Assembly (NCBI RefSeq): GCF_041146795.1
Contig: NC_135180.1
Span: 33,968,794-34,032,793, forward strand
Direction of reading: 5' to 3'
Length of the DNA stretch: 64,000 bases
From: Maylandia zebra
Taxonomy: Eukaryota > Chordata > Actinopteri > Cichliformes > Cichlidae
Both the position numbers and the translations under genes were made by a program. The notes beneath the pieces were generated by a model. The model saw nothing but the letters and a program-made list of their open reading frames with translations. It was not told where the DNA came from and ran no database searches. Below, one piece after another: positions 1 to 64,000 of this stretch (position 1 is its first letter; the number at the start of each line of letters is the position of its first letter).

Positions 1-3000
1 GGAAGGTCTAAGAGGAACAAGGAGGGGTCTGGACAGAACTTGGACATACAGGTATCTTAGAAGATGTAACAGAAAAAAATATCACTATAAACTTGTTCTT
101 AATTTTATCACATCCCATCCCAAGTTTTGTTTTGCCTAGTTTTTATTAAAAATATGATCTATTCCTGTTTTTCAAACTAGTAAGTTCAACTTTCAAATAA
201 AGCAGCAAGTATAGCAGGCTCTGGTGAAAAGCTGAAGTCAGTTTTGTTATTATTAATATTTTTTTTTCCCATGGTGCTGTTTGGTTTGCAATAGGAGGTG
301 AAGTTCAAGTTACGGCATAATGTGTCAGAGCTGCAGGAGGCTGTCAGTCAGGACTTGTCCTCACACCAGCAGGCTTTGCTCAAGCTCCTGCTTTGCAGAG
401 GCCTGTACCCTCAGCTGGCACTGCCCGATGAACACAACTCCACCCGCAAAGACTCTGACCAGGTCAGGCTTCCTTCTACACTGAATTTCCTTTTATAACG
501 TATGAATATACAGTAATCTGATTATTTCTATGGTGACTGAAAAAAATTAAGTAAGGAGAAAAATGAAACTTCCATTTTGTGATCTTATGTTGTGTAGGTG
601 TTTCACACAAGGAATAAGCAAGGAGTGGTGATTCACCCAACCAGTGTGTTTGCCAGTGACCCAGAAGTGTTACAGGTGCCTGAGGGTGACACTGGAGAAA
701 TGGGTACAACCTACCTTCACATTCTTATTTTTTATTTTATTTTTTGTATAGAAGATGTAAAATAAAAGCCGTTACACAGTTGATCTGATGATACCTCTTG
801 TCCAAAGTTCCCAACAGTGTACAAACTTTCACCTTCCTTTCTCTGTTGAGACTGATGCTAACCTTTTTCTTATAAGAGCTTTCTTACTGGCTATCAGAAA
901 ATACTGAACAAATATTTATTTTTATTTCATTCTTCTAATATATCTAGTCTCAAACCTTAACAGAAAGGGGCACTTTTACATTGGATATTTATTCCATGCT
1001 CGTCTTACACCTTACACCAGTATTGCTGTAGTAGTGTACAACACCAAAAAAATGGGGGAATAAAACCCCTCCAGCAACAATTTCCTCGAGAAATTTCAAA
1101 AACTGCTTTGTGCAGGTGAAGAATCTCATCACGTTCTTTCATCGAAACTCTCTCCAAGACAGAGTTAATATACTTTTTCATTGTTATGTATTTAATTTTC
1201 CCCATGTTTTCAGCTACAGTATGAAATTCCCTCTTTTTCTAATTTTCCTTTATGCGTATTATGCCTTCTTCTTTCATTCTGTTAATCCACTGTATCATTT
1301 AGGAAAACATCTAAACCTTGGCATTGATTTATAAGCTTTTATAAAGATCCTCGGAACAACAGACTACGTCTTATCCAAAGAGTTACCACCTCTATGTGTT
1401 GTCTAATTTGTAAAAATCTTAATCTGTCCCTCATAAAAAGAGTCACTGTATTTGTATTTGTTTGATTCTCTTTGACCATCAGTTCACGCTTAGATGCTTG
1501 GTTGATTCTGATATTTTGAATTTTTCTTTGACAAATTAGATTGGATTGTAAATAAAAGTATTTTTGATATTTGTACAAATTTGGCTTGTAATTAGATAAT
1601 GCTTTTACATTGGTGGGTTAATCTGGTCAGAATTATATTTTAAGATATTTAAACACAGCATTTCACAGATTTTCCTAAACAATTTTACATTTCACAGCCT
1701 AAATTCTCAATCAGATACCAAGGAGGAGCATTTCTTTTTCAAGGTTACTTTAAAACTAGCAAAAACAACATCTTCACTAATCTGATTTATTATATGAAAC
1801 CACATTTCCTGTCATATAAAGTCCAACTTTATATGACAAAGAGAAACCGTAACCTGCTCAAGGCAATAAAGGGTCAGCAGTGCTTTCATTTGTTTCCAGT
1901 TAAACAAAATCTCTCTTTTTCCGCCCTCTGATCACTGAGTTTACCTTTGATCTTCTATTGAATATCTCACATGTCATCTGTGTTTCCTGCCTGCAGGGCC
2001 TGATAGGAGAGACAGCACCAAACACCAGCTGTTAGCCTTCGTCACTCTGTTGGAGACCAACAAACCCTATTTGTCAAACTGTGTGCGGGTTCCAGCGCTA
2101 CAAGTTAGTACCTGATGTGGGATATCCCTATTTCCTCCACAAACCACTACATTTAAACAAAAAAACATGTTGGATAATAATGCTCTGTATTATCTTAAAG
2201 ACACCTGATATTGTGAATGTAAACAAAACGAATCCAGTTCGATGCTATTACCGATTCAGAGTAGGACAAATACTTAACATAGTAATATTTTCTTGAAATC
2301 CATTAATGCACTCGCTCCAGTGTTGCACCAAGTTGCATGCTTTAAATTAAACTAACCTGGATTACATGGAATTCTCTTTGTATTACGATGTGCTATTTGG
2401 GTACGCACCACACATGGGACAGTAAATTAAACTGGACGGTGTATTCCTTTCTTCCAGTTTAGTTTATTTTTTTCACTTAGTAACATATTAAGTAGCAAGA
2501 ACTGTGGCACAATGTTGTCAGTGTGCAGGTTTAATAAAGAGAGGAACATCAGAATATACGGATGAATAATGGCTGTGGGAAAGAAAACTTTTTGGGGGAT
2601 TCTGTGTCAGGTTATGGTTTTATTTCATAGTCTCTTCCATTACTTCCAGTTTTTGCCAGTTCATATATGATGTATTAATCATTTCTAATTTGTTCACCAG
2701 GCGCTGCTGCTGGTAGCAAACTCAGTGGACACTAACGCTGACTGTGCGCGACTAGTGGTGGACGGCTGGCTGGAGTTGGAGCTGAAGGAGCCAGAGGAGG
2801 CTCTGAAGGTGCTGTCCACAGCGCTTACTCTCAGGGCTGAGTGGGAGCGCCTGCTGCAGGCCCAGCTGGGACAGAACTCAACAGGGGGAGCAGCAGTCGG
2901 GCAGGGGGTGTCCCGCAGAGTTGTGCAAAAGCTGAGTGAAAGCCTGGTCCGCTTTCTGCTCTACACTGAGGTACTGATGTGCCAGCTTGGTTGTTACTGT

Positions 3001-5034
3001 ATAATGGCCATCACTTGATGATCCTAGAACACAGAGAAGCAGAACGATAAAGTTAGAAGAATCGCCCATTTGTTCCAGAAACAATTTAACACATCACTAA
3101 ACAGCTGATAAAATGTAAACAATGTACATAAGACCAATACGTTAATAGTCAAAATGTTTTTTTGTGTATTTTTTACTTTCCCTGACAGGTCACTTATAGC
3201 CTTCGGCGACTCTCAGCTTTCCAGACCCAGAACCTGTACATTGGTCCTCAGTCTGAGTCTGTGTCGTCGAACACTAAAGCTGGAGATTTAAACCCGCTGT
3301 TTCCAGGAGCCGAGGCCAAGCCAGACCCCATTAAAGGAGGCCTACGTGTCACCAACTTTTTCACCTACAACTGTCTGGCTGTGAGTTTGTCTAAAAACAG
3401 CAGCAATTCAGAAATGCATTGAGTTAAAGTTTCAAAGAAATTATTGTTTCAGCTCTTAGGGCTGTATTTACATATTACATTCCCTATATAGCAATGGAAG
3501 TTGAAAGAAGGACAATTCTAGAGTTTTACATATCAGAACATAATTTAAAAAATCATCTGGTCTCTAAAACATCCTAAAAACATCCCAAAATTAAGAAAAT
3601 GAAACATATATATAAATATAATAAAAGTAATAATTACCCAAATTGCTTTCATGTGAATTAAGATGGAAAGTAGCAGCCAGTTGTTAATCAAATGCACTTG
3701 ATTAATTGAACATCTGCAAGTGTGACCACCTGTGTTAAAGTAGGTTTGGATGTTTGTTATACACAGGAAGACTCCAGACCAGCAAAGTATACTGGAGTCA
3801 GATGTGACGCCATCTATCTGACAGCTAAAGCTTGGCTAACTGATCATCTACAGCAGACTGGCTGAATAAGAAAAGAATCAAGGTGCTGGAATAGCCCTGC
3901 CAAAGTTCAGACCTCAGCCCACTTGAAATGCTGGCAGGACCTTAAGGGGCTATGCTTAAACCTCTCATGAGAAAGAATATAGTTAGGACCAGGTGATTTT
4001 TTTTTTTTTTAATATGTCCTGATATTTGAAACCACAGAAATGAAAGACATTGGAAATTTCTTTTTCATGACTGTAAGTTTGTCTGGGGTTTTTAAAAAGT
4101 TATTTGAGAGTTCTTTATATATTGTTTCACTTATCAACCTCCAAAATCAAAAGCTATGCCAGAAATTTAATCTCTTCCAAAGTAATACAAGTGACAAAAT
4201 GCATTTTTTTGAAATACTTTTACCTTGTACGTGGAATCCATAACTTTTTAGACAATGACCCTCAAAATTACTGTTATATACTAGACTGTCCCTTTCAATG
4301 TTATTCATATAGATGCAGAGTGTACGTCAGAACCAGGATTTTAACCTAACTGCATCAACAGAGACATCAGACAAAAAATAGTTAAAGACCTGCAGTTTGG
4401 CTGTATATGGATTATAACGTGCCATTTCCTCAACCAAGTTATAATGAAAAAATACAATTAAAAATTAAAACAATAGATGGTCAGTTCTAGGTTTAATGTC
4501 TCGAGTATTTTGTTCATGCATGAAAACAGATCATTTTGGAATGAAACCGCGCAGCTTGTCTTATTAAATCTACGCATTATTTTAGTATTTCTAAATTATG
4601 ATTCGCAGGATTCAAAAGACCTCTACAGTGAGTGCTTACGTACTTTCTGGAGCTGTCCCAACTGTGACCTGTACATGCCTCTAACTCCACTGGAAAGAAT
4701 GCATCATGAAGCTTCCTGCAGGCCGGCTGGAGAACAGCAGCAGCCTGAGGAAGGTCAGGAATTTCTTTTGTACTCTGATTGGTTTAACACATTAAGCGTT
4801 AGGCCACATACTTTATTTTAGAAGAGCTAAAGAATTTGATACGAAGTGTGCGTGCGTTTGCCAACTGTGTGTGTTTTTATTTTGTATTTTATTTCAGAGC
4901 CAGAGGGTGGAAAAGCAAGCTCTTCATCAAGCCTTACCAGAGTTTATCACTGTGATGTGTGCAATCAAGACCTGACCCTCACCTCCACTGAGATCCTCAA
5001 ACATAAAAGGCAGCACATGTATTCTGCAAAGTAA
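1..5034 (+). CDS. dhx34: DHX34, C-terminal exons (partial)
   Basis: Probable DEAH-box RNA helicase 34, a factor of nonsense-mediated decay that helps UPF1 activation. Only the region after the helicase core is present; the 5' part lies outside the window. Exons read as 1-51, 295-462, 598-703, 1997-2103, 2701-2970, 3189-3380, 4609-4753 and 4898-5034, all with AG/GT borders and matching phases, giving about 391 residues. Recognisable human-like stretches are [36 protein letters not shown] and [10 protein letters not shown]. The last exons encode two zinc-binding motifs: CPNC...HH...C, and a C2H2-like C-x2-C-x13-H-x3-H near the C-terminus. The frame stops at TAA 5032-5034. It is convergent with SPRED3. 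Confidence 0.95.
3675..3985 (+). mobile_element. Tc1/mariner transposon relic in a DHX34 intron
   Basis: Decayed fragment in the intron before the 4609 exon. The stretch around 3870-3965 resembles the C-terminal catalytic end of a Tc1 transposase gene (AATCAAGGTGCTGGAATAGC, then a CAGACCTCAGCCCACTTGAAATG-like DLxPxEmL segment). Upstream DNA around 3690-3760 looks like non-coding transposon end sequence. No intact frame or clear terminal repeats are visible. Confidence 0.55.
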
Positions 5035-5333
5035 TGGACCCCAGCATCCAAAGGATAACAGCTAATCACAGTTTTGGTGGTGGTTGTGGGGGGTGTTGTT
5101 TTGTTTTTATTTTAATGGAAAATTTGTGTCTTCTTCCTCCCTTTTTAATACTTGTGGATCTTTTTTTAAGGCAATGTTCCTGCCCTCTAGTGGTCACTTG
5201 TTATATTCTGTTGTAGCTTACTGTAAAGTCCTGTTCCTGTAGGAGAGATGCAGATTTAGAAAACTAGTCTCCTTAATTTTTTTTTTTTTTACAAAATATA
5301 ATATAAATATTTGAGTAATAATCAAAGGCAAGA

Positions 5334-5339
5334 AATAAA
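5334..5339 (+). terminator. Candidate DHX34 polyadenylation signal
   Basis: A canonical AATAAA lies 300 bp after the DHX34 stop codon in an A/T-rich stretch. It is the first hexamer downstream in the right orientation. Use of the site is inferred. Confidence 0.5.
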
Positions 5340-5991
5340 TGTGTGTTTAACAAAAGAATACATTTATAGGCTTTTTTCTTTAAAAAAAAAAAAAAGATTC
5401 CTTCCACAGCTCTATGGAACAGTTATAAAGCAATTTGAACCAGTGTTTGGGAAACGGCACAGTGAGTTTTATACATGGACACATGAGAAAGAAGAAAACG
5501 CTTTTAAAATATAGAGTGAGGGTTTAATAATGATACAAACCCACGATATGTAACACCTCAAAGCAGCACATTGGCACAAAGTCAGAAGTAAGACAGCACA
5601 GAAGATAAAAACCTGTCTCAAAAAAATAAAGAATCAGAATAAATATCTCAATAAATAAATAAACAGGTAATATCTCATTAATTACTTTGAAACTAATAAA
5701 TACGTACATTTGAAAATATGCACATTGGCAGAAATTAATAATCAAAAAAGGAAATAGTACTTAATACAGAGTTACTTAGAAATCATAAGTTATTGATTAC
5801 TCAAATCAAAAGGCACATTTATTAAGATGTAAGAATGGGGCCTGCAATTGTGATCGCATGACTGTCAGTACTGTACTCTAACACCATTTCTGAACCAGAA
5901 GCAGCAAACTGTGTGCAATGGCTTTACTAGTTCTGCACCATCGAGTGAACACGTGTGTCTGTGTGTGAGGATCTATCAGATTTGTGGAGAG

Positions 5992-6016
5992 AGTGTGTGT
6001 GAGTGTGTGTGTGTGA
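5992..6016. repeat. (GT)n-type microsatellite
   Basis: A run of alternating G and T with single A interruptions; simple repeat seen directly. Confidence 0.8.
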
Positions 6017-6119
6017 GAGAGAAAGACAAAGGTTTTGAATCAGGGGATGGCAGTCTTGTGACTGGGTTTGGATTTCCTGCCATTGTGACAGGGCGTCTTT
6101 AAAAAAATTAAAAAATTAA

Positions 6120-6295
6120 GAGGACCAACAATGTTGGCAGGCTGGCCTAGTAGTAAAGACAATGTCCCATAACCAAGAGATCGAGGCTTGTGTTCATCAG
6201 CAGTTGCATGTCCTGACTCTGAACCCTACTGTCTCTTCACTCACTTTAAGTCACTTTGGATAAAAATTCTTGGCTAAACTTAAAATGTAAATAAC
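6120..6295 (+). mobile_element. Degenerate tRNA-derived SINE
   Basis: The head has pol III box-like segments (GGCCTAGTAGTAAAGAC, later GAGATCGAGGC). The tail, AAGTCACTTTGGATAAAAAT followed by AAATGTAAAT, is the ending shared by many teleost SINEs and partner LINEs (consensus GTCGCTTTGGATAAAAGCG...). It is diverged and has lost clear flanking duplications. Confidence 0.6.
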
Positions 6296-8578
6296 ATGGT
6301 GAAGCTTCTGAAAGGTTCATTCTGCCATAATTTAAAGTCCACCCAGGTGATGCTGCATTTGAGACAACGAAACTCGGTCAGCACTGGTTTCCTTATACAA
6401 AAAAAGGTATATCCATCACTTACACTTGTATTACCTTTCTGGGATTCTCAGTACATTCCATGTGTTATTTAAATTTGTTGACTTTTGTTTTTTTTAAAGC
6501 TGCAAAATCAACAACAATCAACTTTTTTTACTTTGTGATGATTTTTTTTTTAATGACTTAAAGCTTATTGCATTTAATACATATTATATAACCATTATGG
6601 CCTTATTTAAGTTTTTTCACTTAACAGAAAAAGCCCAAATTTTCTTGTTGTATTTAATTTTGGAAGTGACGCACCTTTCTATAGTGGAACTGGTGTGCTT
6701 TTATGCAATGTGGCAATTTGTAAGGTGAAACAAAAAGACATACTGTAAACAAATATCCCTGTACCTGTATTCTAAGGAATTCCTACAAAAATGAAAGGAT
6801 TTTTTTTTGTCCATTTCTTGGTCTAAATGAACTATTAATGCACCTTTAACTGGTTATTAACTGGAAGTAGAAATGTATCCTGCCAATCAGCAAAATAAAA
6901 CATAGAAATGCAAGGTACATCACCAGCAACATTTTTAAAAATGTCTCAGGGCAAATTCATCTTTAATGCCAGCTTTAAATTTACAAAATCTTCCGCACCC
7001 TGGGTGGAACAGAAACTTGGAGCTTTGTTTCTAAATCACGCAACCACTCCAGTTGACAACAGGCAGTGGGAACGTTTGAATAGAATAGCGTAAAAATAGC
7101 AGCTTTTTTGACCTTCCACTTAAAGCAATATAAAAACCGCATCGCCTGTTTCGTTCAGTGTTTTCAAGTTAATGTGTCTTTTTCTAATCACAGCGTCAAC
7201 AGTCTGCAGCAGACGCGTTCGAATGTCGCACCTGCGAGCTACGTGCTGCTGCTCAAAGACAACTTTGTGTTCCTGTTTTTCTGTTATGCTTGATGTCGAG
7301 CACAGCAACACACTACAGTATTCAGTTTCAACACTTTTCCATTACTGCTTAGTGTATACTAACATGACTAACCAGTACAAAAATAAATTTTGAAACATTG
7401 TTCATTGCACTTAAATTTTTGGTGGTGTCTCACACAGAGGCCGAGACACATCAACAGATTGGTTACCATGGGGTCCTGTTTTGTTTTTCTTTGGGGACAG
7501 TGCAGTCACTGTGTACATTAGGTAGAATAGACTCGCTCAGAGGCCTCAGTTGTAAGCACCTTGACTGATTCAACAAGTACAGTGGTGGGATATGAGGATT
7601 TCTATGATATATATTGAAAATACTTGGGAATATGGGAAAAATACATGTATGTGCAAATGTGAGGGTGCTGAATGCTAGACACATATTCTCCTTTTTTCTT
7701 TTTGGAAACAAAAAAGTAACCATGTGTTTGGTTACAAAGGATCATTATGAATCATGTTATGACTTTTAAGTCTTGGTGGTCATCATTGCAACTTCCCTTA
7801 ACAATAATTGTCTCTTTGCATTTGATAACCTTTCTCCCATTGTGGTATAATGCGGTATAATCAAAGGACAACACTAGTGGTCTCAGATGCTTGTACTCTC
7901 TTGAAGACTGCATGCACCATGTGCTCATTCACACCAAACATCTCTCCTTTTTTTCTTTCCTTGTTTTTAGTAACATCTGAGGTAAAATTAGAGGTAAAGG
8001 GTGACATCTGTTCATCTGACTGATAAACAGGCCAACATGGAACAAATAACTTCCCCAAGATCTCATGTTTGTGAGTACGTGAATGTGTGTGCCATTTGGG
8101 GATTCTGTCAATATGTTTTACATTTAATAAAATATACCAATTAAAATTATAACAATCATATATATAAACATCTTTTGTTTTTTGAGTTTTTTTTCCTTTC
8201 TAAATTAAAAAAAAAAACGGACATTTGAAACAGTGTACACTTCACTGTTGCCTCTGCCACCTTCTTTCTGTGATAAAGTCACTGACAGCTAACTCTAGAT
8301 CAGCCACTCCTCAATAAATCCACTATAACTCCCACAGAGCCTGGTCTGAGTGCAATGCACCTACAGCAGGCATGGACCAGTGAGGAAGGCCCCAGGTTGA
8401 AAAGAGAAAGAGCCGAATGCAGCGGAAGGCTGTGGGGCTTTGGCGGGCCAGAGGTCTGGGTCTACTGAGAGCACTGTTCCTATTTAGGGCCAACCTTCTG
8501 CGTCCTAACGGATGCTCTCTTCTCTCAATACCCAAACCCCCTCGGTCCAGGAAACCCCTCCCTCCCAAAAGCCTGGCT

Positions 8579-11500
8579 TCATCGGACTGCCTTGTGCTTT
8601 CCCCCACAGCAGCCACACCTCTCCCCACATCGCAGGCAGGCGCGCAAAGGCAGGTAGCAGCACATGCAGGGCACAAAGAGAGACAGGGCCAGGAGGGCCA
8701 ACCAGCGGGCACAGCAGAGGGGATGCGGGTGGCCCCCCATTGAGTCATCACATGAACAAGGCTCCCAGAACTCTCCCTCAGAGTCCGACATGCAGTGGTA
8801 GAGCAGACTCTCTGCGCACCACACACAGGTCCACTGGCGCAGGCAGTGCAGGGCCGGGTCTGGGGCATCTCTGCATCGGCCCCGCCCATTCTCTGAAGCA
8901 CTGAAAACAGAGCGGCAGTACACACAGCGAGACGAGCATGACGATGAAGCCTGAGGGCACGGGCTGTCATCATCGGGAGAGATTGCTCCTGGGTCACCAC
9001 TACTACTGGCCCCTCCTCCTCTCTTACGAGTCCGCGACCGGGGAGTGGCCAGCGATGTGTGGATGCAGCAGGGCGACGGCGAGCCTTTACCCGTCTCCTG
9101 GGGTGAACCGGCACCTGAGGACACGCCGGATACAGCATTGGGCATGGACATACAGATGGGTGACGATGAGGATAAACGCTGGGAGGCTTTACTGTCCAGG
9201 CTCACAGTCACATCACAGCCCGCCGAACCCACTCCCGCCAGCTCCTTCTCAAAGCGAACCACGCACAGCTCTGACTTGTCCTGCAGGCTTCCTCCACCAC
9301 CAACAACCACACCGCCAGTCAGCCCCCCAACCATAGTCCTTGTGGCCCCTGCCCGTCTGTAATCCTCATAACCTCGAGAACCCCACAGGTCTTTGCAAGG
9401 GTCCACACTGTGCAGGTCTCCCTCCTCCAGCAATGAAATAGTGGGTGAGAGGGGGGACAGGGGAGATGAGGCTGGGGGACCTACAGGAGGAGTAGGTGGA
9501 GCAGGAGGTGGGGGCGGGGGCGCCGGGGGATTCAACACAGCCGTCATTTGTGAGAGTTGGTGCTGGCCCGACCTGGTGTGGATCTGTGGAGAGGGTGTAG
9601 GATTACAGAGTGAGTCAGGAACATTGTGTACTATGGCAGTGGTTATAGAAGGTTTTCATTTCTCAGATATCCCACATCCATACACAAGAAATAGAAAAGG
9701 CCACACCTGTTAAAATCTCACTTTATGCATTCTCAATGTAGAACAAATAAACTTGCATGGACTTAACAGTGGGGACAGAGGGGGGAAAAATCAACCAAAA
9801 CAGTTGATGGGGTTTTTTTTTTTGGGGGGGGGGGGGATCTAAAACAGCTCACAAACCTCTTTCTAGGTTGTCTGCAGAAATCATTACTCAGCTTTTAAAG
9901 TGTTTATTGACGAGAAATAACTGCAAATAAGTGCAAATAACTGAAAAATCAGTTACAAATGCACATATCAAGATGTGCACATTATTCTCAGTGCAGTGGT
10001 ATGGTCTAGTCAGTAAACTACAGCTAGAGCAGGAGGTGGTGTGCTACCTGAGCAGGTGTTTGCGTGGTTACAGCATGGCTGGATCCAAAACTAAACTCTT
10101 CCGACCGCACGAAGCAAGTAGACGATGACTCGCTTGTCACTATGGTGATGGGTTTGGGAAGCATCTCCTTTCTGCTGTTGGATGACGACTCACTTCCTGT
10201 ATGAGACTGATAGAGGTTGCATGCCACCCCGCAAATCAAAAATCAACAATGACTGCATTTGGGTCAGGTGACAGAATACACAAACCCATTTTATTCAATA
10301 TGTGGTCAAACAATGACCTGTTCGGTTACTCACAGCTTGTCCGTCATCCTCAGTGTCGGCCTCTTCTGGCGTGGAGGATGAGGGCGAGTCAGAGCCTTGT
10401 AAACGTAAAAAGAGATGACTTAGGTTTTCCTGCATATTTTCTATGAATCATATTTTATACGCAGCTCATGTCTACCTCTGTCGAGCTTGTCTATGACAGT
10501 CTGAAGCCCTTTCTCAAAGGAGATGGCATCGGCAGGGCTCTGGAATGTAAGGCCAAACTTTCGATCCTCTACTCGCCAGTGATGGAAGATGGGGTTCACC
10601 TTGTTGTACACTAACCCTTTTTGCACTGCACACTCCAGCACCGGCTAGACAGAAACATCATTCCAGACAATTTAAGAAGTTAGTTAACCAATTAAGATCT
10701 AGTCCTTCCTTAAGTTTTAAGACAGCATATATCTACAGTCTTTGGATGGTGTTGACAAGCAACGTGTCACCAAAGACAGGCATAACACACGCACACACTC
10801 ACTGCTCGATCTCGCAGCCGTTCTCCACGTATGATGTACTCCCTCCGTCCCCTGCCATCATGACTCCGCCCCTTACATATGACCACATGACTGAGGCCAC
10901 CACCTCCAAGGGGCACCCAACCGCCACTGGAGTCATCACGTGTCATCACCACCGCACGAACACGCACACTGTCAGGGAAACCAAGAGTGAGCCGAGGCCA
11001 TGGCTGATTAACCAGTGTATCCTAATGTCTTGATGCATGCTCAATCATCCAGGTTAGGAAATCCCAAAATGTCTATTCTCTTCATCTGGCTGTAGCCTTT
11101 TCAGTGGGAGAAAGACTTTGTCACTCATCCAAGTGACTTTTTCTCTTCACCCTGAGACTAAAAAGCTCTAAGTCCAGATGAACAGAATAAACTTATTGGT
11201 ATGCACTATAATAATAAACACACACTGGCACACACATGTGCACAAATACCTGCAGCAACTGATATGCACAGTCATTCAAGTGAAAACAGGTAAAGCCAGA
11301 TCAACTTTCAGAACACAAAAATTCAGTACAGTGTGAGGATTTCAGGGTCAGGATTGATGCCAGCACACATGTTTCCATAAAGAAATTCACACAAAAACCA
11401 CAAAACTGACAGCTTAGTTGGACTATGAGTCGTGGCTATGCAACATGACCACTCAAAGGTATATCATACAGTAACTCATAGCTAAGGCAATTACTCATGT

Positions 11501-12898
11501 GACCGGTAAATCTAATTTTAAGTATCAGTCTGGCTTGGTGTTAGCATTTCCTAAGCATTTCTGCTGCTAGTGTTTGAAAGCTAGAATGTTAAGCTATAGT
11601 GTGAGCTATATGGGCTCAAAATTAAGGGGCTATGGAGCAAATTGATAGAAAGAACGCCAAGGTTGAGGAGGAGAGAAATGGCCAAATGGGAGGAGGGAGG
11701 AAGAATGAGTGTTTCCAAGATAGACGTATCAATGAACGCACCCATCGCCATCAGAGGCCCGGCATTCTTACAAAAAGAAGAAGAAGAAGAAGCTGCTCTC
11801 GCCAAATCGGCTGAATAATTCAGCACTGCAGTTCGACATGTGTTTGTAATGCATGCACAGCTGCATCTTTTTGTCATTTTTCAAAGCACACTGAATTTTA
11901 ATTGTTGCAATTATTTTTCTTAAGACGCTCCCTGTCTCCATTCCGCCCCTGCTGCACGCACTCATTAACACACCCCGGTATTATGTTATATTTTTTTATG
12001 AATGGGATGGAGCGAGACTGGATTTGACACTGCACTGCGCGTTATACATTTCGCCGCAAAAAACGTTTTAGGCCCAAATACAATGCAATCGCGTGTAAAA
12101 AGGGAAGAATGAAGAAGAAGAAGAAGAAGAAGAAGAAGAAGAAGAAGAAGAAGAAGAAAAAAACGAACGAGTGGGTGAGAGGATGGAGAGGAAACGAGAG
12201 ATGGGGGGAGGGGGCCCGATTAGAAAAGGGAAGAAGGAGAGGAGGGGTGAGAATGAGGGAGAGCGAGGGAGAGAGAAAAATCACATTTCATTCATAAAGT
12301 TTGGCTTTAAAAAATCATAATGAAACCCCGAGACACGTTGATAAAAATCACAACGCCTCCATCCCTCCCTCGTTTTACTGTAGCCATGTCTTGAATGACG
12401 CGATGCTGGCCCCAAACTCGCCATATTTCGCCTCCCCCTTCCATACATTTTACACACTGACTGATTTCGTGCTTGTTTTTACCAATCACTAACCACGCAT
12501 TTCGTTTTTGAATTGCTGCATAGCACCCGATGTTTGCTCAGTACAATAATTGTTGTTATTTCGTTAATTTTGTGCGTGCATGCCGTGTGCCAGTCATCCA
12601 AAAAGCACAGGTCCACATGTAGGTGGCTTGACACTTATCACAATTTGGCGTGGATATATCGGAAATGGGGTGTATGCTGTTGATTCAAAACTACGTAATG
12701 GTGTTTTTATTCTCGGCAGCCTGCTAAACTGTAGAGCACCGAATGTGATAACAGTGCATGATACTGGTGTAACACTGAGGGTGGTGGCGTTCTTTCCTAT
12801 CCGTTTTTTTTTTTTTTTTTTTTTTTTTTTTTGGCGGACGATTGAATATATATGTGCAATGTTAAAAATGAAAATGTAAGGACTTACTCGCCCTCCAT
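8579..12898 (-). CDS. spred3: SPRED3, Sprouty-related EVH1 protein
   Basis: Membrane-associated inhibitor of Ras/Raf/ERK signalling. Minus-strand exons are 12888-12898 (start, MEG), 10803-10968, 10476-10644, 10334-10395, 10048-10206 and 8579-9583, giving 523 residues (human about 410). Residues about 4-116 form the EVH1 domain ([45 protein letters not shown]). The central part is Ser/Pro-rich, with a poly-Pro run near residue 210 and GYEDYRR near 260, the place of the degenerate c-Kit-binding region. Residues about 408-521 are the cysteine-rich Sprouty domain ([40 protein letters not shown]). GYEDYRR and the GGGGLS loop favour SPRED3 over SPRED1 or SPRED2. PSMD8 is its neighbour, as in human. 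Confidence 0.94.
11028..11195. repeat. Foldback-type interspersed repeat in SPRED3 intron 1
   Basis: Shares the head TCTTGATGCATGCTCAATCA and the motif TCTTCATCTGG with the repeat at 63554-63692, and ends with the reverse complement (GTCCAGATGAACAGAATAAA). The layout of unique head, inward arm, centre and outward arm matches the second copy, so this is one repeat family. This copy is more diverged and has a longer centre. Confidence 0.7.
12111..12158. repeat. (GAA)n microsatellite
   Basis: About 16 GAA/AGA triplets in SPRED3 intron 1, close to the first coding exon; a shorter AGA run is at 11776-11792. Apparent poly-Phe or poly-Lys reading frames here are products of the repeat. Confidence 0.95.
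12804..12832. repeat. Poly-T tract (29 T)
   Basis: Uninterrupted T run about 55 bp from the SPRED3 first coding exon. On the transcribed strand it is poly-A within intron 1. Confidence 0.95.
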
Positions 12899-12941
12899 GG
12901 CTCGGTGTTGCCCGCCGCTTGCAGCAGCCCACCCCAGGGTC

Positions 12942-13230
12942 TCCTCTCTCTCTCTCTCTCTCTCTCCCTCTCTCTCTCTTTTTATCCTCCTTTCAGGAAA
13001 CACTCAGGCTCGCTCACATTCTCTCTCCATCTGCTCTCATTTTCCTAATCTTTCTCTCTCTTGCTCTCGCTCTCTCTCTCCACCTTGATGTCGTTTCGGT
13101 GTATCAGGATAGGCTTGAGGTTGCAGCAGCCATTTTCCGCTGGCAGCATCCTCCCTCTCTCTCTTTCTCTCTCTCCCTCCCTCCCTCATTCTCTCTCTCT
13201 CTCTCTCGCTCCAAATCACTCCCTCTCTTA
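12942..13230. promoter_or_regulatory. Pyrimidine/purine-biased 5' flank of SPRED3
   Basis: Several CT-dinucleotide runs (12942-12980, 13033-13080, 13151-13215) occur just upstream of the SPRED3 start on its strand, where they read as GA-rich. They probably belong to the 5' UTR or core promoter region. No TATA box is obvious. Its regulatory function is inferred from position only. Confidence 0.45.
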
Positions 13231-13471
13231 TTCCTTTTCTCACTCTACCTGCCCTGTGCCAGCACATCCACACTAATCATTGACAGCATCGCGGCTTTAG
13301 CTAGCCTATAGGGTTTTTCACCATGTGATTTTAAATGGCTGATAATGATACCGAGTTGCTGATACATGCAGTGACGTGGGTGGTGAATGAAAAGCTCGGT
13401 AAAACCATCAATGACCTCTGGTTGATCCGTGATAACTGTGGAGAAAACTAAATTCTATGAAATTCTATGAA

Positions 13472-14290
13472 ATGCAGGTAAAATAAAATCCGACTGCATA
13501 GTTCCTTTAAAGTATAAGCCCGGCACAGTAATATGCGTCTGTATTAATTACATTTTAACTGTTTATATATACAGTTTATATGCAACCAAAAGCAGGGCAA
13601 AAATACTATTTAGTCCACTACAAGGTCCATAGTTTGGGCGAATCCACAAAGGTTTCAGCACCATGGACAGCAATTCACCTTAGCAAATGGTACATCCCCA
13701 ATGTGAAGGCATTTGGGGTTAAACGCTGTGTTTCAATACACTCTGGTGACTTTTTACTTTATGACCATTTTTGTTACTTTTTAAACAACGAATATACTGT
13801 ATACTACCTCACTGCGGCTATTCATATAGGCCGTATATTTACCGCTGTTGTTTTCTAAGAGAAATAAATGCAGGTAAAATAAAATTAGAATGCATATTTA
13901 CTATTTTAGTATAAGCCAGTGTATATATATATATACATATATATATATATGTCACTGTTTACTACAGGGAAAAAAGTTTGCTACTGGCACATAACACTGT
14001 GTATCAATGGCACTGTGACAACCTTTTATTTTGTGGTAATTTATTACTTTCTTCTGCCATAAATATACCAGCCTACTGTTTGAACTTGGAAAAAAAAATA
14101 TATCACTATGGATGTTCCTATAAGTTACATAATATCCATATTTTTTAATGTACAATTTACCCCATGTGAATAGATGACACTCTGGCCACTAATCATTTTA
14201 GTTTTCAACTCTAAGGCCATAAATACACCAAATGCACTTGTAAAAATTATGCTGCACTGTAGCTATTCATAAAGACTGCTTTCTCACGAC
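13472..14290. repeat. Diverged tandem duplication, about 400-bp unit
   Basis: The segment AATGCAGGTAAAATAAAAT opens at 13472 and again at 13866. It is followed in both by TAGTATAAGCC-like sequence, then by related CACTGTGT..CAAT..GTGAC..TTTTA stretches near 13730 and 14005. The motif CTGYRGCTATTCATA recurs at 13815 and 14258. An imperfect (AT)n palindrome at 13921-13952 sits in the second unit. No gene is seen here. Confidence 0.6.
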
Positions 14291-15218
14291 GTTTGAGAAA
14301 AGTAGCCCAGCTATGTTTTGTCTCTTTCCGTTAAAATTCCTGCAATTCTTCACAATGTCCTTGGACTGCTTTGAGTTAAAGCAGAAATACCACAATGAGA
14401 ACTGTAATGTAAAGCGGCAATGATAGGCATTGCTGCCACGTGTTTTTAATGTCTCTTTAATGAAAATTATAGCGTGAGCCTATTCCATGTCCATCAAATT
14501 CACTTATTATAAATTAACTTTCTACTGTCCGTTCAGTCCCTCTAATCCATTTAGCATTTTAATTTAAAAGAAAAAAAGTAAGTGTGAATTAACAACAACA
14601 TACCAGACAATGGAGATTCTTGGAAATCAAGCGTGAAAAGAAATTTTTTCTTAAGTTGAGAAAGAGATTACTTTTTCATTCATCCCTGAAGCTCAGTTAT
14701 GTTACATCAGAAAAATAACCTGATTTAAACACACAGGTTCTCACAACTTTAACATGTACAATTCTTTTAAATGCAAAAAACATAATCTCACGGCACTTTA
14801 CAAGATAAAGGACTTACACTATTAGAGTAACCAAACTAATCCCTTTAAGCCAACTCTCTTGGTGATAGTGGTCTGTCTCGCTCTTGTAGTTCTGTAGAAG
14901 ATGTTGTGTTTAAATACCCAAGGTTAGTTTTCAGCACCACGGACAGTCCCTTAATAAACGGCTCAGACGCAATCACAAACGAATCTATGTTTTATGTGTC
15001 TTCATCACTTTTAAGTTAGTTTAGAAAAAATATTTCATGAAGGCTAACCCAAAACATATTTAATGTTAAACCTTGACATAATTTACTAATTTTAGTAACA
15101 ATAACCTACTACTAACAACAACAACAATATGAGCTCGTTATTCGCCAAAATGTCAGGTATTAACAGTGCAGAGACAGGTATTTAAGATATTATAATTTGG
15201 GGGGGGGGGGGGGTGGAT

Positions 15219-15680
15219 CAATTCAATTCAATTTAATTTATACAGCGCCAAATCACAACAACAGTCGCCTCAAGGCGCTTTATATTGTAAAGTAGATCCT
15301 ACAATAATAGATACAGAGAAAAAACCAACAATCATATGACCTCCTATGAGCGAGCACTATGGCGACAGTGGGGAGGAAAAACTCCATTTTAACAGGAAGA
15401 AACTTCCGGCAGAACCAGGCTCAGGGAGGGGCGGGGCCATCTGCTGCAACCGGTTGGGCTGAGAGAAGGAAAACAGGATAAATACATGCTGTGGAAGAGA
15501 GACAGAGATTAATAGCAGGTACAATTCAATGCAGAGAGGTCTATTAACACATAGTGAGTGAGAAAGGTGACTGGAAAGGAAAAACTCAATGCATCATGGG
15601 AATCCCCTGGCAGCCTACGTCTATTGCAGCATAACTAAGGGAGGATTCAGGGTCACCTGATCCAGCCCTAACTATATGCT
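15219..15680. mobile_element. High-copy teleost interspersed repeat fragment
   Basis: Begins with the familiar fish repeat head (TTCAATTCAATTTAATTTAT, then ACAGCGCCAAATCACAACAA and CGCCTCAAGGCGCTTTATAT) and continues through GAGGAAAAACTCC and GTCACCTGATCCAGCCCTAA. I recognise the family as widespread in percomorph genomes but cannot assign its class. It is preceded by a G14 run at about 15199-15212. Confidence 0.7.
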
Positions 15681-15699
15681 ATATCACATACTGCATTTT

Positions 15700-16684
15700 T
15701 CCAAACTACGTCCAGCACCATGTCATGATCTCTATGTGTTTGGAGGCACACCACAATTTCACTTTAATTCATTCATGGAATAGCATTGCAGTTTTATCAG
15801 ATGCAATATGCATCATGTAGATCTCCCTTTTCCACCACTTCTCAAAGATTCTCTGTTGGATTGAGGTCAGGTGACTGTGGAGTTCATTTCAACACAGTGA
15901 ACCTGACATTGATATGGTCAGCAAACCAATGTGATATATTTTAAGCTCGTGAAAGCAGCTAAGATGGGCACACTTTAGTAACAAAGAGGTGGACAGCAAC
16001 AATATTAAGACCGACTATAGTGTTTGAAAGATGTTCAGTTGGTACTAAAGGGGCCAAGGTGTGTCAAGAAGATATCACCCACGCTATTAAACCACTAGAA
16101 GCAGTCTAAGCTACTGATTCAATGCAGGATGAATCCACACTTCATGTCCTTTATGCTAAATTCTGACCCCAAATGTTGCAGCAGAAATTGAGACTCATCA
16201 GACCACAAAATATTTTTTGACTCTTGGATTATCCTATTGGCGACTTGTGGAATTAGAACCGTTTCGTTCTTAGCTGACCAAAGTGGTACCCTGTGTGGTC
16301 TTCTACTGCTGTAGCCCATTTGCTGTTTCGCATACCTTGGTTGCAACTGGTTATTTTAGTTACTGTTTCCTTCCTTAAAAAAATGTTTCCTTTCTTCACA
16401 GTTTGAAGGAGTCTTGCCATTTTCCTGTGACCAGGAGATGGATGTGAGAATTTCCCAGTAGATCAGCAGTTTCTAAGACACTCACCAACAGCAAGAACCA
16501 TACCTAACCACTCAAGTTAATTAAAGGTGAGTTAAATCACCTTTCCTCCCCATACTGATGCTCATTTTGAACTTCAGCAAGTCATCTTAACCATGCCTAA
16601 AGGATTGAACAGATTGATTGTTAATACAAATGTCGAATCATTCAAACCGGTGTAACTTAAAAAGTGGCCGGTAAGTGTAAGGCA
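15700..16684 (-). mobile_element. Tc1-like transposon relic (minus strand)
   Basis: Degraded copy of the fish Tc1 family whose end reads AAAGTGGCCGG(T)AAGTGTA. The terminal repeat lies at about 16655-16684. Coding remains on the minus strand at 16119-16346 include MGYSSRRPHRVPLWSAKN and WSDESQFLL, diagnostic Tc1 transposase segments; WSDES carries the second catalytic Asp. The segment at 15858-15882 matches the complement of the DLNPIE region. Parts are missing and no full frame survives. Confidence 0.85.
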
Positions 16685-16996
16685 ATGACAAAACATGGCA
16701 GCGTCATTACACATCCAAGTACTCAAAAAACTAAACTTCCACCGTGAAACCAGTTTATTTTTGTTTTGTTTTTTGGTTAATCTGTCATTTTAAGGTTATT
16801 TGAATACACAAAATATTACTAATGATTCAAAACTTACATATCTTATTCACAATGCTCTTACAAACCTCTACCTGGCCACATAACACCTTAATTTGCTTAA
16901 ATGGCCTACAAATTAATACAATCAGGAAAATAAGTATAAATCAAATGAAACCCAGCAATGGCAGTGAAACAATACACAGATTGATGGACTCAATTC

Positions 16997-17288
16997 CTGA
17001 GCGATTGTGGCTCAAGAGTTGGGAGTTTGCCTTGTTATCAGAAGGTTGCCGGTTTGAGTCCTGGCTTGGACAGTCTCGGTCGTTGTGTCCTTGGGCAAGA
17101 CATTTCACCCGTTGCCTACTGGTGGTGGTCAGAGGGCCCGGTGGTGCCAGTGTCCGGCAGCCTCGCCTCTGTCAGTGCGCCCCAGAGTGGCTGTGGCTAC
17201 AATGTAGCTTGCCATCACCAGCGTGTGAATGTATGGGTGGATGACTGGTTGTGTAAAGCGCTATACAAATACAGGCCATTTACCATTT
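16997..17288 (+). mobile_element. tRNA-derived SINE, AFC-like
   Basis: A tRNA-like head with box A-like (GTGGCTCAAGAGTTGGGAG) and box B-like (GGTTTGAGTCC) motifs precedes a body with GTGTCCTTGGGCAAGACATT, CAGAGGGCCCGGTGGTGCCA and GTGTAAAGCGCTATACAAAT. The body matches my memory of AFC-type SINEs of African cichlids and relatives. It is nearly full length and is not a functional tRNA gene. Confidence 0.8.
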
Positions 17289-18685
17289 AGTTTGCCCCTC
17301 TGAAGCAATGAAAAGATTCACAAGACTGTGACCCAGTAACACAAATCCCACAAGCTGCATCAGCTCCAAGTGCAATTCACATCTCTTAAAAACAAGCAAC
17401 CAAAAAAACCCAACAATCGTGGATTAAAGGAGTTGTACAATGAAACTAAAACAACATACCACAAATAAAAGAAAAATAGTCTGTTTTAAATCTTTTTTCA
17501 TAATTGCAGAAAGGGATAATGAATAACTGAATGGATATTTATTTCAATTGCATCATCACCAGTTGCTGGGTGCTCTGAAGTCAGATATCCAACACCACCT
17601 CTGGCATGTCAGAATAACCAAAACATGCTTAGCACCCAAAGAAAAAGAAGTGCACAGGAGACATGTGGTATGGTATGGTATAGTATACGTTCAACATAAG
17701 GAATCTGGCTATCATTAATAAAATCTGAATAACTATGTGATCGTAACTAGGACCCAATCTTACCCTTAAGATGAAAGTTCAAGCATTTTACCCTTCCTTA
17801 TATTTTCCTTTGTACCATTGGTTAATAATCAGTAATTCTATTTTTGATTCCACTTCCAAATGCACCAGCTGCATCCAGCTTACTCAACATTGAAAGAGAC
17901 TAGAAAAGACACTGACCAATGAAAGAAGGCATTACTATTGAGCTGCTATCAGTGGCTTAATTCTGGGGAAAGTTAGAAATGTATAAAGAACACAACACTA
18001 ACATGCAAAAAGTTTGTTTTATGAATCATTTATTGTAGATCAATGTGTTTACAAAATGTCTAGTGAGGAAGAGTCAAACACAAACTTCAGTGGCAATTTT
18101 AGATACAAGGCAAGGGCAATACATTTATTTTTGTTCTACCCAGGAGAGAAAACTTTGATACAAAAAGAATTTGAAGTTCAGGGAAAAAAATGGTGAGTTT
18201 ATTGACAGTTGTTTGACACTGAATACCAAAATTAGGGTGATGACTTTAAATTTTCTTACAGTTGAAAAAGAAGAGACCCAGTGTTTAAAAGAAATATCTG
18301 GGAATGACTAAAGAAAACTAAAGTTTAACGTTGGACAGATGGTATTTTGAATAAAAGAACCGGCTTTAAACACTCAGACTCTCACATGTCTGCAATATAG
18401 ATATTTATATAGCAACTGCTAATTAGACCAAAGGTGATATTTTCAGTGGGGGGTTTTGTATTAAAATAAAAACCAATCTGTCAGACTTCCAGGTAGATTT
18501 GGGAAAACAGGAATAATGGATGCCAGTTGATTTGTGAGGCATAGGAAACAAATAAACCACTCTGGCAATAAAGGAAGTCATATCCCTTAGTGAAACTGTG
18601 TTTGAGCTGACTGGATGTATACTGGACCAGTGGCGTGTTTGTCTGAGTGCATCTGTACATGGTTGAGTGTGTTCCTGGGGGCGGA
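17289..18685. other. Region downstream of PSMD8; no gene seen
   Basis: The sequence is A/T-rich with no exon-like coding stretch. Its right part should hold the PSMD8 3' UTR. A minus-strand AATAAA (complement of 18029-18034) is a candidate polyadenylation signal about 650 bp after the stop. Confidence 0.5.
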
Positions 18686-22503
<3,818 letters not shown>

Positions 22504-22613
22504 GGTGATTCTGCAAAATATACGACACCGGCCACCGTAACACGTTAAATGACTGTCGTGAAAAAAACCAAAACACGTTACTGCTTCCTTCAGAAATCAG
22601 ACAGTTGATCAAG
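22504..22613. promoter_or_regulatory. Bidirectional PSMD8 / NUP88 promoter interval
   Basis: Only 110 bp separate the two divergent start codons, so both 5' UTRs and the core promoters must overlap or be very short here unless non-coding first exons exist. No TATA box is seen at a fitting distance on either strand. Shared regulation is inferred from geometry. Confidence 0.7.
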
Positions 22614-24773
22614 ATGGCGGCACTCAATTCAGAACGGTGGCTCAATGACTTACCGAATCACACGATATTCAAAATAATACGCGAGAAGTTGGATTTGGAG
22701 TGCACCTCGAGTGAAAGAGGGATCGCTAAGAACCTCACGTTTTGTTTGGGAGCGGATTTGTTCGTGTGGGACGATTCAGACCGCGTGTTTTACACAACCA
22801 ACCTGCGGCACTTAAACTCAGAGGAGAGCTCCGGTAGCGGGAAGTATCAGACCTTGCTGTGCATCAACCCGCCGCTCTTTGAAGTGTGCCAGGTGCTGGT
22901 GAGCCCGACACAGCACCATGTCGCGCTGGTCGGTCAACGAGGCGTCTCGGTCCTGGAGCTTCCTCTGCGGTGGGGCAAGAGGTCCGAGTTTGAAGGCGGA
23001 CGCAGCAAAATCAACTGCAAGACCATCCCGGTGGCGGAGCGCTTCTTCACCAGCTCACCGTCGGTCAGTCTGCGACAGGCTGCTTGGTACCCTAGCGAGA
23101 CTGACGAGCCACATATGGTGCTGCTCACTTCAGACAACACGATCAGATTTTACAGCTTGAAGTCTCCGCAGACACCGGCCAAAATCCTGCCAGTGTCGCA
23201 GTCAGAAGACGAGAGCAGCCTCGACCCTCCGGTGCATTCGTACGCAGCTTCTCTGGGAGAGATAGCAGTGGCGTTTGACTTTGGGCCGATTTCATCCCCT
23301 CCTCGGCAGCTGGCAGGACAGGTCTCCAAAGACCAGCTGGTCTACCCTCTCTATATTCTTTACGAAAATGGGGAGACCTATGTGAACTACACGAGCCAGG
23401 TAAACGGTATAAGTCTGAGTAAACCCGTTGGACCTCTCCCCATGTATCCAGCAGCAGAGGATAACTATGGCTATGATGCTTGTGCCATTCTGTGCCTGCC
23501 ATGTGTTCCGAGTATCTTGGTCATCGCCACAGAAACTGGCACACTGTATCACTGTGTCGTGCTGGAGTCTGAAGAAGAGGATGACACGGGGGCAGTGGAA
23601 AAGTGGATCCGAGGCACAGAGACAGTGCCAGCTCTTTATGTGTTTGAGTGTGTTGAGCTAGAGCTCATACTTAAAGTGGCAACGGGAGAGGACGAGGAGC
23701 CGCAAGAGTTTGATTTCACCTGTCCAATCAAACTGCACAGAGACCCTCTCTGTCAGCACCGGTATCATTGCACCCATGAAGCAGGAGTGCACAGCGTGGG
23801 GCTAATCTGGGTCAACAAGCTGCAGAGGTTCCTTAAATCAGATGAGGAGGATAAGGACAGTCTCCAGGAGCTGGCTGCTGAGAAGCGCTGCATTGTAGAG
23901 CACATTCTTTGCACCAGACCGCTCCTGACCAGTCAGTCGGCTCCAATTCGTGGTTTTTTGATTGTGTCTGACCTTGCCTTGGGCGCCACCATGATCTGCA
24001 TCACCAGCACTTATGAGTGCATTCTGTTACCCCTTCTGAGCTCCATTCGCCCTCCTTCCCCTCCCCTGCTTTGCTCCCACCCAGGTCTGGGCTCTGCCAG
24101 CTCCCCTCTGCGTGGGCTGGCCGAAGACTCCTTTGAGCAGCACATTCGCAACATCCTGGCACGGAGCTCCACCAATCCTCTTGTACTTAAAGCTGGAGAC
24201 AAGGACACATCACCACCACCTCCAGAGTGTCTGGAGCTCCTCAGCAGAGCCACACAGGTGTTCCGCGAGGAGTACATTCTCAAGCAGGACATGGCTCGTG
24301 AAGAGATGCAGAGGAGGGTGAAACTCCTGACAGGCCAGAAGAACAAGCAGCTGGAGGATTTGTCTCTGTGCAGGGAGGAGAGGAAGAGTTTGAGAGAAGC
24401 AGCAGAAAGGTTGGCTGATAAATACGAAGATGCAAAGTATCGCCAAGAAACCATTATGAACAGGGTTAAGAAAGTGTTGTGTAGCCTGCAAAGCCAGCTA
24501 CCCATACTGTCAAACAGTGAAAAGGAAATGAAGAAGGAGCTGCAGACCATCAATGATCAACTGAAACACCTGGAAAACTGCATCAGACAGGTGAACATGA
24601 AGATGGAGTACCAGAAGACACAAGTGGGCAAGGATATGCCCGGAACTAGGGCAACAGTTTCCCTCAACGCTCCCCAGAAGAAGGTTGTTCAGGATGTCCT
24701 CAAAGAACAAGGACAGCAAATTGGTGACATGATGAAGCAGATCAAAGACATCAAAAATCATTTTAGTTTCTAA
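22614..24773 (+). CDS. nup88: NUP88 nucleoporin, intronless full-length gene
   Basis: Nuclear pore subunit of the NUP214-NUP88-NUP62 cytoplasmic-side complex, involved in CRM1 export. One uninterrupted 719-codon frame starts at ATG 22614, in an AAGATGG Kozak context. An upstream in-frame TTG at 22605 is not a plausible start. It aligns end to end with human NUP88 (741 aa): the N-terminal beta-propeller covers residues 1-500 ([73 protein letters not shown]), followed by C-terminal coiled coils at 540-719 ([38 protein letters not shown], terminal [13 protein letters not shown]). Mammalian NUP88 has many introns, so this looks like a functional retrogene. The frame is undamaged, which argues for selection. 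Confidence 0.95.
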
Positions 24774-25195
24774 GCACTGCAGAAAAATGCTAGTTTTTTT
24801 TCTGTATAGTTGGGAAAATATTTCAAATTTTCCATGGAATGCACCGTTATTACATTTCCGTTTTTCTGACATTTGATAAGAAGCTGTAATGAGTTCTTGA
24901 GCTCTAAGTGGTTGTGCTATCTTCTTATATGCTATATCTTATATGTGCTAGTGTAACTTTACCTTTCATACTAAATGTTTTTCCTTAATACAGAATACAG
25001 AAATACAAAAGGTTGGATTTTCTCTTACAAAAAGTTGTATATTTCTACATCAATATTTTTGACATGTTAATGATTGAATCACTAACATACTCAGTTTAAT
25101 GTCCCGTGTATAGGCAGGAAAAATTAAAAGTAATTTGTGCTAAACTAACCTTATACAGCTGTTTTCAATTTTGTTTGCTCACCTTTTTGCATAAA

Positions 25196-25205
25196 AATAA
25201 ATAAA
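25196..25205 (+). terminator. NUP88 polyadenylation signals (two overlapping AATAAA)
   Basis: AATAAATAAA about 425 bp after the NUP88 stop, followed by T-rich sequence. It is the first canonical hexamer pair downstream and would give a short 3' UTR. Confidence 0.6.
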
Positions 25206-27061
25206 TGAACTTGAAATTATTAAACTTGTTTGTGTCTCAATGTAGGATAGCTACAAAAAGCAGAAATATTAAGAGACAAATCCAAGTTAACAGTTTTATA
25301 TTGACATGCATTAACTGACACGTTCACAGCTGCTGGTTGCTGTATTTGCCAGAGTACTTGGAGAAAACCTGTGTAAACAGGGGGAAGATGCAAACATCAC
25401 AACGAAAGTCCCAGTTAGTAATTTAACTGCGAAAAAACAAACAAATGTGAACTGAACTAAATATTCCACGTCCTGGCAAGATGTTTGAACTTCTAAAGGA
25501 GGCTAAAATCATGTGAGTGTTTGGTTTGATATGGATGTTTAGCATAGATGCAATACATAGCATGCCCCCAGTAAGAGACACAGCAAGAGCATAACTCCTA
25601 AACAGAAGGCAGGAAATTATTTGTTTTGTCTTGGTTATTGTCTTAATAAACATTGCAAGCCAAAATTGTAAACAATGTTAAAATTCAAGTAGGGCTTCCT
25701 ACACACTAGGGATTCACTTTTTCTCCCGTGTCTGAACATGTCCTTCAATGTGCACAGCTGCATGCCTCCAGTCTGCCATCTACAGCTGGGAACTCCAGTG
25801 AACAATTTCAGCATAAGATTGCCAAGAATCCTGTATCCACCAGGTGTCACCCCATCTCCAGAGCTGACGGCCTCAGTTTTTCTTCCACCACAGGTTTCCT
25901 AGTGAGGAATTCCCCACATAAACAATCAGTGACGTATAAGGAGACCCCAGTTTTGTTGAGTAAGCTTCATTGTTGGGGATCTTTGTCGTCGCTGGGGTCA
26001 TCAACTGTAATTTAGGCTGCTTGCAGGGTTGCAGTGGTAGCTTGATTTGAATACCAAATATTTGAGATGGTTTATGACCCAGAATAACTATTTACATAAC
26101 AGACAAGCACTGTTCAAACTGCTATTGGGATTTATTTTTTTTTACTCTCTAAGAAGGTGTTGATAGCTGTGACTTAATAATATACAAGGAGAGCATTTTT
26201 AGTCAAGAAACTGCATGTCTTTATGATGATTTAGCTGTTTTTTCCACACACATCACCTCACACTTTTTCTCTCAGATACATAGAAGAGGGTGTGGTAAAC
26301 AGCAGGGCTCACTCGGGAACAGTCCAAAAGGGGAATTTTAAGTTCTTTCATAAAGGTACAATGTTTAGATCCTGAGGAAAGTTAGCAGACCCTAGGAAAG
26401 GAGATATTAATAACTCCCAGTCCAGCCCACCACATTCTTCACATGTGAGTCACTGTAAGCTGGAGAGCTGCGAGGAAAGGGCTGCATTGCCTCTGTTTCT
26501 CATTTGTGTTTCTTTCCATGGAGGAGTGGAAAAAGAAGGCGGGGAGGCCACTCCTTCTTTAGGAAAGCCTGAAACTCTTATGTGAAATACGCAGCTCTAC
26601 ACAGGACACATTCACGCTCATACCACATAGTTTACACCAAAACCAAACACTGTGTGCTGGGAGGCTAATGTGAATGCGAACATAGAACTAAACTGGGATG
26701 AAGGGGTACAAATAGACTGCATGTGTATGTGCAAGAGAACGAGGGGCAGAAAAAAGGCTTCAGATGGTGGGAACGACAAGGGAAAGAGCCTCGGAAAATG
26801 GTGGTATGGAGACTTGGCAGAGGAGACTGTGAGTCACTGTTTATGTGGTCTGTCACTGAGAGACCAAGTGAGCTTGATAAAACACAAAATGTTGTTGAAA
26901 AAGAGTCAAATCAAACCCCCATAGCTATTACTTCCATTTTAGGTTATTTATTTTCAGATTGTAGGCATTTTGATAACTAAGTTTAAAAACCTTTTCAAGT
27001 TGTACAAAAGTTTTTGCTTGTATGAAAGAATAACCAAAGACACTAGACACAGTCAGGTAGT
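25206..27061. other. Intergenic region between NUP88 and EHD2 3' ends
   Basis: No exon-like sequence and no recognised repeat. The base composition is ordinary. The two genes converge here. Confidence 0.5.
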
Positions 27062-27067
27062 TTTATT
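27062..27067 (-). terminator. Candidate EHD2 polyadenylation signal
   Basis: TTTATT on the plus strand, read as AATAAA on the EHD2 strand, about 755 bp after the EHD2 stop codon. Use is inferred. Confidence 0.5.
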
Positions 27068-27821
27068 TGGTTACAATGGTTGTTAACATAAGAACAGTTG
27101 GCAGAGCTGTGTACAGTAGTCAGTAACATGGCATTCATTCAGTCTAGTTGAGAATGTAATGTTCTTTTATGCAACGCAGATCCTGATCCTGCACATACAA
27201 CGTAAACAGCGACAATTTACAAAATAATGTATAAATTCAGCACAAAAATGTGACATGTAAAGCATCAGAGTGAAATGCATTCAGATTTTTAGATTTGTAC
27301 ATGATTGTTCTGTTACATGGAGAAGAAAATGCTGAAAACACAACAAAATAAGTTGAAAATAAATTTCTAAATGATGCTTCACTGGACTGATCACATGTGA
27401 AAAAAGGCATATTCCTACAAATAATCTCTAATATCTAGACACTGAAGGAATGTTAAAATGTCAAAAAAGGTGGGTTTTTTTTAAGAATAAAATTGCTCTG
27501 GAGTTTTTAAAAGTACATGCAGATTTTTGCTCACTTAGACTCAGCCTTTCATTTCTGCTCAGCAAATCTATATTCATCATAAAAAAGCCAACTTTGAGGA
27601 GTCAAAGGGAAGAAGCAAACAGATCCTTTGACTTATACACAATCCTTTTCTGAAAGCCCTTGTTTGTCAACTTATATTTAAATACAGCATGTTCATTGTG
27701 CAAGATTATAATCATTCTCAGAGGAAACGTTGCATACCTAACATGCAACGTTTAGATTTGGGTCTGCAGGAAAATAAGAGCAAATACAACAGTAGCATAG
27801 GTGTGACAGCCAGTAGATGGT

Positions 27822-30800
27822 CTATGCATCAGAGCCTTTCTGCCTACGTTTGGAGGGTGGGATCAGACGGTTGGGAAGCTCAGGGGGAAGACCATGACCC
27901 TCCAGCTTGACCTCAATTAGGTGGCTGGCCAGGGCAAATTCTTCATCATCCAACATGCCATCACGATCGACATCTGAGAGCTTCCAGATGCGACCCAGAA
28001 CAGAGTTGGGCAGGCGGGAGCTCACCATCCAGTCCTTTGCCTTGGTGCCGCTTAGTTTCCCCTCGTTGGGAGCAAGGTTGTAGAAGATTTCATCATATTT
28101 GGGCTTGTCTTTGGTCACCACCCAATCTTCCTCCTCCTCACAACCCTCTCCATTTTCCTCAACAAAGGGGTCACCTTCTGAGAAAGGTCCAGCACGGGTC
28201 CCCAAGAAGGCACCACCCTGCACACCTGGTTGATCACCTGCTTCCAGCTCCTCTTGCCTCAGGAGGGGCATCAGTTTGGCAATGTCACTGGAGAGCAACT
28301 CATCCAAGGATGCCATCAGATTAGGCTTCAAGGATTTGAACTTGGTGAAATCATGAACCATCAGTTGTTCCTTTAAAAATGAGAATAATGTGTTAGTCCT
28401 TAGATTAATAGTTACATTAGAATAAACTTTCCTGTTGTAACCACAAGTTAACAGAAGTTGCTTGTAAACAAAGCCAGTGTTTCAAACAAACCTGCATCTT
28501 AGCACAGTCTGGAAAGTCTCCAGCAGAAATGTTGTGCTGAAGCTGGATCTTGGAGAAAATAACTGGTAGCTGATAGATCAGATTCTTCTTTTTATTATCC
28601 TTCCTGAAGACAGAACGCATCTCCTGCTTCAGGTGGCTGATGATGTGGGCGTGGACCTAGGATTTAGAGAAATAAAACACACAGAGTGCACCAATATGAC
28701 TTTCTGAATAATCATTTAATGAAAACATGCTGAGACGTGAACAAATATGCAACTCGCTCACCCTAACCAGACGGGCTCTCTTGACCAGATCATTGAGTTT
28801 GCGTATGGCTGCATTTCGAGGAAGGTTTTGAATATCAGCAAAGAGATCCTCCTCCTCCAGCTCAAACAACTTACGGTTGTCGTTCACCAGCAATGGCTCT
28901 GCCCAGAAGGAGCCGATATAGACACGTAGAACCTCTGGAGTGCCAAATACCTTCCCCAGGGACCACATCAGGGCACCATACACTCGCATCAGCTGCTGGG
29001 TGCCCACCATGTCTGCTTTGTTTAGCACCACACGCAGTTTGTCTTCGTTGCCTTTCAGGGCACCGATGGCCTCAGAGAACTCATCGGATATCTCTAGCTT
29101 GTGAGCATCAAACAGCAGGACGATGCGGTCCACACGTTCTGCAAACCAGCGCAGTACAGCTGGGAAGTCATACCCTGTTTAAACAAAAAAGATGCAATCA
29201 CTGATTCATCCGTAGACCTAAATGTGGAGTATGCATTGAACAAACAAGGGTCAGGAGAGGGAAGAAGGTCGACACAGACACAAACCCTAAAGATTATAAT
29301 CTGTAAAATCCCAAAGACTGAATTTCCGGTCACAGAGGCTTCATTTTTGTGCAAGACATAATGAAAAAGAATTCTTTGACTTAATGTATGAAAGTGAAAG
29401 TCTAATAAATTAGTTAATATTTTTTCAGGCACTGGTTGATCTGTATCAACATGATTCTACTAAATCATAAGTTCATCAAAATCCCCCCAAAGAAAACACA
29501 TTCCACATACTTTTTGTGGGATGGCCACATAGATAGTTTTGGTTTTTATCTTTTTTGGTTTTAAGAAAGCATCTCTAAATTTTTGATAACTGAACTGTGG
29601 TACACACAGCACAAGAACTGATAAAAAAAAAAAGAAGTAGTAGCCTACTTTTAAAAGAGCATCTCAGTATCTCTGAATAATCCAGTCCATTTGTTGTTGA
29701 GTGAGAAACTGAGACTTCTCTTTTAACATCTTATTTACTTCCATCCTCTTAGGATATAGAAGCAAATCTTGCAGATGAATATTTTAAAAAATTCTAGTGA
29801 TCAAACCAAAACTGTTTACATGGCTAAATACCACCAGCGGTAAGCAAGGAAATATGTTTTCATAATTTGGGTATACTGACACTTTAAACTTGTTAGTTGC
29901 TCATGCAGATTGATTGGAATAATGGTTTGCTTGGAGCATGAGTGAATATTAAATTAGAAAAAAACAAAATGGTGTGAGGTGATTGTGATAGTTAATGCTC
30001 AACAGTACATTCTTCCAGATGTGCTCGCAGAATTGACTGCACTGTTTCTGTTCCTTATTATGATTTTATGGCTGCTGTGTACTGCAGAGATTTTATTTTT
30101 TTTTTATCTCTGCTGCCAAATGTCATTGCAACAGAGCATACTGGTCCCATGAGTTAGCCAGGCGTGCCAAGGAGATGAGTTTGTGAGCTGATGTTCAAGG
30201 ACGTGTGTCTCTGCAGGCCCCCCATGCCCTCTCCTCACCTTTGCCTTTTCCCTCACCTCGGCTCACTCTCTGTTTGGCACCAGACAGGATCCCTGGTGTG
30301 TCAATAATGCTGATGCTCTCCAGAACCTGGTTAGGCATTTGGGCACACTGGAATCTAGCATATTCATCAGCAAACAAAGAATGACATAAGATTGTTTAAG
30401 AGTCTAAATTATGTGGAAATAGTCAATTCTTATCAAAAAAAGCCAGAGCGATCTCAGGAGCAGATTGAAAGCCACTCTGTCCACACACCCTGTCCCTCCC
30501 ACTGAAGGCCATTGTGTGCAAGCAGGCCTCTTTTGCTCTGGGCTTCCTGAAGGAAAATGACCATTACTGCCAGAATCAAACAATAAGGCCTGCTAACGAT
30601 GTGGGGCTTAGAACAACACCACTGCTTCCTGCAGCTTATGGGCTTAACGAGCCCACTGGTTCCTAGAACAGGAAGTCAACGCAAAAGGAGAGACGCAAAT
30701 ACATTCTCAAACATACCCTGCTGAGGGAGACAGGAACGCATGCTTGGAAAACTTGCACCAGAATGTCATGATGGAGCCCATTAACAGAAGCACTCTAAGT

Positions 30801-31856
30801 TCCTGTCACTTCTGGCCTGCGTGGCTATGCCTCTAGTACCTCACTTCACTGTAAGACGTAACTTCTTCCTTGGCTAACAACAGTGGAAAAACATCAGCTT
30901 GGGCAGTAAACATGACAGGAATAAACGTCACGTTTGTCCTACAGTTTCTCCAGTCCCTCCACAGTCTGTGACTTCTGTGTTTCTCTTTACCCTAAGAGGC
31001 TGTAGACCCCACTAACCTCAGTTTTCAACTTTAATACATTGCAGTTCCTGCCTGAGTACATGAACTTTCATCACCCTCTTGGGTGATATCGCTCTGTTTC
31101 ACCATTTTTCCACAAATAAGGCAAGTGCCTCCTCCTCTGAAATTTGGCACAAGCACTTGAAATTCCAGAGCTAAAACACTCTCTGTAATCTTAATATCTC
31201 CTTCTCTGTTTTCCCTCCATGAGTTCTCTCACATGTTCTGCCTATTTCATGCTAAAATGTAACTGCCTCGCTTAGTGGGGAAAAAAATCACAACGCACTG
31301 TGAATAAAAGCCAGATTCTCACCTGTTGAGAAAGGTGTTTCCAAATGGATTGAGTTTGCGGAAAGGCTTGTTAGGGTCTACAATAAGGGCATTCCCTGGG
31401 ATGACTGACTCCACGTCCCCATGCATGATGGCAGTGAAGCAGTCAGTGGTGGGTTCAGGACCTATCCTGCTCCCAGGAATATCCTGCTCCAGCAGATACC
31501 TGTAAATCAGACAAAAAGCTTGTAGTTTGTTTTGTTTTGTTTGTTTGTTTATATTTGCTGTCACTTAAATAAAGTAGAAATACTCAGGAGATATAAGAAT
31601 GGGCAAATGTATACCATAGCATTGTAGTGTCTTACTTGATGAATGTTGTTTTTCCAGTGGAGTACTGTCCAACAACTAGCACCATAGGCTTATTGTCAAA
31701 ATCTGCATCCTCCAAACTAGGAGAATGGAAGTCATGGAATCCATAGTACTGCTCCAGAGGCAGCAGTTTCTCGCGGTACAGGGACTTCAGTCCCTCTGTC
31801 ACAGTGTGGATCACCTCAGGCGCCTTCTTCACATTCTTTCTCCCCCAGCGTGACAT
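27822..31856 (-). CDS. ehd2: EHD2, EH-domain ATPase of caveolae
   Basis: Dynamin-like ATPase that oligomerises on membranes and stabilises caveolae at the cell surface. Minus-strand exons are 31636-31856, 31323-31499, 30257-30354, 28762-29174, 28492-28656 and 27822-28370, giving 540 residues (human 543). The start is ATG at 31856 (MSRWGRKN); an upstream in-frame TTG is not used. Motifs: P-loop GQYSTGKT at 63-70, [10 protein letters not shown] with NPF at about 124-126, DTPG switch, NKADMV guanine-site-like motif, then an EH domain with an EF-hand loop ([12 protein letters not shown]) and a basic end (PPSKRRQKG). GVQGGAF, HDFTKF and the C-terminus mark EHD2 rather than EHD1, 3 or 4. Further 5' UTR exons may lie upstream. 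Confidence 0.96.
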
Positions 31857-33680
31857 ATTGATTGACAAGAGGATAGAGAGCTTCTTGCAAAAATCAGTGT
31901 CAGAGTTATATCAGTTGCTTGGAGTTATATTTCCTGTGGCCAAGCCTTGGAAAAACCTTCAGGTGTTTCCTGTATTTATACGAATGCTGCTCACTTGTCC
32001 TTGAGCCCTTCTCTGCACACACTTAGAGAAACGATAGGGCTGGTGTTTAGTTTAAAGTTGGGAGTTTCTCCTTTGAGTCAACACACTGAAACCTTTAGAT
32101 CCTGAAACGCAGAGAGAAAATGAGGCAGGTAGAGGTTTAATCAAACAGAAAAAAAGAGATAACTCCACATCCCAAAAGAAACCTGTGTGTGCTTGATCAA
32201 AGTCTGCCACATTCTAGAGAAACAATGTGGAATCTAAAGCAAACTTCAGCCCACCCTCAGTCTGCCAAGCATTTTCAGTGGATGCCTGGAAAAAGTTGGT
32301 GTTCATGTTGGAAAACTTGCAAACCCAGCCCTGCATCAGGATTTGCTCAGGCACAGCTCATGCCTTTACAGTGAAATGAGTAAGACATTCTTTTATCCGC
32401 TGCAGTTCCCCTAAGTGGAACATGTAATTCGTGCACAGACTGCTCATACAAGGAGACATCTCAGGAGATAGTGTTCTCATGGAAAAACAAATGTAACCCT
32501 TGAGTAATTATCTTTTTACAGCAGTCTATATAAACAGAAACCCTGGATTAAGAGTCAAAGGCATAACTCATTATAGAAAGAGACTGACATTAAGGAAGAT
32601 AGGCAAGACACATGTCAACAGATGTTAGCTCATCTGTGAAGAGCTTCTCTTGCAAATCCAATTTAAACTAGGATATTAAAAAATCTCCCCCCGAGGAAAA
32701 CAGTAATCACAGTCCTGACATGTCATAAGACCAGTGTGGAAAGCCCTCTTGTCAAAATGGCGAACCCTGGAGATCTAATGGAGAGGCATTAAATGTAGCC
32801 ATTATATACAAAAGTTCTGCTGCGGCCAAGCTGTACGAGTAAACGTGGATTTATGGTCTCACTGTGAAAATCAAAAAGCTGGTTTAGGCTTTGGGATCCG
32901 TTTATAATGTTTAAGGATGAAGGAAAATGCCTCGTGGGTTTGCACACCGGAATTGCAACAAAATTTTGGACCTGGAACATGGAAAGTAACATTGAAATGT
33001 GCAAGAGCAGCAAGTATCAGGGGAGTGAAAAATATCAGAAGCCTATACAGAAAGTTATTTAGCTACTTTATAAATTGTTGCACTCATTATATACCAAATC
33101 AAAGCTTAGTTTTCCCTCTACTTTACAATTACAGCTACATATTTTCAGTTAAAATGCAAGCCAATCATTACTGCCACATTTAAAGTTTAAAAGGAGTATT
33201 TACCAAGTTATTATGCAGGCTTCTTCAGGGAGTTCCCTCCAGCTCTCCAATCTTGCCCTCTGGAGCCTGGAAAATATTTTGGCTTAAGGAGATGAAAACA
33301 GTCTCTTGGGGAGCTGCAGCTACATGTATGGGTGTACCTCTAACAGCAAATAGGAACCCTCAGTGGAGCGTCAACGCAGCTGAATTAGAGGATCGTTCTT
33401 CTCCTGGGTTTAATGTATTTCAGATGAGCTTCAGATCATCTGGAAAGGGTTCCCAATCTCCCAAGGCAAACACTCAGACACACAGGCGCACCACACCGAG
33501 GATTTTTTTTTCTCTCTCTCCTTGCTTGCTTCTCTAAGTTTAATACACCTCCTCTTCCAGGGATGCCTGGCAATATGTGGGCAGCACTAACACTCTACTC
33601 AGGGCAAGGATGAACTAAGTCGTGGCTAGAGGGCGTGGACTGGAGGAGGGGGTTGCGAATAAATAATTTGGGTGGAGTTG

Positions 33681-33717
<37 letters not shown>

Positions 33718-34154
33718 CAAAATCTCCCACAGTCCTTATGCACATTTTAAATATATACAACTTCACTCTGCAATCTTTTGACTATACCTTGGAAACTCCT
33801 TGTTTTACAATAGTTGTATTTCAGTATAATCACATGCCTTAGATTTAGACATGCTAGTCCCCCACCCCCCATGTAAAAATGACTTATTCTTTCCAAATTC
33901 TGCGGATTCTCCAAGCAATGACGCATACAAACCAGCTCTATGATTTCACTTCTATGCACCACCTGCTGACTGTCTGATAGAGAACACACCCCAGTGCTGA
34001 AACCATTACCACCATCTCCTCCTCCTGACTATCATACAGTCCTCCTCGGTCAGCGTTAGTAAACGAAAGGAATGCAGCCTCGAGTGGTGGAACAGAGTTG
34101 AGGAATAAAAGAGCAGAGGACAGGACGCTGCAATATTTCATAAAAGAAGCAAGG
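31857..34154. other. EHD2 upstream region / intergenic
   Basis: No coding exon is recognised. The stretch should include the EHD2 promoter and any non-coding first exon. A 29-A tract occupies 33687-33715. Confidence 0.5.
33687..33715. repeat. Poly-A tract (29 A)
   Basis: Uninterrupted run between EHD2 and BICRA. No retroposed sequence is recognised directly upstream of it. Confidence 0.9.
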
Positions 34155-34160
34155 TTTAAT
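34155..34160 (-). terminator. Candidate BICRA polyadenylation signal (ATTAAA)
   Basis: Plus-strand TTTAAT, read as the common variant ATTAAA on the BICRA strand, about 1.3 kb after its stop codon. The UTR between is A/T-rich without coding signs. Confidence 0.35.
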
Positions 34161-35497
34161 TTACAGTTTTACTAAATGTACATTTTCTTTTTAAAAAGTG
34201 TCATTATACACAATAAATACAATACAAAATTAATCTGTAATACTATACTTCAAATTCTCTCACGGTCTTTTTTGTACATTATTATTGTTCCTTTTTTTCA
34301 ATTTCAATGCTTGTGCTGTGTTTGTGTTTGAATTGTCCACCAGGCTTATACAAAGGGGGGAAAATAAAAACAAACAAACAAACAAAAAGAAAAACAAAAA
34401 CTCAAGTGAGGCAGGCATACAGTGACAGGAAGATCCAAAAGACAGAAAACACAGAAACCTTGCCTGACCCCTGCTGACTGAAATGCATAAAGTCCTAACC
34501 TGGCATCACAGGCAACAGGGGGGTGAGTGGAGGTGCAGTCTAAAAACAAGAAACTGGAAAATCATCTGACAATAGAAGCAGAAAAAAATGCATTTCTTAC
34601 AAGTTCATTTACATCCTGACAGTACAACAGCATCTGAGCAGTCAATTTCAAACCAATTTTACAAACGTTCAATTTTTTCCCCTCAACATTTACTTAAAAA
34701 AAGAAAAGAAAAAAAGACATGATATCTGTTTAAAATGGAGACACACAGAGGTTGATGGTACTCACTTTTTTCAATTCAAGAGGAGTTTACCTTAAGACCA
34801 AAGCAACTGATATTTAGGGTTAATACACTACATAAAGAAGCGTGGTCTTGATAAAGAGTTGGACTGCTTCATTTTAGCATTTGTTGTTTGCATCTCTGGA
34901 GCAACACTATCTTTGTGATAAGAGAATCAAATATGGTAGGTCCGGCAGCACACTGGATGTATTATGACTGTTTACAGTACTACACTGCTGTAACCTCTTT
35001 GGCCTTTCTTCTGCAGCTCTCTTAGTGAAAAGCTGTTACCTTTTAAACTGTTTGAATAAGATGCCTGATGCTCATTACGACACTGATTAAACCAGAAGAT
35101 GAACCGCTGTGGACAGAGACTGGTGCTCAGACCACATGAAAGGAATGTATGAACAAGTGAATGAGGGGGGAAAAAAGACCAAAGTGAAAAATAAAGACAG
35201 AATTAGAGAACAATAGTCACTGACAATTTCATCTTGTTACTCGAATTTGGCTGAGGGAGCACATCTGTCGAGCATGTTCAAGTCTGCAATTCACCATTTT
35301 TGACTATGTTTGTATTTCCATCATGGGGCAACTTTAGACTGTAAATGACAAAGAAATGTTTGGACAATTCAAATAAACAAACAAAGCCAACACAGCCTGG
35401 CAGAGTACTACAGTGATACTGTTTTCACAGTGCCCCTTTCCCCTGCCTCGTTAAACTGTTTCATAGTTCCCCTTGTGAGTCCGAGGCTGAGGGGCTG

Positions 35498-38400
35498 TTA
35501 TCTACTTTGAGTCTGGGGCACCAGGCTGCCGTTGTGGCCGTGGCCACCAACCTGAGGGTGCTGCGCCAAGGAAGAGGATGAAGAAGCAGAGGAAGAGGAT
35601 GGGACTGAAGGTCTGTGTGATGAGGGCGCTGAGCCCCCAGGGCGCTGACTTTGGTGTTGGTGGGGTCTGCTGTTGCCCCCTTTAATATGGTGTCCGCGGG
35701 TAGAGGGTTCCTGCTGCAGATTAAGGATGCTGTCAATGGCGCACTGCAGATGCTCATTCAGTGAGTCATCTGGAGGGCTGCCGCTGGAGAAGCTGGCGTT
35801 ATCCATGTCAGGAGAGTCTGACTTGCAGCGTTTGGCAGGAAGCAAAGAGTCTCGTGTGAAGGAAGACTCTGGCGACGGGGGCCCAGGGGCATGCTGGTCC
35901 ATTCTGAATGTTCCTCCTGCCTTATGTCGATTTTTTCCACTCAACCTCTTATATTTACTTACATCTGTCTCTTGGTCTGTGTGCTCTTCCCCTTTCTCCT
36001 TTGCCCCTTCTCTGTCTAGAGGCTGTGGGAGATGATGGTGTTGCGTGGTTTTGATACCACGACTAAACACATCCATTTCGTCCAGCCCCTGCACTGCACT
36101 CCCCAAACGGCCAGTTTCGTGGCTTGAATCTGTGTGAGTGAGTAAAGCCTCCCTGTCTCTCTTCTCTACTTTCACACTTGCTATCACTGTCCGCTCTGAG
36201 GGAGGATTTGAGGCCTCGTGTCTGGGGGGTGATGGTGTGGTTCTGGGGTAGGACAAATTTTCATCTCCTCCACCTGGGACACCAGGTCTGACCCGAGGAC
36301 TAATGTTTTCCCGGTAAGTTTTTCGAAGGGGAAGACGGCAAGTTGTCTGTGAGGAAGTGGCAGTAGAGGCAGGGTTGTGTTTGACCCCACCTGTGTCGTG
36401 GTGATCCAAAGTCCCATTCATTTGAATGGAAGATGAGGAGGTGGATGAAGACCAATTATGGGATGAAGAGGTGGAGGAAGATGAGGCTGAAATGGGGGGA
36501 ACACTTCCTCTCAGTGATGGGTTACACTGAGAGGTTGATATTGTGACTGACAAGCCAGACGAAGTAGTGCATACAGGGGACTGAGTTCTGATAACCGTGG
36601 CCGAAGGGGTTGATAAAGGGTGAACCTTCGCTTGTGATACAGCAGCTTCAGACTGCGGCTGAGTCTGGGACATAGACTGGCTGCTCAGCTGAGGTTGAGG
36701 TGTGTGCACTGGGTCTAAGGCAGTGTTGTGGACCACCTTACTGAACCCCGTTTGATCCTGCTTGATCTTTAGCTTCAAACCAATTCTCCTGCGAGCCTCA
36801 TAGGTCTTGATAGGCGGTTTGCTCGTTCGCTGTGGAAGAGCATCATCATCATCAGCCGCTTGAGAGTTTGATGTCGAGGATGAAAATGAGGATGACGATG
36901 CTGGAGTACGAACTGTAGAGATCTGGCTAGTGGGTTCAGCCACTGGCTTGACTGGTGGAGCTGGAGGAGGAGGACAGCTACTGGACCAGGACACAGATGC
37001 ACTGCCTCCACCCTGCTTTATCACGAGCTTGGTAGGAGGGAAAGGGGAAAGAGAAGGGGCCGCAGAAGGAACTGAGACAGGAGAAGAAGCAGGAGCAGAA
37101 ACTGGTGTGGGTGCAGGCGGAGGGTTTGGGGCAATGATTGGAACAGGGGATGGGATGGCAGCAGGAGCAGGAGCAGCAGCAACAGCAACAGCAGGCGCTG
37201 GAGCAGGGACAGCAGCAGATACCCCTCCGCTCACTGGGGTGGGTTCAGCAGATGATAATTTCTGCTGGGATGAAACACTCTCCAACATTCGCACATTTGC
37301 CACAAACTCTTCTGCAAGTAAATAAACAAATGTATAATTAAAACACACCTTTATTTTTGAATACCTACAAAATTTTATTAATAATTTTTTTAATTATTTA
37401 TTAATAATTTAATAACCACAGACAGTGGTAAAATACCTGGCCTCTCCTTTGCCAAAATCTTGTCCTGGTTTAATGCAACCTTCTCCTCTTGAATGAACAT
37501 CCGGTCGATCATCACCATCTCTGCCGAGGGGCCCAGTCTCTGCTCATGTTCATATGCCAAACAGCATCACTTTTAAAATCAATTCAGGACAAAAACGCAC
37601 TAAGAATGCTTGCAGTGAACATGCTGATTTATAAACTTACTTTTGACTCTGCAAAGAGCAGGTAACGATATTTATCCAGCATGGCCTGAGTTCTTTTCAG
37701 CAGCTGGCTGGAGACCTTCTCAAATTCATCATCCACTGTGTAAAAGAGAACCAAATTGTTGAAAATTCTCAACTATAAATCAAGCAATACATTGGTAGCT
37801 AGGGATGGGTACCGATATCTGGTGCCACGATGGCAGCGGTTCTGACATAAACGGTAGTAACCAGACCGAAAAGCAGCGCACATTTCGGTGCTTTTTTTTC
37901 TGAGATGTCATACACTTTGGATTCTAGCCAATCATTTTACGTTTCTGAGGATAGTAGGCGGGTCCAGGTACGTAAGTTCTTTTAGAGCAGAGCTACAGAT
38001 TAAAAATGCCCAAGGCGAAGCGGTCAAAAGTCTGGCTGTACTTCACAGCAAAAGATGCAAACTCAGCAGCAACAAGTGCTTTAAGCTGATACTGTGATAC
38101 TGTCAAAGGAGGTACAGGGCTCTCAAAATTTCAAAATCCCTGGTAGCCCTTCGGGCAGGGACTCTTCAGTTTTTGGTAGCCAAAAATAAATGTAAGTAGC
38201 CCGAATAAAAAAGAGAGCAATTTTTTTGATTGATGTTTTGTTTCCTGTTTTGTTTCCTTTACAATATTATACATTAAAGTATAATATTGTAAAGGAAACA
38301 AAACATTAATCAAAAAATTGTTGAAAAACAAATTACAACATTGTATAAAAATTACAATCATCAACTCAAATACTTGGTTCTAATTGAACAGAAATTTCTA

Positions 38401-41400
38401 TGAACTTGTAAGAACTGTGTAGGACATGAATCAGTCTGTGTCAGATCCTGAATTTGAAATTTCCGCTGAAGTCACGGGTAAGAGACAGTGGAACCAAGAT
38501 CTAGGCCATTTGCTTTTTGAAGTTTGCAAAGACTGCTAAATTTTGCCAGTGGTAGTTCACTCTTTGCAACATAGTACGCTGTTCTAAACAGATTTTTCAG
38601 GTTTATTTTTAGTATGTTATTTGCAATTGGTGTTTGTTCTGGGAAAGATATTGCAGACTGAGCAATAATGCATTTCTTGCATTTCTCATGGGTTCTAATG
38701 GGGGCCTTTCTTAAAATGACTGGTCCCAGTAACAAAGGCGCTTGTCGACTCAGAAATCGAGAGAAAACCAACAACACACCCGGCAGAACATTATGTTATT
38801 TACACGGGTGCACATAAGTGGTCCGCATGTGCGCATTCGCTGTCAAAATAAAAGACTCGCACCAGATAAGAAGTTGCAACGCGCGTTTGCGTATCTGATT
38901 GAGGAATCACTCATCTTTGGAAAAGAGAGTTTATTACAGAGAAATGGCTCTTTCCAAAATAAAAGCTATACTATACGCTTCTTCTGGGCTATATTCTCAG
39001 CAGCATATTGTAGCGGGTCAGGGCTGTTCGGGGTTCTGTTTGTACAGTTATGTTTTGTTTATGTTGCCATAGTGACGGGTGACGCCCTCTCGCTGCGACG
39101 GTGTGTCCTTCCGGGGTCAGAGGGCGCCCTGTGTGTTGTTGTTGTTGTTGCTGTGCGGTTGCCGCGCTGAGCAGTTAGCTAGCGGCAGTGTTCTTCTGCA
39201 GATGTCAATAAACGGCTGTGCTCCCTGGCTAGCTCACGGGAAGCAAGACCAAACGACACCTCCGTCTCCTCGTTGTCTGAGCTCGCCACATTGGTGTCAG
39301 AAGTGGGATGATGGTGGCACCCCATGTTCTGACCCGAGTGACTTGGTGCGCCAAAAGAAGGCACCTGGACTTTTGCAAAGTGAAAGCAAAAAACAAGCGC
39401 AAATTCAAACGCGATTTCAATATGTCACATATTGACAGTGGCTCACCGATGCCAATGACATAATTACCCAGCTACATTTCCGAAAGAATGCAAAAGCATT
39501 GACATATATTTTTTCCTTCCTATGATAGCCCGACGGGCAGGGCTGAGATAGATTTTGGTAGCCCGACTGGAAAAATCGCTAGCCCCGGGACGTCGGGCTA
39601 GCGATTTTGCGAGCCCTGAGGTAACACCTCAAATCCGATGAAACACCTGGCAACGCATAGCGTTTTTTTTTTAAAGCCGAGAAATGCACCGTATTTGATA
39701 GCTTGCTGCGAGACCTCACACATCTACTGCGGGTGGGTTGCCTGTTATCGGACCCGGAGTTAGCAACATCCCCCAAAAACCCAAAGAGGAGAGTCCTGGC
39801 CCCTAGCCCTGCCAGTGTAGCAGAAATGATGACGGATGGTGATGGCAGCAGCAGCCGTTCTTCTCTGCGTGAGTAGCTTAATGTTGTTCGTGTGTAATTT
39901 ACGTTGAGTAGGCTAACCACGTTATTACATTAATGCATGTAAGGTGAACTAGCAAACACCGTAGTAGTTACATGCGGCTGTCTTCTTTTTTGATGGCAGA
40001 TACTCCCGTCACCCTGGCCAAAAAGGCTAAAATGACCAAAGAAAAAGTGGAAAACAGCTAAACATGAGAGGTTTTTGGACAAGGTTTGTGTTTTTTCCAT
40101 TGTTTAAGCACTGCTTCCAGCCAAGAGTGATACCATATATGCCCCATACCTGCAGAAAAGGCTAACATTATTATCTTTTTACAAACAGCTGAACATGAGA
40201 GGTTTTTGGACCAATTTTGTGTTCTCCATTCTTTAAGCACCGGTTTGAGCACCGTTTAAGCACCGGCACTGTTTCAAAAGTACCGGTTTGGTACTGGTAT
40301 CGGATAAAACCTAAACGATACCCATCCCTATTGGTAGCTTTACAAAAGAGGCAATTTGTTACCTCTTTGATAATCTTGAGAAGAGTTGGCAGTTCCCTGG
40401 TAGAGATGGTAAGGCAGGAGTCTGTGCAGTGTGTCCTCAAATGAGCAGAAAGGGGCACTGTAGTTTGGGTGAAGCACTGAACCCTGATGTTTCCTTAGCT
40501 GTTCTAGCATCCTGCAGTGAAGTGTGTAAAATTAATACTGTTCACAAATATGGCTTTTAAGAATCAATTAAAAGAAGCCCTGGAAAATTACCATGGAACA
40601 TACCTGGCTTCTTTACTGGGCTCTGCGCTGAAAGGCATTTTCATTATTGTTGTTGTCTGTAACAGGAACAAACAAATATAAAGTGTAAGGGTTAAAACCC
40701 TTCATACTAAAACTTAAATACCAGAGGCAGTACAAACATGTAGCAACGCTCATTTACCTGAGCTTGTATTGAAGCTGGGGGCTGTGGAGCAGGCATTTGA
40801 GTCAGACTAGCTCCCAACACCTGTATCTGCATGCCACCTTTCCCCAGAGTCACCCCTCCAACAGAGCTTATCACTCCTGGCTTTGGCTGAACCTGAGAAA
40901 GGAAAACAAGAGGGAAATTTAAAAGCAGAAAGTGACAAAACATACAAAAGGAATGTATTGGGAAAATACTATCCCTGTTAAATTTTATATTCACTGACAA
41001 AGGTGTTAGAGTAGCACAAAATAACGCCAGGCAAATACCACACATATGTTCTTACTGGGAATTGGGTTATATTACATACCTGTGCAGGCTGGGTAAGGCT
41101 GGCAGGAGTGACAGTCTGATTCACCATTGCTCCAGCTTGCCCTTGGGCTCCTGAGAATACCTGTAAGTCACTTGATGCTAGCAATAAAGAATAAAGATAA
41201 TTACAAAAAGAAACACTTCAACGTCTGTTTTGCATCACTGACAATAATTAATGTCTAACCTGTAGGAGTTTTGACAAGCACTGATGTCGGCTGCAGCATT
41301 GAGGGTAGCTGAGCAGGTGTACCAGTGCTGGCTGATGATGATGCAATCACCACTTTATCAAGAGGCACATCTTGCTGGGAACTAAACTGAGTGGTGATTT

Positions 41401-44400
41401 GAGGCTGAGGCTGAGTAGGCTGCTTAGCTTGTAGCATGATGTTCTGCTGGACCTGGAAATACCATCAGGACAGATATATTTGTACCTACATTCAAAATAT
41501 TTTGGAGCATGCTTAGGCTCCTAATTTAGTTATGCTGATATTGTACTGGTAGGTTTATTGGTAATGTTCACAATGTATTTAACCCAACTGATAACAGAAA
41601 AAAAAATCATAAATGGAACTAAACTGAACAAAAGGAAAATAACAACTAAGTATATATACAGAAATCGCATATATTATTTTTCCACGACAATACAAACTGT
41701 ACTAGTGAAAGCAACTTAGCATGCTGCTGAACCTCAGAAAAAAGAATAAGTCAAAAATACACACAGTGATTTTACAGTCAAGATCCCTAATTGTATGCTA
41801 ATTACGTTACAAGTTTTCAGTAAGAAGAAATGTGTAACATTGTAATGATACCTGGTGAAGCCTTTCCAGCAGCTGTTTCTGCTTAGGTGAGGGTTGAGAG
41901 ATGGCTGAAAGAGTCTGAATTTGTGCTCCTACTAACTGCAGATTATGTTGCTGATCTGATGTCAGGCCCTGGATGGGAACATGAGTTTTAACCACAGTGG
42001 TGGCACAAGCGCTGACAGGAGCTGCAGTGAACTGATGTTGTGCAGGTGGAGGCTTCGGTGACTGTGACATAGGAGGCATGTCTTGTTGGTAAGGGGCAGA
42101 CTGAGAGGCCGGCTGAGGCTGAAGTTGAACTTGAATGTGTGTCTGTTGGGGTGGCGTTTGCTGTGGCTGGCCCTGTAGAGCTGGTTTGGGGGACTCTGCA
42201 ATTTGGTTATGGACAATAAAGAGTGGAGGGTGAGATGAGGGTGTGCATGAGCGAGAAGGAGTTTGCGACTGTGGCTGAGGCTGAGAGGGAGGGCGTGACT
42301 GCTGTTGGTGGTGTGGTGACTGGATCTGCTGGCTCAGAGTAAGAGGAGACTGGGAAGGCTGGGGACTTTCTGCCACTGGTGGTGCTGTGGCAGGTGGACA
42401 AGGAGACATTCTATGGATCTTCAGAGGCTGCTGATGTCCACTGGAGGGTACCTGAAGAAGTGGAATCAAAATACAGTATGCTTATCTGATTCAAGGGAGC
42501 AAACAGTTTAAGGAAGAATGAAATCAGGATATTAAGCACATAAAAAAAGAAGAAAAATCACATACAAAAAGTCTAGAGCGAATAAGTGTCCAGCACACAA
42601 TCTGAGATTTGACACAAAGTAGGGTTGGGCGATATGGCTTTTCACGTTTTTGACATCAATATTTATTATGATGTACTATATGTATGCATCATAATACTGA
42701 GTTTAATACTTACACCTAGGTTAAAAATCCTAATTGCAAATATCATAATACACTCACACACTTTAAAATGAAAAAAAGAAACAATCAAATAAACTAATAG
42801 ATAATAATACAGATTTATCACCCAATCCCGACATACACAAACACAAGTAAATAACGACCAAACAAACACAAAAGCAAAGTGTTAGAATTAAAAACTAATA
42901 GATTTTAAAGTAAAAGTAGTAGAAGCTCACAGATTTTATTTCTAGCATTTACACATAAGAAGAGGGCAATGATTATTTAGCGAGCCAAAAAGAAAAACTG
43001 TAGACAAAAGCAAGAAATCAAGATCTGTGGGTCTGTGGTGGTAAATTAGGAGGTGATCTGCAGACTTGAGGGACGAGGGATAGGTGAACATGTCATTTTG
43101 GTTTTGGGGGGGCTCATTACCCTGGTCACACTAGGGGACAGAGGGGTGAGAGGTGGAAGATAGTGTGGAGTGAATCAATTCATCAGTCCTTAATCAGTAA
43201 TGCAGCAGATGAAGATGAGTTCATTTACTGTGACTAAGCAGTGTTAGTGAAGAGATTATTCTAGCCTTGCTGCTGTAGGCAGAAATCCAGAAAAGGCCAA
43301 AAAAGATTAGATCTCGTATATTTCAGCATGCTAAAATATATAGTCCAATTATACCATAACTTTTGCCCATTTCAGCTTTGAGTCAAGGATGTTAGAACTG
43401 ATTAAGAATATCAAATGAATTAAAAAAAAGAAAAAGATATTCCTTTGAATATTGTTTGCCAGTCCTAAATTCAGAGTAGTTAGCACGCAATAGGTATGGA
43501 CAACTGGAATGATCATGCCTTTGCATGTAATTAAGCAACGTAAGAAACACACAGAAGCCGCAAGCCAACAATCATATTTGTTCTTTGGAAATGCAGAGCA
43601 AGGGTGAGCGCCATAGAAGCAATGACCAATGCAGAAGAGAGGTACAGAATAGTAAGGAGAAAAGATAAGATATCCTAACATTGTTGTGGAGGCAGCAGCA
43701 GCAACAAGGGGGTGGGGCTCAACATAAAGGGGCATTTCTACCTGCTTTACCATAGGGGAAGGGCTGTGGCTCTGGCCCACCCAAGAGTCAGTTAATTGGC
43801 TGTCATGGACAGCAGGGGCCGGAGTAGTGATGCTGTTGCTGCTGACGATTACAGATGCAGGTACGCCCACAGAGGGGGTTGACTCATTCTCTGTTTGGTG
43901 GTGCTGCTCCTGATTGGAGTACATTTACCATTTCAGGATGAGGGAGGGAAGGAAGGAGGAAGGGGATTGGAGGGAAGGGGGAGTAAAATAGTAAACCAAA
44001 GAGGTCAAACCAAGATATCACTCCATGCATGTTATTCATCTTTTTAGACAATGTTAACTGAACACAAGGTAAGCAAAAGTTTTAAGTTTGAACACTGACC
44101 TGTTGAAGAAACATTTGCAGAGACTCTTGGCTCAGGATCATGCTGGGGCCCTGGTTGGTGAACAGTAACCTCCCTGGACTTTGCTGAGCCTGAGGGGGGA
44201 CCAGCCCCACTGCTGTGACAGAGGAAGAGGTGGAAACTGACATGGACGGAGAGGAGGAAGATGCAGTGGTAACCGTGGACACAGTAGAAGCCGGCTGCAT
44301 GGCAAGGATAGATGGCTGTGGTACAAGCTGCTGAGTGGGATGAGTAGCCTGGTCTGTGGAGCTTCCCAGCACAGTTACACACTCTCCAGGCTGTCCTTGA

Positions 44401-47280
44401 GCCATAGTTGCTGCTACTGTGCTGCTAGGGACTCCACCTGGCTGAGGCTGCAAGGCTGGCTGAAGGCTGACAGCGGGGCTCAGTCCTTCCACCTGGCTCA
44501 GCATGGTCAGGGGGTTCTGAATTGGCATGCCCTGTATGACTGTCTGGGCATGACCTGAGACAGTCTGGGTCTGTGTCTGATTTTGGCTCTGAGCCAATGT
44601 GACAGGCATCTGAAAGAGGGTAGGCGTGCCCATCTGGCCAGGCTGGAGCTGAATGGGTGCAGAGAGGATGTGGGCTGCCCCAGGATGGCTCTGCGACGTC
44701 AACACCTGACCCAAGTTGATATTCTGGTTTGCAGTTAAAATCTGGTTTGCAATGATTTGTCCACCAGGACCCTGGCTTGTGATGATGTGGCCCCCGGGGT
44801 GCTGGGTCAGGATCTGCCCACCTGCTTGCAGCTGTGGCAAGAGAAACTGGTGGTTCTGACCTTGCAGAACTGTCTGAGAAGGAATAACAATGCTGCTAGA
44901 TTGGTTTAACAAGTGTACACTCAGGGGCTTGCCAGATGGTTGTGCTGCTTGTGGCTTGAAGAGGGTTTGCTGAAACTGAGCGCCTTGAGTTGTGGCTTGA
45001 GTACTCAGGACAACATTGGAGCCTGGCTTTCCTGTCAGGAAGGCTACATTCTGAGCAGCAGAAACTGGAAGTTGCTGCAGCCCTAGGGCCTTGTGGGCAT
45101 CATTTTGCAAGACTTGGGGTGCTGGCTGTGGCTGCTGCTGTTGTTGTTTGAAGAGTTTCGGTTGGATGGCTCCCCCCTGAGGGGGTTTAGGCTGAATAGG
45201 TGGTGGTGTGCGCTGGATGATCACGTTCTGCATGATTTGGCCTTGAGGTTGTGTCTGGGATCCTATTCCTGAACTTAGAAGGGTGTTGCCAAAACCCACA
45301 AGCCCAGCAGGAGCAGTCATTGTACCACCACTGCTGCTGTTTGTGCTGCTGACACAAACAGCCGGTCCATTTAAAGCTGGGGATCCGAGAGTAGCTTTAT
45401 TACTTTGGATCAGAAGTCCACCTCCTGAGCCTCCAAGCCCTGGCTGAGGACCAGCACCTGATACCTCTGGCCCAGACTGGTGCAACTGGTAACCACTCAT
45501 GGCTTTAGCCAGGATTGGCTGGCCAGACTGATTGATAGTCATGACGGTAGGCTGACCCACAACCTGAATCTGTCCAATACCCAAATGTCCAGATTGACTC
45601 CCATTAGAAAGAGCCTGAAGACTTGAAATGGGTTGAAGCGTCACATTTCCTAGGCCCACTTGCTGCATAAATGGCTGAACACTGATTGCCTTGTTCATGA
45701 CCTGGGATTGGAGTTGAAGGCCCTGTTGAGCAAGGACTGACCCTAGCATGTCAGTTGTGGCGTTGGGGGGAGTAGCAGTGGTGCTCGTGGCTGACCCGGG
45801 AAAAATTGTTGCTGCTCCCCCAACACCAATGCCTACACCAACAGCACTGTTTCCAGCCCCAGCAAGGCTGGCATCAGGCAGTGTCTGAACCACCTGTGTA
45901 AGGCCTGGAATTCCAAAGGAGCCCAGGTCCAGCTCAGCTTCTGCCTCCTGTAAGCTTTGCTCTGTGATGTTGGCTTCAGCCAAACTTTGCTGCAAGATGT
46001 CACATGGCTCATGATTTGTCCCAATGCCATTGCTCCCACCTTCTCCACCTGGGGACCCTCCCAAGATGTCATCATCCTCCAAGAAGTCCAAGTCAACACT
46101 GACTCTAGGAAGGCCTGTTGACTCATTGGCCGACAGCTGGGCTGTAGGCTGGACCTCTGGAACGTGGCCCTTCAAGGAACGGAGGAAAACGAAGAGGAAA
46201 TAAGTGAAATCAGGTAACACGTAAATTTTTATCACTAGATATGATGGTAAGGGGTGGAAATGAACAAAGTAATGCAAATATAAAAACCCCACAAAAATAT
46301 CTTGTCAGAATGCAGCAAAACAAAGCCTGTCAAGTGTAGATTTGTTAGTAGATGGGAGAGGAGTAATAGGTGAAGCATGCGACATATATAAATAGAAAAC
46401 AGAAGGAAGAGCATTGGGGGATTTTACTCACCCCAGTGGCAGAGAAGAATGAGCTGGAGGGGTCACTTGAACCATCCAAAAGGTCGTCAGTGTCCAACTA
46501 CAGACACACCCACAAAGGATAGGAAAGATGGAAACCAAAGGCACCCAAACCAGCAGGCAAAAGTCACCAGGACAGATAAATATACAAACCATCAGCCAGG
46601 GGAAGGGCAAGGAAAGGACAGAATACAGTCCAGGAAACCCAGATTGTAAAAGAACCAGTAAAAGGATAAGTGACAAAAATGCAAAATGATAGGTGTAATA
46701 CAGAGTTGGGAAGCGTTAGTATTATCGTTTCTCATTTTGTGAATATGCCAAATAAAAAGGGAAGGGAGGCTGGAACTACAAATAGTGCAAATCAAAAGCA
46801 AAGAAAACCATTAAGCAGATACAGCAATAAGAAAATTACATGAAAGCAGTGAGGGAAGCAGGTTTCAGAGTGCATTAACGTGTAATCTAAAGTGACTTAA
46901 GTACAGAGTCACACTTCACTAACTGATGCCAGCACTAACAAAAATATGCATAATTATGACTCCTCATCACATCAATTACAAACTCACTTTTTGTAAATAG
47001 AAATCATAAACTTAAAAAAAAAAAAAAGGAGACATCTTTCTTTCTTTTCTTTTTAAAAAAAAAAAAAACCCCTCCCCCACTCATACTCACATGGGTCTCA
47101 GATCCATGAAGAAAGTCATTGAGAGCTTCTGGGTCACTGCAAGAGAAAACAAAGTGAATCTTCACAGTACAAGGGAAGAAATGGCTGACCAGTTTGTGAT
47201 GAGATTTAGCCGATTTTCATCGAGTCATCATTAACTTACCAAATTACATCTAGAAGGCACCTGCCGTCTTCATCATCCAT
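35498..47280 (-). CDS. bicra: BICRA (GLTSCR1), ncBAF chromatin-remodelling subunit
   Basis: Defining subunit of the non-canonical BAF (GBAF) SWI/SNF complex with BRD9. Minus-strand coding exons are 47240-47280 (ATG), 47091-47136, 46432-46497, 44100-46169, 43742-43909, 41852-42451, 41260-41452, 41080-41177, 40758-40892, 40604-40656, 40363-40511, 37641-37735, 37437-37539 and 35498-37311. Phases fit at every junction and give 1876 residues (human 1560). The N-terminus is acidic (MDDEDGRCLLDVICDPEALN, LDTDDLLDGSSDPSSSFF, DLDFLEDDDILGG), followed by long Gln/Ser/Pro-rich low-complexity sequence. The conserved GiBAF domain at about 1145-1275 binds the core (PFSAEPSKEARMLEQLRKHQ, SFEDTLHRLLPYH, AEMVMIDRMFIQEEK). 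The extra length over human is mostly low complexity. Confidence 0.96.
38115..39618 (-). mobile_element. Second DNA transposon nested inside the hAT copy
   Basis: The ends CAGGGCTCTCAAAAT and (complement) CAGGGCTCGCAAAAT are inverted, and AGGTA repeats on both sides (38110-38114, 39619-39623). Removing it restores the outer element's BED finger codons (KGG-NTSN). Minus-strand coding remains at 38472-38777 include THEKCKKC and FRTAYYVAKSELPLAKF, like the TTF-finger hAT transposases related to ZNF862. A 5-bp duplication is unusual for a hAT, so the class is not certain. Confidence 0.75.
39009..39310 (+). mobile_element. LTR-retrotransposon fossil fragment (one LTR plus primer site)
   Basis: A 282-bp TG...CA segment (39009-39290) with an internal AATAAA is followed at once by TGGTGTCAGAAGTGGGAT, the primer-binding-site sequence seen in many fish Ty3/Gypsy-type elements. 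Only this end is visible and no internal genes are recognised. It is a broken relic lying inside the nested DNA transposon and is younger than or carried by it. Confidence 0.6.
42620..42831. mobile_element. Small hAT-type MITE in a BICRA intron
   Basis: The left end AGGGTTGGGCGATATGG and the right end (complement TCGGGATTGGGTGATAAAT) form imperfect terminal inverted repeats of the widespread GGGTTGGGCGATAT MITE type. The interior is A/T-rich and non-coding. A clean target-site duplication was not found. Confidence 0.6.
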
Positions 47281-47474
47281 GACAACTGTTAAAGATGAGA
47301 AATTGTTTTTATGACAACTTGATTTATTTCATTGTCAGTGCACGCTTTAATTATTATTATTATTTTGATAGGGCAGTAGGGAGCAATGCAAAAGAACAGT
47401 GAGAGTGAGGGGAATGATACACAAGAAATGTCCAGAGTGGACTCGAACCCAGCCATTTTTGTCTCCATGTTTAC

Positions 47475-48470
47475 TAGGGCTGCCACGATTAGTCGACTAG
47501 TCACGATTATGTCGACTATTAAAATCGTCGACGACTAATTTAATAGTCGACGCATCGTTTGAAGCTTTGTAAGATCACAAAGGACGCAGGAATGAGTAGT
47601 AGGATTTAAGAGTGTAATAACGGACTGAAACAGAAGATGGCAGCACTGCATGTACAAGGATGCCAGCTGCCGTTAAACCCCGAAGAAGAAGAAGCTGTGT
47701 CCCAGAATTCATAGCGCAGCCCAGCGCAGTTGTCAACAGCTAGTTAGTTTTAACTTTACTCTTATTATTCTTTCTGGGTCACAAAATAAACGTTTAACAT
47801 ATTTTCAGGCGAGAATGTAGCTGTGTAAACCTCAAATATCTGCTCAGTTTATCAAGACACCACATATTTTCAAAAGCGCTCCGACGTTTTCGGAGACGTC
47901 TGTTACCCACTAGCTCGTCAGCTAGGCGGGGGCAAGGCTAACTAGAGCCGTGAGAACACCGGACTCCCGGCAAATCGTTTTCAAACCCACCGCCGTCTTT
48001 TGCTAGTCAGGTTAAACATATATATAAGTCACTTAGATAACTTAAAAATGTTATTGTTTGGCTTTCTTTAGTATTTTATTTGTTCCTGAGTAAATCGGTT
48101 TGGCTGAGATTAAAGTTATAGTTTTTGCACAGCTAAAACTGTCAAGCAGACAGCTGATTATCAGAAGTGTGAGACGCTGGAGAATATACTCCGGTGTCCT
48201 GTTATATTTTAGAAAGCAAGGAGTTTATTAAACTTCACCGAAACAATCTGCAAATTTCATTAAAAATTAATAAACTACCATCTTGTCTTTATTTTTAGTT
48301 AGCACAAACACTTCAAGCTGTAAGCTAATGATAGTTATATAAGACCAGATGCTGCTGGTGCAATAAGCTGTACGCTGTACGTCCAATGGATGATGATCTG
48401 ATTAGTCGACTAATCGCAAAAATAATCGGTGACTAGTCGACTATCAAAATAATCGTTTGTGGCAGCCCTA
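47475..48470. mobile_element. Complete 996-bp non-autonomous hAT element
   Basis: The terminal inverted repeats are TAGGGCTGCCACGATTAGTC at left and TAGGGCTGCCACAAACGATT (complement) at right, with sub-terminal GTCGACTA repeats. A perfect 8-bp target duplication, ATGTTTAC, lies at 47467-47474 and 48471-48478. The interior has no transposase. It sits in the 5' intron of BICRA, just upstream of the ATG exon. Perfect duplications and well-kept ends point to a fairly recent insertion. Confidence 0.95.
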
Positions 48471-49667
48471 ATGTTTACACAGAAGCTGATTTATGGCTTG
48501 CCACACTTGATAGTGAACTACAGAACAGTGATGTTTTTCAAGTCCTATGCTTCTTCAGCATGACAGGAATTAATTTCATATGATTATTTAATATTACTAA
48601 TCCTTTGAAGTAACAAATTTTTGTTAATTTTTTTTGTAAAGCACTGCAAAGTAGCAATAAAACATATTTTCAGCACTGCTTGTCATCATGAGAAAACGTC
48701 AAAATTATTCTATTGGTGCAAATATCATAATCACTATTACTTTGTTCCTAATTAACTTAAAAAAATAATGAAATAATATATTTGTTGCTCCCCGTTGGAC
48801 TCCTGGTTATCAGTCGGTTTCCAAACAGATTAATTTGTTTTGCTTGTTAACCAAATTTAAACTGTCACAGCATCTGGGGGCGTAACTTGGGGTTTTTAGT
48901 GAGAGGCAAATAAACACCACTGTAAAGAAAACAAGTACACTGGATTAAAAAACGAAAGGCAAAATTAGCGTACTGCTGCAAAAAGAAACTAAAGAAAAAA
49001 AGAAAGCAAAAATATTTCTGTTACCTCATTTATCTTGTTTTCATAACTGTTGGAGTCATAATTGTAATTGAACATAGATTTGAGTTAGCTGCTCACTCCT
49101 TAGAAGAACTACAAAAAGAAACCACAGATCTTAATATTATGTTCTCAGATCGTTAGTTTAGACAAAGAGGGGGTTCAAACTATATTCAGTTAATGAGCCA
49201 CATACAACTGAATTTGATCTCTAGTGAGCCACACCAGTAAAACAATTCCACAATAAGATACGTTCCTTTTAATTTATCAGAGTACAACTAAACATTTAAC
49301 ATTTAATTACCTATCGATGTGCAACACTGATGAAGAACAGCCTATACTAGCTTACAGTATCTCTCTAAAAGCACAAAACCTTCTAATTCTGTTTTTAAAC
49401 TGAACTAATGTATTATTTTACTCTTTATGACTAAAAATTTGTCAAGATACAGAAATACTTTCAATTCCAACATAGTTTAGGGTATGGATTAAGCTGTAAT
49501 GTAAAAATGTCATAACTCTACCAGGTCTAGAAATGCATTTTATTGAAAAATCACAAGCATTAAAAATCTAAACATTTTTCTTGCTTCCAAAGCTATCCAG
49601 TAAGCTGGACTAACCATCATGGTCATTTGGCATCCAAAAAGACTAAGTTATATTTAAACACTCAGTT

Positions 49668-50650
49668 CAGTTCATTTTTATTTCAAACATATACATTCAC
49701 CAACATTTCATAAAATCTTTCCATGTAGTTGTTTGAAAAGTAGGCAGAAGTATATACTTATTTAGCCCTACCCCCTCAGGTTTACATCATCATCATCTAA
49801 ATTTGAACAACAAAAAACGTATACAATGCCTTCAACTTAGAACATAACATCACAAAAATATATTTTCTCATGTTCAACTAAAACTATATTTAGATTTGCT
49901 AATTTGCAGAAGAAAATAAACATCAGTTTAACTGCTGTCTTGGGTTAATTGCATTTTCTTCATTCTTATACTTATTTAAAATTTCTTTTTTGAGTTTTAT
50001 TTTAAACTGGTTTATATCACTACTGACCTTTATTTCTTCTTTTAATTCATTCCAGAATTTAACTCCCGCTATTGAAATAGACATCCTTTTCAATGTTGTT
50101 CTTACTCTTTGTAATTTTAAATTCCACTTCCCTCTAAAATTGTACCTCCCTTCTCTTTCTAAGAACCATTTACTTATTTCGATTGGGAGCATCCCTTTCC
50201 TTGCCTTATATATTATTTGCACTGTTTTAAACTTCACCAGATCCTGGAATTTTATAGTTTGCGTCTTAATGAAGAGTGCGTTTGTGTGAGCCCTATACCC
50301 CTCCTGATTTATTAGTCTAATAGCCCTTTTCTGCATTATGATTATAGTCTGAATATTACTTTTATATGTATTGCCCCAAACCTCTACACAATAACTCGTG
50401 TATGGTAATTGTAAAGCACAATATAACATATACAATGTTTTCCTATCCAGAAATTGTTTTACTTTCCCCAAGACAGCAATGCCCCGTGCTAACTTTCCCC
50501 TCACATAAGTGATATGTGATTTCCAACAGGCCTTATGATCAATGATCACACCAAGAAATTTTATGGTATTAACCCATTCTAGATATACATTATCAACACA
50601 AATTTCAATGTTAATGTTTTTCTTATAGTTTCCGAATAACATAAACTCAC
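49668..50650 (-). mobile_element. 5'-truncated LINE (reverse transcriptase end)
   Basis: A 239-codon open stretch (49923-50642, minus strand) has the C-terminal part of a non-LTR retrotransposon reverse transcriptase: IKFLGVIIDHKACWKSHI, then LPYTSYCVEVWGNTY and IIIMQKRAIRLIN, as in the L2/CR1/Rex group. The preceding codon region already contains an in-frame stop, so the copy is truncated and not active. About 250 bp of 3' UTR-like sequence follows to about 49668. It lies in the 5' intron of BICRA in the same direction as the gene. Confidence 0.85.
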
Positions 50651-51950
50651 TCTAATTACTCTTAGGTAGTATGGGCTACATAGTTAGTTAATAACAATAT
50701 TAATAAACATTTATGAAGTCCATCACATTAATTTCAAAGTCCTTGATTTTCCCCTGTGTGTTTTTAAAATTCAAATTATGAGTAATGACTCATTAAATCA
50801 TTACATCACCTATCACTGTCAGATATTTCGGTGTCTTGTTAGGATAAAGCAAGCATGACGTGATAAATAAAATATGAGGTCCTTAAATTATAAAATAATA
50901 ATAAAGTTTACAGTTAAATACAGAAACTGATTTTCAAAAAATTCAACGTCTTTTAACACCTACACTTATCAACAACAGAAATCCCCATGTGGTAACGAAC
51001 CCATCGAGAGACCAAGCAGAACTCATATTTGTTAAAATCCGAAAAAACAGCGGATGGCAATAGACAACAAACTGAAAACGCGCGGTTTTCGCTCCGCCTG
51101 CAAAGATTTCGAGAACGGGCTCTCGCCTCCCGCTGAATTTACCACAACTCAAAACACCAGCTGTGCCTTTCGTTTCCAACAACACGAAAACACCATCTCA
51201 AATCAGCTTCCACGAGTTTACCGAGACCTATAAAGCGACCGTACACCCAGTTGCCGCTCTGAAGCAGCAGCAGATCGTAGCCATTGCTCGGTTAGAGCGC
51301 AGCTAGTACGCAGGATATGAATGGAGTCACTGCAAGAGGCTTGCTACATGCTAGCTAGTGTTTTCAAAGAGCTTTGCATGTATATTTCGCTTATTACTCA
51401 CAACACGGAGTATTTCGTAGCCACACTGCTGACTTAAAACACTAATTTAACAAAACGTTTAATTTTAAACCACTGTTTTGCCTCTATTTTCAGTCATTTT
51501 AACGCATCTGGGTTGACTTTCGTTAGCCTAGCTAGCTAACCAGCTAAGCCAACAAGCTATCAACAATATTGAGACGTACAGCTAGCTTGAGGCTTTGACA
51601 TTCAAAACAAACCAGCGAGTGACACAATTTTAACACCCCTAGTGCACAACGATGCCTCGATTTGACAAAGACAAGGCAGTATTGTCTGATTTGAAGCGTA
51701 AACGCAATTGCGTAGCTAGCTATCTCTCCTTGTAAGCAAAATATGAGTTAATGTTGGAATACTCTTGGATGAGGGGGGTATGCTTGGGAATTCGGTGGAA
51801 AATGAGCATGTTCGCCGGTTCGTGCGGCAGCGTGGCGCTTCGATTGCGGTAGCTGTGCAGTTCGTGGCTCGCGTGCAGTTCGCGAATATTGCAGCTTTGT
51901 AACAGTTTTTTGGATTAATAGAGAAATTGCTACATTGTAACAAACTCACC

Positions 51951-52060
51951 CGAGACGATAGAGGTGCAGGCAGCGCGGGGTCTCCAGGACAGCCTCGCAC
52001 GGGCTGCTGTACAGGACCCAACTACAAGGCAGGAAACAGGAGACTTCCGGTTTGCCTGAT
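51951..52060 (-). promoter_or_regulatory. Probable BICRA first non-coding exon and promoter
   Basis: On the minus strand a donor (GGGTGAGTTTG, complement at about 51941-51951) would end a GC-rich 5' UTR exon. An ETS-type site, CCGGAAGT (complement of 52043-52050), lies just upstream. The exon is inferred from the donor, the composition shift and the absence of another gene. The first coding exon is 4.7 kb further on. Confidence 0.45.
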
Positions 52061-54582
52061 TGAAATCTTATCCTCCTGCGTATACCGTGGCAGAACTTTT
52101 CTTTCGACGTGCTTGGCAAAGTTTTTTCGTACAATTAAACACATTTCTCAGTAAATTTGTGGGGCTGTTTTTGTTTGTAAAGCTGAAGTCTGAAATTTAG
52201 GAAAAAGGACTGGAGATTTGCAGCTGATATCGCGCGAAAAGCTAACCCTTGATGTTTAAAAACGAAGTAAATAGCACATACCTGGAAACGTCTGGGCCTG
52301 ATAAGGCACATCCCTGATACAGTTGCAGTGCACTACTAAAAATTACTAATCTGTGCATCCTTTAATATAAAGTAACTGAAGTTATGCACTACTTTTAACT
52401 ACTAATTATTTGTGTCCTATAAAACTTAGTCTTGTAACTCCCTTATTCTAATGTTCCTCCATTTAGGTATTTGTGGGTAAGTATAATTGGATTATAATTT
52501 CAAATAAAATACATTAAAATTACATTTTTGCTACAGGGGGATTACACCCTTAGTCACGGATTATGCTATAAAGTGTTTATCAGTCAAAGTAGCCTAGTAC
52601 AGCTCACAAAGCAAGCAGAAATAGTGTACCAGTTTACACAGCAAATCTGATATGAATTATTTGTCTGATAATCAATATCCATATATACATATAGGATACT
52701 GCAGTTATACTGAAAAGCGATAGGCCATATTGGACCATGTTAACTTTCCAAAAAATGTTTAGTGTTCTGCCAACACCTGCTGAATGTTACAAACATAATC
52801 AGGTTTGCTCACCTGGACAATGTGGTGACCCTGAAGTATGCTGTTCAGCATTATAATGTGCAAACGTTTCTATATGGTCCATATCAATAATATTGTTTGA
52901 GCACTGCTAAACAGAGCCAAAAATAATTTCAAAAACACAAAAAGACACAAATCACATGAGTAATTATGTCAGGAGGATTTGTCAGAAGCTGCTACAAATA
53001 AAATCACAACTATCACTATTTTTAACATCCATTTTGCATGGAAATGAAGGCAAGGCAAGGCAAGGCAAATTTATTTGTATAGCACAATTCAACAACAAGG
53101 TGATTCAAAGTGCTTTACAGAGACATTAGAAACAAAAACAAATAAAAAGCATGATTTAAAATTGATTAAAACAAGCAAACAACAAACTAACTAAACACAC
53201 ACATTTCACACCTGTTCGCGCGATCTGAACCCTTATCGTAAGGGGAGCTACCAGTCCTTCTGTGGACGAGCTACTTTCTATTTTAAATTCCCTGAATTTA
53301 AAATAATGAAGGAAAATAAAAGGAAATGAAGAGTTATTCCTGAGTGTGTGGTCACTTCTTTTCAGATTGTATGCCCCTAGACTTGGAAAATAACCTCAAC
53401 TCTGTTACAACTTGATGGCAGTTGCTGACTGATTACACTGAAAAGACATGCATGCAGTGCACTTGAATTTGTGGGGAACAGTTAACTGTTTTTATTTTTC
53501 CTTGTTTTACTTAATTACTCATTAACACCATTATAATTATGTTTCTTTTTATTCATGTATTTGTTTATTTTTCTAAATAAGCCTTGATTGTCTTGCTGTG
53601 TAGTAAAACTGTCAGGTGTGTGGGTGTGGATGTGTGTTTGTGGGGGGAAGAGGGTGGTGTTGCTTTGTGTATGTTGAACTGTTTGATTGTTCTTTGTTAA
53701 AATTTTTAAAAACATATTTAAGAAATCAGTGGTATATGCAAACTATGAGAAGTACCACGTGATATCACTTTAACACTTTACTGTGTTAATACCCATTAAC
53801 ATGTAACGTTACATGCAGTTCTAATGAACTGACTATCCATCCATCGATTTATTCTTAGGCTGATCACAAACCAAGAACCATTGTGCTGGATATTATAGCT
53901 TGTGGATGTAACTATTTGTGATTACATATGCATATTTTGTATTCATACTGTGTTTGAGTTATAGTCAAAAGAGAAAATGAAGGAGGCTATTTAATACATT
54001 TTAAGGGTTGTGTTTTATGAATAGAAATTTACTGTTATGACACCACTTAACTTTACAGCAGTCTCTGTACAGCTGTGATGTGTTCTCCTTTACATTACTG
54101 GTGATTAGAAATACTAGAAGTAGTTGTTAGCTGGTTAGCTGGATAGACTATGGGATAACCCAGTTCTAGATTTTCATACCAGCTCATACCAGACAATAAA
54201 CAGATATTCCAGAACCACTATTGGTAAAAACAAACAAACAAACAAAAACCAGAAGCAATAATGACTGTAAAAAGAAACACATCAAGTACAAAGAGTTCCA
54301 TATCGGACACAAAAACTACAACTCCCTACAAAAATAGACTCGAATCACAAAGACACGTAAAAGTTTAAATACAAAATTAGAATGACTTATTAGCAAAGTT
54401 AGAGAAAGGACAGCTCAGTTCACTGAAACAAAGTCAATAACTACACTAAAACCATACGAAGATTAAAATGTAACTTTTTTGTTTTAACTTTTAACGGTTA
54501 CCAGATATGACTAGTATACTGGATAGCAAAAGAGTACTTGAATGCACCAGCAGCAGAAACAGTAGTGCGTCGGTTCTCCGGT
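52061..54582. other. Intergenic region between BICRA and NAPA
   Basis: The two genes diverge from this interval. No exon-like sequence is seen. One interspersed repeat is listed separately; the rest is A/T-rich and unremarkable. Confidence 0.5.
53046..53180 (+). mobile_element. Teleost interspersed repeat tail
   Basis: (AAGGC)n is followed by AAATTTATTTGTATAGCACA and TTCAACAACAAGGTGATTCA, then AAGTGCTTTACA and an A-rich end. This is a very common fish repeat ending, probably a retroposon tail. The precise family is not assigned. Confidence 0.65.
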
Positions 54583-54592
54583 GTCACGTGAC
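54583..54592. promoter_or_regulatory. GTCACGTGAC palindrome in the NAPA promoter
   Basis: A perfect 10-bp palindrome about 130 bp upstream of the NAPA start matches the CLEAR/E-box sequence bound by TFEB/MITF/USF-type bHLH-ZIP factors. Binding is inferred from sequence only. Confidence 0.5.
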
Positions 54593-54719
54593 AGAGGTGA
54601 CGGTTACTTTGCGGCTGGTGATGTGACAAGGCAAGCCTGCAGCCACTAGCAGTGGTTAGCGAGTTTGTTGACTTTTACATTTATTCGTTCTCTCTCAGAA
54701 ACAGACCGATTGCCTGAAA

Positions 54720-57700
54720 ATGGATAACAGCGGAAAAGAAAAGGAAGCAAATGCTTTGATGGCCGAGGCTGAAAAGAAAATGAAATCGTCTCAGTCATTT
54801 TTTGGAGCGTTGTTTGGGTGAGTCTGTCAGCTAGCTAACGTTAACGTTCGGCTAAAGGAGACAGCTATGCGGAAGGTTGGAAGCTGACCACAAGGGTTAA
54901 AAGCCAGGACAAAACGATTTTAAATAATTGTCGGTTGCTTTTATAAGTTGTAGTTAGTGTTAAGCGGTTATTTTCAAGGCTGTCGTTTAGCATATCTAGC
55001 TTATCTCGGCTCGTCGTATATCTGGAAAGCGTTTAGTGTGAAAGATAGCTCGAAATAGTCGGTAGTTGCTTATTTTAGACTCTGCTTTAAGGCAGCTTTC
55101 ATGCTAGAAATAGCTTCAGTTGAATCCAAAGCTGAATTGTTTAACAATTCAAGATAATTTCACTTAATTGTAAAGGCAGCGCTTTCCCTATAGCGCCGTC
55201 TGTTGGGCAATTTTCGGAAGGTCACTCTGTCCAAATCACGTGTCATTCACATTTGTTTACAGCAAAAGAAGAAAGCGCACTTGTGATGTAGCGAATGTTC
55301 CTGTAAGACTAGCTCTCACTAACCTGGACAACCGGCTTTGCATATAACAACCTAAATGCAGGTTAATGTAGCAGGAGCTCACGTGCAAGGTTAAAGGCTA
55401 CGTGTTATGTATGAGGCTGTACAATCCGCGAGAGGTTTGTGGCGAAAATTTAATTGTCAAGATAGTTGTGTGTGGATAATGGGACTGAAATCACAAGCAA
55501 AGTCAACACTTTTATATTTGTACTTGTATACGGTTTTACAAACCTTTACTCACTATTAAATAGTAACTTAAAGTTTAAAGGATTGCACACTGAATGAAAA
55601 ATCAGTGAGTGCCGGCTGGGAAAAGGACCGCTATAACTTGTTTCGACCAGTGACTTATAAAAAAAAAAAAAAAGGTAGATCAAATATTTCGCATGCCAAT
55701 CCTTGCTCCTCTTCTTCTATGTCATAGGCATTCAGTTGGTGCAATTGTACTATTTAAATTATAACATATCCCATGATCCTTATGGGCAAAAATTAGATTT
55801 TGGCTTTAGATTGTGAGACTTGGGTGTGAGAGTGGATTTCAAAATTGATTTGGTCACTGTTTTGAAACGGAGCTTAAATATGTTTGTCAGCCCTGAAAAT
55901 TTCAGAAGGCAGTCTTCTGCACATGTGAAGTAATGAGGAAAAAAATGGAAAAAATAATAATAAAATTAATAAAGTTTTATCCCATTGCTTTTAAAATGTT
56001 CTTATTATGGTGCTAAAATTTTGCATGTAAGTATACTAAACAGAAAAAAAATCTGCTTATTATACATCTTTCCAAAGGGATTTTACTGAGTAAAGTGTTC
56101 ATATCATCCTGTGATAATCTGCAATGGATGGGTGTCTTATTAAGAGAAAAAACATGTTTTGTCACACAGTGGCTCCTCAAAGCTGGAAGAAGCCTGTGAC
56201 ATGTTGGTGAGGGCAGCTAACATGTACAAAATGGCCAAGAATTGGTGTGGTAAGATGATTGTCGCATTTCAACACAACAAATGTATTGAATGCCTCTTTC
56301 TTTTTTTCAGTGATTTTAAAATGCAACAATTTATCTTCTTAATAGCTGCAGGAAATGCATTCTCCCAAGCTGCTCACCTTCACCTGCAGATGCAGAGCAA
56401 ACATGATGCAGCAACCAACTTCATAGATGCTGGAAATGCCTTCAAAAAAGCAGATCCACAAGGTAAACGTTACATCACTTTGGGGTATATAATATCGATT
56501 AAGTACACTTGTAAGTTTTACATCTTTTCATATAAAAGCTTTCAGCAATAAAAGTGAAAGTGGTTTAAAAATGTTATTAAATCTTTTATTTACTTTATTA
56601 AATCTTTAACTTCATACAAATGCTATAAACAGTCAAATTCCTGATTAATGAGAGCATGCGTTGACCCTGTTTCAGGTACTCTTTGAGTACTTCAGTGCTG
56701 TTGAGGTTTCTTTCCTTCTGCTCCACGTGTCTTTTTATAAACTGAGGTGTCTGATTATTATGATATTACTCATTGAGCTTAAGCTGCTTCACCTGACAAA
56801 CCTGCAGGACTGGCTGCAGATAAGTTAGTAATCATGTCAGGAGAATGATAATTTTGATAAATCCTAATTTGATTTAAGTATTTAATGAGCACCCATCTAG
56901 CTGCTGTTTATTTATCACATGACAGCTGCACATAAGCTCTGCATCAATAAAAGAAAAGCGGAAAAGAATTGGAGTAAACAAATTTTCTTGTTTGTTTTTT
57001 TTTTTTTTAAAGTTAATTGTAATCTCATTATTTCATTTTATCTGTTATGATTTAGAGATATTAAAAGAGTGCCATCATGTGGCATTAAAACTTGACGTAC
57101 GATACTTCATAGTTGTGAGTAGTGTAGTGAGTTTGTCTGTAAGCCTTTTTAATGAGACTTAAATATCTGCATTCTAAAGTTTTCCTTGTGCTTTGATGCA
57201 AAGTTTTGTACTGCTGAAAACAAGGCGTTATGAAAGTGCAGACATTAATCAATATTAATAATAATAATTCAGTGTCCTATCTAACAACCCACAGGGCAGT
57301 GGCTAAGAGTTTAATGAAAAAAGTTTATTTTTAACTATTAATGCAGTTTCATTAACACAGTATTGTATATTATTTCACTTTAAGTCTGAAAAATGTTACA
57401 AAAGCCATGAAATAAATATGGTCTAGTACACCCCATTCCCCTGTTTAGACTCTCCCTGTTACTGCAGATTTTTCACCATGTAAAACAAACGGCAGTGGAT
57501 GGAGCAGCTACAAAGTTTGCTTTTCTTCATGTCACAGTTTATTAATCAGGTGCTCTCATTAAGGACTCTTTCCAGACATTTTCCAGTAAAGGTTTTAATG
57601 TCGATTACTGGAACAGTGCTTCTGTTTTGGATACTAGAAACACATTTTCTTTGACTCCACCTGAGCGCTCATCATCTCTGTAATGATGCTGCCTCTTTTT

Positions 57701-60700
57701 TTTTTTTTCCGCAGTGTGTGAACAGAGTCCGGCTCCACGTTAAACTGTGCTAGCATCAGTGCTGCTGTTGTGTTGTCAGTCTTTTTGTCATAAAACTGGG
57801 GACTGCGTAGGTTTAGTGTTCAATTTCATATTCACTCTGCCCCTAAATACATTTGTATTGCAGGTCTGTTTTTAGTCGCAAATGTGGGTGAGACACTCGT
57901 GTTCACGTTTACATGGTGACGAATAGAGCTGTACATTAAATGAGGCATTGAAATTGTTGAATTTGTACTAAGGATTTTTTTTTTTTCTTTTTTTCAATCA
58001 AGTTATTCGAATTACCCGATGAATCGTTTCGGTCCTGCATCATAGTACACATTTCATAGCCCATCTTGTTCCTGTGTGGGATTGTTGTCATTGGGTAGAA
58101 TGAATTTTGGCAGAATCAGACAACTTCCTGATAGTATTGGGTGATGGATAAGGATCTGACAAAAAAAAAACCCTAAATGTTTTCTGTGGTACTCAACAAA
58201 GACCACTAAGGGCATCCTGATTGATCCTAGTAAAGGCCACAAACTAAAGTATATCGGCCTTGTAATGAACCTGTATATTATAGTTATTAATTGGGAATGT
58301 GAACAAATACACTGGAGAAGAGTCCAAATAAAAAATTTCATTTTACAGTGGGGTGCTTCTATATTTACTCACCTTGAACCTTTATATAGCTTCTAATTTG
58401 TTGAATTTTGTTGTATTTTATTATGTAGTATGTATTTTTGGGGGGGGTTTTTTGCTAACATTGGTTTACTGAATAATTGTAAACTTTTTCTGAAAATAAT
58501 TGTTTGAATATATTTCTCAACAGAGGCAATTAACTGCCTAAACCGAGCTATTGAGATTTACACGGATATGGTGAGTTTCTTTTCAGTTTAATTTCTAAAG
58601 AGCATCTTTAAGGAAATCAGATGCAAAACATAAAGGGTAGCTCATATTTCTCGCTTCCTCTCACTGTCTTTTTTTTTTTTTTTTACTTTTTCCAAAAAAA
58701 AAAAAAAAAATCATATTTTAGGGGCGTTTCACCATTGCAGCCAAACACCATATCAGCATTGCTGAAATATATGAAACGGAGCTTGTGGACGTTGACAAGG
58801 TTGGGTCAAAAACTGTTTCTTCTTGCTTTTTATTTAAATCCTTATTATGTTTACTTTTTATTAATTGTCAAACAGCAGTATAATAAGCTCTGTTTACAAT
58901 TCATGTATATGTTTGTCTAATTTCTTTTCCAGGCCATTGCTCATTATGAACAGGCAGCAGATTACTACAGAGGTGAAGAATCCACCAGGTAACTATTTTA
59001 AATAAGCACGGTTATCTTTTGCCTTTGGGGAAGTAAAGAATGTAAATGTGTAAAGACACTATGCTGGCTGCTCATGTGCATCTGTACTAAAATTCGCTAT
59101 TACTTTCATATAGCAAGTAGCTCATGCATCAGACTGCTCTAAATACTCTGTTTCAGACTTTAGTTTTTTTCTAATATTTGGCTCTGTGTGACGTCAACAA
59201 GAGCAAACAACAAGAGCATTTTTAATCTGGTCATATTTGACACACAGCTCCATCCACCCACCCGTTCGTCAAACTGTCTGTTCAGGAGTGGCAATCCATC
59301 AAAAGGAAGTTGGTCTAAAACTGCTCATTGTAGACGATTTAAAAAAAGGACTAGTGCCCAGTATAAGATAATTAAGAATGAACTATGAATCATGTAAAGC
59401 TATTCTAATGGAGTCAAAGAATTAAAGTATGGAACTGCAAATGAGCACATGAGGTGCTATCTAAAATTTCTGATACATTAATATTATGTCTTGTTTTACA
59501 GCTGTAGCGTTACTTTTAAATTTAGGACCCTCGATTTCAGTTAATGTGTGGTCTGACATATTGCTGGATTTTTCCTTTTAAAGTTCAGCAAACAAGTGCC
59601 TTCTGAAAGTAGCAACCTATGCAGCTCAGCTGGAGCAGTACCAAAAAGCTATTGAGATCTACGAACAGGTGAGTTAATGCCACCCAGCAGCTTTTATTTC
59701 AAGGTTTTATCCCTCCGGGAGCTTCAGTTGGAGAGTAAAGATAAATTGTGCTTTTTGATTTATTTGTTTATTTTTAGGTTGGAACCCATGCAATGGACAG
59801 TACGCTCCTGAAATACAGTGCCAAGGATCACTTTTTCAAAGCTGCGCTTTGTCACTTTTGCGTAGACCATCTTAATGCAAAAGTAAGCCATTACATACAG
59901 CTCTTATCTGCTGATAATATGCAGACACTGTAATGCAAGCCTTTGATTTTAATAATCTCCCTGCCTTTTCCCAGCTTGCTGTGCAGAAGTATGAAGAAAT
60001 GTTTCCCGCCTTTTCAGACTCGAGAGAGTGCAAGCTGTTGAAGGTAGGCTTTGATGTAATTTTGGGACTAAATCGCTCATCCAGACACATCCAGTAATCA
60101 TGAAGACTTGGAGTGCCATTTAACATAAGAGACTGTTTTCCATCTATTTCCACTATTGTGCTTGTTTTTGTTTTCCTGTTCTCTTTCTCTCTATTAAACT
60201 CATGTTAATCACATGCGATTGACCTGGGTTTAATATACATGCTAATGTTGAAAACATAACTGGACCATAACCTTGAAATTTAATTGAAACCTATTTGGTT
60301 AAATTCAGTTTAATCTTGTTTTTAGTCATCTGGGTTGAGCAAGTAAAGTAAGCCGTGTCTGTGCTTGAAAAGTGTTTTCAAGTGGGTTGATTCTTTTTTT
60401 TTTTTTTTTTTTTTTTTTGTCTGTTTGTTTGTTTTTCCTTTTTCCTAAATTAGAAACTTCTAGATGCCTGGGAAGAGCAGAATGTGGATGCCTATACTGA
60501 TGCAGTGAGTAAACAGTTGCTTTTTTAGCAGACTAGAGGAAGTAGCAAAAATGTAGAATTTACTTCTGTCTTTTATTTCTCGTTTTTTGTAATTCTACCT
60601 TGACACCAGTTCAGTGAAAGAGTTTGCAGACTGTAGCTTCCGTTTCCAGGTTGAAAGACATGCCACCTTGAGATGGTGGACAACAGATTGTGTAGGCTTT

Positions 60701-61294
60701 TCTGTTCATGATTTTGTGATCCAAATTGTTGAAATTGGATTGCATAATGAGTGGTTTGTGCATTCATTGAAGCCATTTCCCCCCAAAAATCTACTGGAGT
60801 CCAGCAGTAATATTATAGCGATGGAAATGAGAATAGTAGGTCAGATTTTTCTGTATGTGTCCCATGACTGAAATATCGATTTGCATCAGTACCTTACAAT
60901 ATCACTACATAGTGATCAAATCAAGTGTTATTAGAACAGTCCTCTGACAGTAAATAGTTGCTGTGTCAGTTTCTTCTTTCTTGTACAGACATCTGAAATA
61001 TATTTACAGAGCTTACCTTTTTTAAGCCTTTTTATTTTTTTTCAAAATGTATTAAATTAATTTTTACCTCAATTCTACACACAAATCTCCCAAAATGACA
61101 AAGTGGGGAAAAAGTTTCATTAAAATTCTTTTAAATGCATTAAAAATAAAAGCAAAACAAAAATAGAACATGTTCATAAGTATTCACATTCTTTGCTTAA
61201 TTTCTTGAGATCTGAGAATCCTTCAGTGGATTTTGACAAATTCCAGATGGGCTGTTTTGTTCTTTTCTGAGGAGTAGTAGCTCTACTTAGCTTC

Positions 61295-61327
<33 letters not shown>

Positions 61328-61695
61328 CCCTCTTTGTTATTATGGGCTGTTTTGTATAGAATTGGAGGTGAAAAATGAATTGAATCCATTTGCAGTAGGG
61401 CTGAAACTAGATGAATTGTGGAACAAGTGAAACGCTGTGAAAACTTTTCAGATGTCTGTATCTGAAAGATTGCTTTCTTAATCCAAACTGTTGAAGCCTC
61501 AACAGGTACATTTATGCAGTTGGAAAAAAAATACTTCATTTTAGTATTGTTTAATAGCAACTGGATTAAAAGTGTTAATACTTACTTTCTCAGGTGAAGG
61601 AATTTGACACCATTTCTCGGTTGGACCAGTGGCTCACCACCATGCTTCTCCGTATCAAGAAAACCATACAGGATGAGGAGAGTGACCTTCGCTGA
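54720..61695 (+). CDS. napa: NAPA, alpha-SNAP
   Basis: Adaptor that loads the ATPase NSF onto SNARE complexes for disassembly after membrane fusion. Exons are 54720-54817, 56170-56249, 56346-56462, 58524-58570, 58722-58799, 58933-58988, 59584-59668, 59778-59882, 59975-60043, 60454-60504 and 61594-61695. All phases fit and give 295 residues, the exact human length. The N-terminus [13 protein letters not shown] and the FFGALFGGSSK loop (membrane and SNARE contact) precede TPR-like helical pairs ([38 protein letters not shown]). The conserved end is [21 protein letters not shown], where NSF activation maps. [21 protein letters not shown] and the DLR end favour alpha over beta-SNAP, as does the BICRA/EHD2 neighbourhood. 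Confidence 0.96.
57925..58040. mobile_element. Possible hAT-type MITE end in a NAPA intron
   Basis: TTATTCGAATTACCCGATGA then ATCGTTTCGGTCCTGCAT resembles the ends of fish elements with ATTCGAATTACTCG...TTTCAGCCCT termini. Only one end is recognisable. Weak call. Confidence 0.3.
60986..61458. mobile_element. Tc1/mariner MITE (473 bp) in NAPA intron 10
   Basis: Perfect 11-bp inverted ends, CAGACATCTGA...TCAGATGTCTG, are flanked by TA on both sides (60984-60985 and 61459-61460). The inverted similarity extends inward: left CACAAATCTCCCAAAATGAC and right GTTATTATGGGCTGTTTTGT are related in opposite orientation. It carries the AATAAAAG..CATAAGTATTCAC motif of Tc1 family ends. There is no transposase. 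Its centre holds a C31 tract. Confidence 0.85.
61296..61326. repeat. Poly-C tract (31 C)
   Basis: Thirty-one uninterrupted C followed by G and CCC, inside the NAPA intron MITE. Such G/C homopolymers are rare and hard to sequence, so the length may be unreliable. Confidence 0.9.
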
Positions 61696-62778
61696 CTTGC
61701 CTCTCCTGTTATTCTTTAAGTCCTAAAAAAATGACTTGCATCCTTGTTTTTTTGCCTTGAGCCTCTCACTTCCATTTAGCAGCATTGTTAATTGTTTGAC
61801 CATTAGCCCTTGTATTCACAGATACCATTTCTTTCCTGCAGTATTCTCTCAAATTCAATACAGTACTCCAAAAATGATGGTCCTTTTAGGTATGAACACT
61901 ACCCTTCTGAGTGCAGGCTTCACACAGTATGTAAATTGTATATTATTATTAATCAGGTATTGGCCCAGAAATAGTTCAGCTGTTCATAATTGGGCTGCAA
62001 TACCAAAAACTCATACCAGCACAATTGTATAATACAGGTTTTATTTTTATCTTCATTTCAATGAGAACAAATGAGAGGACACAAACTCACTAACACTTCA
62101 AGCAACTATATCTATATATATTTCTAAAATGTGCTTTAGAATAAACTAACCAAAATGCCAATATTGATAAAGGCACTCAAATTTGCTTTGGTGATTTTGA
62201 ATGCGTATGTGTACTATTTTGACAAAGGAGAGCGCCTCTAATTAAACAGTGCTAGATCTCAGCTGCAGAGGCCAAGAGTGTCGATCTGAGGTTTTTCCAT
62301 TGAATATATACCCCCTCTGCCTTATGACGCAAATTTCTCAGGATTTGGACTTGATTTGATGAAGATTTATAAAACATGCTTTTATAAGCACAAGTAATTA
62401 ATTTGCTAATTGTTGTCATCACTTCCATTAAAAGTGCTTTTATTCCATAAAAGGTGATAGATGCCCTTCACCTCTGTGAACATTTGCATGGTTTGGAATA
62501 CATGAGAAATGTAAAACAGCTGTTTTCCACCTGTGTAGGAGTGTAAGAGAGAGAGTGTGTGTGTTTTTTGTTTTGTTTTTCTTTCTTAATCTTTGATTTG
62601 TGTTTTCTTGTCTTAAGTAACCAGGCTGAAAAAATAAACAGTTTTTAACGCCTGCAGAGATGCAATACATAATTGGGGGGAGAAAAAGAGCTTTGTACAC
62701 TGTGCTCATGTACCCTGATGATTTTGTCAGTGAACAATTAGTCTTAAATAATTTGTGATGTTTCCTGTCAAACGTTTA

Positions 62779-62784
62779 AATAAA
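62779..62784 (+). terminator. Candidate NAPA polyadenylation signal
   Basis: AATAAA followed by ACTTGTCTC, about 1.1 kb after the NAPA stop; another AATAAA is at about 62632. The intervening sequence lacks coding features and would be the 3' UTR. Confidence 0.5.
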
Positions 62785-63540
62785 CTTGTCTCAATAGCGC
62801 ATCGTGGGCGTGGTTTCCACCTTTGGGAAGGCTGCACCTGTGGCATTTCTCGCTTTCTGTTGAAACGCGAAATAAGGTTTTGCGCTCCGGATTAGTTTTC
62901 GATACCCGAGGACACTTGGAAACTATTTTGAATTTTTCTCTTGCTTTACAGTAATCGGGTTATTATTTTTCTTCACTTTAGATGCAACTCATTTGTTATC
63001 GGTTTGACTTTTTAAAATGTTTTTTATCTTCCGCTCAGGTGTAAAAAGTCAGTGCAAACCCTATCGAGAAAGTAAGAATAAAAAGAAGTCCACCTGATTT
63101 TGATTTGTTTGCGTCCTCCCCCCAACTCCTCGAGACGTTTTTCCGTTGTTTGTTTTTTGGCTTCTAATTAAACACAAGAGAACAAAGGTGTTCCCAGGTG
63201 TATCTCAGCACGCTACAGCTGCACGTGAATGGCCGTGCAAGCCCAAATTAATTCTTTCATGTACATTCTTCTTTCAAATACATATTTTGCGACAATAAAA
63301 ATACTATATATAGTATATTATATACAGTATTTTAATGCATTCAGACATTGTTATATTAAGATCACATATACATGTATTTTAATGTACACATTTATATATA
63401 TGTTCAGTCTCTTATACAAATATTTTTATTACAATCATGAGCCTAGTGGGCTTATGAAAACTATTTTTCATCATCTCCTGAAACTCTCATATCTTCGTCG
63501 CTTGGGGGAGCTAGGACGGCTCATCTGCATCCAGTGTTAC
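62785..63540. other. Intergenic, downstream of NAPA
   Basis: No exon or recognised repeat. A/T-rich, with a TATATA-rich patch at 63298-63330. Confidence 0.45.
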
Positions 63541-63553
63541 TGTAGTGAAGTAG

Positions 63554-63692
63554 TCTTGATGCATGCTCAATCATCCAGGTAAGTAAATCTCCAAAAGTTG
63601 ATTCTGTTCATCTGGACATAGCGAAAACGTGACGACGAAACGTTTCTCCCACAAAACGCTACGTCCAGATGAACAGAATCAACTTTTGGAGA
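63554..63692. repeat. Foldback repeat with 13-bp flanking duplication
   Basis: The head TCTTGATGCATGCTCAATCA leads into a perfect 31-bp inverted repeat (63587-63617 and 63663-63693), one mismatch short of 37 bp, around a 33-nt centre. The whole insert is bracketed by the direct repeat TGTAGTGAAGTAG (63541-63553 and 63693-63705). A related copy lies in SPRED3 intron 1. Confidence 0.85.
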
Positions 63693-63705
63693 TGTAGTGA
63701 AGTAG

Positions 63706-64000
63706 ATATAGGTAGGATTTTACGTGATGTCCGTGAATGCAGCACTAACATCCACACCTTCCCAGTTGATAATTGGAGGCCTTATAAGAAACAGCTGTGC
63801 TTCATTACCACACGAGGCATTTGGAATTCTTTTCCCATCCAAGGTGACCAAGAGCGGTTTGATTTCTTCAGGAAAGCTGCTCATTTTAGTATTGCCCTTT
63901 AGAGAGTAGTAAGTGGGACTGTTGCGTTTATTATGTGGCATATAGTAGGGTGGACTTTGGCAACTGCTTCCCTCTGTTTTATTACAGGATTGTGCCACAC
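63706..64000. other. Unassigned sequence at the right edge
   Basis: A 92-codon frame is open on the minus strand to the window edge (63720-63998), with overlapping open frames on the plus strand. I recognise no family in any of them, no clean splice borders are evident, and nothing further can be said. Confidence 0.3.

Follow-up and report, generated by a model that had tools for sequence, protein, structure and literature searches.

A probable NUP88 retrogene without introns, head to head with PSMD8 in the cichlid Maylandia zebra and accompanied by a decayed partial copy

The genome of the cichlid Maylandia zebra holds an intronless NUP88 gene, which lies head to head with the proteasome gene PSMD8 and has a decayed partial twin inside the first intron of this neighbor. 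The gene was found in the stretch of 64,000 nucleotides analysed here (the window), and it is well preserved, being in our reading a retrogene that probably still works and that is likely to have captured a housekeeping promoter. We hold with good confidence a scenario in which NUP88 was retroposed beside PSMD8, captured one side of its promoter, was retained by purifying selection and, at a later time, had its 3′ end duplicated. The features on which this scenario is built are collected in Table 1.

Table 1. Features of the NUP88-PSMD8 region; positions are those of the window
Feature	Position	Strand	Support or value
PSMD8 intron 1, 1312 bp, GT/AG ends, holds the relic	21087..22398	-	
Decayed NUP88 relic, comprising the final 31 codons, the stop and roughly 270 bp of 3′UTR, and carrying an in-frame stop; homologous to 24674-25042	21574..21944	+	blastn E 1.1e-45, tblastn E 4e-7
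CpG-rich stretch that begins where the relic ends and spans the promoter and the initial 800 bp of NUP88 coding sequence	21945..23413		CpG o/e 0.80-1.27 by segment
A14 run situated 60 bp past the secure relic boundary; perhaps left over from a poly(A) tail, perhaps chance	22004..22017	+	
Coding portion of PSMD8 exon 1: 35 codons from the ATG (A at 22503), followed by GTAAAG	22399..22503	-	
Presumed core of a shared two-way promoter, 110 bp between the PSMD8 and NUP88 ATGs	22504..22613		CpG o/e 1.27
Intronless NUP88 gene, single frame of 719 aa and stop	22614..24773	+	Pfam, structure-sequence matches, alignment
Presumed 3′UTR of NUP88, with ATTAAA at 25123, AATAAA at 25196 and ATTAAA at 25219	24774..25224	+	

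The NUP88 frame runs from ATG to TAA without interruption, and its start codon is well placed (AAGATGG). The Pfam Nup88 profile (PF10168) is matched in full, from position 1 to 702 of 702, with 1017 bits against a cut-off of 24.4; in addition, the translation matches residues 11-741 of human NUP88 (7r5j, E 4e-294) and residues 4-728 of Xenopus Nup88 (7tdz, E 9e-278). The statement of the first-pass annotation that a frame of 719 codons aligns end to end with this nucleoporin is thereby confirmed. Identity amounts to 448 of 712 aligned residues with the human protein and to 426 of 712 with the Xenopus one, human and Xenopus sharing, for reference, 477 of 722. Both residues involved in human disease, D434 and E634 (PMC6307818), are kept in the alignment as D413 and E612 of the cichlid frame. 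With the frame masked, a tblastn search of the remaining 61.8 kb of the window returned at E below 0.1 the relic only, the next best NUP88-like stretch having an E of 0.62. Rfam and tRNA scans gave no matches, and PDB searches with two 5′ open reading frames gave none either.

The absence of introns is the first indication of how this gene arose. In human NUP88, c.1525 belongs to exon 11 and c.1899-1901 to exon 14 (PMC6307818), and these two variant sites correspond to codons 489 and 612 of the uninterrupted cichlid frame. Because both codons fall in a single frame, the cichlid gene lacks at least 13 introns that interrupt human NUP88. The second indication is location: human NUP88 lies at 17p13, next to RPAIN, and the genes around the cichlid copy (DHX34, a Sprouty-family gene, PSMD8, EHD2, alpha-SNAP and a BICRA-like gene) belong to human chromosome 19q13. 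Taken together, the missing introns and the different neighbors suggest an insertion derived from mRNA, which is the best reading of the frame; both the RNA route and its date are deduced from intron absence and from gene order and location.

The block reads DHX34 (+), a Sprouty-domain gene (-), PSMD8 (-), NUP88 (+), EHD2 (-) and alpha-SNAP (+). PSMD8 and EHD2, which lie on either side of NUP88, are spliced genes, and alpha-SNAP is split in exons, as two adjoining pieces of its protein are separated in the DNA. DHX34 and the Sprouty-domain gene were each recognised by one domain, namely the zinc finger of the former and the Pfam Sprouty domain at 8582-9655 (-) of the latter, which we assume, from its place near PSMD8, to be probably SPRED3. 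Between EHD2 and alpha-SNAP, at about 35-46 kb (-), lies what we take to be a BICRA-like gene, maybe the sixth neighbor of the earlier annotation; none of its scanned open reading frames (four of four) had a Pfam match. Of the six spliced neighbors claimed, three (PSMD8, EHD2 and alpha-SNAP) are thus shown to be spliced in the window. The more general proposal that an mRNA was copied into this locus and kept under selection finds support in the absence of introns, in the full-length frame, in spliced neighbors that differ from the one in human and in the one-sided replacements relative to the relic that are described below.

The usual hallmarks of a retrocopy, a poly(A) tail and a target-site duplication, are not apparent at the intact gene. 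Specifically, there is no plus-strand run of eight or more A from 24774 to 29622, the first one being at 29623; no convincing flanking repeat was found among the 20 of 31 repeat families listed, and a second check for target-site duplications gave weak, chance-like repeats only (four of four families). This condition fits an old insertion, and the lack of a fresh tail and of a clear duplication argues against a young copy. It also fits other routes of intron loss. For example, NUP88 might already have stood beside PSMD8 in the fish ancestor and have lost its introns in place, by recombination with its own cDNA, a route that would leave the intact copy, as observed, with neither tail nor clear target-site duplication. 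However, the human gene is elsewhere, beside RPAIN, while the neighbors in the window are those of human 19q13, and at least 13 introns are gone together, an outcome that in general rarely happens at once in place. Intron loss in place is, in our judgement, quite improbable, and retroposition is the reading adopted in what follows.

The arrangement of the two genes, on which the first-pass annotation is silent, suggests how the inserted copy could be expressed. The A of the NUP88 ATG is at 22614 (+) and that of PSMD8 at 22503 (-), in a head-to-head layout, the identity of PSMD8 resting on a later exon within 19339-19656. Since the two ATGs are 110 bp apart within a CpG-rich stretch, a two-way promoter shared by PSMD8 and NUP88 is likely. 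The CpG o/e is 0.24 to the left of the relic and 0.18 in the relic itself, 1.01 at 21945-22199 and 0.80 at 22200-22503; beyond the promoter core, it is 1.02 at 22614-22913 and 0.83 at 22914-23413, both inside NUP88, and 0.40, 0.25, 0.28 and 0.25 in the successive segments after 23413. The left edge of the CpG-rich stretch coincides with the right edge of the relic (21944/21945), where the o/e passes from 0.18 to 1.01.

The same gradient is visible in codon usage. Where a choice exists, CpG-bearing codons make up 34 of 78 in the first 267 codons of NUP88 versus 17 of 115 from there to the end (Fisher p 1.2e-5). In other words, the early coding part of the gene, which in the spliced parent was probably distributed over several exons, is composed like an unmethylated promoter region. 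An enrichment of this kind would be expected from long adjacency to an unmethylated promoter, and the CpG pattern may thus be taken to signal an old gene as well as a functioning two-way promoter. Part of the 5′ CpG richness may have been inherited with the first exon of the parent.

The relic in intron 1 of PSMD8, which the first-pass annotation does not mention, is 371 bp long, has the same orientation as NUP88 and ends 669 bp before the NUP88 ATG. The bounds counted here are those of Table 1, a lenient alignment having run from 21553 to 22311. In ungapped comparison, relic and intact gene agree at 82% of 100 coding sites and at 83% of 238 sites in the UTR, with a K2P divergence of 0.21 and 0.19, respectively, and 22 gap events under the scoring used. 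At the right edge, the sequence 21945-22003 has no significant similarity to the 3′UTR (its score is reached by 538 of 2000 shuffles in one comparison and by 636 of 1000 in another), and the lack of homology past 21944, together with the CpG jump at 21945, identifies 21944 as a junction. The left edge falls just after CCAG: to the left of it, any homology stays within chance (as high a score is reached by 302 of 1000 shuffles), and when CCAG is included the count is 13 of 1000. The context at this point resembles a splice acceptor, ranking at the 96.6th percentile of the 4286 plus-strand AGs in the window by a weight matrix. The coding part of the relic, 21578-21676 (+), starts directly behind this acceptor-like CAG, at the equivalent of codon 710/711 in human NUP88, homology beginning with CCAG followed by AAG.

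The simplest reading of the relic is that the 3′ end of the retrogene was duplicated locally as DNA. This is favored by the common orientation, by the short distance from the NUP88 ATG and by the fact that homology stops short of the AATAAA and ATTAAA motifs; the start after CCAG in an acceptor-like context counts against it, as a local duplication does not predict such a start. That start would instead be expected if the relic had been the terminal exon of a NUP88 copy with introns, either a remnant of the parental gene or a DNA duplication from the parent, in which case homology should end, as it does, at an acceptor-like site. Nevertheless, no further NUP88 exon was found in the window, and a spliced gene ending there would overlap the exons of PSMD8, so that an origin as a last exon seems rather doubtful.

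An independent NUP88 retrocopy, truncated at its 5′ end and terminating in the A14 run at 22004-22017, is likewise unlikely, if a little less so. The run is on the right strand, 60 bp past the relic, and belongs to a set of seven plus-strand A-runs of at least 14 in the 64 kb. Yet 21945-22003 shows no significant 3′UTR homology, and the CpG jump places a junction at 21944. In the intact gene, the first AATAAA or ATTAAA downstream of the stop is at 25123, and two independent insertions within 0.7 kb are improbable by chance.

We also considered a tandem duplication of the whole block, PSMD8 exon 1 included, of which no trace was found, a copy of the 3′ end being all that is seen. In particular, a search of both parts of intron 1 for remains of the PSMD8 promoter and exon 1 gave nothing above chance (254 of 500 and 224 of 500 shuffles scored at least as high), and the similarity between the portions of intron 1 to the left and to the right of the relic does not stand out from shuffles, with a score of 24, compared with a mean of 22.7 and a maximum of 33 in 200 shuffles.

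The relic offers a view of the selection acting on the intact copy. Over 32 aligned codons, stop included, the two differ by eight replacement and eight synonymous changes. When the replacements are polarised with human and Xenopus, seven of the eight can be placed, and all seven are on the relic and none on the intact copy, the eighth staying unresolved. The binomial probability of this 7:0 pattern is 0.008 one-sided and 0.016 two-sided, for seven changes in 31 codons, a small sample, and the test assumes that the relic split from the intact copy or from its direct ancestor. As all placed replacements are on the relic, the intact copy has probably been under purifying selection since the split. 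This asymmetry is the strongest evidence obtained here for such selection, and it can be read without the sequence of the parent.

Neutral simulation provides a rough check. With 0.1 substitutions per site, a frame of equal length escaped interruption in 1 of 2000 runs, 0.1 being a value that is half the divergence between relic and intact copy if both evolved neutrally, and in 72 of 2000 at 0.05. At 0.01 it stayed open in 955 of 2000 runs, and an open frame at such lower divergence is no surprise. It is on this last figure that a different interpretation could be based, namely that the frame is a young, unexpressed retropseudogene, inserted too recently to have decayed. With seven of seven placed replacements on the side of the relic, CpG-rich codons in the first 800 bp and no fresh tail, we regard it as very improbable.

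The history that emerges for a selected retrogene would be the following. A spliced NUP88 mRNA would have been reverse-transcribed and inserted between PSMD8 and EHD2, landing head to head with PSMD8 and capturing one side of its CpG-rich housekeeping promoter. Promoter capture would have conferred broad transcription on the copy, whose product is predicted to be an ordinary full-length NUP88, with the beta-propeller and the coiled coil joining NUP214 and NUP62 at the pore. The copy would then have been retained by purifying selection. Later on, a local DNA duplication would have placed in intron 1 of PSMD8 either the gene's 3′ end or a longer block of which that end is what survives, and the duplicate would have decayed there.

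As for the spliced parent, we incline slightly to the view that it has been lost, and that the intronless copy, driven by the PSMD8 promoter, is now the sole source of this essential pore subunit. The other reading, less probable in our estimate and still a substantial one, is that the copy is an extra NUP88 and that the parent survives elsewhere in the genome, the work being shared or divided between the two; nothing in the window excludes it. What speaks against an extra copy is, on one side, that one nup88 orthologue only has been reported for zebrafish; its product has 720 aa and is 63% identical to the human protein, and its loss is lethal (PMC6307818). On the other side, the cichlid copy is as conserved relative to human as the zebrafish gene (62.9% identity over a protein of 719 aa), with no sign of relaxed constraint.

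The zebrafish gene is also informative on the age of the intronless state. Nonsense-mediated decay usually requires a downstream intron. A nonsense allele at codon 244 of zebrafish nup88 lowers its mRNA by about 90%, for which the authors suggest nonsense-mediated decay (PMC6307818). The suggested decay, combined with the need for a downstream intron, implies that zebrafish nup88 is probably spliced, in contrast to the intronless gene described here. The intronless copy would then probably have arisen after the zebrafish line branched off, or have been lost in zebrafish. Searches for protein relatives of NUP88 in prokaryote and virus collections gave none, the pattern matches obtained (1 viral, 10 genome) all failing confirmation.

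Retrogenes and the replacement of parents by them are well known as a class, and NUP88 is an unusual gene to be found in such a state. Among the literature matches listed, no paper dealt with an intronless or retroposed nup88, and the gene is not named in the main text of PMC8207432, PMC3136929 and PMC13320880. One close likeness is with the intronless rhodopsin and Opn4m2 retrogenes of teleosts, which are full-length copies of multi-exon genes, inserted at a new place in ray-finned fishes and retained for a very long time (PMC10339062). In that case, parent and copy both persist in many fishes, and parent rhodopsin changed its expression (same source). By contrast, NUP88 is an essential housekeeping pore subunit, and its promoter is likely in common with a neighbor. 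A second likeness is with orphan retrogenes such as human CHMP1B, in which an intronless copy carries the whole original function, as proposed here, and for which loss of the parent is reported (PMC5408686).

If the parent is gone, the locus would show clearly that an essential, single-copy housekeeping gene can give way to a copy of its own mRNA. The route to expression would be visible, in the form of a promoter shared with a proteasome gene, and the supply of a pore subunit would be tied to that promoter. Furthermore, production of a nuclear export factor would not depend on the splicing of its own transcript, and nonsense alleles of the gene should, in contrast to the zebrafish allele as reported, be spared the decay that depends on splicing. 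The decayed sister beside the copy could serve as a clock.

Two more open stretches of the window deserve mention. The one at 49926-50651 (-), of 242 aa and without a Pfam match, resembles the region downstream of the reverse transcriptase domain in proteins of non-LTR retrotransposons; non-LTR retrotransposons supply the machinery for retrocopies. The other, at 16804-17241 (+) and also without a Pfam match, resembles a dispersed fish repeat.
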